From positions 1 through 64,000 of the forward strand of contig NZ_WESC01000005.1 in NCBI RefSeq assembly GCF_009184905.1: a stretch of DNA of 64,000 nucleotides, written 5' to 3'. Source of the stretch: Parvibaculum sedimenti (GTDB lineage: Bacteria > Pseudomonadota > Alphaproteobacteria > Parvibaculales > Parvibaculaceae). The position numbers and the translations under genes are program-made. Below, in pieces: positions 1-64,000 of this stretch; position 1 is the first letter of the stretch; every line of letters starts with the position of its first letter. The notes below the pieces were generated by a model. It had not been told where the DNA came from. It did not search any database and saw only the letters and a list, made by a program, of their open reading frames with translations.

Positions 1-94
1 GATCTGCTCTTCCGTAAAACGCTGCCTCTTCATCGTCCGTCTCCCTTCCATAGGGCCGGACTCTAAATCCTTCTGGACGAAAATCTCAGTGGCA
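1..94 (-). mobile_element. End of an IS3-family insertion sequence (5' end, start of orfA)
   Basis: Read on the minus strand, bases 33 to 1 encode MKRQRFTEEQI, the typical opening of an IS3-family OrfA transposase subunit (helix-turn-helix protein). A purine-rich ribosome-binding stretch (GGGAGACGG) lies just upstream of that ATG. The outer end is probably at 93-94, because the minus-strand sequence from there begins TGCCACTGAG and IS3 elements end in TG...CA. The rest of the element lies left of the window, so the family subgroup, the other inverted repeat and any target duplication cannot be seen. The family call rests on the 11-residue match and the position of the junction inside a broken gene. 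Confidence 0.7.
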
Positions 95-1519
95 CGTCAG
101 CTGCTATCCTTCATCCTCGCGGCATGGGCGACCTACTACAAGCCCGTGGCGGCCTTCTATTGGCTTCCAACCCGCGCATGGGAACTGATGCTCGGCGCCT
201 TGCTCGCGCTCGGCGTCGTCAAGCCTGCAAGGCGCCAATGGGCGGCAGAATGCGCGGCGGCGATCGGCATTGCGCTCATTCTTTTTGCGGCTCTTTCCTA
301 TGGAAAGACGACGCCCTTTCCGGGGCTCAGCGCGCTGCCGCCGACGCTGGGCGCGGCGCTTATTCTATATACGGGGCAGGAAGGGCGCATGACGTTGGTC
401 GGACGCCTGCTCGGCCTATGGCCGCTTCATTTTGTTGGACTTATTTCCTATTCGCTCTATCTGTGGCATTGGCCCCTCATCGTCTTTGGAAAATTCTATT
501 TTGGCGAAGAGGCCGGCAGCGTCGTCATGTCCAGCATCGTTATTGCCAGCTTCGTGCCCGCGGCGCTGTCGTGGCGCTTTATCGAGCAGCCATTCCGTGT
601 GAAACGCGCGAGTCTCGCACGAGGTCGAATCTTCGTGCTTTCGGGGAGCGCCATCGCGGTTGCGGTTGTTTGTTCCATGGGCATTGTGGAGACGGCCGGC
701 TTTCCCGCGCGCTTCCCTGCGGCGGTATTGAGTGTGCTGGACAGGCACCAATATGAAGAGGCTCGATATGGCGAATGTCACCTCGCTTCCGAGCGGCATC
801 TGACGGCGCGGAACCTGTGCCTGAGAGGTGCTGAAGGGCAGAAGGCGAGCTTCGTGTTGATCGGCGACAGTCACGCGGCGGCATTGGCAGGTGGGATATT
901 CAAGGCGGCAAGAGAGGTTGGACTTGCCGGTTATCAGTTGTCGGATTCGGGCTGGCGGCCGACCTTTCCATACATTCGTCTTTCACGGGACTGGCAGGAT
1001 CGCTGGATGAACGACCAGCTCACGGAAATGCTGGAAAATCCGGCGATCTCGCGTGTGCTGATCGTTGTGAACTGGGGTTCCGCAATCGGCCAGCGCTACC
1101 TTGCGAGTGGAAAAGTCGTTGAGGGAACCAGGGCAGTTCCGGCGGGAATTGTGGCGCTCGTGCAGCGTTACCCGCAAAAGCACTTCATCCTGCTCGAAGA
1201 TACGCCTGCCGCGCGCAGCTTTGGTGTCCGCAATCTTGCCTATTCCATGTTGTTCCACCGCACTTTCGATCCCAGAATTCCCGCAGACGATTATCGAAGG
1301 GAGCGGGACGCGCTGCACGAGGCACTTCGCCCGGTAAGCCGGCAGTCAAATGTTTCATGGGTGAGCATTTCCGATGCACTGTGTGATGAGCGGTATTGTT
1401 ACGGCCAGCGTAACGGCCGGACGATCTACTACGATCTTGACCATCTGACGACGCAGTTTGCGGAGGAACATGCGAGCACTCTTGGCCGCTTGTTTCAGAA
1501 TGTAAAAGTGGCTCGGTAG
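95..1519 (+). pseudogene. 5'-truncated O-acyltransferase (acyltransferase 3 plus SGNH domain)
   Basis: The frame carries the C-terminal half of an OafA-type O-acyltransferase: several membrane helices, the family stretch FYWLPTRAWELMLGALLA near the start, SYSLYLWHWP, then from about residue 250 a periplasmic SGNH domain with GDSHA and a C-terminal D-x-x-H (DLDHLTT). Full-length members have about 600-680 residues and open with a conserved His/Arg-bearing helix block. Here roughly the first 190 residues are missing and the frame begins abruptly at the insertion-sequence junction. A GTG at 89 would put three codons of the element on the front, but the catalytic acyltransferase 3 N-terminus is gone, so activity is unlikely. 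Its place at the head of a glycosyltransferase run suggests it once acetylated the polymer. Confidence 0.75.
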
Positions 1520-1635
1520 ACGAACATCCAGTGGCGAGCTGCGGAGACCTTTGCCGTCGCTAACAGTCGAAGGCGTATGTTAGACTTGAAAAAACGCCTG
1601 CTTTTAGGAATTTACCTGTTGTCGCGGAGATGGCG

Positions 1636-2793
1636 ATGATCGTTATGATGATCTGTCATTACGATGACAGCAACCCGAGCGGCGGGCTGGAGAAACAGGC
1701 GCGGATGCTTGCGCAGTCGCTGCGCGCAGCTGGCGAGGACATCGTGGTGCTCGGCAGTACCCGTAAATTCTCGCGCACCGGATGGTCGGACGACGAGGGT
1801 GTGCCCGTCCGTCTTTTCTGGACCTACACGACGCCCCAGATTTCCGGGCGATACCTGCCGGCGGCGCTTCTCTGGGCGGCGCAGTTGCTTTTCTGGGTAT
1901 TTCGCAATCGCGCCCGGATCGACCTCATCCATGTCCATCAGCTGCGCATTCATGCCTTCGTCGCGGCCCTCGCGCGAAAGTTCTGGGGCATTCCGAACAT
2001 ATTGAAGTCCGCTACCGGCGGGTCAGGGGCGGATATTCGCGTCATCGGCACAAGGAAATATTTCGGCGCTGCCGGGCGGCGCTTCGTTATCGCGCATGGT
2101 GATCGCTTCGTCGCCACCACGCGCTCAATCGAAGAAGACCTGACTCGATGGGGCGTCCCTGCGGAAAAGATCGCCGTCATCCCGAATGGATTGAGGATCG
2201 GTCCGGCGGAGGCGGGCGATGCGCCGGAGGCGAGGGCGCACCGTTTCCTCTTTCTCGGGCGCCTCGATGCGGACAAGAACGTGGCGGCGTTGGCCGCCGC
2301 GGCGGCGGACATGCCACCAGAGGCGAAGTTCCAGCTCGACTTTTATGGCGCGGGCAATCTCGAGGCGGAGGTCGAGGCGATATCGCGCCGCGATCCGGCG
2401 GGGCGTGTCCGCCTCCACGGGTGGCACTCCGATCCCGACGATATTCTCGGTCGCTACGGATACCTTTTGCTTCCGTCGAATGCGGAGGGCCTTTCCAACG
2501 CCATGCTCGAAGCCATGGTTCGCGGCGTGGTGCCCGTCACCACGCGTGTAAGCGGATGCGTCGATCACATCACGCCGAATGAAAACGGCCTTTTCCTGGA
2601 GGGAACGGACCGCGCGAGCCTTCATGCCGGCCTGTCGATTATAACGTCCCTCCCCACGCAGGAGTGGTCGAGGCTCTCGTCCGCGACGAGCGATTATGCA
2701 ACGCGGCATTTTGATATTCTGGCGGTGAGGGACCGCTACCTTGCGCTTTATGCCGAACTGGCGGCGCAGCCGATTCGTTTGAGACCGGTATGA
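1636..2793 (+). CDS. Glycosyltransferase family 4 (GT-B)
   Basis: A 385-residue retaining GT-B glycosyltransferase expected to add one sugar from a nucleotide-sugar donor to a lipid-linked glycan at the cytoplasmic face of the inner membrane. The N-terminal domain contains the acceptor-side pattern NPSGGLEKQARMLAQSL. The C-terminal donor domain shows FLGRLDADKNV and the EX7E motif (EGLSNAMLE) near residue 283. Several ATGs crowd the start; 1636 is preferred over 1630 because GCGGAG sits about six bases upstream. The last four bases overlap the next gene's start (ATGA), indicating translational coupling. Donor and acceptor cannot be read from sequence. Confidence 0.9.
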   Translation: MIVMMICHYDDSNPSGGLEKQARMLAQSLRAAGEDIVVLGSTRKFSRTGWSDDEGVPVRLFWTYTTPQISGRYLPAALLWAAQLLFWVFRNRARIDLIHVHQLRIHAFVAALARKFWGIPNILKSATGGSGADIRVIGTRKYFGAAGRRFVIAHGDRFVATTRSIEEDLTRWGVPAEKIAVIPNGLRIGPAEAGDAPEARAHRFLFLGRLDADKNVAALAAAAADMPPEAKFQLDFYGAGNLEAEVEAISRRDPAGRVRLHGWHSDPDDILGRYGYLLLPSNAEGLSNAMLEAMVRGVVPVTTRVSGCVDHITPNENGLFLEGTDRASLHAGLSIITSLPTQEWSRLSSATSDYATRHFDILAVRDRYLALYAELAAQPIRLRPV

Positions 2794-3809
2794 AAATCTG
2801 TATCTCCACCTATACGTTTCTTCCCGAGATCGGTGGCGTCGCCACCACCGAATCCGTTCTTGCTGCGGGCTTTGTCCGTGCGGGACATGACGTGACTGTC
2901 GTCACCACCGCGCCCGGCCCGGCGACGGGATATGACTATCGTGTCCTGCGTAATCCGGGTTCGTTGGAGTTAACGCGGATCTATGCCGAGGCGGATATCC
3001 TCATCCTAGCGAACCTGTCGCTAAAGCTCTTCTATCCGCTGCTCTTCATGCGCAGACCGTTTGGGCTGCGGCATCATTCGGAGAGCGCGGCTCATCTTTC
3101 CCGCTCATGGTTCTCTGTCGATCTTTTGCGCCGCTGGATCATGCGCCGAGCCGTCAACTTCGTGACGAGCGCCTTCATCGGCCGCAAGATCGGTGTGCCG
3201 CATCATGTGGTACATCCCTTCGCCAATCCCGAACACATCACATCGGCTATGGTCATGCCCGTCGAGGCGCGCCGGGATGCGGTGTTTGTCGGCCGTCTCG
3301 AGGAGGAGAAGGGCATTCTCTATTTGCTCGACCGCTGGTCTCTGGTGCGCGAGGCGCTGGGGATCGAGGAACTGTGGATTGTCGGCGACGGCTCTCTGCG
3401 CCCTGAAATCGAGGCGCGCATCGCGGCAGGGCGGGTGCCGGGCGTAAGCTACCTCGGTCGGCTGAACCTGGAGGAGACGGCAAAGGAAATGGGCCGTGCC
3501 GCTTATTCCTTTGTGCCGTCGCTCTGGGAGGAGCCCTTTGGCGCGGTCGCCATAGAATCGTTGGCTGCCGGGGCGCTGGTCATATTGTCCGACCGCGGAG
3601 GCCTGCCAGAGACGACAGGCGATCTCGGTTTTGCCTTCGCGCCCGACGACTCGGGGAGCTTCGAGGCGGCCCTGGGGAGAGCGCGCCATTTCCGGGAAGA
3701 TCTCCTTGTTTCTGCGGAGGCGCGGGCAGCCTATGCCGATGCCACCGCTCGCCGGCTCGCTAAATTCGCGCCGGAAGAGGCAGTGAGGAAAATAATCGGC
3801 GCATTTTGA
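2790..3809 (+). CDS. Glycosyltransferase family 4 (GT-B)
   Basis: A 339-residue GT-B enzyme, shorter than its neighbours. The N-terminus has the family loop PEIGGVATTESVLAAGF. The donor domain has FVGRLEEEKGI and an intact EX7E (EPFGAVAIE) near residue 247, followed by the usual AAGALVILSDRGGLPE. The start overlaps the preceding stop by four bases, so the two transferases are probably made together. It is inferred to act in assembly of the same repeat unit; its sugar specificity is unknown. Confidence 0.9.
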   Translation: MKICISTYTFLPEIGGVATTESVLAAGFVRAGHDVTVVTTAPGPATGYDYRVLRNPGSLELTRIYAEADILILANLSLKLFYPLLFMRRPFGLRHHSESAAHLSRSWFSVDLLRRWIMRRAVNFVTSAFIGRKIGVPHHVVHPFANPEHITSAMVMPVEARRDAVFVGRLEEEKGILYLLDRWSLVREALGIEELWIVGDGSLRPEIEARIAAGRVPGVSYLGRLNLEETAKEMGRAAYSFVPSLWEEPFGAVAIESLAAGALVILSDRGGLPETTGDLGFAFAPDDSGSFEAALGRARHFREDLLVSAEARAAYADATARRLAKFAPEEAVRKIIGAF

Positions 3810-3878
3810 ATGCGATTCCTGCCGCTCGGAATAGACGAATTGCCAGGACGCTACAGATAATTGATATGTTTCCTATAG

Positions 3879-3884
3879 TATAAT
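3879..3884 (+). promoter_or_regulatory. Candidate -10 box in an AT-rich gap of the glycosyltransferase run
   Basis: The 126-base gap between two glycosyltransferase genes holds an AT-rich island with a perfect TATAAT at 3879-3884. No good -35 stands at the usual 16-18 bases; TTGATA at 3861-3866 is too close (12 bases). If transcription starts near 3891, the ATG at 3888 would be lost and translation would use the ATG at 3936. This could be an internal promoter, but the match is to one box only. Confidence 0.3.
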
Positions 3885-3935
3885 TATATGGAAAAAGTTC
3901 GGCTCGATCGATCCATCTGCGGGCAAGCGGAGCCT

Positions 3936-5126
3936 ATGTCCAAGATTGTTCACATCATTACCCGCTTCGTTAACGGCGGGGCGGACGAGAACACGCTGCT
4001 GACCTGCAATGCGCAGGCTGCGTCGGGTCATGATGTGTCGCTGGTCTATGGTGCCGACAATACGAATCGGATGGTCGCGCAGCTCGATGCAAGAGTGCGC
4101 AGAGTTTGTCTTCCCTCACTTGTTCGCGAGATTGCGCTGGCGAAGGATGTGACCACGCTTTTCAGACTGGCGCGTCTCATGCGTCGCTTGCGGCCGGATG
4201 TCGTACATACGCATACGAGCAAGGCCGGCATTATCGGACGCGTGGCGGCGCTGGCCTCGCCCGGCGCCGTAATCGTGCATGGGGTTCATATTCTGCCTTT
4301 CACCGCGAAGAGGGGCGCGCAAAGGCTCATCTATCTCGGCCTCGAAAAACTCATGGCCCTGACGACGCATGCTTTCATCAATGTGAGCGACGGTATGCGC
4401 GATGAGTGTCTCGCCCACGGTATCGGTAGGCCCGAACGCCATTGGGTAATCGAGAGCGGAATGGATGTGGCGAAGTTTCGTGGCGCTTTGCCCGCCGGTG
4501 ATATTCTTTCCGGCATTTCGGCGGCTGATGTGCCCATTCGCGTCGGCTATGTGGCGGCACTCGAGAGGCGCAAGCGTCACCGCGAATTGCTGGAAGCGGT
4601 CGTGCCGCTTCTGAAGCGCCACATGGCCATGCAGCTGGTTCTCGCCGGCGAAGGCCCTGAGAGGCAGGCGCTGGAGACGGCGGCCCGGGAAGCGGGCGTC
4701 GAGGCGCAGGTTCGTCTGCTGGGCTTCCGCGACGACGTCGAGGCCGTGCTCGCGGCCTGTGACGTCTGCGTCTTCGTCTCCGAGCGCGAAGGGTTGCCGC
4801 GCGCGCTTGTTCAATATGCGCTGGCCGGCAAGCCGATCGTCGCGACGCGGTTGCCGGGCATTGAGCGTGTTTTGCAACATGACCGTAACGGCTATCTTGT
4901 CGATACGGATTCATTCGACGAATTCACGCGCCGCCTCGAGGCCCTGATCGTCGATCCGGAATTGCGCGAAACGATGGCGGCGAGGAGCATGGTCATTGAT
5001 CTTTCCGATTGGGATGCGGCTCGCATGACGGAACGGATCGATGGCGTCTATGAGGCGCTGCTTGCCAGACGCTCGCTGGCGGGTGGTCGGGCCGCATGGC
5101 GCAGCAGGCGGGGCAGACTCATATGA
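3936..5126 (+). CDS. Glycosyltransferase family 4 (GT-B) with altered EX7E motif
   Basis: A 396-residue GT-B glycosyltransferase. It opens MSKIVHIITRFVNGGADENT, the normal first beta strand and Gly-rich acceptor loop, with AAGCGGAG just upstream, so 3936 is preferred to the earlier in-frame ATG at 3888. The donor half has LERRKRHRELLEAV and LGFRDDVEAVLAACDVCVFVS. The EX7E position reads EGLPRALVQ near residue 284: the second Glu, which normally contacts the donor sugar, is Gln here. Similar enzymes usually keep Glu. The stop overlaps the next start (ATGA). It could be active with changed donor handling; function beyond family level is unknown. Confidence 0.85.
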   Translation: MSKIVHIITRFVNGGADENTLLTCNAQAASGHDVSLVYGADNTNRMVAQLDARVRRVCLPSLVREIALAKDVTTLFRLARLMRRLRPDVVHTHTSKAGIIGRVAALASPGAVIVHGVHILPFTAKRGAQRLIYLGLEKLMALTTHAFINVSDGMRDECLAHGIGRPERHWVIESGMDVAKFRGALPAGDILSGISAADVPIRVGYVAALERRKRHRELLEAVVPLLKRHMAMQLVLAGEGPERQALETAAREAGVEAQVRLLGFRDDVEAVLAACDVCVFVSEREGLPRALVQYALAGKPIVATRLPGIERVLQHDRNGYLVDTDSFDEFTRRLEALIVDPELRETMAARSMVIDLSDWDAARMTERIDGVYEALLARRSLAGGRAAWRSRRGRLI

Positions 5127-6394
5127 CCTATCTTCTGCCGCTCGGGCTTCTGACGCTTTTTACGGCTCTCAAATTTCATGTGGGCGTCGTCCAGCTTCGG
5201 CCTTTTGACGCCGTCGTGGTGCTCATGATCGGCTGGGTGCTTGTAAACGGGGCATCATTCGGCCAAAAGCGGATGGTCGGGTTTCTCATGCTCCTGCCGT
5301 TCTTCCTGTGGCATGTATTGTCGGCGTTACTCGGTGGCGCCGACAACGGCTTGCGTGAGGGACTGCAGGTTTCGTTGATGATCGCCTTCGCGACCACGAT
5401 CGTGCTGAGCCTCGACCTGATCGACTACAAGACGGCTGCGCGGGTGATGATCGCCGGCCTAGTCGTCGTTCTCGCCTACAACGTCATTTGGCATGTCTCG
5501 CAGGGCATGTGGGTTGGGTGGAAGAGGCTCAACAATCCAAAGGCCGTATTCGGCTTTCTGCCCATGGCGCTGGGCTGCCTCATGCTCTTCGCGGCGCCAG
5601 CGCAGCGCCGCCTTTATTGGCTCGTCTGGATTGGGCTGCTTGTCATCATCGTTCTATCGACCGAGCGTAAGGCTCTCATCATTTATGGCGTCATCACAGC
5701 AATGTTGCTTGCGCGCGGCCGGATGCTGGCGGCGCTTCCATTGGTCGGCGTCGGCATCATCGGCCTCTTCATCGTCATTAATCTGTTCGCAGCGGAGAGT
5801 TTTACCCGGCAGCTTCGGACATTGACAGACCCTATCGAGTCGGCGGGATCGGCGGCGATGGTTGCTCGAGGCGTGACGCCGGAGTCGCTCAGCAATGCCC
5901 AACGGAAGTTTGCCTTCAACGTCGCGACCACATATTTCAGTCAGTCGCCGCTGATCGGCATCGGTACAAATGAATATGCGAACCGGGTGAGGGAACAGTA
6001 CGGTTATCTTCCGGAATATATGTTGCTCGGCATTCACGGAGAGTTTCTACGCGTCGCCGCTGAAAATGGCCTTGTCGGCCTTATCTTCTATGCGGCGATC
6101 TGGCTCTCCTCCGTTGTTCGGCTGCGTCGGGTGCTCCTCTTTTTTCTGCGTCGCCGTCAGATCACAAGGCCGCAAGCCGCTGTCACTCCCTTCCTGCTGC
6201 TGACCGCGCCCTTGATGTATCTCGGCCTTGACGCTTCCGGTACGCCTTCCTTCGCGGTGCTGGTTATCGTCTCGCTGATGCCCGAGCTCACTTATAGCGC
6301 GTTGAGGCAGCGTGCGACGGCCATGGAGGCGGCGCGGGAACGCAGGCGCCGCTCGGATGTGAATTTCGGCTCCGATCAGCTTGTGGCAGGTTAG
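5123..6394 (+). CDS. O-antigen polymerase/ligase-like membrane protein (Wzy-type)
   Basis: A 423-residue multi-pass inner-membrane protein with about ten to twelve predicted helices. It has the large periplasmic loop and C-terminal motif of the Wzy/WaaL superfamily: SPLIGIGTNEYANRVREQ followed by IHGEFLRVAAENGLVGL, resembling the H-x-E-x-L...E-x-G signature. Such proteins polymerise lipid-linked repeat units or transfer them to an acceptor in the periplasm. The ATG at 5123 is chosen because it makes a 4-base ATGA overlap with the upstream gene; an earlier GTG-type opening at 5096 lacks that coupling. A second protein of this class is at 24092-25591, so one may be the polymerase and the other a ligase. 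Confidence 0.8.
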   Translation: MTYLLPLGLLTLFTALKFHVGVVQLRPFDAVVVLMIGWVLVNGASFGQKRMVGFLMLLPFFLWHVLSALLGGADNGLREGLQVSLMIAFATTIVLSLDLIDYKTAARVMIAGLVVVLAYNVIWHVSQGMWVGWKRLNNPKAVFGFLPMALGCLMLFAAPAQRRLYWLVWIGLLVIIVLSTERKALIIYGVITAMLLARGRMLAALPLVGVGIIGLFIVINLFAAESFTRQLRTLTDPIESAGSAAMVARGVTPESLSNAQRKFAFNVATTYFSQSPLIGIGTNEYANRVREQYGYLPEYMLLGIHGEFLRVAAENGLVGLIFYAAIWLSSVVRLRRVLLFFLRRRQITRPQAAVTPFLLLTAPLMYLGLDASGTPSFAVLVIVSLMPELTYSALRQRATAMEAARERRRRSDVNFGSDQLVAG

Positions 6395-6396
6395 GC

Positions 6397-7362
6397 ATGC
6401 GCGTCTCGGTGATCATGACCTGCCACAATGAGGAGCGCTTCATCGAACAGGCGATCCGCAGCGTTGTGGCGCAGACGGCCTGTGACGGCGTCCTCGAAAT
6501 TGCGGTCGTCAACGACGGATCGACAGACGGCTCGGCAGCGCTTCTGCTTCGTCTTGCGAGCGAAATCCCCGGACTGAAGATAATCGAGTCGAATGGCGTC
6601 GGGCTTCCCGCGGCGCGGAATCGCGCGATCCGGGAGACGACCGGAGACCTCATTGCGATCCTCGATGGCGACGATTTCTGGGCGCCGGAGAAGCTCGAGC
6701 GCCAGTGTTCCGCCTTCGATGCCGACGAGCGAGTTGGCCTTGTCTACAGCGACTACGTGGATTTCACACGCGATGATCTCGCAGACGCACAGCCAATCCG
6801 CGTACGCAGGTATGGCGTCGCAACGCGGGATACGCTTGCCGAATACTTTGTTAACGACGGACCGATTGTTCCCTCGACCACCATTATTCGGCGTACCGCT
6901 CTCGATGAGGTTGGGCTCTTTGATGAAGAGATACGCCTCGGCGAGGATACGGAGATGTTTCTGCGTCTCGCTGAAAAATGGAAATTCGTGCATGTGCCCG
7001 GCGATCTCTGCTTCAAGCGGCGTCACGGTTCCAATCTCACCAGGCGGCTCGACGCACTGCTGCCCATCGCAGAGCGGATGACGGAACGCTTTGTGGCGCG
7101 AAACCCGCGTCTCGCCCCGCTCGCGGCCCGGCGGATGGCGCGCCGCTATGCGCGAACCGGAAATGATTGTGTACAGAATGGAGAGCGGCCGAATGGTGTG
7201 CGCCTTCTCTTCAAAGCAATCCAGTCCGATCCATTTTTCTGGCGGCCATACGCCTATCTTGCATTTGCTCTCGTGCCGCATCGTCTGAGCGAATCTCTTC
7301 GGCGCTTGGCAAAGGCTCTTTTTCACCGCCGCATTCCGACCAAGGCCGACTCCGTTCTCTAG
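6397..7362 (+). CDS. Glycosyltransferase family 2 (GT-A)
   Basis: A 321-residue inverting GT-A glycosyltransferase. The first 100 residues carry the family landmarks: VSVIMTCHNEERFIEQAIRS, VVNDGSTDGS and the metal-binding DXD-like ILDGDDFW. Further on are PSTTIIRRTALDEVGLFDE and GEDTEMFLRLAE, the region containing the catalytic base (ED). A soluble C-terminal tail rich in Arg follows. It starts two bases after the upstream stop and is co-transcribed with the other sugar-polymer genes. Donor unknown. Confidence 0.9.
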   Translation: MRVSVIMTCHNEERFIEQAIRSVVAQTACDGVLEIAVVNDGSTDGSAALLLRLASEIPGLKIIESNGVGLPAARNRAIRETTGDLIAILDGDDFWAPEKLERQCSAFDADERVGLVYSDYVDFTRDDLADAQPIRVRRYGVATRDTLAEYFVNDGPIVPSTTIIRRTALDEVGLFDEEIRLGEDTEMFLRLAEKWKFVHVPGDLCFKRRHGSNLTRRLDALLPIAERMTERFVARNPRLAPLAARRMARRYARTGNDCVQNGERPNGVRLLFKAIQSDPFFWRPYAYLAFALVPHRLSESLRRLAKALFHRRIPTKADSVL

Positions 7363-7397
7363 TCTCGTGATGACCTCATCTTCAACGGGTAGTTTCA

Positions 7398-8348
7398 ATG
7401 CTGGTTGCCCTCGCCGACATAGAGATCATGCTGCGCAAGCCGGGCGCGCCATGGCTGCATGTCGCGCTCAGGCGCAAAGACGGCGTTGTTTCGGAGGTGA
7501 CCGCGGGCGACGAGCAATTCCCGGTCGTGCATGGTCAGCCGGTCCTCATTGATTTTTCCGATAGTGTCGTGCGGCCCGAATGGTTCGCGACGGCGCAAGA
7601 TACCTATTCGTTGGTAGGCGCCCGAAGGGGATTTCTGCGCGGGCTGAAGGGCCGCCTGTTCGGAACGGCCGATATCAGCACGAGCAATTTCTTTCTCCTG
7701 CGCGAGCATCTGAAGGCATTGCCGGTCAAACGCCCTCTGGTGCTTATGGTCGGCGCGGCGACGAAGGGCATGGGAACGGATCTGCTCTATAATGACGAGG
7801 CGATTGCCCAGGTGGCCTTCGATGTCTATCCCTCGCCGCTCACGAACTTCGTCGCGGATGGTCACAAGATTCCCCTCGCAGATGAGAGTGTCGACGCCGT
7901 TTGCATTCAGGCAGTTCTGGAGCATGTGCTCGATCCTCGCCAGGTGGCGATGGAGGTCGCTCGTGTGCTGAAGCCGGGCGGGCTCGTCTATGCGGAGACG
8001 CCCTTCATGCAACAGGTCCACGAGGGGGCGTATGACTTCACGCGCTTCAGTGAAGTCGGACACAGGTGGCTCTGGCGCGATTTCGAGACCGTCAAGCGCG
8101 GCGCGCTTGGTGGGCCCGGCCTGTCGCTCTATTGGGCTGTGAAATATTTCCTGCGCGGTCTGACGCGCAGCAAGGCATTGGCCGATATCGCCAGCATTCC
8201 GTTCGGCATCTTCTCGTTGTTCGATCGTTTCGTGCCGGAGCCGCACAGGGTGGACGGCGCGAGCGGCACTTATTTTATGGGGCGCAAGAGCGGTCGAAGC
8301 CTGACGGTTGGCGAGATTGTCGGCGAATACCGGGGCGCGCAACGATGA
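7398..8348 (+). CDS. Class I SAM-dependent methyltransferase
   Basis: A 316-residue protein. The first 65 residues (HVALRRKDGVVSEVTAGDEQ, HGQPVLIDFSD) look like the small Trm112-like or zinc-ribbon-like leader found in front of many glycan methyltransferases, though no Cys pairs are present here. The methyltransferase type 11 fold follows: LVLMVGAATKGMG, then VAFDVYPSPLTNFVADGHKIPLA and the signature VDAVCIQAVLEHVLDP with LKPGGLVYAETPF. It probably O-methylates or otherwise caps a sugar of the polymer. The stop overlaps the next start (ATGA). Confidence 0.8.
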   Translation: MLVALADIEIMLRKPGAPWLHVALRRKDGVVSEVTAGDEQFPVVHGQPVLIDFSDSVVRPEWFATAQDTYSLVGARRGFLRGLKGRLFGTADISTSNFFLLREHLKALPVKRPLVLMVGAATKGMGTDLLYNDEAIAQVAFDVYPSPLTNFVADGHKIPLADESVDAVCIQAVLEHVLDPRQVAMEVARVLKPGGLVYAETPFMQQVHEGAYDFTRFSEVGHRWLWRDFETVKRGALGGPGLSLYWAVKYFLRGLTRSKALADIASIPFGIFSLFDRFVPEPHRVDGASGTYFMGRKSGRSLTVGEIVGEYRGAQR

Positions 8349-9598
8349 GGCCTCTCAAGTATATCGTGGATCACGCGAGGCGATACTGGCTGGAGACTGT
8401 GACATTTGCCGTCGCCAACGCCTTTCTTGTCGGCGTGCTTGGCGTCAATTCGCATCATGTCGGGCTGGAGGCATGGGCGATGAAGGCGGCCGAGCTTGCC
8501 GCCTTTACGTTGCCGCCAAGCAACTTCTATCCGATCGGCCCGGCCCTGCTCTATCTGCCATTCCAGATGCTCGGCATAAAGGCCGTCTGGGCGCTGTTCT
8601 TCTATTTCAACATCGGGCTCTTCTTCTATGCGCGGATTTGCCGGGGCATCGACAACAGGCTCGTCGGACGGATGGCTCTCCTTGCCGTTCTGCTCAATCC
8701 CTATTTTTACTGGATCGTGAAATCCTCGCAGGATGTCGTGCTTCAGTTTGCGGTCCTAACCGCGGCGCTGAGCTTCCTGATCGAGGGGCGCCTTGTCGTC
8801 TATAGTCTTGTCGCACTGCTCGGCTCCGTCGTTCGTTCGACGGATATATTTGTTTTTGCCGGACTTGCCTTTCTCATGTATCTGCGCGAACGCCGCGCGA
8901 TATGGGCGCTTTTTCCGGCGCTGTATATCGTCGTCGCGGTTTTCAATTTTGCGCAGTATGGAAGCGTCTCACCGTCGCTCAATGGTGGCTACAACATCTT
9001 TCTCGGTCAGCACCCGCTTTATGCCGTCGCCCATCCTCATTACGACATAGATTACTTCTTCGAGCATGAGGGCCACAGCGACCCGAGAGTTCTCTTTGGC
9101 ATTCCGCGGACGACGGAGAACGAGGGACAGGTGGACGTCAGATATCGCGATCTCGGCTTTTCTTTCCTGCGCGAGAACCCGCAGCGCTTTCTCTACACAT
9201 CCGCGATCAAGCTGGAGAACTGGCTGTTCAACTTCGAGAAGGTGCCGAACCTGTCCGGAAAATTTTATCTCACGAAGGATCAGAGGGGAATCGTCGTGGA
9301 GTCCGTGCGGAGCAATATGCTCGCCGCCGATGCCGCCTATATTGCCTACAAGATCATCTACAATCTGCTCTTCGCGGTCGCCTTGTTCCTCGCTGCGCTG
9401 GCGCCTCGATATGCGCTGGGAAATCGCTACCTGCCGCTGCTATTGCCGATGTTTTTTGTTGCGCCGGTTATCCTCCTGACCTTTCCCGATACGCGGTTCA
9501 AGATTGTTTATGAAATGCTGGCCCTTCCGGCCATTCTGGTCTTTGCGGCCGAGGCCGGGAGCCGATTGACGGCGCCGCGGACCCCGGCGCAGGTCTGA
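8345..9598 (+). CDS. GT-C-like polytopic membrane protein (GT39/ArnT-like)
   Basis: A 417-residue inner-membrane protein with about ten hydrophobic helices. The layout resembles lipid-linked-sugar-dependent GT-C transferases: an early loop with acidic and aromatic residues (FTLPPSNFYPIGPALLYLPF), the SLNGGYNIFLGQHPLYA segment, and a late TFPDTRFKIVYEML helix similar to the (P/D)xRY/F motif preceding the last helix in GT39 relatives. It begins at the ATGA overlap with the methyltransferase; a longer in-frame opening at 8066 lies wholly inside that gene and is rejected. It may modify the repeat unit at the periplasmic face. No close family assignment is possible by eye. Confidence 0.65.
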   Translation: MRPLKYIVDHARRYWLETVTFAVANAFLVGVLGVNSHHVGLEAWAMKAAELAAFTLPPSNFYPIGPALLYLPFQMLGIKAVWALFFYFNIGLFFYARICRGIDNRLVGRMALLAVLLNPYFYWIVKSSQDVVLQFAVLTAALSFLIEGRLVVYSLVALLGSVVRSTDIFVFAGLAFLMYLRERRAIWALFPALYIVVAVFNFAQYGSVSPSLNGGYNIFLGQHPLYAVAHPHYDIDYFFEHEGHSDPRVLFGIPRTTENEGQVDVRYRDLGFSFLRENPQRFLYTSAIKLENWLFNFEKVPNLSGKFYLTKDQRGIVVESVRSNMLAADAAYIAYKIIYNLLFAVALFLAALAPRYALGNRYLPLLLPMFFVAPVILLTFPDTRFKIVYEMLALPAILVFAAEAGSRLTAPRTPAQV

Positions 9599-9603
9599 CC
9601 CCG

Positions 9604-10725
9604 ATGGCACGCATCCTTTATGTGATCAATGGTTTCGATCGGGGTGGCGCGGAGCACGGGCTGCTCACCCTGATCCGGGGCGGATTTTTCTCGGGCCATG
9701 ATTTGACCGTCCTTGGCTTCTGCCGGGGGCGGGGGGCATTGGCCGATGAGATTGGCAAAGAGCTCGGGCCGTCGAAGCTCGAGATCGTAACGCCGTCTGA
9801 AACGCTGACATTGCGTGGCTGCGCTGTGGGGGCACTCGCACTGTGGCGAAGACTCCGCCGGGAGAGGCCGGACATGGTGGTCCTGTCGCTGAAGCAGGCG
9901 AATGTGATCGGGCGCGCCGTGCTCTGCGCCTTTCCCGGTATTCGTTGCGTCTCCTTCGAACATATTGCGCGATATCGCGCGCGCCGCGCGGAGCGGATCT
10001 ACCGTTATCTCCTGTGGCTCTTCTCGTTCCGCGTGAATGAAATCTGGGCCGATTGCGAAGAGACGTTGCAGGAGACCGGGCGCTATTTCATGCCCCGCCG
10101 CCGCAGGTCTGCCGTCGTTCCGCTCTTTCAGGCTGGCGATGGCGTGACAAAAACTGACTATCGGATCGGGGGGCCGATCCGTCTCGTCGGCGCCGGACGG
10201 CTCGTCGGCCGCAAGAATTTTGCGCTGGTCATCGATGCGGTCGCCCGTCTGCGCGACGAGGGGCTGGATGTGCGCCTCGATATCTATGGCGACGGTCCCG
10301 AGGGCGAGGTGCTGGCGAGCAAGATCGCGGGCGCGCGCCTTAGCGAAGCGGTCAGGCTCCGCGGCTATGTGAGCGACTGGTTTTCCGAAGCGACGGAATA
10401 TGACGCGTTCGTGAATATGAGCGACACGGAGGGATTCTGCATCGTCGTCGCGGAAGCCATGTCAGTCGGTCTGCCTATCATCGCGACCAATGTGGGTGGA
10501 ATTCGCGACTATGGCGTCGATGGTGTTAATATGTTGAAGCTTGATGTTGTCGATCCGGGACTTCTCGCGGCATCCATTCGGCAGCTTGCGGTGGACGAGA
10601 TACTCAGACGGCGATTGGGCGAGGCCGGTCGGCTTGCCATACGGCGCGATTATTCGGAGGGGGCGGTGCGAGCACGTGGCGTACAGCTCATCAATATGGG
10701 AAGCGGCCTGGAAAAGGTGTGCTGA
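9604..10725 (+). CDS. Glycosyltransferase family 4 (GT-B)
   Basis: A 373-residue GT-B enzyme starting MARILYVINGFDRGGAEHGL, a classical first strand plus GGAE loop. The donor domain shows GAGRLVGRKNFALVIDAV, IYGDGPEGEVL and an intact EX7E (EGFCIVVAE) near residue 275, then GLPIIATNVGGIRDYG. It follows the membrane protein after five bases and is the last glycosyltransferase of the forward run. Substrates are not predictable. Confidence 0.9.
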   Translation: MARILYVINGFDRGGAEHGLLTLIRGGFFSGHDLTVLGFCRGRGALADEIGKELGPSKLEIVTPSETLTLRGCAVGALALWRRLRRERPDMVVLSLKQANVIGRAVLCAFPGIRCVSFEHIARYRARRAERIYRYLLWLFSFRVNEIWADCEETLQETGRYFMPRRRRSAVVPLFQAGDGVTKTDYRIGGPIRLVGAGRLVGRKNFALVIDAVARLRDEGLDVRLDIYGDGPEGEVLASKIAGARLSEAVRLRGYVSDWFSEATEYDAFVNMSDTEGFCIVVAEAMSVGLPIIATNVGGIRDYGVDGVNMLKLDVVDPGLLAASIRQLAVDEILRRRLGEAGRLAIRRDYSEGAVRARGVQLINMGSGLEKVC

Positions 10726-10804
10726 CGGTAGTGCGTAACATCGGCGTGAGTGAGCGTCATGCTATGTTTTCTGGCCAGACGTTAGATGGTGGAGGTATCC
10801 GCGG

Positions 10805-11572
10805 ATGATTGCGGTCGAGGCACAGGAGGGCGAGCGCATCAGGGTCGGCAAGGTTGTGCCGCGATTCCTTGTCCCGATGCTACGTCCGGAATGGGACATC
10901 CTGAGCATTGGCTGCGGCGCCGGTAACGATGTCCTTGAACTTCGGCGGCGGGGGTACGCGGCATGGGGCCTCGATCCCTCGCGGCTCACGCTGCAAGGTT
11001 TGCCGGAGGATCAGCGTGAGTATTTTCGTGCAGGCACGATGGAGGATCTGCCGTTTGGCGACCGGACGTTCGATTTCGCCTACGCACTTGATGTAATCGA
11101 GCATGTTGGTTGTATAGATTTCAAGACGATGCTTTGCGACGACGCTTGGGAGATCCGGCGTCAGTTCCTTGCGAGTTGCATGAGGGCGATTAAGCCAGGT
11201 GGCGTGCTTCTCCTCACCTCCTCGAACAAGCTATGCCCCGTCGACGTAGGGCACTGGCACAGGTATCACTGGCTTGGTCGGGTTCTGCAGAAGAAGGGGC
11301 GCAATAAGTTTGGCATTTCTCTACCGTGGAGCCGCCGCAACTTCCTTCTCTCGTTTCGCGACATCAAGCGCCTTGCCACGGAGGTTCTGGGCGAGGGTAG
11401 ATTCACCATCGACTATGTCAAGACGGCGACTTATCCTGGCGTTTCGGAGCGTAGTGGTCTCCTGTCGCGATTGATCGCCGGCGCGCTCCGGTTGTCCGAC
11501 CATCCTCTGCTAATCGGTTCGCCGCTCGCGCCCGTCCTGATTGTCCGAATCCGGAAGATCTCTGCGGCCTGA
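10805..11572 (+). CDS. Class I SAM-dependent methyltransferase
   Basis: A 255-residue methyltransferase with motif I as LSIGCGAGNDVLELRRRGY, the acidic residue of motif II in WGLDPSRLT, and motif IV/V as FDFAYALDVIEHVG and KPGGVLLLTSSN. The ribosome-binding site GGTGGAGG precedes the ATG. It sits 79 bases after the last glycosyltransferase and ends 18 bases from the convergent UDP-glucose dehydrogenase gene. Cys and His residues (CPVDVGHWHRYHW) mid-protein fit the methyltransferase 11/23 class. A role in modifying the glycan is inferred from location only. Confidence 0.8.
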   Translation: MIAVEAQEGERIRVGKVVPRFLVPMLRPEWDILSIGCGAGNDVLELRRRGYAAWGLDPSRLTLQGLPEDQREYFRAGTMEDLPFGDRTFDFAYALDVIEHVGCIDFKTMLCDDAWEIRRQFLASCMRAIKPGGVLLLTSSNKLCPVDVGHWHRYHWLGRVLQKKGRNKFGISLPWSRRNFLLSFRDIKRLATEVLGEGRFTIDYVKTATYPGVSERSGLLSRLIAGALRLSDHPLLIGSPLAPVLIVRIRKISAA

Positions 11573-11590
11573 GCGGTCGTCTCTAAACGT

Positions 11591-12895
11591 CTACCGCCCG
11601 ATGCTCACATAGGTGAAGCCCTGCCGCGCGACTTCTGCCGGATCGTAGATGTTGCGCAGGTCGACGAGGATCGGCGTCTTGAGCGACTGCTTCAGGCGCT
11701 GCAGGTCGAGCGCGCGATAGACGTTCCATTCCGTGATGATGACGACGGCGTCGGCGCCCTGGCTTGCCGCATAAGGTCCGTCGCAATAGGAAACCGTCTC
11801 CGGCAGCAGGTGCTTTGCTTCCTTCATGCCCTGCGGATCATGCGCGCGAACATTTGCACCCTTGGCGATGAGGCCTGGCACGATGTCGAGCGAGGGCGCG
11901 TCGCGCATGTCGTCGGTCTCGGGCTTGAAGGTGAGGCCTAGCACGGCGATGGTCTTGCCTTCGACCGAGCCGCCGCAGGCGTCGATCACCTTGTCGACCA
12001 TCTTCAGCTTGCGCCGGGTGTTGACCTCGACAACCGTCTCCACAATGTGGACCGGTGCGTCGAATTGCTGGGCGGTGCGAACAAGCGCGAGCGTGTCCTT
12101 CGGGAAGCAGGAGCCGCCATAGCCGGGGCCTGCGTGAAGGAACTTCTTGCCGATGCGTCCGTCGAGCCCAATGCCGCGTGACACGTCCTGCACGTTCGCG
12201 CCGGTCTTTTCGCAAAGATCGGCGATCTCGTTGATGAAGGTGATCTTGGTCGCGAGAAAGGCGTTGGCCGCGTATTTGATCAGCTCCGACGTGCGGCGGT
12301 TCGTGAAGAGAATGGGTGTCTCGTTCAGGTAGAGCGGACGGTAGAGCTTGCGCATCACTTCCCGGGCGCGCTCCTCCTCGGCGCCGACGACGACGCGGTC
12401 GGGACGCTTGAAGTCGTCGATCGCGGCACCTTCGCGCAGGAATTCAGGGTTCGAGGCGACGGAGAAATCGCCATCCGGGCGAACGCGGCGGACGATGCGT
12501 TCGACTTCATCGGCGGTACCGACCGGCACGGTGGATTTTGTGACGATGACCGTATAGCCCGTCATGGCGCGGGCGATGTCCTCGGCCGCCGCGTAGACAT
12601 AGGAGAGGTCGGCATGGCCGTCGCCGCGCCGCGTCGGCGTGCCCACGGCAATGAACACGGCATCGGCGCCAGCGACGCCTTCGGCGATGTCGGTGCTGAA
12701 GGACAGGCGGCCCGCGAAGCGATTGCCATTCACGAGAACGTCGAGCCCGGGTTCATAGATCGGAATTTCACCCCGGTTCAGGGCTTCGATCTTTGCCGCA
12801 TTGGTGTCGATGCACACGACCTGGTGACCGAAGTCGGCAAAACAGGCACCCGAAACCAAACCGACATATCCGGCCCCGATCATCGCCACTTTCAT
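11591..12895 (-). CDS. ugd: UDP-glucose 6-dehydrogenase
   Basis: A 434-residue cytoplasmic NAD-dependent enzyme oxidising UDP-glucose twice to UDP-glucuronate. The N-terminal Rossmann motif is MIGAGYVGLVSGACFADFG. The catalytic loop GPGYGGSCFPKDT has the active-site Cys near residue 262, and the central helix ELIKYAANAFLATKITFINE contains the conserved Lys and Asn. The C-terminal UDP-binding domain has LGLTFKPETDDMRDAPS. Length is normal. It is transcribed away from the UDP-glucuronate epimerase gene at 13203, which uses its product, across a 307-base gap that must hold both promoters. Confidence 0.97.
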   Translation of the reverse strand: MKVAMIGAGYVGLVSGACFADFGHQVVCIDTNAAKIEALNRGEIPIYEPGLDVLVNGNRFAGRLSFSTDIAEGVAGADAVFIAVGTPTRRGDGHADLSYVYAAAEDIARAMTGYTVIVTKSTVPVGTADEVERIVRRVRPDGDFSVASNPEFLREGAAIDDFKRPDRVVVGAEEERAREVMRKLYRPLYLNETPILFTNRRTSELIKYAANAFLATKITFINEIADLCEKTGANVQDVSRGIGLDGRIGKKFLHAGPGYGGSCFPKDTLALVRTAQQFDAPVHIVETVVEVNTRRKLKMVDKVIDACGGSVEGKTIAVLGLTFKPETDDMRDAPSLDIVPGLIAKGANVRAHDPQGMKEAKHLLPETVSYCDGPYAASQGADAVVIITEWNVYRALDLQRLKQSLKTPILVDLRNIYDPAEVARQGFTYVSIGR

Positions 12896-13202
12896 AACGC
12901 GCCTTGTCCTTTCATCTTCCGTTTCGGATGGAACCCTTGGGTTCGTCTCCGTCTCTCTGCTGCGCGATCCCCGGCATTGTCGCCGCTATCGGACCAAAAT
13001 CAGCAGTCGCGCCGCCGCCGGGCATATTGCCATGCCTTTGCGGTCAGGCGAATGTACAAATCGCTATCGCCGCTGTCATGAATTTGTCCGACGGGTCATG
13101 TAGTTCGCTCAGGTGCGGTCGACCAGCGGCAGATATTGGTAACTCAATACCGCCCATGATCGGGGTAAACTCGGTTCACGATGGATATCTATTGGGGGAA
13201 GC
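12896..13202. other. 307-base divergent intergenic region (ugd / UDP-GlcA epimerase)
   Basis: No convincing gene is present. This gap separates two divergently read genes for consecutive steps (UDP-glucose to UDP-glucuronate to UDP-galacturonate), so it should contain back-to-back promoters. The epimerase end has a clear GGGGGAAG ribosome-binding site at about 13194-13201. I could not pick a convincing -35/-10 pair or operator by eye. Confidence 0.5.
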
Positions 13203-14174
13203 ATGACGATCTTGGTTACGGGGGCCGCCGGTTTCATCGGTAGTCATGTCTGCAGGCTTCTGCTCGATCGTGGCGAGGAAATCGTGGGCATTGACGATCT
13301 CAATGCCTATTACGATCCGAAGCTCAAGGACGCGCGCCTTGAGCGGCTCGTTGGGTCAAAAGGCTTCGCCTTTCTCAAGGGCGACATTGCGGACACGGCG
13401 GCGCTCGCCGAGGCGGTTGGCGGGCGGAACATCTCCAAGGTGGTCCATCTTGCCGCACAAGCTGGTGTGCGCTATTCGCTCGAAAACCCGCGTGCCTATA
13501 TCCGTTCGAACATTGCCGGCCAGCTCGAAATTCTCGAACTCTGCCGCCATCTGAAATCTTTCGAGCACCTGGTCTATGCCTCATCGAGTTCGGTTTATGG
13601 CGGGAATGAGAAGGTCCCATTCCATGAAAGTGACCCCGTCGACACGCCGGTGTCACTTTATGCGGCGACGAAGAAAGCCGATGAATTGATGGGACATGCC
13701 TATTCCCATCTCTTCGGCATTCCACAGACAGGCCTGCGCTATTTTACGGTCTACGGCCCGTGGGGGCGGCCGGATATGGCCTATTGGAAATTCACCAGGT
13801 CGATCCTCGAAGGCAAACCCATCGAGGTCTTCAACAATGGCGATATGTGGCGCGACTTCACCTATATCGACGACATTGTGCAGGGAACGGTGGCCGTTCT
13901 GGATCGCCCGCCGTCGGGTGAGGGCGTGCCGCACAGGGTCTACAATATCGGCAACAACAAGCCGGAAAACCTGTCGCGCTTCATCGATATTCTGGAAGAG
14001 ATCATCGGCGCGAAGGCGGTGCGTGTCATGTCGCCCATGCAGCCCGGCGATGTGGTTCGCACCTATGCCGATATATCTGCGCTGGAGCGCGATTTTTCCT
14101 TCAAGCCGAGCACATCGCTTCAGGTAGGCTTGAGCCGGTTCGTCGAGTGGTACCGGGGCTATTTCAAGATCTGA
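13203..14174 (+). CDS. UDP-glucuronate 4-epimerase (NAD-dependent epimerase/dehydratase)
   Basis: A 323-residue extended short-chain dehydrogenase. The NAD site is VTGAAGFIGSHVCRLLL; the catalytic set is Ser in YASSSSVYGGNEKVPF and Tyr-x3-Lys in YAATKKADELM. LRYFTVYGPWGRPDMAYWKF and RDFTYIDDIV are characteristic of UDP-glucuronate 4-epimerases (LpsL/Cap1J group), which interconvert UDP-GlcA and UDP-GalA. The divergent neighbour makes UDP-GlcA, supporting the call. GGGGGAAGC precedes the ATG. Other SDR epimerases are possible but the diagnostic PWGRPDMA strip is strong. Confidence 0.9.
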   Translation: MTILVTGAAGFIGSHVCRLLLDRGEEIVGIDDLNAYYDPKLKDARLERLVGSKGFAFLKGDIADTAALAEAVGGRNISKVVHLAAQAGVRYSLENPRAYIRSNIAGQLEILELCRHLKSFEHLVYASSSSVYGGNEKVPFHESDPVDTPVSLYAATKKADELMGHAYSHLFGIPQTGLRYFTVYGPWGRPDMAYWKFTRSILEGKPIEVFNNGDMWRDFTYIDDIVQGTVAVLDRPPSGEGVPHRVYNIGNNKPENLSRFIDILEEIIGAKAVRVMSPMQPGDVVRTYADISALERDFSFKPSTSLQVGLSRFVEWYRGYFKI

Positions 14175-14291
14175 CCCCGCCCACGATCAAGGCCCTCCGC
14201 TCTTCCCGGAGAGGCAGGCGGAGACGCAATCCTTGTGCTATTTGTCAGGGCCAACGCCTGACCGAACTTCGCCTTGTGAAGGGATGATGAG

Positions 14292-14858
14292 ATGAGCTTC
14301 CGGACCTATTGCCTCGACAGTGCCAGATTGCTGGAAGCAACGGCGACCCACGTCAGCGATGCGCGGGTCGAGGCAGCCATCGACGCAATGGTTGCGGCCC
14401 TTACGGCGAACAAGGCCCTTCTCGTCTGCGGCAATGGGGGTTCGGCTTCCGACGCCATGCACATTACGGGCGAGCTGGTCGGCCGCTTTCTGAAGGAGCG
14501 CCGGGCGCTCAAGGCGATCTGCCTCAGCTCGAATCCGGCAGTTCTGACCGCCTGGGCCAATGATTACAGCTATGAGACGGTTTTTTCGCGTCAGGTCGAA
14601 GCCTTCGGCGAGCCGGGCGGCGTTCTCCTCGGCCTTTCGACCTCCGGCAATTCGATGAACGTTGTGAAGGCCTTCGAGGAGGCGCGGAGGATCGGCATGA
14701 CGAGCATCGCCATGACCGGGCAGGGGGGCGGCAAGCTTGCGGCCCAGGCCGACATTCTTCTCGATGTGCCTTCGCGCTCGACGCCCGCCATTCAGCAGGC
14801 GCATATCTGCCTTTATCACTATCTCTGCGAAATGGTGGAAGCACGCTGCGCCAACTGA
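14292..14858 (+). CDS. gmhA: Phosphoheptose isomerase (sedoheptulose 7-phosphate isomerase)
   Basis: A 188-residue SIS-domain protein converting sedoheptulose 7-phosphate to D-glycero-D-manno-heptose 7-phosphate, the first step of ADP- or GDP-heptose synthesis. It has the phosphosugar loop CGNGGSASDAMHITGELVGR with the metal/catalytic Glu, LSTSGNSMNVVKAFEEA, and the C-terminal IQQAHICLYHYLCE helix with the conserved Gln and His residues. Length matches the family. It lies after the UDP-GlcA epimerase in the same direction. The next visible pathway enzyme, HldE, is at 28276; GmhB and HldD are not in the window. Confidence 0.92.
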   Translation: MSFRTYCLDSARLLEATATHVSDARVEAAIDAMVAALTANKALLVCGNGGSASDAMHITGELVGRFLKERRALKAICLSSNPAVLTAWANDYSYETVFSRQVEAFGEPGGVLLGLSTSGNSMNVVKAFEEARRIGMTSIAMTGQGGGKLAAQADILLDVPSRSTPAIQQAHICLYHYLCEMVEARCAN

Positions 14859-14864
14859 ACGCGC

Positions 14865-15584
14865 TCAGACGCCGGATGCGTAAACGTCTTTCGCCCGCCA
14901 GTGGTGCAGATAATTGTTGCCTGTCGAGACGCCGAGTTCGGAAATCGTTCCGGCCTTCGTCTTGCGCTTGACGGCGACCAGTTTGCCGTCGACTGCCTTG
15001 CAATGGACCTTGGGTTCGCCGGGGGCAGGCGAATCCATCCATAGGGCACGGCCCGTCAATATGTCTTCCGGCTCACAAGTGAGAGCGACGGCCTTTCCGA
15101 ACAGCGTTGGCCCCGTGGGGCAAAACGATGTTGGGCCATAATAGTTTTTTCGAACATTGGCGCATACGAGCTCGATCGCCCTTGCCAGCGCCTTGTGCCC
15201 CGGGGGAGCGGCAATGATGCCGTTGCTCACATCCCAGGGCGTGGTCGCCATGAGGCCAGGAAAGACCAGAAGTCTCTTTCCGTCGAATGGCAAGGGATTG
15301 ACGAAAAAGAATGAAAGATCGGCATAGATGCCGCCATGTTCGTGGAGCATGCAGTAGCGCGCCAGATCGGCCTTGAAGGCATAGGGCTTGAGGCTGTCGA
15401 ATGCGGAGAGCACCTCGCGGCCGAACCGGGAAGACAGGAGTTCGCGAGCGATCTCGGTGTTGAAGAGCGAGTGCGCAAATTCCGGATGATGTTTCCGGAA
15501 CGACGCGATGTTTGCCCGTATGGGTTCGGGCAGGGTCCGGTTTGCCGCGTCGTTGGCGGTGATGAGGATGCTCGCAAGGATCAT
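14865..15584 (-). CDS. GT32-like glycosyltransferase (DXD-containing sugar-binding region)
   Basis: A 239-residue GT-A-type transferase. The core KPYAFKADLARYCMLHEHGG followed by IYADLSFFFVNP is the GT32/OCH1-like donor-binding motif, with Asp-x-Ser in place of the common Asp-x-Asp. The start at 15584 gives MILASILITANDA and has AGGAG eleven bases upstream; a longer in-frame opening at 15671 adds a sequence unlike the family. It reads towards gmhA, leaving six bases between the two stops. It may attach hexose to the polymer; specificity cannot be told. Confidence 0.75.
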   Translation of the reverse strand: MILASILITANDAANRTLPEPIRANIASFRKHHPEFAHSLFNTEIARELLSSRFGREVLSAFDSLKPYAFKADLARYCMLHEHGGIYADLSFFFVNPLPFDGKRLLVFPGLMATTPWDVSNGIIAAPPGHKALARAIELVCANVRKNYYGPTSFCPTGPTLFGKAVALTCEPEDILTGRALWMDSPAPGEPKVHCKAVDGKLVAVKRKTKAGTISELGVSTGNNYLHHWRAKDVYASGV

Positions 15585-15754
15585 GGTACCAGCCACTCCT
15601 GCCTGCACTCGGGGTATTTTCTGCCCTGATGTCGCTCGTTGGCCGTGTGCGGACCCAAGAGAACACCCCAAAAATCATGCGCCTTAAGGGTATGAACGGG
15701 CTTCACAAAGAGATATTTTCCGCCACAACCACTTTTGAAGTCAGAGGCTGAACA

Positions 15755-16855
15755 GTGTCACCCCTTTCGTCCAGTGCCGGCAACCCCTCCGCTCGCGTGG
15801 CCCTTATCACGGGCATCACCGGCCAGGACGGGGCCTATCTCGCGCGACTTCTTCTCGACAAGGGCTATGTGGTCCATGGTGTGAAGCGGCGGTCGTCGTC
15901 CTTCAATACGGCGCGCATCGACGATCTCTATCAAGACCCGCATATCGAGAGCGCGCGTCTCTTTCTCCACTATGGCGACCTGACGGACTCGACCAATCTC
16001 ATCCGCATCGTCCAGGAGACGAAGCCCGACGAGATCTACAATCTCGCGGCTCAAAGCCATGTTCAGGTGAGCTTCGAGACGCCGGAATACACCGCCAATT
16101 CTGATGCCCTCGGAACGCTGCGCCTGCTTGAAGCGGTCCGTATCCTCGGCATGGAAAAGTCGACGCGCTTCTATCAGGCGTCGACCTCCGAGCTTTACGG
16201 GCTGGTACAGGAGACGCCGCAAAACGAGCGCACGCCCTTTTATCCGCGCTCACCCTATGCGGCAGCCAAGCTCTATGCCTATTGGATCACGGTGAACTAC
16301 CGCGAGGCATATGACATGCACGCCTCGAACGGCATCCTCTTCAATCATGAAGGACCGACGCGCGGCGAAACCTTCGTTACGCGCAAGATCACACGCGCCG
16401 TGGCGGCCATCGAGCTGGGTCTTCAGGACACGCTTTATCTGGGCAATCTCGACGCGCGGCGTGACTGGGGTCATGCGCGCGATTATGTCGATGGCATGTG
16501 GCGTATTGTCCAGCAGGATGTGCCTGACGATTATGTGCTCGCCACGGGTGAAACCCATTCGGTGCGGGAGTTTGTGGAACTGGCCTTCGCGGAAACGGGC
16601 CGCAAGATCGCCTGGAAGGGTGAGGGCGTGGACGAGCAGGGCGTCGATGCGGGCAGCGGCAAGGTGCTGGTCAAGATCGACCCGCGCTACTTCCGTCCCA
16701 CCGAAGTCGATTTGCTGCTTGGCGATCCGCGCAAGGCGCATCAAAAGCTCGGTTGGACCCACACCACGACCTTTGCGGAGCTGGTCGCTGAAATGGTCGC
16801 GTCGGACCTGAATGTTGTTGCTAGCGAAGAGAGCCGGAAAGGCCGACATGACTGA
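15755..16855 (+). CDS. gmd: GDP-mannose 4,6-dehydratase
   Basis: A 366-residue NADP-dependent extended SDR converting GDP-mannose to GDP-4-keto-6-deoxymannose, precursor of GDP-fucose, rhamnose or perosamine. It shows [17 protein letters not shown], the NADP-phosphate loop [25 protein letters not shown], catalytic STSELYG and the YAAAK Tyr/Lys pair, and [19 protein letters not shown], which binds GDP. Length and motifs are canonical. The start is a GTG. The next gene overlaps by eight bases and encodes the following enzyme, so the pair is an operon. Confidence 0.96.
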
Positions 16856-17807
16856 GCGGAAGAGCTACGCGCTTGAAGGCAAGAAGGTCTTTGTAGCGGG
16901 CCATCGCGGCATGGTCGGTTCGGCCATTCTGCGTCGGCTCGTCAGAGAATCCTGCGAAGTTTTGACGGTAGGGCGCGAAACCGTTGATCTGCGACGACAG
17001 GCCGAGGTCGAGGACTGGATGGCGGCATCGAAGCCGCAGGCGGTCTTCGTTCCGGCGGCGACGGTCGGCGGCATTCTCGCCAACGATACGCGGCCTGCCG
17101 AGTTTCTCTATGACAACCTGATGATCGAGGCGAACATCATCAATGCGGCCTGGCGCGTTGGCGTCGAGAAGCTGCTGTTCCTCGGCTCCTCCTGCATCTA
17201 CCCGAAGCTCGCGCCGCAGCCGCTGCGCGAGGACTCACTGCTGACGGGGCCACTCGAACCCACGAACCAGTGGTATGCGGTGGCGAAGATCGCAGGCATC
17301 AAATTGTGTCAGGCTTATCGCCGCCAATATGGCTGCGATTTCATCTCGGCCATGCCTACCAATCTTTATGGCATCGGCGACAATTTCGATCTGCAATCCT
17401 CGCATGTCATGCCCGCGCTGATGGCGAAGATGCATGCCGCGAAGCTGGCGGGTGCATCTTCGGTCACCATCTGGGGGACCGGAACTCCGCGGCGCGAGTT
17501 TCTCTATGTAGAGGATTGCGCCGACGCGCTTGTCTTTCTGATGAAGAACTATTCCGAAGAAGAACATGTGAATGTCGGCTCCGGTGCGGATCTGACGATC
17601 CGCGAACTCGCGGAGATCATTCGGCGGATCGTGGGGTTCGAAGGTGAGATCGTGACTGACCCAAGCAAGCCGGACGGGACGCCGCGCAAGCTGCTTGATG
17701 TGTCGCGGCTTGCGAGCTGGGGTTGGCATCCAGGCGTTTCACTGGAGCAGGGGATTGCGGAGGTTTATCGCTGGTACTGCGAAACGCGAGAGACGGCTGG
17801 TGCGTAG
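16848..17807 (+). CDS. fcl: GDP-L-fucose synthase
   Basis: A 319-residue bifunctional epimerase/reductase making GDP-L-fucose from the gmd product. It has [34 protein letters not shown] with catalytic Ser and Cys, the [13 protein letters not shown] Tyr-x3-Lys pair, [12 protein letters not shown] and [13 protein letters not shown] with the conserved His. The ATG at 16848 is preceded by GGAAAGG and overlaps gmd by eight bases; an upstream opening at 16812 is inside gmd and less likely. It is followed 35 bases later by a second dehydratase gene. Confidence 0.96.
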
Positions 17808-17842
17808 AGGCACGCAGAAAGCCGCTACAGGGTTGGGGAGTG

Positions 17843-18943
17843 ATGGTCTTGTCTTCCGTTGATCGGCAGGAAAGCCGGAAGAGACCGCCCGTTGCCATGA
17901 TCACCGGCATCACGGGGCAGGATGGCGGATATCTTGCCGAGCTGCTGCTGCGAAAGGGCTATGTGGTGCATGGCCTGGGCCGCGATGTCGCGAAGATGGA
18001 GAGTGGCCGCCTCGCGGACATGGCGAGCAGAAATCCCGGCCTGTCTCTCCACGCATTCGACATGGTGCAGGGCGGCCGGATTCACGAGCTTGTTGAACAG
18101 ATCGAGCCCGACGAAATCTATAATCTCGCCGCTCAAAGTCATGTCCAGAAGAGCTTCGAAGAGCCCGACTATACGATCGACGTCAACGCGACGGGAACCG
18201 TTCGGCTGCTGAACGCAATCGTCAAGCTGGGCATGGAGCGATCCACGCGCTTCTATCAGGCATCCAGCTCCGAGATGTTTGGTCATGCGACGGTTGGCGG
18301 TATGCAGAGCGAGGAGACGCCCTTCCATCCGCTGAACCCCTATGCAGTCGCCAAACATGCGGCTTTCGAAGCGACAAACAATTTCCGCGAGGCCTATGGG
18401 CTTCATGCGTCGAACGGCATTCTCTTCAACCATGAAAGCCCCTTTCGCGCGCCAACCTTCGTGACGCGCAAGATCTCCCTGGCCGTTGCCGCCGTCCATT
18501 TCGGTAGCGAGGAATGCCTGAAGCTCGGCAATCTCGATACGAGGCGCGACTGGGGCCATGCGCGCGACTATGTTGAAGGCATGTGGCTCATGCTGCAGCA
18601 GCCGGAACCGGGCGATTATGTTCTGGCAACCGGGGTCAATCGTTCCGTCCGCGAATTTGTGGAGATCGCTTTTCGTGAGATCGGGCGGGAAGTCGAATGG
18701 CGGGGCAGTGGCATCGGCGAAGAGGGCTTTGATGTTGCCTCGGGCCGACGTCTCGTTGCCGTCGATCCAAAGTTCTTTCGCCCGACCGATGTGAACGCGA
18801 CACTTGGCAATGCGTCCAGGGCTCGGGCAGTCCTCGGCTGGACGGCGCGGACGAGCTTCGATCAGCTGGTGCGCGAGATGGTGGAGGCGGATATTCGCCG
18901 CATCGAGAGCTCAACTCGTTCCGGCGCTTCGCATTCAGTCTAG
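17843..18943 (+). CDS. Second, divergent GDP-mannose 4,6-dehydratase-like enzyme
   Basis: A 366-residue paralogue of the enzyme at 15755. Fold, length, [33 protein letters not shown] and the GDP-binding region NHESPFRAPTFVTRKIS are kept, so a 4,6-dehydratase reaction on a GDP-hexose is likely. The cofactor loop RRSSSFNT is replaced by GLGRDVAKMESGRL, and the GDLTD strip is AFDMVQGG, which could alter the NADP contact or oligomer interface. The start at 17843 has GGGGAG in front. It may feed a separate product (for example GDP-rhamnose or perosamine) or a different GDP-sugar; by sequence alone this is undecided. Confidence 0.85.
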   Translation: MVLSSVDRQESRKRPPVAMITGITGQDGGYLAELLLRKGYVVHGLGRDVAKMESGRLADMASRNPGLSLHAFDMVQGGRIHELVEQIEPDEIYNLAAQSHVQKSFEEPDYTIDVNATGTVRLLNAIVKLGMERSTRFYQASSSEMFGHATVGGMQSEETPFHPLNPYAVAKHAAFEATNNFREAYGLHASNGILFNHESPFRAPTFVTRKISLAVAAVHFGSEECLKLGNLDTRRDWGHARDYVEGMWLMLQQPEPGDYVLATGVNRSVREFVEIAFREIGREVEWRGSGIGEEGFDVASGRRLVAVDPKFFRPTDVNATLGNASRARAVLGWTARTSFDQLVREMVEADIRRIESSTRSGASHSV

Positions 18944-19249
18944 AGCCTTCCTCCGTCAGAAGATCATTTCGCCGTTTCAACTGTCTCCTTCGCCTCTCAG
19001 GTCCGGGCTTGCACGGGTTCCGATCCTATTCGGAGCAACTTGGAGAGGTGCGGGCACATGAAAGGTGGCATCGTCTCGCCGTATGCGACGAATTGTGCAA
19101 CGCACAAAACTTTACTTGCGTTTTCTGGTTCTAAATGCCCCAATTCACCATGAGAGGTGGAGTGTTCCGGCGGGGCCAAGCGCCGACTTTTACGCTGATT
19201 CTGCGTGAAAAATAGGGCGGGGAACGGAGGCGGGAGGAGGCGATTGACC
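18944..19249. other. 306-base intergenic region with inverted repeat TTGTGC-AAC-GCACAA
   Basis: This stretch before the initiating phosphoglycosyltransferase holds a perfect 6+6 inverted repeat at 19093-19107 (TTGTGC, spacer AAC, GCACAA) in a locally AT-rich segment, as expected for an operator. A 31-codon frame at 19058-19153 with GGAGAGG upstream overlaps it, but its composition is not clearly coding. No RNA gene or terminator was recognised. Confidence 0.4.
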
Positions 19250-20755
19250 ATGGATGGTAAGGCATGGACGGGCGGTGACATTTCGGGCCGCACATCTGTC
19301 GACCGTTCATCGTCCAACCGGGCAGAGCGAGCCCGGCGCACGTCCCGGCGCACGTCTATGAGCCCGTTCATTCATTCCAAGCGCGTCATCGCCGATTGCG
19401 TCGCTGCGTTCGATCTCTTCGCGGTCGTCGCGGCCTCGGCCATCGCCAAATGGGCTTACGTCGACCTGTTTCTCGGAAGTGACCAGCATATCGACATCTA
19501 TCTCGCGGCGGGGCTGATCGGCGCGGCGATCGCCTTCATGTCGCTCAGAAATCAAAATTTCTATACCTTCGATATGCTGGCAAGTATGCGGGGACAGATC
19601 CGCCGCATTCTGGTCGGGCTTGCGATGACAGCACTGATCCTTATCGGCGCGGCCTACGCTTTCAAGATTTCCGCGCATTTTTCCCGGGGATGGTTCATCA
19701 GCTGGTTCGCGCTCTCGGCCGTTCTCCTTTTCTCGGGACATTTCGTTGTCGTGCGGCTGTTGCGTCGCTGGATGCGGGCTGGATTTTTCGGGCGCAACAT
19801 CGCCATCTATGGGGGGGGTGAGATAGCGCGACGCCTGATCGAGCGGCTTACCTTCAAGAAGGATGGCCCTCGTCTTGTCGGCGTTTTCGACGATTTTCCG
19901 GCTGAGGGGGCGTCGCGCATCGTTATAGCGGGCGGACTTTCCGACCTCATCAGTCTCGCCCAGGCCGAGCGCGTGGATGAAGTGGTGATCGCCATTCCGC
20001 TTTCACAAGATCGTCGTATTGGCAGGCTCGTCGAAGAGCTTGCGGTCCTTCCAGCTGATATCCGCCTATGCCCGGATTTGACGGCCTTCCGCATGCGGCC
20101 GGTTGGGATCGTCAACTATGACGGAGTGCCGGTTCTGGAAATCGCCCGGCGACCGCTCGATCATTGGGGACCTGTCATCAAGGCGTTTGAAGACCGCGTG
20201 CTCGCTGCGCTTTTGCTCCTCATGGTCGCTCCGGTCCTGCTTCTTGTCGCCGCCGCAATCCGGCTCGATAGCGAGGGGCCGGTTCTGTTCCGGCAGCGCC
20301 GCCATGGCTTCAATCATCAGGTCATTACGGTATTGAAGTTCCGCACCATGCGGGTTGCTGAGGATGGGCCCATGGTGCAACAGGCCCGGCAGAACGACGC
20401 ACGCGTGACGCGCGTCGGCCGGTTCCTCCGGCGTACGAGCCTCGATGAGCTGCCCCAGCTCATCAATGTTCTCCGGGGCGACATGTCGCTTGTGGGCCCC
20501 CGGCCTCATGCGCTCGCCCATAACGAGCATTTCTCAAGTCTCGTCGAGCATTATGCCAGGCGGCACAGGATGAAGCCCGGCATCACCGGCTGGGCGCAGG
20601 TTAACGGATTGCGCGGAGAAACCGATACGCCGGAGAAGATGCGCAGGCGTATCGAGCATGATCTTTACTATATCGAGAATTGGTCCCTCTGGTTCGACAT
20701 CAGAATTCTGGCATTGACCCCGTTTCTTGGGCTATTCCACAAGAACGCCTATTGA
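19250..20755 (+). CDS. Undecaprenyl-phosphate sugar phosphotransferase (WcaJ/PssA-like polyisoprenyl-phosphate PGT)
   Basis: A 501-residue inner-membrane protein that starts repeat-unit synthesis by moving hexose-1-phosphate from UDP-sugar to undecaprenyl phosphate. Four or five N-terminal helices precede a CoA-binding-like cytosolic domain ([18 protein letters not shown]) and the C-terminal bacterial sugar transferase domain: [22 protein letters not shown], the catalytic Asp-Glu in [26 protein letters not shown] and [17 protein letters not shown]. Large WcaJ-type proteins prefer UDP-glucose or galactose. The start at 19250 is preceded by GGAGG; a further upstream opening at 19205 is possible. 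It is 43 bases before galE. Confidence 0.93.
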
Positions 20756-20798
20756 AGTGCCGCGAGCCGAAGTGCGTGGCTGATCCGGAGTCGTTGGG

Positions 20799-21785
20799 AT
20801 GAGTGTATTGGTGACGGGCGGCGCCGGCTATATCGGCAGTCACGCGGTGATTGACCTGCTGTCGGCGGGCGAAGAGGTCCTCGTTCTCGATGACCTGTCG
20901 ACAGGTTTCGACTGGGCCGTGCAGGTGCCGGAGAATCTTTACGTCGGCGACATAGCGGACGAAACGCTGCTTGCCCGTATTATTGCCGAGCGTAAGGTCG
21001 AGGCGGTGATCCATTTTGCCGGCTCGGTCGTCGTACCGGAGTCGGTGGTCAACCCGCTCAAATATTATCTGAACAACACCGCCAAATCACGAAGCCTGAT
21101 TGAGGCTTGCGTGAAGGGGGGGGTGAAGCATTTCATCTTTTCCTCGACCGCCGCCGTTTACGGAATGACGGGCGAGGCTGCCGTCAGCGAAGATGTGCCG
21201 CTCAACCCGATCTCGCCCTATGGCGTCTCGAAGCTCATGACCGAATGGATGCTGCGCGATACCGCCGCAGCCCATGAGCTGACCTATGTCGCGCTTCGCT
21301 ATTTCAACGTCGCGGGCGGCGATCCCAAGGGCCGCATCGGCCAGTCAACCACCAATGCGACGCATCTCATCAAGGTCGCCTGCCAGACCGCGCTCGGTCA
21401 GCGGCCCTATATCGATGTGTTCGGCGAGGACTACCCGACAAAGGATGGAACCTGCATACGCGATTACATCCATGTGAGCGACCTTGCCGCCGCTCATACC
21501 TCGGCCCTGATCTACCTCAGAAACGGGGGTTCGAGCCTCGTCGCGAATTGCGGCTATGGCCACGGTTTCTCGGTGCGTGAGGTGCTGCGCTCGGTCGAGC
21601 GGGCGGCGGGACATTCGATCGAGATTCGTCAGGCACCGCGACGGTTGGGCGATCCTGCCTCGGTCGTCTCCAACCCGGCCCGCATCAAGGAAGCGCTGGG
21701 CTGGACGCCCAATTACGACGACCTCGACATGATCGTCAGCCACGCGCTCGCCTGGGAGACGAAGCTGCGGGAGCGAAACCGCTAG
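20799..21785 (+). CDS. galE: UDP-glucose 4-epimerase
   Basis: A 328-residue NAD-dependent SDR interconverting UDP-glucose and UDP-galactose. It has VTGGAGYIGSHAVIDLL, IHFAGSVVVPESVVNPLKYY, catalytic Ser in FSSTAAVYG, the SPYGVSKLMTEWM Tyr-x3-Lys pair, LRYFNVAGGDP and DGTCIRDYIHVSDLA, all hallmarks of GalE. It lies just downstream of the initiating transferase and probably supplies UDP-Gal for the polymer. It reads towards the outer-membrane protein gene at 21827, with 41 bases between them. Confidence 0.96.
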   Translation: MSVLVTGGAGYIGSHAVIDLLSAGEEVLVLDDLSTGFDWAVQVPENLYVGDIADETLLARIIAERKVEAVIHFAGSVVVPESVVNPLKYYLNNTAKSRSLIEACVKGGVKHFIFSSTAAVYGMTGEAAVSEDVPLNPISPYGVSKLMTEWMLRDTAAAHELTYVALRYFNVAGGDPKGRIGQSTTNATHLIKVACQTALGQRPYIDVFGEDYPTKDGTCIRDYIHVSDLAAAHTSALIYLRNGGSSLVANCGYGHGFSVREVLRSVERAAGHSIEIRQAPRRLGDPASVVSNPARIKEALGWTPNYDDLDMIVSHALAWETKLRERNR

Positions 21786-21826
21786 GCAATTTGCCGGGAG
21801 AGCTTCGCTCCGCGCAGCACTCCTCG

Positions 21827-22981
21827 TCAGAAGTTGGCGATGAAGGTCAGCCGGGCTTCGTTGTCGTGATAGTCGCGCGTGTCGTCGTTTGAGCGGTTCA
21901 TCCGGTAGGTATAGTCGAGCTTGATGTCCGACTGGAACATGAGCGTGTCCTTGAAAACCAGGGACATGCCGGGCTCCAGATGGTTATCGGTCCGCGTATC
22001 GCCGTCCACCAGATGCTCCGAATAGTAGCGCTGCCAGCCGGTGAGGTTCGGGCCGACGATGATGTCGTCGGCGACGGGGATGTAATAGGCGATCTCCGCG
22101 CCCCATTCGCGATAGCGACCGGGCTGAATTTCTTCCTGTGAAATGTCCGTCACCGAGCCGTCGATGCCGCTCCACTTCAACCAGGGCGCAATGGAGATGA
22201 CATCCGTCTCGGTCAGGACGGCGGGAATGGCAATCCTGCCTCTGGCCTCAGCGTAATAGCCGCTATCTGCCGTGAAATAGGGGCCGTAGCTGCGCGCGCC
22301 GCCGCGGATGCGCAGCGACTGATAGGCGCCGGCAAAGCTGCCTTCGAAGGTCGCGCCGATATTCGCTTCACGGTAGTAAAGCTTGTTCGACAGATTGGCG
22401 GCCGCGACGCCGACTGCCGTATGGACGGAGAGGCCAGGCGTCAGGTCGAAGACGGGACCTGTTGCGACACTGATGTGCTGATAGCTCAGGTCGCTGTGGT
22501 TGTTAACCAGGTCGAGCCCGATGGCGCCAAGCGTACGCCAGCCGAAGGTGCCGGCCGACCGGTCGTCACGGACGGCGAGGTTCGCGAAGATGCTGGGCGC
22601 GCTCTTCGCATCGCTCGACACGTTGGCGGGATTGGACTCCCAGGCCGTTCCGACCTCGAGCTTGAACTGGGTCGACGAAGGCTGGAGGATGCGACGCAGC
22701 CGCTGCAGACCTACACGCGCTTCGGCATTGTCCGGGTCGTTCAGGAGGATACGTTCATAGGCGGCCAGCGCGAGGCGCGGCTTGCCCTGCTGCTCCGCCA
22801 GTTTGGCGTATTGCAGATTTTTTGCCGCGTCCGTCGGATTGTTCAAGACCAGTTCGTAAGCGGAGGAAAGCTCATCCGCCCGCGCGCTGGTAAGGGCGCC
22901 GCCTGCCAGAACCAGAGCGCAAGCTGAAGCCAGGTAAAGTCGATTGAACACGGTTTGTAGCCCCACCTTCGATGTCCCCAC
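21827..22981 (-). CDS. Exported TPR plus beta-barrel outer-membrane protein
   Basis: A 384-residue protein with a signal peptide (ACALVLAGGALTSARA, then DELSS). Residues about 40-100 form TPR-like helices (NLQYAKLAEQQGKPRLALAA, ILLNDPDNAEARVGLQRL). The remainder alternates polar and hydrophobic residues with many aromatic ends and finishes in Phe (LTFIANF), typical of an outer-membrane barrel recognised by BAM. The layout recalls Slam-type (DUF560) surface assembly proteins but it is shorter, so that link is tentative. It is divergent from a FecR-domain gene across a gap with two copies of TTTTGTGCGG. A role in exporting or anchoring a surface component is inferred. Confidence 0.75.
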   Translation of the reverse strand: MGTSKVGLQTVFNRLYLASACALVLAGGALTSARADELSSAYELVLNNPTDAAKNLQYAKLAEQQGKPRLALAAYERILLNDPDNAEARVGLQRLRRILQPSSTQFKLEVGTAWESNPANVSSDAKSAPSIFANLAVRDDRSAGTFGWRTLGAIGLDLVNNHSDLSYQHISVATGPVFDLTPGLSVHTAVGVAAANLSNKLYYREANIGATFEGSFAGAYQSLRIRGGARSYGPYFTADSGYYAEARGRIAIPAVLTETDVISIAPWLKWSGIDGSVTDISQEEIQPGRYREWGAEIAYYIPVADDIIVGPNLTGWQRYYSEHLVDGDTRTDNHLEPGMSLVFKDTLMFQSDIKLDYTYRMNRSNDDTRDYHDNEARLTFIANF

Positions 22982-23260
22982 GCCACACCTCTAATGGTTT
23001 TTGTGCGGAAAATACACGAAAAAAAGTGCCTCAATTTTGTGCGGGGTCGCTGGAATAAAACGCTCCATTTTTCGGTGGCGAAGGACGCGTAGCAACTTGA
23101 GAAAATTTATGGGTCGATCCGCTTAATGACGGCTTGTCATCCGGGGTGCGCCAATGAAATAGTGGCCCCGTCCCTGTGGGGCATTGGCATTGGGGCAATG
23201 TTGGGGACGGCGATCGCGCAAGCGGTGGCGGATAGGGGCGGGCATCAAGTCCGGCTACAG
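22982..23260. promoter_or_regulatory. Divergent control region with direct repeats TTTTGTGCGG
   Basis: The 279-base gap between the barrel gene and the fecR-like gene holds two identical 10-mers, TTTTGTGCGG, at 22999-23008 and 23035-23044, start to start 36 bases. They lie in an AT-rich patch with long A/T runs, unlike the surrounding GC-rich DNA, and close to the barrel gene's start. They may be binding sites for a shared regulator, but no promoter pair was convincing. Confidence 0.4.
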
Positions 23261-24046
23261 ATGAAATATATGAACAGAGCGCTTTTCGCGGCAGGGTTAA
23301 CGGCACAGGCGCTAGCGGTTATGCCGGCCTATGCCGATGCGCGAATTGGTGTCGCAGCTGCCGTTGCCTCGAAGGCGGAGGCAATCATCAACGGGAAGTC
23401 GAGCGCGCTGGTCGCGGGCAGCCAGCTTGTCACCAATGAGACGGTCCGTACCGGCACCAGCGACACGGCGCAGCTGCTCTTCCTCGATCAGACAAGTCTC
23501 AGCGTCGGCCCCAAATCGGAAGTAACTCTCGACAAATTTGTCTACGACCCCAATCGGAGCAAGGGCGATGTCGTGCTTCAGGCGACGAAGGGGGCGTTTC
23601 GTTTCGTTTCCGGCACACAGGATCCGCATAGCTATGCGCTCAACACGCCCGTCGCTTCGATCGGTGTGCGTGGCACGATCATCGACTTTCTCGTTCAGGG
23701 CGACCAGTTGGTCGTGATCCTCGTCGAGGGCTGGTCCGAGATCACATTGCCGGGCGGCCGGATTGTCAGGCTGACGACACCGGGCACCGCGATCCATATC
23801 TCCAAGGACGGCTCCGTTCAGGGCCCCAAGACCTGGGACGGCACCTACCGCAACATCGTGCAGGCCGCGTCGTTCCCGCTTTATGGCCACCGCTTCTCAA
23901 GCGAGAAGCCGGACTTTGACGGCGGCGACAGCAGCCATATCGACCTCACCGAAGAAACGATCACCCATACGATCGAACTCTATACCCCTCCGAACCCGTG
24001 CGAATATGAATGCGGGTGCGGCGAGGGTAACATCTACGGCGAATAA
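23261..24046 (+). CDS. Exported FecR-domain protein with Cys-rich C-terminus
   Basis: A 261-residue protein with a signal peptide (ALFAAGLTAQALAVMPAYA then DARIG). A FecR domain follows: NETVRTGTSDTAQLLFLDQT, VGPKSEVTLDKFVYDP, QATKGAFRFVSGTQ and TPVASIGVRGTIIDFLVQGD. Unlike FecR anti-sigma proteins it has no N-terminal cytoplasmic helix domain or single mid-protein anchor, so it is probably periplasmic or surface-linked. The tail is unusual: PNPCEYECGCGEG with three Cys in ten residues. The ATG at 23261 is chosen because it opens the signal peptide; earlier in-frame codons back to 23126 give no sensible leader. It is divergent from the TPR-barrel gene, suggesting a functional pair. Confidence 0.8.
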   Translation: MKYMNRALFAAGLTAQALAVMPAYADARIGVAAAVASKAEAIINGKSSALVAGSQLVTNETVRTGTSDTAQLLFLDQTSLSVGPKSEVTLDKFVYDPNRSKGDVVLQATKGAFRFVSGTQDPHSYALNTPVASIGVRGTIIDFLVQGDQLVVILVEGWSEITLPGGRIVRLTTPGTAIHISKDGSVQGPKTWDGTYRNIVQAASFPLYGHRFSSEKPDFDGGDSSHIDLTEETITHTIELYTPPNPCEYECGCGEGNIYGE

Positions 24047-24091
24047 CAAGCCGCGCTCTCCGCGCTGCCGCTCGGTGGCCGCGTGTTTCTT

Positions 24092-25591
24092 TCAGGGGGT
24101 GCTATCCTGCCCCGGCCGCCTTGTGCTCCATGATTGAGCGACGGCAATGCCGAGCATGAAGGCGTAGAGCATCGCTACGGCCGGGATTTGCAAGCTGAAA
24201 TCGACAAGGGCGTGAAGCCCGACCAGCACCGTCGCAGCGACGCCGATGCCTGCGATGGCCCAGTCGCGCTTGCGCATCTGTACGCCGCGCAGGGCAATGC
24301 CCGCCAGGAGCAGGATTGCGGCATTCAATGCGATGGCCGCAGGGATGCCGAGTTCGAGCGCATTCTCTAGATAAGTATTATGTGCCTTGTCCCAGACGGG
24401 CTCGAGCTGCGGCGTCTTCGGCTGGAAGGCGGAAATGACATCGGGGAATGTCCCGAAGCCGCTTCCCGCCCAGGGCGACGCTTCGATCGCGTCGAGCGTC
24501 AGCAGGTAGATCTCTTCGCGGTTCCCGAGTTCCGCGCCACCGGCTTCATAGCGGTCGACGACCTTGCCACCGCCTGCGAGGAAGATGATGGTGAAGAAAG
24601 CCGCGCCAAGTGCCAGCGCCGGAAGAATGGTTCGCCGTGAGAGCATTCCCCGCGCATGGGCGAGAGCGAGCACAAGAAGGCCTGCGAGGCTCGAAATGAA
24701 ACCGCCTCTCGATCCTGTGAGGAGCAGCGCGAGCGCCACGGCCAGAACGGACCCCGCGAGCCAGACCGTCGCGCCGGAACTCAGGCTTTCAAGGATCAGC
24801 ACCGTCTTCTGGCGCCATTGCCGCTTTACGCCCAACACCGGCTCGATGCGTTTGAGGAAGAGCGAAAAACCCGCAAGCAGGCAAAGCCCCATGAAGGTTG
24901 CGAAGGAGTTGCGATTGACGAAGGTGCTCGCAAGTGCGTCGTGATAAGCCCATTTGCGGTAGAAGAGAATCCAGTCGTTACCCGTGACCCAGACGATGAG
25001 GCCATAAAGGGCATAGGCCGCTCCGATGGCGGCGACTGCGCCGAGCGAGAAATAGGCGCGCTCCGCCTTCGCATTGAGCTGAAGCGAAAGCCAGAAGACG
25101 GCTCCATATGAGAGAAGGTGCATGAGCCCCGTCAGGGTTGCATCCGGATTGACAGATATCCCGCCAGGTAGCGCTGTACCGAGCGCCGCGCTCGCTTCCG
25201 CCCATATGGGGTCGGCCCAGAGGCCGGGCAGCCATTGGAAGGCAATCCAGAGGCAAACGCCAAGATAGAGCGCAAACGGGCCAGCGATTTTCGAAGGGCT
25301 TATTGTAACGGACGCCCCGCGCCAGACCGCGAGCGACCAGCCGATCAACAGGAGCCCCGCGCCAAGCGCGAGCAGGGCGGCGGGCAGCGGCCTGTTGCTC
25401 GCAAGCGGCAAGGGCGCGAGCGCGACAAGGGCGAGCAGGCCTGCATTAACCCAGGCGAGCCCCGCGTTGGTTGCTTCCGGTTTCAAATCACAGCCCCCGT
25501 CGAAACATTCAGCCTGGCGGTCGAGAAGCGGGGCCGAGTGTGCAGCAAAGGCGGCGGCGGTCATGTGTGTCCGCCGCCCCCTGCCGGTCAC
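24092..25591 (-). CDS. O-antigen ligase family membrane protein
   Basis: A 499-residue polytopic inner-membrane protein with about twelve helices and a Wzy_C/O-antigen ligase domain. Landmarks are TFVNRNSFATFMGLCLLAG, LLLTGSRGGFISSLAGLL, then WAGSGFGTFPDVISAF and the periplasmic-loop motif KAHNTYLENALELGIPAA. Such proteins join lipid-linked glycan to an acceptor or polymerise it. A GTG at 25591 overlaps the galU stop as GTGA, so coupling is likely; an ATG at 25564 is the alternative. The domain is close to those of exopolysaccharide polymerases, so ligase versus polymerase is unresolved. Confidence 0.82.
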   Translation of the reverse strand: MTGRGRRTHMTAAAFAAHSAPLLDRQAECFDGGCDLKPEATNAGLAWVNAGLLALVALAPLPLASNRPLPAALLALGAGLLLIGWSLAVWRGASVTISPSKIAGPFALYLGVCLWIAFQWLPGLWADPIWAEASAALGTALPGGISVNPDATLTGLMHLLSYGAVFWLSLQLNAKAERAYFSLGAVAAIGAAYALYGLIVWVTGNDWILFYRKWAYHDALASTFVNRNSFATFMGLCLLAGFSLFLKRIEPVLGVKRQWRQKTVLILESLSSGATVWLAGSVLAVALALLLTGSRGGFISSLAGLLVLALAHARGMLSRRTILPALALGAAFFTIIFLAGGGKVVDRYEAGGAELGNREEIYLLTLDAIEASPWAGSGFGTFPDVISAFQPKTPQLEPVWDKAHNTYLENALELGIPAAIALNAAILLLAGIALRGVQMRKRDWAIAGIGVAATVLVGLHALVDFSLQIPAVAMLYAFMLGIAVAQSWSTRRPGQDSTP

Positions 25592-26469
25592 CGTTTGATG
25601 ATCTGTTCGGCGATCGGACGGAATTTCGGCGCGATGTCCGGACGGTCGAGCGCGAGAACCAGATTGGCGGTCAGATAACCGATCTTGTCGCCGCAGTCAT
25701 AGGTCGTGCCGGTGAAGCGATAGGCGAAGAAATCCTGTTCGGAGCAAAGTGAGATCATGCTGTCGGTGAGCTGGATCTCGCCACCGGCGCCGGGCTTCTG
25801 TTTGGCAAGCTTATCGAAGATTTCGGGCTGGAGGATGTAGCGGCCGGAAATGATGAGATCCGACGGCGCGTCCTCGACCTTCGGCTTTTCCACCATGCCG
25901 GTGATGCGATGCGTGGCGGCATCGAAGCTCTCGCCGAGCGCCACGACGCCATAGCGGTTCACATGCTCATGCGGCACTTCCTCCACCGCGACGATGTTGC
26001 CGCCATGTCTTTCGTAGACGTCAACCATCTGGGCGAAGCAACCGGGCTTGCCATGGATCAGCATGTCGGGCAGTGCCAGCGCGAAAGGCTCATCGCCGAT
26101 CACATCGCGCGCGCACCACACCGCATGGCCGAGACCGAGCGGTTCCTGCTGGCGCACGAAGCTTGCTGTGCCTGCCGCCGGGCGGCTCGTCGTCAGCATT
26201 TCGAATTCGGCCGTCTTGCCGCGCGCTTTAAGCGTCGCTTCGAGTTCATAGGCGAGGTCGAAATGATCCTCGATCGCGCCCTTGCCACGGCCGGTGATGA
26301 AAACGAAGTGCTCAATGCCAGCCTCGATCGCTTCCTCGACCGCGTATTGAATGACGGGCTTGTCGACGACGGTCAGCATTTCCTTCGGGATGACCTTGGT
26401 CGCGGGCAAAAAGCGCGTGCCGAGTCCGGCAACGGGAAAAACGACTTTACGCAGTTTCTTGGGGGCCAT
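25588..26469 (-). CDS. galU: UTP-glucose-1-phosphate uridylyltransferase
   Basis: A 293-residue nucleotidyltransferase making UDP-glucose, the donor for Ugd and GalE elsewhere in the window. It contains FPVAGLGTRFLPATKVIPKE, ITGRGKGAIEDHFD, LPDMLIHGKP, VEKPKVEDAPSDLIISGRYI and PGAGGEIQLTDSM, all standard for bacterial GalU. The ATG at 26469 is used because the family begins here; upstream in-frame codons to 26679 are low-complexity and not conserved. It is the first gene of a two-gene unit with the ligase-like gene. Confidence 0.95.
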   Translation of the reverse strand: MAPKKLRKVVFPVAGLGTRFLPATKVIPKEMLTVVDKPVIQYAVEEAIEAGIEHFVFITGRGKGAIEDHFDLAYELEATLKARGKTAEFEMLTTSRPAAGTASFVRQQEPLGLGHAVWCARDVIGDEPFALALPDMLIHGKPGCFAQMVDVYERHGGNIVAVEEVPHEHVNRYGVVALGESFDAATHRITGMVEKPKVEDAPSDLIISGRYILQPEIFDKLAKQKPGAGGEIQLTDSMISLCSEQDFFAYRFTGTTYDCGDKIGYLTANLVLALDRPDIAPKFRPIAEQIIKR

Positions 26470-26825
26470 GCTGACGCCGATCCTTTCGCGCTCTCTATCC
26501 CTGGACGCCGGTCGGAGCTGAAACGCGCCGCTGGCCGGTCGTCGATGTTTTGCATCAATGCCGTCCGCCCTGCAAGGAATCGGCGAGCGGAACCGCGGCA
26601 TTTTCCATGAGCGGTGCCCCGCTGGCGAGGCCCCACCTCTCCCGGATTTATCCATCGGGGATGATGCCGTGCGCGGCAAAACTGCTAAACTGACAAAAAG
26701 CCGCGACCGGGCGGCCGTGTCCTGCGGCGCGGGCCATTAACCCTGGCGGCGACGGGCGTCGGTCGGTCTTGTCGTGAGACCTCGGAGGATATGCTAGGTT
26801 CCGGCGCCAATTAACGAGGGTCGAT
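26470..26825. promoter_or_regulatory. 356-base divergent intergenic region (galU / manC) with candidate manC promoter
   Basis: No gene was found here. Near the manC end, TTGTCG at 26769-26774 is followed after 15-17 bases by TATGCTAGG (26790-26798), resembling an alphaproteobacterial housekeeping promoter (GCTA-type -10). Transcription would begin about 20-25 bases before the GTG start. The galU side has no box I would defend. Confidence 0.35.
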
Positions 26826-28259
26826 GTGACGATATATCCGGTCATCCTGTCCGGCGGGGTGGGGTCGAGGCTCTGGCCGACCTCCCGCGCGCTCTATCCC
26901 AAGCAGCTGCTTCCGCTGGTGTCCGAGCGGGCCATGCTGCTGGAAACGGCCTTGCGCGTGACCGATCCGGAATTGTTCGCCCCCGCCATCATCGTTTCCA
27001 ACGACGAACACCGGTTCATTATCGCCCAGCAGATGCGCGATGCGGGGCTTACGCCGCTTGCCCATCTGCTCGAACCGCAGGGCCGCAACACGGCGCCCGC
27101 TGCCGCTGCCGCTGCCGCCTATGTGCAGACCCACGACCCGCGGGGCATTCTGCTCCTGCTTCCTGCCGATCATCATATTCGTGATGTGGCGGCCTTCCAC
27201 GAGGCCATCAAGCGGGGTGCGGAACTCGCGCGGGCTGGCAAACTCGTCACTTTCGGCATCGTGCCTTCGGCGCCTGAAACCGGCTATGGCTACATCAAGC
27301 GCGGTGCGGCGCTGGGCGAAGGCGCCTTCGCCGTCGAGCGATTCGTCGAGAAACCCAATCTCGAAACGGCGAAGACCTATCTCGATCAGGGCGGCTATGA
27401 CTGGAACGCGGGCATCTTCATGTTTCGCGCCGACCGCATCCTCGATGAGATGCGCGTTCATTGCCACGCCATCGCGTCGCTCGCGACGGAGGCCGTGCAC
27501 AAGGCGAGCCGCGACCTCGATTTCGTGCGCTTGCAGCCCGAAGCCTTCAACGCCTGTCCGTCGGACTCGATCGACTATGCCGTCATGGAGCATACGCGCG
27601 ATGCCGTCGTCGTGCCGGTCGAAATGGGCTGGAGCGATATCGGCAGCTGGTCGGCGCTCTGGGAGATCGGCGAGAAGGACAAGGACGGCAATGTCCTGTC
27701 CGGTGACGTTCTGACGCTCGATACGAAGAACTGTTTCGTGCGGGCTGAGACGGGCCTCGTCGCCACGCTCGGTGTCGAAAACCTGATCGTGGTGGAGACG
27801 GGCGACGTTCTCTTCATCGCCTCGAAGGATCGCGTTCAGGACGTGAAGAAAATTGTCGAGCGCATTGCCGCCGAGGGACGCACCGAGCATCAGGCGCATA
27901 ATCGCGTCTACAGGCCCTGGGGATTCTATGAAGCGCTTGATTCCGGCGAGCGCCATCAGGTCAAGCATCTGATGGTCCATCCCGGTGCGGCGCTGTCGCT
28001 CCAGATGCATCATCATCGTGCGGAGCATTGGGTCGTTGTGAGCGGCGAGGCGCGCGTCACTGTCGGCGACGAGATCCGGATTTTGCGCGAGAACGAGTCG
28101 ACCTATATCCCCGTCGGCGTGAAGCATCGGCTCGAAAATCCGGGCGGCGAACCCCTCAGCATCATCGAAGTGCAGTCGGGCGACTATCTCGGCGAAGACG
28201 ACATCGTGCGCTATGACGATGTTTATGGGCGCAGCTCCAAGGCCTCGGCCGCGGAATAG
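26826..28259 (+). CDS. manC: Mannose-1-phosphate guanylyltransferase / mannose-6-phosphate isomerase
   Basis: A 477-residue bifunctional type II enzyme making GDP-mannose, the substrate of both dehydratases in this window. The N-terminal pyrophosphorylase has [19 protein letters not shown] and [13 protein letters not shown], then [14 protein letters not shown] and the NAGIFMFRA strip. The C-terminal cupin isomerase domain starts near residue 360 with [18 protein letters not shown] and has the metal-binding [17 protein letters not shown]. The start is a GTG; an overlapping ATG two bases earlier is out of frame. hldE follows after 16 bases. Confidence 0.96.
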
Positions 28260-28275
28260 AACGACCGGGCAGGGC

Positions 28276-29739
28276 ATGACGGGCAAGCAGCATCTGACGG
28301 GCAAGGTTGAGGCGCTCGAAGGGACGAAAATCCTTTGCGTTGGCGATGTCATGCTCGATCGCTATGTCTATGGCGATGTCGAGCGCATCTCGCCGGAGGC
28401 GCCGATCCCCGTGCTTCGTGTGAAGGACGAACGCTCGATGCTGGGCGGTGCGGGCAATGTCGCGCGGAACCTTGCGGCGCTCGGCGCGCATGTGGCTTTT
28501 GCCTCTGTCGTTGGCGCCGATGAGGTCGGTGAAGAGATAGAGCGGATGCTTGGAAACGTGCCGCATCTGCAGGCGAGCCTCGTGGTGGAGCCGCTGCGCC
28601 GTTCGACTGTCAAGACGCGCTTCGTGGCCATGGGCCAGCAGGTTCTGCGAGCTGACCATGAAACCAGTGCCGCGCTTACATCCGCGGCACAGACCGAGTT
28701 CATTGACCGTGTCCGGGGCCTCGTTCCCGATGTGCAGGTCGTTGTGCTTTCCGACTATGGCAAGGGCGTTCTGACACCTGAAGTCTGCCGCGCCATCATA
28801 GATGTGGCGCGCGCTGCGGGCGTTCCCGTCGTCGTCGATCCCAAGGGGCGCGACTACAGCCTCTATCGCGGCGCAAGTGTCGTGACGCCGAACCGCAAGG
28901 AACTTGCCGAGGCGACCGGAGAGAATGCGAGCGGCGACGAGGCCATCGTGGCGCTGGCACGAAAGCTGATTGGCGAAGCCGGTATCGACGCCATGATCGT
29001 GACGCGGAGCCAGGAAGGCATGAGCGTCGTAATGGCGTCGGGCGAGGTCGCGCATCTGCCGGCGGAGGCGCGCGAAGTCTTCGACGTGTCAGGCGCGGGC
29101 GATACGGTTATCTCGACGCTGGCGGCGTCGCTGGCGGGCGGGCTTTCGCTCGTTGAGGCGGCGAGCCTCGCCAATACGGCGGCGGGCATTGTCGTCGGCA
29201 AGGTGGGCACGGCAGTCGTCTATCTGGACGAGCTCGCCGCGAAGCTGCGCGAGAACGAACTTTCGTCGATCGAAAGCAAGGTTGCGACCTTGCAGGCGGC
29301 GCAGGACGTCGCGGCCTCCTGGCGCGCCAGGGGGCTCACGGTCGGCTTCACCAATGGCTGCTTCGATCTTCTGCATCCGGGCCATGTGGCGCTGCTTGCG
29401 CAATCGCGCGCGCTGTGCGACCGGCTGATCGTTGGGCTGAACAGCGACGCATCCGTGTCGCGGCTCAAGGGACCGACGCGGCCTGTCCAGCCCGACATCG
29501 CGCGGGCGACGGTGCTCGCCTCGCTCGCAAGCGTCGATCTCGTCGTGATCTTCGAGGAAGACACGCCGGAAAACCTGATCCGCAGCCTTCGCCCCGATGT
29601 TCTCATCAAGGGCGGGGACTACACGGTCGAAACGATCGTTGGCGCCGATTTCGTGCAGTCTCACGGCGGCAAAGTCGCCATCATCGATCTCGTGCCGGGC
29701 TTCAGCACGACGAAGACGGTCGAAAAGCTCAGCCGATAA
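28276..29739 (+). CDS. hldE: Bifunctional heptose 7-phosphate kinase / heptose 1-phosphate adenylyltransferase
   Basis: A 487-residue fusion. Residues about 1-315 are a PfkB-type kinase with [33 protein letters not shown] and the catalytic-base motif [16 protein letters not shown]. From about 350 the nucleotidyltransferase domain has [19 protein letters not shown] and a late [14 protein letters not shown]. It phosphorylates heptose 7-phosphate at C1 and later adds AMP, giving ADP-heptose for lipopolysaccharide core. The ATG at 28276 lies after the manC stop with a purine-rich leader. Its last 11 bases overlap the convergent YciI-like gene. Confidence 0.95.
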
Positions 29740-30040
29740 TGGCGGCCTTCGGCCCCCAATCTTCCGGAGTGTCCGCCGAGCGCATGGTCGGCTCCCAGGC
29801 GATAAGGTCGTATTCAGCGACGCCTTCCGTGATGAAAGGATCTGCCGCGGCCAGGGCGCGCGCTTCTTCCAGCGTTTCTGCCTTGATGAGAATGACACCG
29901 CCGATACGCGGATCGTGGCGCCTAGCCATCAGGAAATGGCCCGAGGCAAAGCCGCGCTTGAGCCAGTCGCGGTGCGGTTCGAGCTGCGCATCGACCTCTT
30001 CGACGGGGCGGACATATTTCAGTATATCGAGAAAGAGCAT
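29729..30040 (-). CDS. YciI-like small protein
   Basis: A 103-residue ferredoxin-like alpha/beta protein of the YciI/YCII-related group. It begins [17 protein letters not shown], has [18 protein letters not shown] with the conserved His, and [20 protein letters not shown], the usual Asp-Pro-Phe strip. A perfect AGGAGG precedes the ATG at 30040, so this start is well supported. The 3' end overlaps hldE tail-to-tail by 11 bases. Family members are proposed to be small dehydratase-like or dehydrochlorinase-like enzymes; no role can be assigned here. Confidence 0.85.
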
Positions 30041-30168
30041 GTGATCCTCCTGGCGGTTAATCTTTCCTACCGCATCGGGGCCTTTCGCGCAGCAAGGCTT
30101 GCGGCATGGGAAAAAAATGCGGCAAGCTGGCCTTCTTACCCGGGTGGGGGCTTGGGGAGGGCGTGAAC

Positions 30169-32142
30169 ATGGCCGATCGCGGCTCGGCGAAAATCGGGGT
30201 CTGCTACTACCCGGAACATTGGCCCGAGGATATGTGGGCCGATGACGCGCGGCGCATGCACAAGGGGGGCATCCGCCGGGTTCGTATCGGCGAGTTCGCC
30301 TGGAGCCGGCTGGAGCCGGAGTTCGGCCGTTCCGATTTCGGCTGGCTCGCACGCGCCATCGACACGCTTCATGCCGAAGACCTTGGTGTCATTCTCGGAA
30401 CGCCGACGGCGACGCCGCCCAAATGGCTGGTCGATCGGATGCCGGACATGTTCGCCATCGATCTTCATGGAAGGCCGCGCGGCTTCGGCTCGCGCCGGCA
30501 TTACTGCTTTTCCCATGCGGGCTACCGGCGCGAGTGCGCGCGCATCGTAACGGCGCTGGGCGCGGCCTTCGGTCAGCATCCTGGCGTCGTCGGCTGGCAG
30601 ATCGACAATGAATATGGTTGCCATGATACCGTGCGCTCCTACTCAGAATCCGCGCTACTCGGCTTTCGCCATTGGCTGAAAGAGCGCTACGGCACCGTCG
30701 CCGCGCTCAACGAGGCATGGGGCAATGTCTTCTGGAGCATGGAGTATCGGAACTTCGAAGAGATCGACCTTCCGGTCGGCGCCGTCACCGAGACCAATCC
30801 CGCGCATCGCACTGATTTCGACCGCTACTCCTCCGATCAGGTGCGCGAGTTAAACCGTGTGCAGACGGATATCCTGCGCGTCCTCTCGCCGGGGCGCGAC
30901 ATCGTTCACAATTTCATGACCTTCCATTCCGACTTCGATCACTACGATGTGATGGAAGATCTGGATGTTGCGACGTGGGATTCCTATCCGCTCGGAAGTC
31001 TCGACGTCTTTCCTGCAGATCCCGCACACAAGGCCGCTTTCGCCCGCACTGGCGATCCCGACATGCAGGCGTTTCACCACGATCTCTATCGCGGCGCCGG
31101 GCGAGGGCGTTTCGGCATCATGGAGCAGCAGCCCGGTCCGGTGAACTGGGCCGACTACAACGCCGATCCATTGCCCGGCCTCGTGCGGCTCTGGGGCCTG
31201 GAAGGCATCGCGCATGGCGCGGAACTCGTTTCCTATTTCCGCTGGCGACAGACGCCCTTCGCGCAGGAACAGTTCCATGCAGGGCTCATCCTCCCGAACA
31301 ACGAGACGGACCGCGCCTATGCGGAGGTGCAGCAGCTCGCCCGCGATCTCATCAAACTGGGTGACCTTGGTGCGACAGCGCCCGCAAAGGTCGCCATCGT
31401 CAATTCCTATGAGGCGCGATGGTTTCTCGCCATCCAGCCGCAGGGAAAGAACTTCTCCTATGTCGAGCAGATCTTTTCGATCTACCGGGCGCTGCGCGCC
31501 ATGGGGCTCGACATCGACATCGTTGGTCCCGAGGCCAATCTTTCCGGCTATGCGCTCGCCGTCCTGCCATCCATGCCCTATGTGCCGCCGCTTCTTGCAG
31601 CGTCGCTCGAAGGTTTCGAGGGGCAGTTGCTCGTCATGCCGCGCACCGGCAGCCGCACGGCATCGCATCGCATACCAACGAATCTCGCACCGGGTCCGCT
31701 CGCTGGCCTGCTCGGCATCAAGGTCACGCGCGTCGAAAGTTTCCGTCCGCATTCCGCGATCCGGCTCGTCTTCGAGGGCGAGCATTGCACTTTCGACCGC
31801 TGGCGCGAATTCGTGACCGTGACCGAGGCGGACATCGTGGCGCGGGTCGACGATGGTCGCCCGGCGCTGACGCGCAAGGGCAATGCCTGGTACCTCGCCG
31901 GATGGCCCGACGCGACGTTGCTTGCGTTGATTCTCCGTCGCCTCGCTGGCGAGGCGGGACTTGCACTCGAAAGCTTTGCGCCCGGTCTGCGCACACGTCG
32001 GCGTGGGCACTGGTGCTTCCTCTTCAACTATGGGCCGGAGGTTGCCGACATATCGGGGATCGTGCGGGGCGAGCTCGTTATCGGCGAGCATGTGCTGCCC
32101 GTGGGCGGCGCTGCCGTTTGGCGCGAAGGGCCGGGAAATTAA
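30169..32142 (+). CDS. Beta-galactosidase, glycoside hydrolase family 42
   Basis: A 657-residue cytoplasmic enzyme (no signal peptide). The TIM-barrel half has IGVCYYPEHWPEDMWADDA, RIGEFAWSRLEPE, TPTATPPKWL, the acid/base Glu in VGWQIDNEYG and the nucleophile Glu in FGIMEQQPGPVNWADYN. The trimerisation domain (KVAIVNSYEARWFLAIQP) and a beta C-terminal domain follow. It hydrolyses terminal beta-galactosides, possibly intracellular oligosaccharide fragments. The ATG at 30169 has GGGAGGG upstream; the opening at 30106 is less likely. It stands alone between a YciI-like gene and an MltB-type gene. Confidence 0.93.
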   Translation: MADRGSAKIGVCYYPEHWPEDMWADDARRMHKGGIRRVRIGEFAWSRLEPEFGRSDFGWLARAIDTLHAEDLGVILGTPTATPPKWLVDRMPDMFAIDLHGRPRGFGSRRHYCFSHAGYRRECARIVTALGAAFGQHPGVVGWQIDNEYGCHDTVRSYSESALLGFRHWLKERYGTVAALNEAWGNVFWSMEYRNFEEIDLPVGAVTETNPAHRTDFDRYSSDQVRELNRVQTDILRVLSPGRDIVHNFMTFHSDFDHYDVMEDLDVATWDSYPLGSLDVFPADPAHKAAFARTGDPDMQAFHHDLYRGAGRGRFGIMEQQPGPVNWADYNADPLPGLVRLWGLEGIAHGAELVSYFRWRQTPFAQEQFHAGLILPNNETDRAYAEVQQLARDLIKLGDLGATAPAKVAIVNSYEARWFLAIQPQGKNFSYVEQIFSIYRALRAMGLDIDIVGPEANLSGYALAVLPSMPYVPPLLAASLEGFEGQLLVMPRTGSRTASHRIPTNLAPGPLAGLLGIKVTRVESFRPHSAIRLVFEGEHCTFDRWREFVTVTEADIVARVDDGRPALTRKGNAWYLAGWPDATLLALILRRLAGEAGLALESFAPGLRTRRRGHWCFLFNYGPEVADISGIVRGELVIGEHVLPVGGAAVWREGPGN

Positions 32143-32225
32143 CAAAGAGCCGCGGCCTGTTCTGCTAATCCATGCGGGCTCATGCTAATCTCGCCCGAGT
32201 TTTCGCGCAGGAGCCTTCGATACCG

Positions 32226-33509
32226 ATGTCCCGTTCCTTTCGTTTTCCCCGTTTCGGCCTCCGCTCCGGCAGCCTAATCGTTCTGGGCGGGCTCGTTCTT
32301 GCCGGCTGCGCGGATGCGCGCACCCATGTCCGCGTGCCCGAGACGCGCATGCCGATGTCGCCGCCGGTCAACGCCAATAGCGAGCGTTTTGCCGACTGGC
32401 TGACGGCCTTTCGCCTCGACGCGATGAAAGCGGGGATCAGCGCAGCGACCTTCGACCGGGCCATGCGGGGCGTGACGCCAGATCCGGATGTGATGGAGGC
32501 CGACCAGAACCAGCCGGAATTCGTGAAGCCCGTTTGGGAATATCTGCGCGGCGCGCTGTCCGACAAGCGCGTGGCTCGCGGAAAGGCGCTGCTTGCCGAA
32601 AATCGCACGCTCTTCGACCGCATTGAAAAGACCTATGGCGTCGACCGCCATTTCGTCGCCGCCATCTGGGGGCTCGAGTCGAATTTCGGCGATCACATGG
32701 GGACGCAAAGCGTAGTCCGCTCGCTTGCGACGCTCGGCTTTGAAGGGCGCCGGCCGGATTTCGGCCGTACACAGCTCATCGCGGCGCTGCAGATCGTTCA
32801 GGCGGGCGACATTCCGCCGGAGGAAATGGTCGGCTCATGGGCAGGCGCCATGGGCCAGACTCAATTCATTCCGACAACCTATCTCGCCCATGCGATCGAC
32901 TTCGATGGCGATGGGCGGCGCGACATATGGCGCTCGACCGCCGATACACTGGCCTCTACTGCGCATTATCTTCAGGTCTCGAAGTGGCAGACGGGCGGAC
33001 ATTGGGGCTTCGAAGTCGCAATGCCGAAGCATTTCGACTATGCGCTGGCCGACATGTCGCTGACGAAGACGGTGGCGGAGTGGAAAAAGCTCGGGCTGAA
33101 GCGTGCCGACGGCCGCGCCTTCCCGGCCACCGACGTGGAAGAAAAGGCGTCGCTGCTGCTGCCTGCCGGATACAAGGGGCCTGCCTTCCTTGTTCTGAAC
33201 AATTTCCGCTCGATCCTCGTCTACAATGCTTCGACTTCCTATGCGCTGGCAGTCTCGCTGCTGGCCGATCGGTTTGTGGGGCGGGGCGAGATCAAGGGCG
33301 GCTGGCCCTATGACGAGCGGCCGCTCACCCGCTCCGAGCGCGAGGAGTTGCAAGCGCTTCTCACTGCCAAAGGTTATGACCATGGCAAGCCGGATGGCAT
33401 CATCGGCTACAACACGCGCAAGGCGATCCGTGCCTATCAGCAATCGGTCGGCCTGCCGCCGGATGGCTACCCGACGGCATCCCTGCTCGAAAGGATGAGG
33501 GCAAACTGA
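32226..33509 (+). CDS. Lytic murein transglycosylase, MltB type, with C-terminal peptidoglycan-binding domain
   Basis: A 427-residue lipoprotein: the signal peptide ends with lipobox VLAGC near residue 28, so it is probably anchored in the outer membrane. The SLT_2/MltB catalytic domain has the acid Glu in IWGLESNFGDHMGTQS, GAMGQTQFIPTTYLAHAID and DGDGRRDIWRSTADTLAS. A PG_binding_1 domain (LLTAKGYDHGKPDGIIGYNT, AIRAYQQSVGLPPDGYP) ends the protein. It cleaves glycan strands with formation of 1,6-anhydromuramoyl ends. The ATG at 32226 places the signal peptide at the N-terminus, better than the opening at 32172. Confidence 0.93.
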   Translation: MSRSFRFPRFGLRSGSLIVLGGLVLAGCADARTHVRVPETRMPMSPPVNANSERFADWLTAFRLDAMKAGISAATFDRAMRGVTPDPDVMEADQNQPEFVKPVWEYLRGALSDKRVARGKALLAENRTLFDRIEKTYGVDRHFVAAIWGLESNFGDHMGTQSVVRSLATLGFEGRRPDFGRTQLIAALQIVQAGDIPPEEMVGSWAGAMGQTQFIPTTYLAHAIDFDGDGRRDIWRSTADTLASTAHYLQVSKWQTGGHWGFEVAMPKHFDYALADMSLTKTVAEWKKLGLKRADGRAFPATDVEEKASLLLPAGYKGPAFLVLNNFRSILVYNASTSYALAVSLLADRFVGRGEIKGGWPYDERPLTRSEREELQALLTAKGYDHGKPDGIIGYNTRKAIRAYQQSVGLPPDGYPTASLLERMRAN

Positions 33510-33548
33510 GGCGATACAGACGCCGCAGTTTGGATATACTGCCGGCCC

Positions 33549-34469
33549 ATGAACCTGCGCCAGATCAGATATTTCATCGCTGCCGCGGAGACGGAGTCCG
33601 TCTCCCGCGCCGCGCAGGAACTCGGCATATCCCAATCGGCTATCACCTCGGCGATCCAGGCGCTCGAATATGAGACTGGGGCGAGCCTTTTCGTGCGCCA
33701 CGCCAAGGGTGTGCGCCTGACCCATGAGGGGCACCAGCTCGTGCTCCATGCGCGGCGCATCATGGCCGCGGTGGCGGATGCACGCCGCGCCGTCAGCGTC
33801 CGGCCCGAGGCTACGACCGGCGATCTCAATGTGGGCGTAACCCATATGGTGTCGGGCTATTACCTCGCCGATCTGCTTGCGCGCTTTCGCCGAGTCTTTC
33901 CGCAGGTCGATGTCCGCGTGGTGGAAGACGAGCGCACTTATCTCGAACACCTGCTCGTCAATGGCGAACTCGATGTCGGGCTGCTGCTGGTGTCGAACCT
34001 TCAGGACCGGCAAGCGCTCGAATCCGAAGTGCTGATCCGTTCGCCCTGGCGCATCTGGTTGCCTGCGGGCCATGCGCTTCTTTCACAGAATGTGCTGACG
34101 CTGGCCGACCTTGCCGCCGAGCCGCTCATCATGCTTTCCGTCGACGAACTGATCGAAACGACAACCGCCTATTGGCGCGAGGAGGGGCTCTCGCCCAACA
34201 TCGTGCTCAAGACCGCGTCGGTGGAAGCGGTGCGTAGCCTCGTCGGCATGGGCGTTGGTCTCGCGACCTTGCCCGACATGGCCTATCGCCCCTGGTCGCT
34301 CGAAGGCGACAGGCTCGAAGCGCGCGAGCTTGCGAATCCCATTCCCACCGTCGATGTCGGCCTCGCCTGGCGTCGCGGTGCGCCCTTGCGCCCGACCGCG
34401 AGCCAGTTCCTCGACATGTGCCGCGAATACAGCCCGCCGAACACGCGCCGCCGCCTTCCTGGCAACTGA
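33549..34469 (+). CDS. LysR-family transcriptional regulator
   Basis: A 306-residue LTTR. The N-terminal winged helix-turn-helix reads MNLRQIRYFIAAAETESVSR, then AAQELGISQSAITSAIQALE and GASLFVRHAKGVRLTHEG. The C-terminal periplasmic-binding-like effector domain follows (TTGDLNVGVTHMVSGYYLAD). It is co-directional with, and 311 bases upstream of, the aldehyde dehydrogenase/ABC transporter genes, and a T-N11-A dyad lies in that gap. Control of the amine-utilisation module is inferred from that arrangement. The effector is unknown. Confidence 0.9.
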   Translation: MNLRQIRYFIAAAETESVSRAAQELGISQSAITSAIQALEYETGASLFVRHAKGVRLTHEGHQLVLHARRIMAAVADARRAVSVRPEATTGDLNVGVTHMVSGYYLADLLARFRRVFPQVDVRVVEDERTYLEHLLVNGELDVGLLLVSNLQDRQALESEVLIRSPWRIWLPAGHALLSQNVLTLADLAAEPLIMLSVDELIETTTAYWREEGLSPNIVLKTASVEAVRSLVGMGVGLATLPDMAYRPWSLEGDRLEARELANPIPTVDVGLAWRRGAPLRPTASQFLDMCREYSPPNTRRRLPGN

Positions 34470-34780
34470 CCCCCAATCCGGCCCGAACCCGGCTTGCCGC
34501 CCCCTCCTCGTTGAGGGGGGCCTCTCGTCGCGTCGCACCTAAAGGCCGATTTGATGGCGCAGATATCTGATTTTCAGAATGAGTGACGCGGATTTTCCGA
34601 TTTTCAATTCCCATATTGCTGCCCTAACATTTTTGTGGCGTCGGGACGAGTGTTCGCCCGGTCGCTCCGGGGCTTTATTAAGGCTTTGATATCGAAGGAT
34701 TTTCCTTCGAAAAAGGCGGATTTGAAACCTGCAATGCCGGGTAGGCGGGTGAAACCGCCGCGGTGGGGAGGGCAGCTACC
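34470..34780. other. 311-base gap between the LysR gene and the aldehyde dehydrogenase operon
   Basis: It contains a GC-rich hairpin at 34500-34519 (CCCCCTC, 6-base loop, GAGGGGG) just after the LysR gene; without a T-run it is at best a weak terminator. An AT-rich part follows with repeated GATTTTC (about 34569, 34590 and 34598). No gene is apparent. The operon promoter must lie here. Confidence 0.45.
34566..34578. promoter_or_regulatory. Candidate LysR-type operator (T-N11-A dyad)
   Basis: TCTGA-TTT-TCAGA is a perfect 5+5 dyad with the T-N11-A spacing typical for LysR regulators. It lies about 100 bases downstream of a LysR gene and about 200 bases upstream of the polyamine-type operon start. 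Such short dyads also occur by chance, so confidence is modest. Confidence 0.4.
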
Positions 34781-36205
34781 ATGCAGACCAAGCTTTTCAT
34801 TGATGGCCAGTTCGTCGTTGGCGCGGGTGCCGAGGAAGAAATCCTCAATCCGGCGACAGGCGCACTGATCGCGAAGATTCCCTCCGCCTCCAAGGAGCAG
34901 ATCGACCAGGCGGTCGCCGCCGCGACCCGGGCCTTCAAGACCTGGGGCCGGACGACGCCTGCGGAGCGCTCGGGCATGCTGCTGAAGCTCGCCGACCGGA
35001 TCGAGGCGGAGGCGGAAGCCTTTGCGAAGCTCGAAAGCCTCAATTGCGGCAAGCCCTATCCCCGTGCCCTTGAAGACGAAATCCCGGCCATCGCCGATTG
35101 CTTCCGCTTTTTCGCGGGCGCGGCGCGCTGCATGTCGGGAAGTGCTGCGGGCGAATATCTCGCAGGCTATACCAGCATGATCCGCCGCGATCCCGTGGGC
35201 GTCGTCGCCTCGATCGCGCCCTGGAACTATCCATTGATGATGGTCGCCTGGAAGATCGCGCCCGCGCTCGCCGCCGGTAACGTCGTGGTGCTGAAGCCTT
35301 CCGAGCAGACGCCGCTGACGGCGTTGAAGCTTGCCGAGATCATGGCCGATATTTTTCCGGCCGGCGTCTGGAACCTCGTGCTCGGCCGCGGCGAGAATGT
35401 CGGCGCGCCGCTCGTTTCGCATCCGGGCGTCCATATGACTTCGCTTACCGGCGACATCGCGACGGGCCGCAAGGTGCTTGAGGCTGCGACCGGCACGTTG
35501 AAGCGCACCCATCTTGAGCTTGGCGGCAAGGCGCCCGTCATCGTTTTCGACGACGCCGACATCGCATCCGTCGTCGAGGGTGTCCGCACGTTCGGCTATT
35601 ACAATGCCGGTCAGGATTGCACCGCCGCCTGCCGCATCTATGCGGCGCCCAAGGTTTACGAGAAGCTCGCCGCCGATCTCGCCAGCGCTGTTTCGACTAT
35701 CAAACTCGGCACGCCCGAGGTTGACGGCGTCGAACTCGGGCCGCTTATCAGCGAGCGGCAGCGCGCGCGCGTGTCGAGTTTCGTGGAACGCGCCCGTGCG
35801 CAGAAGCATGTCGAAATCCTCACCGGTGGAAATCCCGGCGCGGGCAATGGCTTCTTCTACGAGCCGACCGTCGTCGCCGGCGCCTTGCAGGAAGACGAGA
35901 TCGTTCAGCGCGAAGTCTTCGGCCCCGTCGTTTCGATCACACGCTTCACGGATGTCGAGCAGGCCATCGACTGGGCGAATGACAGCCAGTACGGGCTCGC
36001 TTCGTCTGTCTGGACACAAAATATTTCAAAAGCCATGCAGGCCGCCGCGCGGCTTCAATATGGCTGTACATGGATCAACACGCATTTCATGCTGGCAAGC
36101 GAAATGCCGCATGGCGGCATGAAGTCGTCGGGCTATGGCAAGGATCTCTCCGCCTATGCGCTCGAAGACTATTCGGTTGCTCGCCATGTGATGGTGAAGC
36201 TTTGA
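34781..36205 (+). CDS. patD: Aldehyde dehydrogenase, probably 4-aminobutyraldehyde (gamma-aminobutyraldehyde) dehydrogenase
   Basis: A 474-residue NAD-dependent aldehyde dehydrogenase. It contains [20 protein letters not shown], the cofactor Lys in [13 protein letters not shown], catalytic Glu in [17 protein letters not shown] and the nucleophile Cys in [14 protein letters not shown], a string typical of PatD/YdcW-type enzymes. It would oxidise 4-aminobutanal from putrescine to GABA. GGGGAGGG precedes the ATG at 34781. The next four genes are an ABC importer in the style of E. coli ydcSTUV, whose operon also carries patD, which supports the substrate. Betaine-aldehyde dehydrogenase is the main alternative. 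Confidence 0.82.
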
Positions 36206-36233
36206 TCCGCATCGCAACGGGAGAGGGAAGCCG

Positions 36234-37289
36234 TTGAACGGGATCGTGCAGCAGCAAGTTGGAACTGAAGAGGCGGGCCTTGCCGAGGAGCCGGTGATCG
36301 TCCGCGTTTCCGGCGTAAAGAAGAAGTATCGCGACGTTACCGCCGTTGATCACGTCGATCTCGAGGTCCGGCGCGGTGAGTTCTATACGCTGCTCGGCCC
36401 GTCCGGTTCCGGCAAGACGACGACGCTGCGCTTGATTGCCGGTTTCGAGAAGCCCGATCAGGGGCTCATCGAATTGAACGGCGCGGATGTCACGAAGCTT
36501 CCGCCCTACGACCGCGACATCAACACGGTTTTTCAGGACTACGCGCTTTTCCCGCATATGAGCGTTGCGGAAAATGTCGCCTATGGCCTGCAGACAAAGG
36601 GTGTTCCGAAAGACGAATGCAAGGAGCGCGTGATTGAAGCGCTTCGCATGGTGCGGCTGCAGAATTTCGGCGAGCGCAAGCCCGCCGAGCTTTCGGGCGG
36701 CCAGCGTCAGCGCGTCGGTCTTGCGCGCGCGATCGTCAATCGTCCGAAGGTGCTGCTGCTCGACGAGCCGCTCGGCGCGCTCGATCTGAAGCTGCGTCAG
36801 GAAATGCAGTCCGAGCTCAAGCGCATTCAGGCGGAAGTGAAGATCACCTTCCTCTATGTGACGCACGATCAGGAAGAAGCGCTCACCATGAGCGACCGCA
36901 TCGCGATCTTCAATCATGGGCGCATCGTGCAGATCGGCACGCCGACTGATGTCTATGAGAAGCCGGCCGATGCCTTCATCGCGAGTTTCGTCGGGACGTC
37001 GAATATTCTTCACCGGCATGGCAAGCGCTTCGTGCTGCGTCCTGAAAAGATTCGCATCGCGCCTCTCGGCCAGCTTTTCGACGAGGCGGGCCTTCATGTC
37101 GAAGATGGGCGCATTCTCGAAGCGATCTATGTCGGCATGTTCACGCGCTATGTGGTGGCGCTGGCCGACGGCACGGAAGTGACCGCCGTGCGGCAGAATT
37201 TCGACCGTACTACAGCCCGCTTCCGCGACGCGGCGGGCACGACCGTTCAAGTGGCGTGGCGTCCGGACAATCTGTTCGAGCTTCAGTGA
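36234..37289 (+). CDS. Polyamine-type ABC transporter ATP-binding protein
   Basis: A 351-residue PotA/YdcT-like ATPase. Walker A is [14 protein letters not shown], the Q-loop [12 protein letters not shown], the signature [15 protein letters not shown], Walker [15 protein letters not shown] and the switch His in [17 protein letters not shown]; a TOBE-like C-terminal domain ([15 protein letters not shown]) follows. The apparent start is TTG with GGGAGAGGG nearby; a GTG at 36246 is the alternative. It energises uptake by the two permeases at 38469 and 39421. It sits 28 bases after the aldehyde dehydrogenase. Confidence 0.92.
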
Positions 37290-37317
37290 AACCGTTTCAG
37301 GAATGGAGGGCTGCAAG

Positions 37318-38472
37318 ATGATGAATTTGACACGGACCTTGGCCGCGGGCATCAGCCTCGGCACAGCGATCGCGTTTTCCGCCTCGGCATTCGCCGCGCC
37401 GGCAGCGCCGAACTATCCGCAGACAATCGGTAAGGGCGAGGGTGCTCTCAACATCGTCGCCTGGGAAGGCTATGCCGAAGATTCGTGGATCAAGCCGTTC
37501 GAGAAAGAGACCGGCTGTGTGGTCAACCGCAAATATGCGGGCTCGTCCGACGAGATGGTGACGCTGATGCGCCAGGGTGGCGGCGGCGAATATGATCTCG
37601 TCTCGGCTTCGGGCGATGCGAGCCTTCGCCTCATCTATGGCGGCACGGTGCAGCCGATCGACGTCAAGCTCATTCCGGACTTCGAGAACTTCGTGCCGGA
37701 TCTGAAAGCGCCGCCGCACAACACGGTGAAGGGCCTCCATTACGGTCTCTCCTATGAATGGGGTCCGAACGTCCTGCTCTATAACACCGACAAGATCGCG
37801 GCCGCGCCGACGAGCTGGAGTGCGATCTATGATGAGCAGTACAAGGGTAAGGTGACGGTTCCCGACAATCCGATCCAGATCGCCGACGCGGCGCTCTATC
37901 TTGCGGTGAAGGATCCAAGCCTCGGCATCAAGGACCCCTACGAGCTCACCGAGAAGCAGCTCGACGCGGTGGTCGCGCTTCTGAAGCAGCAGCGTTCGCT
38001 GGTGAAGAAGTACTGGGCGCTCGCCTCCGATGAGATCGAGCTCTTCAAGAATGGCGACGTCGTCATCGGCGCGGCATGGCCCTATCAGACGATCACGCTG
38101 AAGGCAGCCGGCGCCAAGGTGGCTGACACCATTCCCACCGAGGGCGCGACAGGTTGGGCTGACAGCTGGATGCTTTCCGCAAAGACGAAGCATCCGAACT
38201 GCGCCTACAAGTTCATGGCCTATGTCTCGACCCCGGCTGTGCAGGCACAGCAGGCTCTCTACTTCGGCGAGACGCCCGCGAATATGAAGGCCTGCGAGGA
38301 GATGGACAAGGCGGAGGCAGGTTCCTGCGCCAAGTATCACCTCGACGAGGCGACGACCTACATCAAGAAGATCAAGTTCTGGAAGACGCCGCAGAAGACC
38401 TGCAGCGACGGCTCCCAAACCTGCACGGACTACAGCGTCTGGCAGCGCAAGTGGCAAGAGGTCAAGGGTTGA
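37318..38472 (+). CDS. Periplasmic polyamine/putrescine-type substrate-binding protein (YdcS-like)
   Basis: A 384-residue extracellular solute-binding protein with a Sec signal peptide (GTAIAFSASAFA then APAAP). The mature part, with NIVAWEGYAEDSWIKPFEKE, TGCVVNRKYAGSSDEMVTLM, DLVSASGDASLRLIYGG and YEWGPNVLLYNTDK, closely matches the PotD/YdcS group. It captures the amine and delivers it to the permeases. Four Cys near the C-terminus (CEEMDKAEAGSC, CSDGSQTC) may form disulphides. ATG 37318 is seven bases after GGAGGG. The stop overlaps the next gene's TTG start. Confidence 0.92.
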   Translation: MMNLTRTLAAGISLGTAIAFSASAFAAPAAPNYPQTIGKGEGALNIVAWEGYAEDSWIKPFEKETGCVVNRKYAGSSDEMVTLMRQGGGGEYDLVSASGDASLRLIYGGTVQPIDVKLIPDFENFVPDLKAPPHNTVKGLHYGLSYEWGPNVLLYNTDKIAAAPTSWSAIYDEQYKGKVTVPDNPIQIADAALYLAVKDPSLGIKDPYELTEKQLDAVVALLKQQRSLVKKYWALASDEIELFKNGDVVIGAAWPYQTITLKAAGAKVADTIPTEGATGWADSWMLSAKTKHPNCAYKFMAYVSTPAVQAQQALYFGETPANMKACEEMDKAEAGSCAKYHLDEATTYIKKIKFWKTPQKTCSDGSQTCTDYSVWQRKWQEVKG

Positions 38473-39407
38473 ACGACCGTCCACATACGGTGTCTGTTTC
38501 TACGTCGGACCGCCTTTCGGCGGTGCTCTCCGGGGCGGTCCGTCGCGTGTCCGTAATTCTGTGGCGGAAGCCCGGCCTCAGCGCCGGGCTTCTGCTCGCA
38601 CCTCCGCTTGGCTGGTTTCTGCTTATCTATATCGCGGCGCTGGCCGCGCTCTTCATCTCGGCGTTCTGGACGACGGACAGCTTCACCGGCGAGATCGACC
38701 GGACATGGACGCTGTCGAACTTCCAGGCGATCTTCGGCAGCGAGACCTATCGCCTGATCGCACTGCGCACGATCTTCATGGCGGCCGCGGTGACGATCAC
38801 CGATGTCATCCTCGCCTTTCCTTTCGCCTATTTCATGGTGCGGCTTGCGAGCCAGCGGCAGCGCGTGGCGCTTTTCACGCTGGTCCTGGTGCCGCTCTGG
38901 TCGAGCTATCTCGCACGCGTCTATGCATGGCGCCTGATCTTTGCCCATGAAGGTGTGCTCAACTGGGTTCTGCACGGGCTCGGTTTTCAGAGCATCGAGA
39001 TCGGTTACACGAACTGGGCGATGTGGATCGTCTTCTCCTATATCTGGCTGCCTTTCATGATCATGCCGATCTATGCGGCGCTGGAACGCATTCCCTATTC
39101 GCTCTTCGAAGCCTCGCTCGATCTGGGCGCGAAGGCATGGCGCACTTTCTTCAAGGTGATCCTGCCGCTTGCCATGCCCGGCGTCGTCGCGGGTTCGATC
39201 TTCAGCTTTTCGCTGACGCTGGGCGACTACATCACGCCGGTGCTGGTCGGTGGGCCGGGCTCGGATTTCATCGGCAATGTCGTCTATGCGAATGTCGGCA
39301 TTGCGAACAACGTGCCATTCGCCGCTGCCTATGCGTCGATCCCGCTTGTCGTCATGGGGCTTTATCTCATGGCCGCGCGGCGCAGCGGCGCCTTCGACGT
39401 GATGTGA
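38469..39407 (+). CDS. ABC transporter permease, PotB/YdcU type
   Basis: A 312-residue inner-membrane protein with six main helices. The MetI-type EAA loop reads EASLDLGAKAWRTFFKVILP, the contact site for the ATPase. Start assignment is uncertain: a TTG at 38469 overlaps the previous stop (TTGA), in keeping with the tight operon; a GTG at 38490 is possible. The N-terminal 40 residues are hydrophilic before the first helix (GLLLAPPLGWFLLIYIAALA). It pairs with the permease at 39421 to form the channel. Confidence 0.9.
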   Translation: MNDRPHTVSVSTSDRLSAVLSGAVRRVSVILWRKPGLSAGLLLAPPLGWFLLIYIAALAALFISAFWTTDSFTGEIDRTWTLSNFQAIFGSETYRLIALRTIFMAAAVTITDVILAFPFAYFMVRLASQRQRVALFTLVLVPLWSSYLARVYAWRLIFAHEGVLNWVLHGLGFQSIEIGYTNWAMWIVFSYIWLPFMIMPIYAALERIPYSLFEASLDLGAKAWRTFFKVILPLAMPGVVAGSIFSFSLTLGDYITPVLVGGPGSDFIGNVVYANVGIANNVPFAAAYASIPLVVMGLYLMAARRSGAFDVM

Positions 39408-39420
39408 GGAGGAAGGACGC

Positions 39421-40215
39421 ATGGAAACGAAATTCGCCAGGATCGCACTCGCGGCATGGGTCATTTTCGTGCTGGCCTTTCTCTTCGTGCCGATCATTCT
39501 GATCTTCGTCTATGCGTTCAACGCCTCGAACATCCAGAGCTGGCCGATCCCCGGCCTGTCGCTGCGCTGGTTCGTCTCGGCGTGGGGAAATCAGGAAATC
39601 AGGACGGCGCTTGGCCTCTCGCTCAAGGCGGGCGTGCTGGCCACATCAATTGCCGTCTTCCTCGGCTCCTCGGCGGCCTTCGCCGTTCACCGTTTCGATT
39701 TCTTCGGCAAGGAGACAGTGTCCTTCATGGTTGTGCTGCCGATCGCGCTGCCCGGCATCATCACCGGCATGGCGCTCAATTCCTTTTTCGTCTTCTGGGG
39801 GCTTGGGCTCTCCTTCTGGACGATCGTGATCGGCCACGCGACCTTCTGCATCGTGATCGTTTACAACAACGTCATCGCGCGACTGCGGCGCGTCCCGCGT
39901 TCGCTTGAAGAAGCATCGATGGACCTCGGCGCCGATGCCTGGCAGACCTTCCGCCGCATCACGCTGCCGATGATTTCGACCTCGCTCGTCGCCGGTGCGC
40001 TTCTGGCCTTCGCGCTTTCCTTCGATGAAGTGATCGTTACGACATTCACGGCAGGCGCGCAGAACACTCTACCGCTCTGGATCTTCGGCGCGATCCGCCT
40101 CGGACAGCGCCTGCCCGAGGTCAATGTCGTTGTGCTTTTCGTGATGTCGCTGACTTTCCTGCCGGTTCTTCTCGCCTACAAGCTGACGAACCAGGCCGGC
40201 CCGATGGTCAAATAG
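39421..40215 (+). CDS. ABC transporter permease, PotC/YdcV type
   Basis: A 264-residue inner-membrane protein with six helices, starting METKFARIALAAWVIFVLAF. The EAA loop is EASMDLGADAWQTFRRITLP, and FALSFDEVIVTTFTAG is the conserved late strip of PotC-type permeases. AGGAGGA lies just upstream of the ATG. It is the last gene of the five-gene amine module and is followed by unrelated phage-like genes. Confidence 0.93.
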   Translation: METKFARIALAAWVIFVLAFLFVPIILIFVYAFNASNIQSWPIPGLSLRWFVSAWGNQEIRTALGLSLKAGVLATSIAVFLGSSAAFAVHRFDFFGKETVSFMVVLPIALPGIITGMALNSFFVFWGLGLSFWTIVIGHATFCIVIVYNNVIARLRRVPRSLEEASMDLGADAWQTFRRITLPMISTSLVAGALLAFALSFDEVIVTTFTAGAQNTLPLWIFGAIRLGQRLPEVNVVVLFVMSLTFLPVLLAYKLTNQAGPMVK

Positions 40216-40253
40216 TCGCCGAACTTATCCCCGCTCCTCGCGCATCCCCCATA

Positions 40254-40276
40254 TTTCGCATGAGGCAAATGCGAAA
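40254..40276. promoter_or_regulatory. Inverted repeat TTTCGCAT-N7-ATGCGAAA before a phage-like gene
   Basis: A perfect 8+8 dyad with a 7-base spacer (GAGGCAA) ends inside the ribosome-binding site (AAAGGAGG) of the gene at 40288. It could be an operator or an mRNA hairpin limiting access to the site. It lacks a T-run, so it is not a normal terminator of the transporter operon. Confidence 0.5.
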
Positions 40277-40287
40277 GGAGGCCGGCC

Positions 40288-41538
40288 GTGTCCGTGGCGT
40301 CGAGATCGAGCGATATTCCAATTCAAGGGGAGGCGAGCTACGCACCCGATGAAGGCCGCTTCCGGACGAAGACTGGCTGGTGGCAGCCGAACGCGGCGCT
40401 GGCGGCTGATTTCTACAATGCGCGCTATGCCCGCAACGGTGTCGATCTGACGCTTGGCGATGCGCTGGCGACCGTCCGTTCATCTGCGCATTTTCTCGCA
40501 GGCCCCGATGGCGTCTATCAGTCATTCGCGACAAACACGCTCGCCCGGATCACCGCCGTCGGCGCCTATATCGGCAGGCAGGTGACGAACAAGTGCACCA
40601 ACTACAACGCAAACCCGGCCAGCACCGCAGGCGTGACGAAGTACGGCACTGGTTCGGTGCTGTCGATCGTCGACGACCAGGCCGCGCTGGCTGCCGCCGG
40701 GTTGCAGAACATCGCGACGAGCGGAAAGGTCTACAAGCTGGACAACAGCGCCGGTGCCTCCGAAGGCGGCGTGATGTTCAGCGGCTCTGCCGGCAACGTC
40801 AACAAGCACACTGCCAGCGTCTATATGCGCACGGTTGGCGGCACCGCATGCGTCGCCATCAACAGTTCCATTGCGAGTGCCTTTGACACCTATGCCGCTT
40901 ATTCGCGTGTCGCCGTCACCGGCACGCCCGTGGATACGGGGCGCGGCGCGCAGATCAAGGTTGCCGCAGGCGGGACCGCTTACTTCATTCTCAACCAGCT
41001 TGAAGAAAACACCTTCACCACGCCGCCGATCGCAACGGCGGGTGCAGCCGCAACGCGCTATGCGAGCGACGTTCAGGCGGCGAGCATGGGTTGGTTCAAC
41101 GCGGCGGGACTCGCGAGCGGCGGGGCCGCGCTTATCGTCCCGAATTACGCGAGCGTCGGGCATGGCGTGAGCCGCACGCTCTTCGAGCTCAGCGACGGCA
41201 CGGCGAACAATCTGGTGCGGGCTCATGTCGATGCGTCCGACAAGCCCGCGCTGGTCATCGTCGCGGGTGGCGTGACGCAGATCGACACTGCATTGTCCGC
41301 CGCGGTCGCGCTGGGCCGCAAACCGCTTGCGTTCGGCTGGGGCGCGGGCGGGGGCTATGTCGTAGACAGGACAGGAAATGTCGCGAGCTTTGGCGCAATC
41401 ACTCTGCCGGGCGGCCTTTCGGTGTTGAGGCTCGGCTCGTCGGTTGCGGGCAATTATCTCAACGCGAAGCTTGAGCAAATTCACATCTGCGGCACGATTC
41501 AACAGACCGATGGCCAGACATGGGCGGTGACGGCATGA
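40288..41538 (+). CDS. Phage head-spike/tail-fibre-like structural protein (orphan)
   Basis: A 416-residue protein without signal peptide. The early part (DFYNARYARNGVDLTLGDAL, SSAHFLAGPDGVYQSFATNT) resembles the R-x-S/T-x-A-T...D-G...A-x-N-x-R strip of phage spike proteins, followed by a jelly-roll or LamG-like beta region (NKHTASVYMRTVGGTACVAI, FELSDGTANNLVRAHVD). Gly, Ala and Thr are high and no enzyme motif is seen. The GTG start has AGGAGG. It overlaps the next small gene by four bases. No capsid, portal, integrase or lysis gene is near, so this looks like a prophage remnant or a co-opted structural gene. Confidence 0.6.
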   Translation: MSVASRSSDIPIQGEASYAPDEGRFRTKTGWWQPNAALAADFYNARYARNGVDLTLGDALATVRSSAHFLAGPDGVYQSFATNTLARITAVGAYIGRQVTNKCTNYNANPASTAGVTKYGTGSVLSIVDDQAALAAAGLQNIATSGKVYKLDNSAGASEGGVMFSGSAGNVNKHTASVYMRTVGGTACVAINSSIASAFDTYAAYSRVAVTGTPVDTGRGAQIKVAAGGTAYFILNQLEENTFTTPPIATAGAAATRYASDVQAASMGWFNAAGLASGGAALIVPNYASVGHGVSRTLFELSDGTANNLVRAHVDASDKPALVIVAGGVTQIDTALSAAVALGRKPLAFGWGAGGGYVVDRTGNVASFGAITLPGGLSVLRLGSSVAGNYLNAKLEQIHICGTIQQTDGQTWAVTA

Positions 41539-41807
41539 GTGCGATCAACACCTATCTCATTCGCGCGGCGAGCCCGGAAGAGCTTCATGCAGCGCTTGTC
41601 GCAGCCAGCGTCGGCAAAGCCCGTGCCTTCGCATGGGATGCCGACCGCTTCGACGATGCGCGCGTCCGGCTGCCCTATCCGGAAACGTCGCCGGGCGCGA
41701 CGGACCCCGAAACGGGCGCGGCGACTGAGGCTCCCACCGGAATGTGGCTTTGCGAGGTCGTTCTCGTAAACGAGGAGGACGCGGCTCTGGTGGCGATGCA
41801 GGGGTAA
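41535..41807 (+). CDS. Small protein coupled to the phage-like gene
   Basis: A 90-residue acidic protein, MSAINTYLIRAASPEELHAA, with a central AFAWDADRFDDARVRLPYP and a C-terminal WLCEVVLVNEEDAALVAM. It starts at an ATGA overlap with the upstream spike-like gene, a usual arrangement for a phage structural gene and its small partner. I do not recognise a family; an accessory or chaperone for the fibre is only a guess. Confidence 0.6.
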   Translation: MSAINTYLIRAASPEELHAALVAASVGKARAFAWDADRFDDARVRLPYPETSPGATDPETGAATEAPTGMWLCEVVLVNEEDAALVAMQG

Positions 41808-41984
41808 GGGCATTGCAAGTGAGCTTACATGCATAATAGAGGGTGTCATTCCGACGGTGCGGTTCTGCTGTGTGAGCCAAATACATGGCGTTGCTCTCGT
41901 CCTGCGCCCCGCTCCCGGCATGCGCCTTGCAGGTCAAGCATGTCACGCCTATCGTTTCGTATAAGAACGAATATGGAGCGGGCT

Positions 41985-43394
41985 ATGTCGTTAATGATGA
42001 CTCTGAGAACGCAATATCTCCTTGTCGTATTTTTTCTGCTCTTTGCGTTTTATGTCGTCGGTAGCTCTTATGTCGGAATCAATGGAACCCATGATGGGCG
42101 GCAAGCCGACGTTTATGCGCAAATATTGGGTTTCTATGGGTACAAGGATTATCCGCCTCTAGAGGATTTTCGCGGACATATTGCCATCTACGATATTCCA
42201 ATCTATGCCTTCGTGGTTGCAAAGCTTGCGCTCATTACAGGATCCGAGCCGCTAGTTGCCGCGAAATGCTTCAATCTTGGTTGGTTTCTTCTCTTGCTTT
42301 GGGGAGGGTGCTCGATTGCCGAGGGGTTTAAGTCGGGGGCGGGGGTCTATTTAGTCTTCCTGCTATGCACCTCCCCTGTCTTTCTTCATTATTTCTCGGC
42401 GCCAATGCCGGACGACATGGCGCTGGCACTGGCCGTGGCGGCATCGGCGATCTTGCTCAAAGCGGAGCAAACGAGAGCGACGCTTGTTGGGTCGGCGCTG
42501 CTCTTCCTCGCTGCCCTCATCAAGTCTCCGATCCCGTTTGTCTTCGTCGTCTTTTTCGCAGTTCAATCGCTGTTGAATCGTGACGGTCATCGGAACGCTT
42601 ATGCCAACGCCAAGATGCTTATCCCCTTGGTGGTTGCTCTTGCTGGTGCGCTTCTGGCTGAGAAAATACGGAAATATGTGCTCGAAACGGATGTTGGAGG
42701 CTTTGCGCAAGACCCGACGTGGTATTTCGGCACCATCCATCAGAGGCTGTCGTTGGATTTTTGGTTGAAGATTCCCAAGCGCTTCGTGAAGTCGAATCCC
42801 TTGGTTGTCGTGCTCGCTTTCCCTGCTGCCTACTACTGCCTACGGACTGCGCCGAGGGAATATGCTGCTCTTGGGGTAGCCTTCCTCACCGGTTGGCTCG
42901 TCTTCGCGAACGTTTATCTCATCCACGATTATTACGAGATGCCGGTCGACGTTGTGGCTTATGTGTTGTTGGCTATAGGCGCCCAGACGACTTACGCTGC
43001 GTTCGTGGATGTGCGATGGGCGGAATCTGTCCTGCTTGTCAGAAACATCGGATTGGCGGTCATTGCGCTGCTCTGCATCATTTACATGCCCAAGCAGAGC
43101 AGTCTCTCAACAGTGTCGATCTATGACAGCATGACTTTTGCGCTTCGTGATGAGCGCAAGTTTCTCTGGGTGAACGATGATCACTACAGCGCCCCTGAGA
43201 TTGGCGGTCGTGTAGGAACGCAGTTTGAACAGATGAGTCACGCTGCTATCGAGAAGAGCTGCGCGAGCGTTGTGGCGGCACATCGCGCTATTCTGGTGAG
43301 GGGGCATTCCGACTGTCTGACGTCGTACAAAGCCTCGGCCTCTACCTATATCGAGGATGGTGGTTTCCAGTTTTATCTGCGGAAGGACCGGTAA
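41985..43394 (+). CDS. GT39-like polytopic membrane protein (dolichyl/undecaprenyl-phosphate-sugar transferase fold)
   Basis: A 469-residue inner-membrane protein with about eleven helices. After the first helix, NGTHDGRQADVYAQILGFYG carries acidic residues where GT-C enzymes have their catalytic Asp, and further on are FSAPMPDDMALALAVAA and ALIKSPIPFVFVVFF, typical of ArnT/GT39 relatives. A soluble periplasmic C-terminus (about 110 residues) ends the protein. The ATG at 41985 is chosen for GGAG six bases upstream; 41940 and 41973 are alternatives. Base composition is visibly poorer in GC than its neighbours, which hints at acquisition. Substrate unknown. Confidence 0.65.
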   Translation: MSLMMTLRTQYLLVVFFLLFAFYVVGSSYVGINGTHDGRQADVYAQILGFYGYKDYPPLEDFRGHIAIYDIPIYAFVVAKLALITGSEPLVAAKCFNLGWFLLLLWGGCSIAEGFKSGAGVYLVFLLCTSPVFLHYFSAPMPDDMALALAVAASAILLKAEQTRATLVGSALLFLAALIKSPIPFVFVVFFAVQSLLNRDGHRNAYANAKMLIPLVVALAGALLAEKIRKYVLETDVGGFAQDPTWYFGTIHQRLSLDFWLKIPKRFVKSNPLVVVLAFPAAYYCLRTAPREYAALGVAFLTGWLVFANVYLIHDYYEMPVDVVAYVLLAIGAQTTYAAFVDVRWAESVLLVRNIGLAVIALLCIIYMPKQSSLSTVSIYDSMTFALRDERKFLWVNDDHYSAPEIGGRVGTQFEQMSHAAIEKSCASVVAAHRAILVRGHSDCLTSYKASASTYIEDGGFQFYLRKDR

Positions 43395-43457
43395 CGCTTG
43401 AGCGAGACCGCTCGCGACGACTTGTGGAGGATCGCGAGCAGTCTGTTGTGTCGTGGT

Positions 43458-44153
43458 TCAAGCTGCCAGCGGATAGAGCGGCACATGACCGATGCCGTCG
43501 TAAAGATCGAAGCCCCGTGCGAGCCATTCGTTGAGCGGATCGCTCTTTTCGAGAATGGGCAGGGTGCAGATTGCGCCCGCCCAGAGAAAGCCGCCAAGCG
43601 CGATGTAATCGGCGTAGTTGGGTTGGTCGCCGCCGAGGAACGGTGCATTGGCGAGCGCCGCACGCATTGGACGCATCGCGTGGCGCAGTTCCGGGAGCTT
43701 CTGCTCGCGGCCTTCGACAAATTGCTCCAGCGTTTTTCCGCCAAGGCGCTTTTCGCGGCTTTCGCGGAAATAGGGCTGGTCCTCTGGCCGCGCATGATTA
43801 TGGATGTCGAGCACGCAGATCTGGAACATCCGGTTCATCACTTCGAGGCCGAACCAGCCATCGAAGAACCGCACCATTGCGCGCTCCTGCGGGGAGGAGA
43901 AGAGGGGCCGCGCGGCATAGGTCTCGTCGAGATGATCGGCAATCGTCCAGCTGTCGCAGACGGTCTTGTCGCCATCCTCGATGATCGGCACGGTCTTGAA
44001 CTTGCCGCCGCAGAGCTTCGGAATACCGATGAAACCGACAGGCGCCGTTTCATAAGCAAGGCCCTTATGCGCTAGCGCATATTTGATGCGCCAGACAAAG
44101 GGGCTGAGCGCGCGGCCATCCTTGTTGACGAGTTCATGCAGGCGGATGGTCAT
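43458..44153 (-). CDS. Glutathione S-transferase family protein, LigE/beta-etherase-like
   Basis: A 231-residue GST. The thioredoxin-like N-terminus (LHELVNKDGRALSPFVWRIK, YALAHKGL, FKTVPIIEDGDKTVCDSWTI) has the cis-Pro and SxxI pocket. The pattern SP-x-VWR-x-KYAL-x-HKG matches bacterial LigE-type etherases and their relatives rather than classical GSTs. The helical C-domain follows (FLGGDQPNYADYIALGGFLW). LigE cleaves beta-aryl ethers of lignin dimers with glutathione; whether this one does is not shown. It forms a minus-strand unit with the gene at 44174. Confidence 0.85.
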   Translation of the reverse strand: MTIRLHELVNKDGRALSPFVWRIKYALAHKGLAYETAPVGFIGIPKLCGGKFKTVPIIEDGDKTVCDSWTIADHLDETYAARPLFSSPQERAMVRFFDGWFGLEVMNRMFQICVLDIHNHARPEDQPYFRESREKRLGGKTLEQFVEGREQKLPELRHAMRPMRAALANAPFLGGDQPNYADYIALGGFLWAGAICTLPILEKSDPLNEWLARGFDLYDGIGHVPLYPLAA

Positions 44154-44173
44154 GGTCGGTTCTCCCTCGCGCT

Positions 44174-44542
44174 TCAGGCCAGAGCCTTCATATAGGTGCC
44201 CATGTCGAAATAGTCGCGCCAGGCCTTGATCTTGCCGTTCTCGATTTCAAAGACACCGCAGCAGGGAAGGTCTACCGGCTTGCCGCCGACCTTGAAATGA
44301 TCGACGCGCTCGGCAAAGACGAGATTGCCGGCCGAGGCGATGTTGAGAATGTCCCACTTCACGTCGCTCCATCCATTGAGGAAAGCGCCGATGAAGGCGG
44401 TGAGGCCAGCGCGCCCCTGCACAGGGTCGATCATCATGTTGTGATAGATGCCGTCTTCGGTGAAGTAATCGACGATGGCATCGACGTCGAGGCGTGGCCA
44501 CGCGTCGACGAAATTGCGGATGAGTTCTTCGTGTCTGTTCAT
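44174..44542 (-). CDS. Limonene-1,2-epoxide hydrolase / SnoaL-like protein
   Basis: A 122-residue cone-shaped alpha+beta-barrel protein of the NTF2/SnoaL superfamily. VFAERVDHF and IKAWRDYFDMG supply the Arg, Asp and Asp triad positions used by limonene-epoxide hydrolases, suggesting a true hydrolase rather than a binding protein. DYFTEDGIYHNMMIDPVQGR is the typical early segment. It starts after GGGAGGGA and is 20 bases from the GST gene. Possible substrates are epoxides formed by the nearby oxygenase, but this is inference. Confidence 0.8.
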   Translation of the reverse strand: MNRHEELIRNFVDAWPRLDVDAIVDYFTEDGIYHNMMIDPVQGRAGLTAFIGAFLNGWSDVKWDILNIASAGNLVFAERVDHFKVGGKPVDLPCCGVFEIENGKIKAWRDYFDMGTYMKALA

Positions 44543-44563
44543 GTGTCCCTCCCGAAACGAAAA

Positions 44564-44585
44564 CGGGGCGGCCTGAGCCGCCCCG
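44564..44585 (-). terminator. Rho-independent terminator after the FadJ-like gene
   Basis: A perfect 9-bp GC stem (CGGGGCGGC / GCCGCCCCG) with a 4-base loop is followed on the minus strand by TTTTCGTTT. It lies 15 bases past the stop of the minus-strand FadJ-like gene and just before the epoxide-hydrolase-like gene, so it separates the two transcripts. Confidence 0.85.
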
Positions 44586-44600
44586 CTGTTGTGTTGGCCT

Positions 44601-46679
<2,079 letters not shown>

Positions 46680-46776
46680 GGAGCTCTCCCTGGGACGTTT
46701 CTGGTGGTTGCTTCTGCGAGCAGATTTTCGGATGTGGTACCCTATAGCCCAATGACGGGGGGATAAAGCGGCAAGG

Positions 46777-47487
46777 GTGGGACTGACTGTGAGAGGCACG
46801 TTAGAAAATGCACAGGGTAGACCCCGGAGTGGCGCAGGCCGCCCAAGGACCAATGCCACGCCGCCCTCGGACGACGCGCGGCGCGACATCATAGAGGCCG
46901 CCGCGCGGCTATTCCGGGCCAAGGGTATCGCCGGGGCGTCGGTGCGCGAAATCGCGGCGGAGGCGGGGCTCCAGAAGGCCTCGCTCTACTACTACTTCGG
47001 ATCGAAGGAAGAGATCGTCCACGCGATGATCGAGGGGGTGCTGACGCCTGCGCTGGCCATGCAGAGGCGCCTCGGGCGGGCGGCGCTGTCCGAGGCGGCG
47101 CGGCTCTATGCCTATCTGCGCTTCGACGTCGAGCAGCTCTGCGCGGCGCCCTACGACTGCACCTGGCTCATCAATCACGGCGACCTGAACGATCCACAGA
47201 TGACGGCCTTCTGGGCGGACCGGAACAAGCTCGTCGCCTGGATCGAAGCCCGGCTGAAGCGGGGGGTGGACGCTGGGGAATTCCACGCCTGCGACAGGAA
47301 TATGGTGGCAAAGGCCATGATTGCGGCGACCGAATATTCGGTCACATGGGCCGAGCGACAGGACGCGGCCCGCATTGTGGCGACGGCGGAGGAAGTTGCC
47401 TCGCTGCTCGTCCGGGGTGTGCTTGCGCCGGGCAGGAACCTCAACGCGCTGCGGCGGGAGGCCGCGGCCTTCAATCATCCGGTATAA
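46777..47487 (+). CDS. TetR-family transcriptional regulator
   Basis: A 236-residue regulator. The N-terminal helix-turn-helix reads ARLFRAKGIAGASVREIAAE then AGLQKASLYYYFGSKEEIVH, and the rest is the helical ligand-binding domain. The start is a GTG at 46777 or perhaps 46789. It lies between the divergent FadJ-like gene and the downstream Rieske oxygenase gene, whose promoter bears a very long palindrome, so it most likely represses the oxygenase and perhaps itself. The ligand may be an acyl-CoA or an aromatic/terpenoid compound; not determinable. Confidence 0.92.
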   Translation: MGLTVRGTLENAQGRPRSGAGRPRTNATPPSDDARRDIIEAAARLFRAKGIAGASVREIAAEAGLQKASLYYYFGSKEEIVHAMIEGVLTPALAMQRRLGRAALSEAARLYAYLRFDVEQLCAAPYDCTWLINHGDLNDPQMTAFWADRNKLVAWIEARLKRGVDAGEFHACDRNMVAKAMIAATEYSVTWAERQDAARIVATAEEVASLLVRGVLAPGRNLNALRREAAAFNHPV

Positions 47488-47497
47488 GCCGTCCGCA

Positions 47498-47526
47498 TTG
47501 ACAGGTTGGGTTGGCCTCCCCATTAT
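47498..47526 (+). promoter_or_regulatory. Promoter of the Rieske oxygenase gene
   Basis: A perfect -35 TTGACA (47498-47503) is followed after exactly 17 bases by CATTAT (47521-47526) as -10. The expected start near 47533 is inside the long palindrome, so a bound repressor would block RNA polymerase directly. Confidence 0.6.
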
Positions 47527-47556
47527 TTCGACCGATCGGTCGAAATAATGGGGAGG
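47515..47556. promoter_or_regulatory. Perfect 42-bp palindrome (TetR-type operator) over the oxygenase promoter and ribosome-binding site
   Basis: Each arm is 21 bases with no spacer; the left arm begins CCTCCCCATTATTTCGACC and the centre is ACCGATCGGT. All 21 base pairs match. The core TTTCGACC-GATC-GGTCGAAA is the usual size of a TetR operator; the remaining outer bases extend the symmetry across the -10 box on the left and into the GGGGAGG ribosome-binding site on the right. The TetR gene ends just upstream. Confidence 0.85.
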
Positions 47557-47561
47557 GAGCC

Positions 47562-48698
47562 ATGCCGTCGAAAAATATCGAGGAGGCGCTGCTGGCCGGG
47601 CAGGCATCGGTGCTGAAGCCGCTTGCGGAAGCCTCGACGCTGCCGCCCGAGTTCTACACTTCGTCCGGGATATTCGAGGCCGAGATGGAGCGCGTTATGC
47701 GCCGCAACTGGTATTCGGTCGGCCATGTGGCGGAGATCCCCAATCCCGGCGACTACTTCCGTTTCGACCTTGCGGGCGAGCCGCTCGTGATCGTGCGCGG
47801 ACGCGACGGCGCGGTGCGGGCGCTATCCGCCGTTTGCCGCCACCGCTGGATGATGGTGGCGGAGGGTGCGGGCAATGCCGGCACCTTCTCCTGCCCCTAT
47901 CACAAATGGACCTATGCGCTCGACGGATCGCTGATGGCCGCGCCGTTGATGGACAAAGCAGCTGATTTCGACCGCAAGAATTGCTCGCTCCCCAATTTCG
48001 GCTGCGAGGTCTGGCAAGGCATCATCTTCGTCAATCTCGATGGCAAGGCCGCGCCTCTTGCGCCCCAGCTTCAGCCGCTCGCGGAGGAATTGGCGCCCTG
48101 GAAAATGGACGAAATGGAGATCGTCGGCCGCGTGGAATTCGATCAGGCGTTCAACTGGAAGACGCTGGTCGACAATTTCATGGAGGCCTATCACCACTTC
48201 GCCATCCATCCCGAGACCTTCGAACGCGACTATCCGGGCGCGGATACGAGCGTCGACACGGCAGCGGGGGCCTATGCGGTGCTTCGCATTCCGCACAGGG
48301 GAGACGAGCTTTCGGCGACGCTCTTCCCGCCGCTCGATGGCATTCCCGACAAGGCGCGGCGGGGCTTCTCCGTCTTCAATGTGTTCCCTGCGCATATTTT
48401 CGCGGTGCTGGCGGATTCGCTCATCTACTACCGGATGGAGCTGAAGAGCGTCGAAGAGTTCAAGCTCACGGCGTATCTGCTCGTCCATCCGAAATCGCTC
48501 GATGTGCCGGATGCCGAAGTGCTGAAGGATATTTTCCGGCAGGCGACTTTCGCGATCCATATGGAGGACATTGCGGCTTGCGAGGGCACGCAGAAGGGAC
48601 TGCGTAGCCGGACGGCGGGGCCTGCGCGGTTGAGCCATCTCGAAGCGGCGATCCATCAGCATCAGATATGGCTGCTCGATCAACTGGCTCGCGGCTGA
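47562..48698 (+). CDS. Rieske [2Fe-2S] aromatic-ring-hydroxylating-type oxygenase, large subunit
   Basis: A 378-residue alpha subunit. The Rieske domain has CRHRWMMVAEGAGNA and CPYHKWTYALDG, giving the Cys-x-His...Cys-x2-His cluster ligands. The mononuclear iron site is in VDNFMEAYHHFAIHPE (conserved Asn/Asp, two His). It would use electrons from a separate reductase, not present nearby, to hydroxylate or demethylate an organic compound. It begins after GGGGAGGGAG, which forms part of the long palindrome. The small size and lone alpha subunit fit the homotrimeric group that includes choline/carnitine-type and demethylase enzymes. Substrate unknown. Confidence 0.92.
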   Translation: MPSKNIEEALLAGQASVLKPLAEASTLPPEFYTSSGIFEAEMERVMRRNWYSVGHVAEIPNPGDYFRFDLAGEPLVIVRGRDGAVRALSAVCRHRWMMVAEGAGNAGTFSCPYHKWTYALDGSLMAAPLMDKAADFDRKNCSLPNFGCEVWQGIIFVNLDGKAAPLAPQLQPLAEELAPWKMDEMEIVGRVEFDQAFNWKTLVDNFMEAYHHFAIHPETFERDYPGADTSVDTAAGAYAVLRIPHRGDELSATLFPPLDGIPDKARRGFSVFNVFPAHIFAVLADSLIYYRMELKSVEEFKLTAYLLVHPKSLDVPDAEVLKDIFRQATFAIHMEDIAACEGTQKGLRSRTAGPARLSHLEAAIHQHQIWLLDQLARG

Positions 48699-48810
48699 GC
48701 CCCTTTCCCTCGCGTCAGCCATCGGCGCAGGACGACTTGCATGCTTTCGGCTTGTCCTTGCTTTGCTGCCTTGTGGTAGGCTTGCCACCAACAGGAAACG
48801 CAAAAAGGGA

Positions 48811-48829
48811 AGGGGGCTGTTCGCCCCCT
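48811..48829. other. GC hairpin in the leader of the MoxR gene
   Basis: AGGGGGC, a 5-base loop TGTTC, then GCCCCCT form a perfect 7-bp stem about 30 bases before the chosen start. On the minus strand it is followed by TTCCCTTTTT, so it might stop antisense transcription; on the plus strand it would be a leader hairpin. Its position argues against translation starting as far up as 48763. Confidence 0.4.
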
Positions 48830-48858
48830 GGACAGTGTTGAACAAGGTAGTTCCAGAC

Positions 48859-49794
48859 GTGAACGGCGATGCGCCGTCGCAGATCGCGGCCATTCGGCAG
48901 GGTTTCGAGCGCAGCGGCTATATCTGCAACAACCAGATCGCGACCTCGATCTTCCTCGCCGAGCGGTTGCAGAAGCCGCTGCTCGTCGAGGGCCCCCCCG
49001 GCGTCGGCAAGACCGAACTCGCCAAGGCGACGGCGGAGCTTCTCGGCAAGCCGCTGATCCGGCTGCAGTGCTATGAAGGTCTCGACGAGGCGAAGGCCCT
49101 TTATGAGTGGAAATATGGCAAGCAGCTTCTCTATACGCAGGTGCTGAAGGAGAAGCTCGGCGACCTCATGTCCGGCGCGCAGGGGCTGAAAGAGTCCATC
49201 TCGCGTCTGCACGAGTTCGACGACACGTTTTTCAACGAAGAGTTTCTGGAGCCGCGGCCGCTGCTGAAGGCCTTGTGGCAGCCGGGCGGCGCGGTGCTTC
49301 TCATCGACGAGCTCGACAAGTCGGATGACGAGTTCGAAGCTTTCCTGCTCGAAATTCTCTCCGACTATCAGATCTCGATTCCGGAACTTGGTACGATCAA
49401 GGCGCGGACGACGCCCATCGTCTTCCTGACCTCGAATAATTCGCGCGAGATCGGCGACGCGCTGAAGCGGCGCTGCCTGCATCTCTATATTCCGTTCCCG
49501 GACACGGAACTCGAACAGCGCATCATCCGCGCCCGCGTGCCGGAAGTGGAAGAACGTCTGCGCAATCAGCTCGTCGCCTTCGTGCAGGGCCTGCGCGCAC
49601 TCGACCTCAAGAAGCTGCCGGCGGTGAGCGAGACGATCGACTGGGCGCGCACGCTGGTTCTGCTTCATGCGCGCGAACTCGATGCCGAACTCGTGCGCGA
49701 CACGCTCAATGTGCTGCTGAAGTTCCAGGACGACATCGAGAATGTCGATTCCGAGATCAATGCGTTGACGACAAAGGCGCTGGCCGCGAGCTGA
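48859..49794 (+). CDS. MoxR-family AAA+ ATPase
   Basis: A 311-residue ATPase. Walker A is LLVEGPPGVGKTELAKATAE, Walker B VLLIDELDKSDDEFEAF, sensor I FLTSNNSREIGDALKRRC (with the Arg finger region). Such ATPases work with VWA proteins in metal-cofactor insertion or complex maturation. The start is uncertain: GTG at 48859 (VNGDAPSQIAAIRQGFERSG follows the family) is preferred; GTG 48835 and TTG 48838 are alternatives. One base separates its stop from the VWA gene, so they form a pair. Confidence 0.9.
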   Translation: MNGDAPSQIAAIRQGFERSGYICNNQIATSIFLAERLQKPLLVEGPPGVGKTELAKATAELLGKPLIRLQCYEGLDEAKALYEWKYGKQLLYTQVLKEKLGDLMSGAQGLKESISRLHEFDDTFFNEEFLEPRPLLKALWQPGGAVLLIDELDKSDDEFEAFLLEILSDYQISIPELGTIKARTTPIVFLTSNNSREIGDALKRRCLHLYIPFPDTELEQRIIRARVPEVEERLRNQLVAFVQGLRALDLKKLPAVSETIDWARTLVLLHARELDAELVRDTLNVLLKFQDDIENVDSEINALTTKALAAS

Positions 49795-49795
49795 C

Positions 49796-51211
49796 ATGAC
49801 CGAAGTCCTCGGCGATTTCATACGCGCGCTCAGGGCGGCCGATGTCCGGGTTTCGACCTCGGAATCGATCGATGCCGGGCGCGTGGTCGATCTCGTCGGG
49901 CTCGGCGAGCGCGAGATTTTGCGCCATGCGCTGAGCCAGGTGCTGGCGAAGACCGAGGACGAGAAGCAGGCTTTCCGCGACACGTTCGACCGCTACTTCG
50001 CCTTCGACCAATTCAAGGCGAAGTCCGAAACCTCGACGCAGCAACAGGGCGATGCGGAGCGGGAGCCGAATGCCGGTGAGACGCAAAACGGTTCGGGCGG
50101 AATGCCGGGGCCGGGCGGTGGCGGCACGGAAGGCCAGCCTTCGGGTGGGGCGCCCGCGCCGCAAGACCTCGTCGCCATGCTCGAAGGTGGCGATCAGGCC
50201 GCGCTGCAAATGGCGCTTGCCGAAGCGGCACGTCAGGCGCAGCTCAACCGCATCAGGCTTTTCACGCAGCGCGGCATGTATACGCGCCGCATGATGGAGA
50301 TCATGGGGCTCGACGCGCTGAACGATGAGATCGAGCGGCGCGAGAGCGGCGATCCCAAGGGCGCCGAGCGTCTGAGCGATGCCCGCGACGCGCTGCGCGA
50401 GCAGGTGCGCGACTATGTGGAGAAGCAGCTCGAAATCTTCACCGCCAATGCCGGACGGCAATTGCGCGAGGAAGTGCTCTCGCAGGTTCGCCTCAGCAAT
50501 GTCGACCGCAGCGACATGAAGATCATGCGGGCGCTGGTGGCGAAGATGGCCAAGCGCCTCGTCGCGCTCCATTCCCGCCGCAAGAAGGTGGAAAAGCGTG
50601 GCCAGCTCGACATGCGCCGCACCATCCGCGCCAATGTCGAGTTCGACGGGCTGTTCTTCCACACCATCTGGAAGCAGCAGAAGATCGACCGTCCCAAGGT
50701 CATGGCGATCTGCGACGTCTCGGGTTCGGTGGCGCAGGTGGCGCGGTTTCTGCTGATGTTCCTTTACAGCCTTCAGGAAGTGCTGCCGCGTGTGCGCTCT
50801 TTCGCATTCTCCGGCCAGCTCGGAGAAACGACGGAACTGTTCGAGCGCGAACGCGATATCGAAAAGGCGCTCGCCCGTGCGCTGATGGAGCATGGCGGGG
50901 GCTCGACCGACTACGGCCAGGCATTCCTCGATTTCGAACGGCTGGCGCTTGACGATGTGGACCACCGCACGACGGTCCTCATTCTCGGCGATGCACGGTC
51001 GAACTATGGCAATCCGCGCGGCGACATTCTGAAGAAAATCCATGCCCGCGCCCGCCGCGTTATCTGGCTGAACCCGGAGCCCAGGTCGCTATGGAACTCG
51101 GGCGACAGCGAGATGAAGCGCCTCGCTCCCTATTGCGACACGGCCAAGACCTGTGCCTCGCTGAAGGACCTCGAACGGGTCATTTCCGAGCTTCTGCGCC
51201 ACGCCACCTGA
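49796..51211 (+). CDS. VWA domain-containing CoxE-like protein
   Basis: A 471-residue cytoplasmic protein. A Gly/Pro/Gln-rich linker (about residues 80-120) follows an N-terminal helical domain, then a central helix-rich part, then a VWA domain with the MIDAS motif DVSGS in KVMAICDVSGSVAQVARFLL, a Thr in GGGSTDYGQAFLDF and Asp in VLILGDARSNYGNP. MoxR/CoxE pairs assist maturation of metalloenzymes such as CO dehydrogenase. No coxMSL genes are visible, so the client is unknown. Confidence 0.9.
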   Translation: MTEVLGDFIRALRAADVRVSTSESIDAGRVVDLVGLGEREILRHALSQVLAKTEDEKQAFRDTFDRYFAFDQFKAKSETSTQQQGDAEREPNAGETQNGSGGMPGPGGGGTEGQPSGGAPAPQDLVAMLEGGDQAALQMALAEAARQAQLNRIRLFTQRGMYTRRMMEIMGLDALNDEIERRESGDPKGAERLSDARDALREQVRDYVEKQLEIFTANAGRQLREEVLSQVRLSNVDRSDMKIMRALVAKMAKRLVALHSRRKKVEKRGQLDMRRTIRANVEFDGLFFHTIWKQQKIDRPKVMAICDVSGSVAQVARFLLMFLYSLQEVLPRVRSFAFSGQLGETTELFERERDIEKALARALMEHGGGSTDYGQAFLDFERLALDDVDHRTTVLILGDARSNYGNPRGDILKKIHARARRVIWLNPEPRSLWNSGDSEMKRLAPYCDTAKTCASLKDLERVISELLRHAT

Positions 51212-51366
51212 GCGCCGCCGTCCGGCTGGACTGACTGTCCCGTTATGGTGCATATTTCACCGCCCGGACGGGCATGGGGCCTGCACGGGGCATCCATCTT
51301 TCCAATTTCCGGACGCGGGCGCTTGTTGTTGCCCCACGTCTCAGGCATTTGCGTATCGGGGGCAGG

Positions 51367-52356
51367 GTGGCTCGTTCCATCGCCAGTGGCTTATGTCTCG
51401 CGCTGATGCTCGGCGCGGGCTTTGCGCTGCCTGCACATGCCGAGCCGCGTCCGATCTCGCCGGTTCCGCCGGCCGACGCTTCCGTCACCAGCGCCGCGCT
51501 CACCGTCCCCCTGCGTAGCGAGTTGCCCGCGAAGCCGGAGGCAGGACCGGAGCAACCGCATTACAACGTGGTGATCTTCGGCGACTCGCTCGGCGATGGC
51601 GTGTGGGCGGGGCTCTATCACGTGTTCCACAAGGACAAGCGCTTCAGCGTCATCCGAAAGTCGCGCGTCGCCACGGGCTTTGTGCGCAAGGATTATTACG
51701 ACTGGAACGACGCCGTGCGCGAAGCCGCCGCCGATACCAAGATCGACATCGCCGTTGTTGTCATGGGCACCAACGACCGTCAGACGATCATCGAGGGTAA
51801 TGAGCGCCACGCTCTGTTCGAGCCGAAATGGCGCGAGGTCTATCAGGCGCGGGTGGATGATTTCACCGCGACGCTGAAGGCGGCGGGCGCGCGCATCTAC
51901 TGGGTCGGCCTTCCCGTCATGCGCAGCCCCGGCTTCGAGGCCGACATGGAGACTTTCTCCTCGATCTTTGAAGGGCGGGCAAAAGCCAATGGCGTCGCCT
52001 TCATCCCGACCCATCAACTTGCCGCCGACAAGGATGGCAACTATCAGGCCTTTGGCACTGACGCAGCAGGCAAGAAGCGACAGCTGCGCACTGAAGACGG
52101 CATTCACTTCACGATGGCCGGATATGAGCTTCTCGCCCGGGGGATCGCGCAAGCTATCCGCACCGATGTCGATAAGGGGCTGGTGACGGCGCAGTCGACA
52201 GCGCCGGCGGCGGGCGCGGTTACCTCGGCGGCCCTGACCAGCGCGGGCAGCGAGACTCTACGCGGCAGCACGGATGCGGGCGGGCAGCCGAGCAGGGTCG
52301 CCGATATCCGACCCGGCCGCAGCGACGATTGGCGCTGGACCGGTGCCTCGCGGTGA
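51367..52356 (+). CDS. DUF459 SGNH/GDSL-hydrolase family exported protein
   Basis: A protein of about 329 residues from the GTG at 51367, whose N-terminus is an ideal signal peptide (ARSIASGLCLALMLGAGFALP, cut after AHA). An ATG at 51274 would add 31 basic residues and cannot be excluded. The SGNH blocks are block I VVIFGDSLGDGVWAGL with nucleophile Ser, block III MGTNDRQTI and block V DGIHFTMAGYELLA with Asp and His. These hydrolases deacetylate or transfer acetyl on glycans; DUF459 members often accompany MBOAT acyltransferases. The C-terminal 70 residues are low complexity. It overlaps the next gene. Confidence 0.85.
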   Translation: MARSIASGLCLALMLGAGFALPAHAEPRPISPVPPADASVTSAALTVPLRSELPAKPEAGPEQPHYNVVIFGDSLGDGVWAGLYHVFHKDKRFSVIRKSRVATGFVRKDYYDWNDAVREAAADTKIDIAVVVMGTNDRQTIIEGNERHALFEPKWREVYQARVDDFTATLKAAGARIYWVGLPVMRSPGFEADMETFSSIFEGRAKANGVAFIPTHQLAADKDGNYQAFGTDAAGKKRQLRTEDGIHFTMAGYELLARGIAQAIRTDVDKGLVTAQSTAPAAGAVTSAALTSAGSETLRGSTDAGGQPSRVADIRPGRSDDWRWTGASR

Positions 52357-53572
52357 TCGCCTGAGCCCTGCGATACGCGGCGCGAAGTTCGCGATCGGCG
52401 CGCTTGTCGTTTTCGTTTCCGCCTGTGCGGCGGAGCCGCATTGCGCCGAGCGGCCCGCGTCGGCGGGGCTTGCCGATTTCCACGCGGCGCTCGGCGATCT
52501 CGAGGCGGGCAAACGCCGCACGATCAATATTCTCCATCTGGGCGACAGCCATATCGCGCTCGATCATCTGACGGGTGTGCTGCGCGGGGACTGGACGCGC
52601 ACCTATGGCGATGCGGGGCGCGGCCTGCCGCCGGGCAATCCCTATCGTTACTATGCGCCGCAGGGCTACAAGGTCTCCATGACCGGGCCCTGGGTGGCGG
52701 CGTCGAGCCTCAAGGCCGGCGCAACGGGCCCCTTCGGCATTTCGGGCTACCGGATTTCCGCAACAAGCGCGGCGGCACGAACCTCGATCGAGAAAGAGGG
52801 CGGGGCCTTCGACGAAGTGGAGATCGAGGCGATGGGCGGGCCCTCCACCGGCTCGCTGATGGTCGCGCTCGACGGCGCCGTCTCGTTGCGCCTCTCCACG
52901 CGCGCGCCTCGGACGGGCCTTGTGCGGCTCCGTGTGCCCGCGGCCTCGGCGCATCGCGTGGAAATCCGCCCGGCGGGCGATGGCGAGATCGCGCTTCTTG
53001 GCTGGGCGCTCATCACGGGGCGCCCCGGTATTCGCTATGACAGCTATGGGATCAGCGGCGCGACGCTCGATGTCGTCGGTCATTGGGATCAAGGCGTGGT
53101 GGACGCGCAGATCGCGGCGCTCAGGCCAGATCTCGTCATTCTCGGCTACGGCACGAATGAGGGCTTCAATGATCGGCTTGATCTCCATGCCTATGCGGCA
53201 AAGCTCGGAACCTTGATCGCTCGTTTGAAACGCTTGTCGCCACATGCATCCATCGCCGTGCTCGGCCCGCTCGATGGCGCGCGCAAGGCAAAGTCCGGAG
53301 AAGCTGCGACATGCGGAGGCGGCTGGACCACGCCGCCGAAACTTGCCGCCTTGCGCGACGTACAAAAATCCGTGGCGGCGAAACAGGACGCCTTCTATTT
53401 CGATCTTTCGGGCGTCATGGATGGCGCATGCGGCATTGCGCGTTGGGCGGACGCACATCCCCCACTCGCCTGGCCGGACCGCGTTCATCTCCGTACGGAC
53501 GGTGCGCGCCGCGCGGGAGCGGCCTTGCTCCGCGCGTTGATGCCGCACACGAAAACATGCGGCCAGCGCTGA
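52343..53572 (+). CDS. SGNH/GDSL hydrolase lipoprotein
   Basis: A 409-residue exported protein. Residues about 12-32 hold a hydrophobic stretch ending in VFVSAC, a good lipobox. SGNH blocks: HLGDSHIALDHLTGVLRGDW, the G-x-N block VILGYGTNEGFNDRLD and DRVHLRTDGARRAGAALL with Asp and His. A beta insert lies between the first two. The GTG at 52343 overlaps the previous gene by 14 bases. It differs from the DUF459 protein in length and domain layout, so the pair are not simple duplicates. Likely an acetyl- or acyl-handling enzyme at the periplasmic face. Confidence 0.8.
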   Translation: MPRGDRLSPAIRGAKFAIGALVVFVSACAAEPHCAERPASAGLADFHAALGDLEAGKRRTINILHLGDSHIALDHLTGVLRGDWTRTYGDAGRGLPPGNPYRYYAPQGYKVSMTGPWVAASSLKAGATGPFGISGYRISATSAAARTSIEKEGGAFDEVEIEAMGGPSTGSLMVALDGAVSLRLSTRAPRTGLVRLRVPAASAHRVEIRPAGDGEIALLGWALITGRPGIRYDSYGISGATLDVVGHWDQGVVDAQIAALRPDLVILGYGTNEGFNDRLDLHAYAAKLGTLIARLKRLSPHASIAVLGPLDGARKAKSGEAATCGGGWTTPPKLAALRDVQKSVAAKQDAFYFDLSGVMDGACGIARWADAHPPLAWPDRVHLRTDGARRAGAALLRALMPHTKTCGQR

Positions 53573-53583
53573 ACAAAAGTTTC

Positions 53584-53610
53584 AAACAATCGTGCAGAAA
53601 AAGATTGTTT
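53584..53610. repeat. AT-rich inverted repeat AAACAATC-N11-GATTGTTT
   Basis: A perfect 8+8 dyad with an 11-base spacer lies 12 bases after the SGNH lipoprotein gene and about 80 bases before the autotransporter. It is followed by AACTGTTTGTTTTT, so it may be a weak terminator for the SGNH pair or a binding site controlling the autotransporter. Confidence 0.45.
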
Positions 53611-53691
53611 AACTGTTTGTTTTTCCTCGCGACGGATTTGATTTTTCGCACCGTTTGAGTGGGGTCAATTCCTCACAGGGGGTCGGTCGCC

Positions 53692-56331
53692 TTGCCTTAT
53701 TCACCCGTCCATGTGCGGCGCTCGCAGCGCCGCGCAACGAAGCTTTGCGCGCTCATTCTGCCGCTCTCTCTCTGGAGCGGGCTTGCGGGTGCGGATACGA
53801 CGATTTCCTCGTCGACCACCGCGCAAACGACTTCGGCGGACGGCGATATAACCGTGACGGGGACGCTCTCCGTCGGCGCAGACACGGCGGTGACAATCGA
53901 CAGCGACAATTCCTTCACGAATGAAGGATCGACCCTCGCGGCGAGCGCTGGCGGCATCGGCGTCAGCGTCACCACCGCGACCACCGGCTCCATCGCGAAT
54001 ACGGGCACGCTCAGGACCGGTACGGCAGCGTCGTCAGACACGGCGGATGACGGCGTGATTGGCGGTCCGGCAATCGAGGTTTATCAGAGCCTTGGCGGCG
54101 GCATTTCCAACGCCGCGGGCTATACGATCACCACCTATGGAAACAATACGATCTTTGTCGGTACCGATGCGACAAGTCCCGCCAATATCACGATCGGCAA
54201 TGTCGGCACGGATGCCGAAGCCTATGGGATCTATAACGCCGGATATATCTATACCTACGGCAGCAATTCGGGCGAGGCGACCACCGCGATCCGTGTCGAG
54301 GCGGATAGCGGATATACGTCGGATCTGACAGGGGGCATCTCCAATGCCGGGACGAGTTCGATCATTCTCTCCCGCGCTATCGACGCCGATGCGACGGGCA
54401 TCAGCATTGGCTCCGGCGGTATTGTCGACGAGATCGTCAACGAAGGTACGCTTGAGGCGTTGACGCTCGGCACCACGGGCGGCAAGGCGGTCGCGATTTC
54501 CGTCGAGGCGGGCGGCACACTGAACGGCATCACGAATTCGGGCACGATCGAGGCGTCCGCAAGTACCGTGGGCGACGCCGTCGCGATTGTCGATGCGTCT
54601 GGCACGCTTTCGAGCATCGTCAACTCGGGCACCATCGAGGCCATCGCGAACGATGGCGCGGCAACCGCAATCGATGTCTCGACATCGGCCTCGGCTTTCA
54701 CCCTGACGAATAGCGGAACGATCACGGGTGCTATCTATCTCGGCAGCGGCGCCTCGACCATCACCTCCGATGACGGCACGATCACCGGCAATATCGACAT
54801 TGCTTCAGGCGGTACGCTCGATATGAGCCTGTCGGGTGGCGCCGAGTTCACGGGCGGCACCAACACCGGCGCAACCGGCACTCTGGACGTGCAGGACGCG
54901 ACTTTTCGCAGCGCGGGTTCGGGCTACTACGCGACGACGGCCGCCTTCGCGAGCGATTCCATCTTCGCCGTCACCTATGACGCAGTGGCCAACACGAGCG
55001 CGCTGCTGACGACGACGGGCACGACGAGCTTTGCCGCGGGCGCAACGGTGGATGTCACCTTCTCTTCCTATCTGAGCACGTCAGAAACCATCAATCTGGT
55101 CGATGCCGGGACGCTCTCACTGTCAGCTGGCGGCGTGGACGATCTCCTTATCGGTGGTGTGAGCGCAGGCTATAACGCGGTGCTGAGCACGAGCGGGAAC
55201 GAGCTTTACATCACACTGGCGCGCAAGACGGCTGCGGAACTCGGCATCACCGGCAATGCGGCGACGATCTACAATGTCGCGCCGACGGCGTTTGCCCTGG
55301 ACGACGAATTCGGCGCGGCTGTCGGCAATCTTTCGACGGTTGCGGCAATTCAGAAGCTCTACAAGGATCTGCTGCCCGATCTCAGCGGCGCGCGCGAGGA
55401 GCAGGCGCTGCGGGTGCAGGACATTTCTTCGGGCATCGTGTCGAGCCGTCTCGATCTTCTGCGCAGCGACGATCAGGATGGTCAGACGACAGGGTATCGC
55501 CGACGCCGGAATACCGGCCTTTGGGCGCAGGAGGCAGTCTCGGCCGAGTCGGGTGCCGGTGGAGAGAAGTCGGCCTCATATGATGGCACGCTTTACGCGC
55601 TTGCCGTCGGCTACGACACGCGCGACGGCGATGGCGACGTCTCGGGCGCCTCCTTCACCTATGCGGCGATGCAGTATGGCGCGAGCGATCCCGCACACGA
55701 CAACGTCAATCAGACCTATCTCCTCCAGCTTTATCACGCGCTGAACCGCGGAGCTTTCTACTGGGACGCGATGGGCAGCCTGGGTCTCGACAGCTACAAG
55801 GGATACAGGCAGGTGACGGCGGGCGACGTTACGCGCAATCCCTATGCGAACTGGATGGGCTATCAGGCCGGGTTGTCGACTCAGGTCGGCTACGATCTGG
55901 CGCTTGGGCCGATCTCGATCCGGCCGGCGCTCGGGGCTTCCTATACCTATCTGCGTCAGGCCTCATATACGGAGGAGGGCGGTGGAGATGGTGTCGACCT
56001 TGCCATCAATGCAAACAGCTTCCAGTCGTTTCGGACGACCGCGGAACTGCGCGTCAGCGGCAAGACGGGCGGCAATCCCGACATCGACCCCTATCTGCGC
56101 GGTGGCATCACGCATGAGTTTCTCGATGCGACGCCGGTGGCCGACGGTCATTTCGTTGCCGGGGGCGCCTTCTCGGTTGAGGGCGATGCTCTGGACAAGG
56201 ACATACCTTTCGCAGGCCTGGGGCTCGGCATCGGAAGTGGCTATGCGCGGCTCAATTTCGACTATACGGGCCAGTTCGGCGACAAGCTGACCTCGCATCA
56301 GGCGACGGCGACTTTCGTCATGAAGTTCTGA
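53692..56331 (+). CDS. Autotransporter (type Va secretion) with beta-helix passenger
   Basis: A protein of about 879 residues. The signal peptide is ATKLCALILPLSLWSGLAGA then DTT. The passenger (to about residue 600) is Thr/Ser/Gly/Ala-rich with recurring beta-helix rungs such as GGISNAG, IVNEGTLEA, ITNSGTIEA, IVNSGTIEA and LTNSGTITG. The last 280 residues form the translocator barrel, starting NTGLWAQEAVSAESG and ending in Phe (TATFVMKF). No protease or Cys motif is seen in the passenger. Start candidates are TTG 53692 (with AGGGGG about nine bases before), GTG 53659 and GTG 53713. It probably displays the passenger as an adhesin-like fibre. Confidence 0.88.
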   Translation: MPYSPVHVRRSQRRATKLCALILPLSLWSGLAGADTTISSSTTAQTTSADGDITVTGTLSVGADTAVTIDSDNSFTNEGSTLAASAGGIGVSVTTATTGSIANTGTLRTGTAASSDTADDGVIGGPAIEVYQSLGGGISNAAGYTITTYGNNTIFVGTDATSPANITIGNVGTDAEAYGIYNAGYIYTYGSNSGEATTAIRVEADSGYTSDLTGGISNAGTSSIILSRAIDADATGISIGSGGIVDEIVNEGTLEALTLGTTGGKAVAISVEAGGTLNGITNSGTIEASASTVGDAVAIVDASGTLSSIVNSGTIEAIANDGAATAIDVSTSASAFTLTNSGTITGAIYLGSGASTITSDDGTITGNIDIASGGTLDMSLSGGAEFTGGTNTGATGTLDVQDATFRSAGSGYYATTAAFASDSIFAVTYDAVANTSALLTTTGTTSFAAGATVDVTFSSYLSTSETINLVDAGTLSLSAGGVDDLLIGGVSAGYNAVLSTSGNELYITLARKTAAELGITGNAATIYNVAPTAFALDDEFGAAVGNLSTVAAIQKLYKDLLPDLSGAREEQALRVQDISSGIVSSRLDLLRSDDQDGQTTGYRRRRNTGLWAQEAVSAESGAGGEKSASYDGTLYALAVGYDTRDGDGDVSGASFTYAAMQYGASDPAHDNVNQTYLLQLYHALNRGAFYWDAMGSLGLDSYKGYRQVTAGDVTRNPYANWMGYQAGLSTQVGYDLALGPISIRPALGASYTYLRQASYTEEGGGDGVDLAINANSFQSFRTTAELRVSGKTGGNPDIDPYLRGGITHEFLDATPVADGHFVAGGAFSVEGDALDKDIPFAGLGLGIGSGYARLNFDYTGQFGDKLTSHQATATFVMKF
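54100..54745 (+). repeat. Degenerate repeats coding the passenger beta-helix rungs
   Basis: This stretch codes six related units: GGISNAAGY, GGISNAGTSS, DEIVNEGTLEA, NGITNSGTIEA, SSIVNSGTIEA and FTLTNSGTITG, spaced about 25-100 residues apart. DNA similarity among the three best units (AACTCGGGCAC- or AATTCGGGCAC-like) is high, so slippage or recombination is possible. Confidence 0.6.
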
Positions 56332-56402
56332 GTGAGGCCTTTCGGGTGTTAACCATAAGTCCAGCCTTTCATTGAGATTTCACCAACACTGTCCAATATT
56401 GG

Positions 56403-56434
56403 GACGCGCCGTCGGGGCTTCCGGGCGGCGCGTC
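56403..56434. terminator. GC-rich hairpin between the autotransporter and MBOAT genes
   Basis: GACGCGCCG and CGGCGCGTC form a 9-bp stem with a 14-base loop. No T-run follows on either side, so it could be a weak terminator or an attenuator. Just upstream lies the small palindrome CCAATATTGG. Confidence 0.35.
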
Positions 56435-56482
56435 TAGGCCGACGCCAGGCGGCGTGTGGGGCAACATTGGGCGCTGGCGGGC

Positions 56483-57937
56483 ATGCTGTTTCCGACCCTC
56501 GAGTTCGGGATCTTCTTTCTGATCGTCTTCACGGTCGGATGGGGCCTGCGCGCGGCCCCGGCCTTGCGCAAATATTTTCTCGTCGCGGCGAGCTATGTCT
56601 TTTACGGCTGGTGGGACTGGCGTTTCACGGGGCTGCTCTTCGCGACGACGCTCATCAATTATCTGGGTGGCCTCGCGCTCGGCAAGGCAGAGCGTGTTGG
56701 CTTCCGCAAATTCATCGTCGGCGTGACGGTGGCTGTCGATCTGGGCGTACTGGCCTTCTTCAAATATTACGGCTTTTTCCTTACCTCGCTTGACGAGTTG
56801 CTGACGACGTTCGGACTTCATCGCGATCTGCCGTTCCTCGAAATCATCCTGCCTATCGGCATTTCCTTCTTCACCTTCCAGGGCATCTCCTACGTCGTCG
56901 ACGTCTATCGCGGGCATATCGCAGCCGAGAAATCGCTGCTCGACGTCATGCTCTTCAAATCCTTCTTTCCGCAGCTCGTCGCGGGACCGATCGTGCGCGC
57001 GGCGGATTTCATCCCGCAGCTTCACGCGCCCGCCCGGTTGACGCGCGACCATATCGCGGTGGGCACTGTGCTCATTCTGACGGGTCTCGCCAAGAAGATG
57101 GTGATCGCGAACTATCTCGCGACGGAGCTTGTCGATCCGGTGTTCTTCGATCCGACGGCGGTGGGCGCGCTCGACCTGCTCATCGGAATTTATGGCTACG
57201 CCGTGCAGATCTATTGCGACTTCTCGGGCTATAGCGACATTGCCATCGGCGTTGCGGCGCTGCTCGGCTATCGCTTCCGTGAGAATTTCGACCAGCCCTA
57301 TCGCGCCTCAAGCCTGCAGGACTTCTGGCGGCGCTGGCATATCTCGCTGTCGAGCTGGCTGCGCGACTATCTCTATATTCCGCTGGGCGGCAGCCGCGGC
57401 AGCGAGGCGAAGACCTATCGCAATCTCCTCATCACCATGTTCCTTGGCGGCGTCTGGCACGGCGCGGCATGGACATTCGTGATCTGGGGTGCATTTCACG
57501 GCGCGATGCTCGGCATAGAGCGGTTCGTCCGCACCAAGCTCAATGAACTCGCGCCGCCACAGGCGGGCGACGAGGCGCAGATCCTGTCGCGGCTAGGTAA
57601 CTTCGCGCAGCATATGGTTGGCGTCGTCTGGACATTCCATCTCGTCTGCTTTGCCTGGATATTCTTCCGTGCCGACAGCTTCGGTACGGCGCAGGATTAT
57701 CTGAAGGGCTTTGCAGACTGGACGGGCAGCCATGACCATGTGACGCCGTTTCTTGTGGGACTGGTTGCGCTCGGGATGATCTTCCAGTTTACGCCGCGCA
57801 ATCTGGGCCGCGAGCTTGCGCTGGCGATCCGTGTGCTCCCCTCGCCGTTGCTCGGGCTACTGTTGGGGGCGGGGATCCTGGTCATATGGGCGGTGGCGCC
57901 CGAGGGCGTCGCGCCCTTCATCTATTTCCAGTTTTGA
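56483..57937 (+). CDS. MBOAT family O-acyltransferase (AlgI/DltB-like)
   Basis: A 484-residue polytopic membrane protein. It begins MLFPTLEFGIFFLIVFTVGW, then VAASYVFYGWWDWRFTGLLF, LPIGISFFTFQGISYVVDVY, VQIYCDFSGYSDIAIGVAAL, and WRRWHISLSSWLRDYLYIPL. The catalytic His is in GGVWHGAAWTFVIWGAFHG. AlgI-type proteins pass acetyl across the inner membrane for O-acetylation of alginate and other glycans, with SGNH partner proteins. Two SGNH proteins lie upstream and a small membrane protein follows after 11 bases. The target polymer is not specified by the sequence. Confidence 0.93.
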   Translation: MLFPTLEFGIFFLIVFTVGWGLRAAPALRKYFLVAASYVFYGWWDWRFTGLLFATTLINYLGGLALGKAERVGFRKFIVGVTVAVDLGVLAFFKYYGFFLTSLDELLTTFGLHRDLPFLEIILPIGISFFTFQGISYVVDVYRGHIAAEKSLLDVMLFKSFFPQLVAGPIVRAADFIPQLHAPARLTRDHIAVGTVLILTGLAKKMVIANYLATELVDPVFFDPTAVGALDLLIGIYGYAVQIYCDFSGYSDIAIGVAALLGYRFRENFDQPYRASSLQDFWRRWHISLSSWLRDYLYIPLGGSRGSEAKTYRNLLITMFLGGVWHGAAWTFVIWGAFHGAMLGIERFVRTKLNELAPPQAGDEAQILSRLGNFAQHMVGVVWTFHLVCFAWIFFRADSFGTAQDYLKGFADWTGSHDHVTPFLVGLVALGMIFQFTPRNLGRELALAIRVLPSPLLGLLLGAGILVIWAVAPEGVAPFIYFQF

Positions 57938-57948
57938 GGGCACGCCCC

Positions 57949-58326
57949 ATGCTTGATCTGCTCGACGACGGGAACGTAGACGACGACAGGCTGGAAGCCG
58001 TGCGCGTCGCCGACATGGAGCGCGATGAGGTGACGCGGCGGAGCGTCGCGCGTTTTGCCCGCGCCATGTGGATCGTGGTCGCGTTGCTGCTGCTCTTCAA
58101 CAGCGGCCAGCTCATCACCGTGGTCAATGGTTTCGGTGTAGGGCCGGTGCAGGACGCTGCTGTGGCGCTTTCCACGACCTGGAACGAACAGATGGAGAAG
58201 AACGGGCTCGCGAAGCCCGTGGCTGTCATTCGCGCCTTTGTGGAGCGCCTGCGTGGCGCAGGCTGGAGCGAGGTGCATGACGGCGCAGTCGAATTGCGCG
58301 GCACCTATGGCGAGGCGAAGGGTTGA
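57949..58326 (+). CDS. Small single-pass membrane protein linked to the MBOAT gene
   Basis: A 125-residue protein: acidic N-terminus (LLDDGNVDDDRLEAVRVADM), one strong helix (MWIVVALLLLFNSGQLITVV) near residues 40-60 and a soluble, probably periplasmic, C-terminal part (VERLRGAGWSEVHDGAVELR). It starts 11 bases after the MBOAT stop. I know no family. It may be an accessory or scaffold for the acyltransferase. Confidence 0.75.
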   Translation: MLDLLDDGNVDDDRLEAVRVADMERDEVTRRSVARFARAMWIVVALLLLFNSGQLITVVNGFGVGPVQDAAVALSTTWNEQMEKNGLAKPVAVIRAFVERLRGAGWSEVHDGAVELRGTYGEAKG

Positions 58327-58337
58327 CGCCATATAAA

Positions 58338-58365
58338 AAGGCCCCACCGTTTCCGGCGGGGCCTT
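58338..58365 (-). terminator. Rho-independent terminator after gltD
   Basis: AAGGCCCC and GGGGCCTT form an 8-bp stem, with inner CCG/CGG pairs, and on the minus strand the stem runs straight into TTTTTATAT. It lies 25 bases past the gltD stop. It may also serve the converging plus-strand gene that ends at 58326. Confidence 0.85.
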
Positions 58366-58390
58366 CTGAAGTGCTGCGCGTTGGCCGCGC

Positions 58391-59809
58391 TTAGCGGGGG
58401 AGCGTCGTCTCGCCCATCAGGAAGAGATCAACCTCGCGTGCGGCCTGACGGCCTTCGCGGATCGCCCAGACGACAAGCGACTGGCCACGGCGCATGTCGC
58501 CCGCAGAGAAGATCTTGTCCTTCGCTGTCTTGTAGGTCGCCGTGTCGGCGGCCACGTTGCCGCGCTTGTCGAGATCGACGGCCAGTTCTTTCAGCATACC
58601 CTCATGCACCGGCGAGACGAAGCCCATGGCCAGCAGCACGAGATCGGCCTTGAGCTGGAACTCGCTGCCGGGGATCGCCTGCATCTTGTCGTCGAGACGC
58701 GCGCATTCGATTGCGGTCACCTGACCGGCTTCGCCGATGATGCGCTTCGTCATGACGGCGAAGTCGCGAACGGCGCCTTCGGCCTGGCTCGACGAGGTGC
58801 GCATCTTGAGCGGCCAGTCGGGCCAGGTGAGCAGCTTGTTTTCCTTCTCGGGCGGCGCGGGCATGATTTCGAGCTGCGTCACCGAGACGGCGCCCTGACG
58901 GAGCGAGGTGCCGATGCAGTCGGAGCCCGTGTCGCCGCCGCCGATGACGATGACATGCTTGCCATCGGCAAGGATCGGCTCGGCATTGAGGAGCGGCTCG
59001 TCGGATACGCGGCGGTTCTGTTGCGGCAGGAATTCCATCGCGAAGTGAACGCCACGAAGATCGCGGCCTTCAACCGGAAGATCGCGCGGCTGCTCGGCGC
59101 CGCCAGTGAGAACGACTGCGTCGAACTCGTTGACGAGGTCGGCGGCCTTCTTCGTCACGCCGACATGGACGCCGTAATGGAAGGTCACGCCTTCGCCTTC
59201 CATCTGCTGGACGCGACGGTCGATCAGATGCTTTTCCATCTTGAAGTCGGGAATGCCGTAGCGGAGCAATCCACCGGCCTTCGCGTTCTTCTCGAAGAGA
59301 TGAACATCATGGCCGGCGCGGGCAAGCTGCTGCGAGCAGGCGAGGCCCGCCGGGCCCGAACCGATGACGGCGACCTTCTTGCCGGTCTTGCGCGCGGGCA
59401 CGTCCGGCTTCAGCCAGCCTTGTTCCCAAGCGCGGTCGACGATGGCGCATTCGATCGTCTTGATGGTGACGGGCGCTTCCTGGAGGTTCAGCGTGCAGGA
59501 CGCCTCGCAAGGGGCGGGGCAGACGCGGCCGGTGAACTCGGGGAAGTTGTTCGTCGAATGGAGGTTGCGCGAGGCCTCTTCCCAGTCGCCGTGATAGACC
59601 AGATCGTTCCAGTCGGGGATCTGGTTGTTCACGGGACAGCCATTGTGGCAGTAGGGAATGCCGCAATCCATGCAGCGTGAGGCCTGATCCTGCGTCGACT
59701 TTTCGCCGAGCGGGATCACGAACTCGTTGTAGTTGCGGACGCGGTCCGCCGCCGGAAGGTACTTGCGATCCTGCCGGTCGATTTCCAGGAATCCTGTGAT
59801 CTTTCCCAC
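58391..59809 (-). CDS. gltD: Glutamate synthase (NADPH) small subunit
   Basis: A 472-residue beta subunit. The N-terminal [4Fe-4S]-type Cys clusters read [20 protein letters not shown] and [12 protein letters not shown] and NADPH Rossmann motifs follow: [20 protein letters not shown] and [20 protein letters not shown], and [20 protein letters not shown] near the end. It feeds electrons from NADPH to GltB, which makes two glutamates from glutamine and 2-oxoglutarate. The start is GTG, one base after the gltB stop, with AGGAGAG inside the end of gltB. Length is normal. Confidence 0.97.
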
Positions 59810-59810
59810 G

Positions 59811-64000
<4,190 letters not shown>

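Follow-up and report, generated by a model that had tools for sequence, protein, structure and literature searches.

The short region between a TetR-family regulator gene and a Rieske oxygenase gene of Parvibaculum sedimenti, analysed within a stretch of 64,000 nt (the window), carries a perfect palindrome of 42 bp. The best overall explanation, to which a probability of about 0.55 is given, is a control site that works in two layers, one at the level of DNA and one at the level of RNA. In the first layer, TetR bound to the inner ~20 bp would shut off the Rieske promoter by covering its -10 box and start point. In the second, transcripts entering from the terminator-less tetR gene would carry both arms of the palindrome, fold, and bury the Shine-Dalgarno sequence (SD), while mRNA made from the Rieske promoter itself would start at the dyad centre and contain the right arm alone. 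Leakage from tetR would then yield no oxygenase, and expression would depend on the release of TetR. Among related loci, the outer arms are specifically self-complementary where tetR abuts the Rieske gene without a terminator, and not where a cytochrome P450 gene and gaps with hairpins or terminators intervene.

The upstream gene (positions 46777-47487, forward strand) encodes a presumed repressor of 236 aa, read from GTG, with the Pfam domains TetR_N (E 4.9e-18) and TetR_C_24. The downstream gene (47562-48698, forward strand) specifies the alpha subunit of a Rieske non-haem iron oxygenase (378 aa; Pfam Rieske and Ring_hydroxyl_A), whose nearest solved structure is the oxygenase subunit of carnitine monooxygenase (6Y8J/6Y9C). 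Genes for a MoxR-type ATPase and a VWA-domain protein lie 3' of it at 48763-51211, as they do in relatives wherever the ortholog loci extend that far, and a link to enzyme maturation is possible. The interval 47498-47562 runs from a -35 element, TTGACA (47498-47503, forward strand, 10 nt past the TetR stop codon), to the ATG of the Rieske gene (A at 47562). Together with a 17-nt spacer and the -10 element CATTAT (47521-47526, forward strand), it makes the best, and the sole, sigma-70 match in the region (10 of 12 positions). Counting 7-9 nt past the -10 box puts the transcription start at about 47533-47535; the predicted start is accordingly placed at 47533-47536 (forward strand), at the dyad centre. 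TTGAC stands 36-38 nt from that centre in all 13 of the 13 operator-bearing loci.

The palindrome occupies 47515-47556 and consists of CCTCCCCATTATTTCGACCGA followed directly by TCGGTCGAAATAATGGGGAGG, two arms of 21 bp that match at 21 of 21 pairs and read the same on either strand. The next-longest spacerless palindrome in the 64-kb window, which is the scope of these statistics, has arms of only 9 bp, and spacerless arms of 21 bp are expected by chance ~4e-8 times in 64 kb. The left arm contains the -10 box, and GGGGAGG, the SD (47550-47556), forms the exact outer end of the right arm. The left outer arm (47515-47525, forward strand), an anti-SD arm present in read-through RNA only, pairs with the right outer arm (47546-47556, forward strand). 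The original prediction had described a perfect 42-bp palindrome without a spacer, overlapping the -10 box, likely start point and SD of the Rieske gene; the pair count confirmed the former, and the promoter match and SD position, with the start as predicted from them, bore out the latter. Three other identities for the element were considered and rejected. It is not a mobile or repeated element, as its 20-bp core is single copy in its own genome, even with up to 3 mismatches allowed, and a 385-genome sample of the class yielded no further genome with an exact match to it. Nor is it an intrinsic terminator, because no U-tract follows either arm, and none was called on it. It also matches no known RNA family: against Rfam cis-regulatory families the best scores were 19.2-19.9 bits, far under the gathering cut-offs.

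The inner ~20 bp, TTTCGACCGATCGGTCGAAA (47526-47545, without strand), very probably serves the neighbouring TetR-type repressor as its operator. The comparison covered 15 loci with close Rieske orthologs (at least 65% identity, with the window included as G000), 14 of them from the same genus and one, G029, from another genus of the family. The sequence TTTC[G/A]ACCGnnCGGT[C/T]GAAA was present at the equivalent position in 13 of the 15, and a TetR ortholog was located near the site in all 13 (the window and 12 others). The remaining two, G001 and G012 (loci L165 and L168), lack a TetR ortholog and have also lost the promoter and left half-site. Here the Rieske gene comes straight after the P450 gene, and a right half-site relic, GGTCGAAA, is kept before it along with the ribosome-binding site (RBS). 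In G017, TetR is present but both the Rieske ortholog and the site are missing. The site is conserved with TetR and lost where either TetR or the Rieske gene is lost, and therefore all three travel together. As is typical of a TetR operator, it is a dyad-symmetric site in the target promoter, adjoins the TetR gene, and is kept and lost with the regulator.

A TetR search of the genome contigs recovered distant homologs only. That such homologs (25-56% identity over short stretches) use the same operator elsewhere was rejected, the matches in a loose scan being scattered and chance-like. A suggestive single case in that scan was GACCGAACGGTC, near the start of a TetR match at position 3017 of L032, from a KSB1 bacterium. 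Within the genus, the tetR-P450 gap of G013 and G007 (L163 and L169) contains a lone half-site-like sequence, AAATTTCGACCC, upstream of the P450 gene, which may be a TetR site that is weak or a relic.

The TetR protein of the window is homologous to PfmR (TTHB023) of Thermus thermophilus (E 2.5e-15 to PDB 3VPR, the entry for PfmR; PMC10636190). According to PMC7022988, in-vitro selection gave PfmR the consensus CTGACCGATCGGTCAG, with a KD of 2 nM, the measured site is 16 bp, and PfmR sites overlap core promoter elements of their target promoters. The central 12 bp of the window site, GACCGATCGGTC, are identical to this consensus, the inner half-sites GACCG and CGGTC both matching. The two systems are alike in their TetR-family proteins, in the shared central 12 bp, and in the placement of sites over core promoter elements, but PfmR has 16-bp sites and other target genes, and the available text of PMC7022988 describes no self-complementary extension into an RBS. 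A conserved core of 20 bp and a measured PfmR site of 16 bp also agree with the earlier contention that 42 bp is more than a TetR dimer needs.

One way to account for the excess length is that two TetR dimers bind cooperatively to the whole 42 bp, with the outer arms as protein contacts. QacR, according to a reference cited in PMC10636190, occupies its operator in the form of two dimers that cooperate, and the mode of action of PfmR has been likened to that of QacR. A further likeness is that the qacA operator is an extended inverted repeat close to the start point, occupied by a TetR-family repressor. However, sequence comparison found 20 bp conserved, not the long conserved palindrome of a QacR-type operator, the flanking arms vary under the same recognition helix, and the PfmR site is short. 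One dimer on the core suffices, the two-dimer option of the original prediction is not needed, and binding of this kind appears very improbable.

The arrangement of genes differs among the operator-bearing loci. They share the order fadJ-like gene (opposite strand), tetR and Rieske gene, with a cytochrome P450 gene (Pfam PF00067) between the latter two in 10 of 13. Only in G000, G020 and G029 does tetR directly precede the Rieske gene, and the gaps from its stop codon to the -35 element (10, 10 and 26 nt, respectively) contain no terminator. In the ten P450-separated loci, the gap before the -35 element is 65-256 nt long and contains a hairpin in every case, several being terminator-like with a U-tract. 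One such hairpin element, around TCATTGCGAG...AAGCAATCCAG...CAATGACGG, was seen upstream of the -35 element in G010, G023 and G008 (L004, L006 and L009) and recurs in several P450-Rieske gaps; it looks like a REP-type dispersed repeat. In most Parvibaculum loci of the series L163-L177 (genomes G013, G007, G024, G016, G010, G009, G008, G021, G011, G023, G017, G001 and G012), a P450 gene adjoins the Rieske or TetR gene, and it is absent from between tetR and the Rieske gene in the window, G020 and G029, through either a gain or repeated loss. In a midpoint-rooted Rieske tree, G000 and G020 together branched next to all other Parvibaculum, while a long branch set G029 apart from both. With G000 and G020 in one clade and G029 separate, the abutting loci represent two independent lineages, not three.

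Beyond the 20-bp core, the arms do not have one conserved sequence among the orthologs. Counted from the centre, pairing extends over 21 bp in G000, 17 bp in G020 and 21 bp in G029 (in a different sequence, with one G-T inside the core); in six other loci it reaches 15-16 bp, disregarding a central A/A pair in five, and in four it is broken by indels. In the nearest relative, G020, the outermost 4 bp of either arm are not palindromic. Its Rieske gene (L003/L167) is interrupted in frame by a TAA at codon 36, which reflects either a pseudogene or an assembly error. Between G000 and G029, which belong to different genera, 6 of the 11 outer pairs have changed on both sides, and all are still paired in both. 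Three tests, chosen after inspection of the data and applied to few and related sequences, gave the following results: the covariation score over nine gap-free loci was 0.178, against 0.073 for shuffled controls (0 of 500), a comparison that related sequences may inflate, and at most 0.060 for slid controls; in chimeras with arms swapped between species, the native pairing, which in G000 surpassed every chimera from another clade, ranked first in G000 (1/23), G020 (1/23) and G029 (1/25) but in no P450-separated species; and relative to promoter-spacer shuffles in which three letters of the -10 box were held fixed, native pairing had P values of 0.001, 0.014 and 0.001 in G000, G020 and G029, versus 0.04-0.88 in the ten others. 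The helix-turn-helix and recognition-helix region of TetR is nearly invariant among the orthologs while the outer arms vary, and because it is nearly unchanged across these species, TetR recognition fails to explain arms that are symmetric but differ in sequence. That the outer arms have a selected function as RNA is, on these comparisons, about an even bet or marginally better.

Predicted folding describes what such a function may consist of. In read-through RNA, the palindrome is predicted to form a hairpin with a 19-bp stem and a 4-nt loop, in which 8% of the SD region (-16 to -5) is unpaired and opening it takes 26.4 kcal/mol; if the RNA instead begins at the dyad centre, the same region is predicted to be 70% unpaired, with an opening cost of 2.6 kcal/mol. 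When the upstream length was varied, or the temperature set to 30 C, the predicted cost was 20-26 kcal/mol for read-through RNA versus about 3 kcal/mol for the short RNA. Relative to shuffles, the read-through stretch of 113 nt has a folding z of -4.7, and the short leader is unremarkable (z = 0.4). With its predicted start at the dyad centre, the gene's own mRNA would leave the SD free. The RBS is then, by prediction, paired in the long RNA and free in the short one, as in the lysozyme gene (e) of phage T4, and the -10 box is inside the left arm, its position being the basis for the predicted dyad-centre start. The SD borders the operator, which is why some occlusion is predicted at all 13 loci, but hairpins are predicted to be more stable in the three abutting loci (-29 to -37 kcal/mol) than in the others (-14 to -26 kcal/mol). 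No clear SD is present in G029, where a poor RBS is what would be occluded. G001 and G012 lack the hairpin, and their RBS is predicted to open for 4.4-6.5 kcal/mol; the Rieske gene is presumably expressed there by read-through from P450, which the missing hairpin fits, although fusion of P450 to the Rieske gene would itself remove the left arm.

The original prediction that read-through RNA hides the SD is supported by predicted folding (opening cost 21-26 versus about 3 kcal/mol), and its idea of control at two levels has been strengthened on the RNA side, which the abutting-only arm pairing and the compensatory changes between genera raise above speculation, to the level of an inference from sequence comparison. 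A more specific proposal, held tentatively and at slightly less than even odds, is that the outer operator arms were selected as RNA, with transcription starting at the dyad centre, and would combine repression with insulation against read-through from the operator's own repressor gene. This insulation would have been relaxed once a terminator or another gene took over the shielding.

Other explanations of the outer arms dispense with insulation. The site may act on DNA only, as an ordinary TetR operator whose outer symmetry is a by-product of geometry, the -10 box and SD lying in the arms, or of a wider footprint, and whose hairpin has no role. The strong support for the operator itself, the 10 of 13 loci with little or no above-chance outer-arm pairing, and the lack of the last 4 bp of the palindrome in G020 all favor this, and it retains a fair-sized chance of being correct; it is made doubtful by arms that are self-complementary in different sequences (G000/G020 versus G029) under a near-constant helix-turn-helix, and by arm pairing exactly where no terminator shields the Rieske gene. 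The hairpin could also serve the tetR message, either by protecting its 3' end or through an RNase III cut that parts it from the Rieske mRNA. It starts 28 nt past the tetR stop, its perfect stem of 19 bp could plausibly be cut by RNase III and stop exonucleases, and the P450 species have other hairpins after their upstream gene. Such a role is nevertheless unlikely, as it would not demand the SD as the paired segment, and the element has neither a U-tract after either arm nor a called terminator. Improbable to a similar degree is a mutational origin, in which quasi-palindrome template switching, a known way of perfecting imperfect inverted repeats, produced the arms without selection, since the process should act equally in the P450-separated species, whose arms carry indels or stay short.

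The nearest precedents for the RNA-level role appear, by analogy, to be two genes of phage T4. Long upstream transcripts of gene e fold and hide the RBS, with ~100-fold less lysozyme, while transcripts from late promoters just upstream of the RBS are without the 5' portion of the structure and are well translated (PMC3014915). The likeness is an RBS hidden on long transcripts and free on short ones, but in gene e the promoter is a phage late promoter and the same element contains no repressor operator. In the case of I-TevI, the protein acts as repressor at an operator that overlaps the promoter, and transcripts from upstream fold so that the RBS is sequestered (PMC2988022). Control at the DNA and RNA levels at one spot would be common to both systems; however, I-TevI is an autorepressor endonuclease, whereas the regulator in the window is of TetR type and belongs to a bacterial chromosome, and the operator's own dyad would supply the hairpin. 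Hairpin insulation from external transcription is also known from the ends of IS10 and IS50, which mask the RBS of the transposase on transcripts that read in from outside, but in a mobile-element context and with no TetR operator. No published description of an operator palindrome hiding the SD in read-through RNA was found in a limited literature search, which is weak evidence.

Where an operator is long and over-symmetric, the usual view is that it serves as a protein site alone. If the outer arms are kept for RNA pairing, then operator length would carry information about protection from read-through, and this could be checked in many regulator-target tandems by sequence alone. If the proposal is true, the 42 bp would also provide a compact part for leak-free promoters, an operator and read-through insulator in one. 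If it is general, the extended symmetry of TetR-type operators over the start point and SD would represent a widespread dual-level switch.
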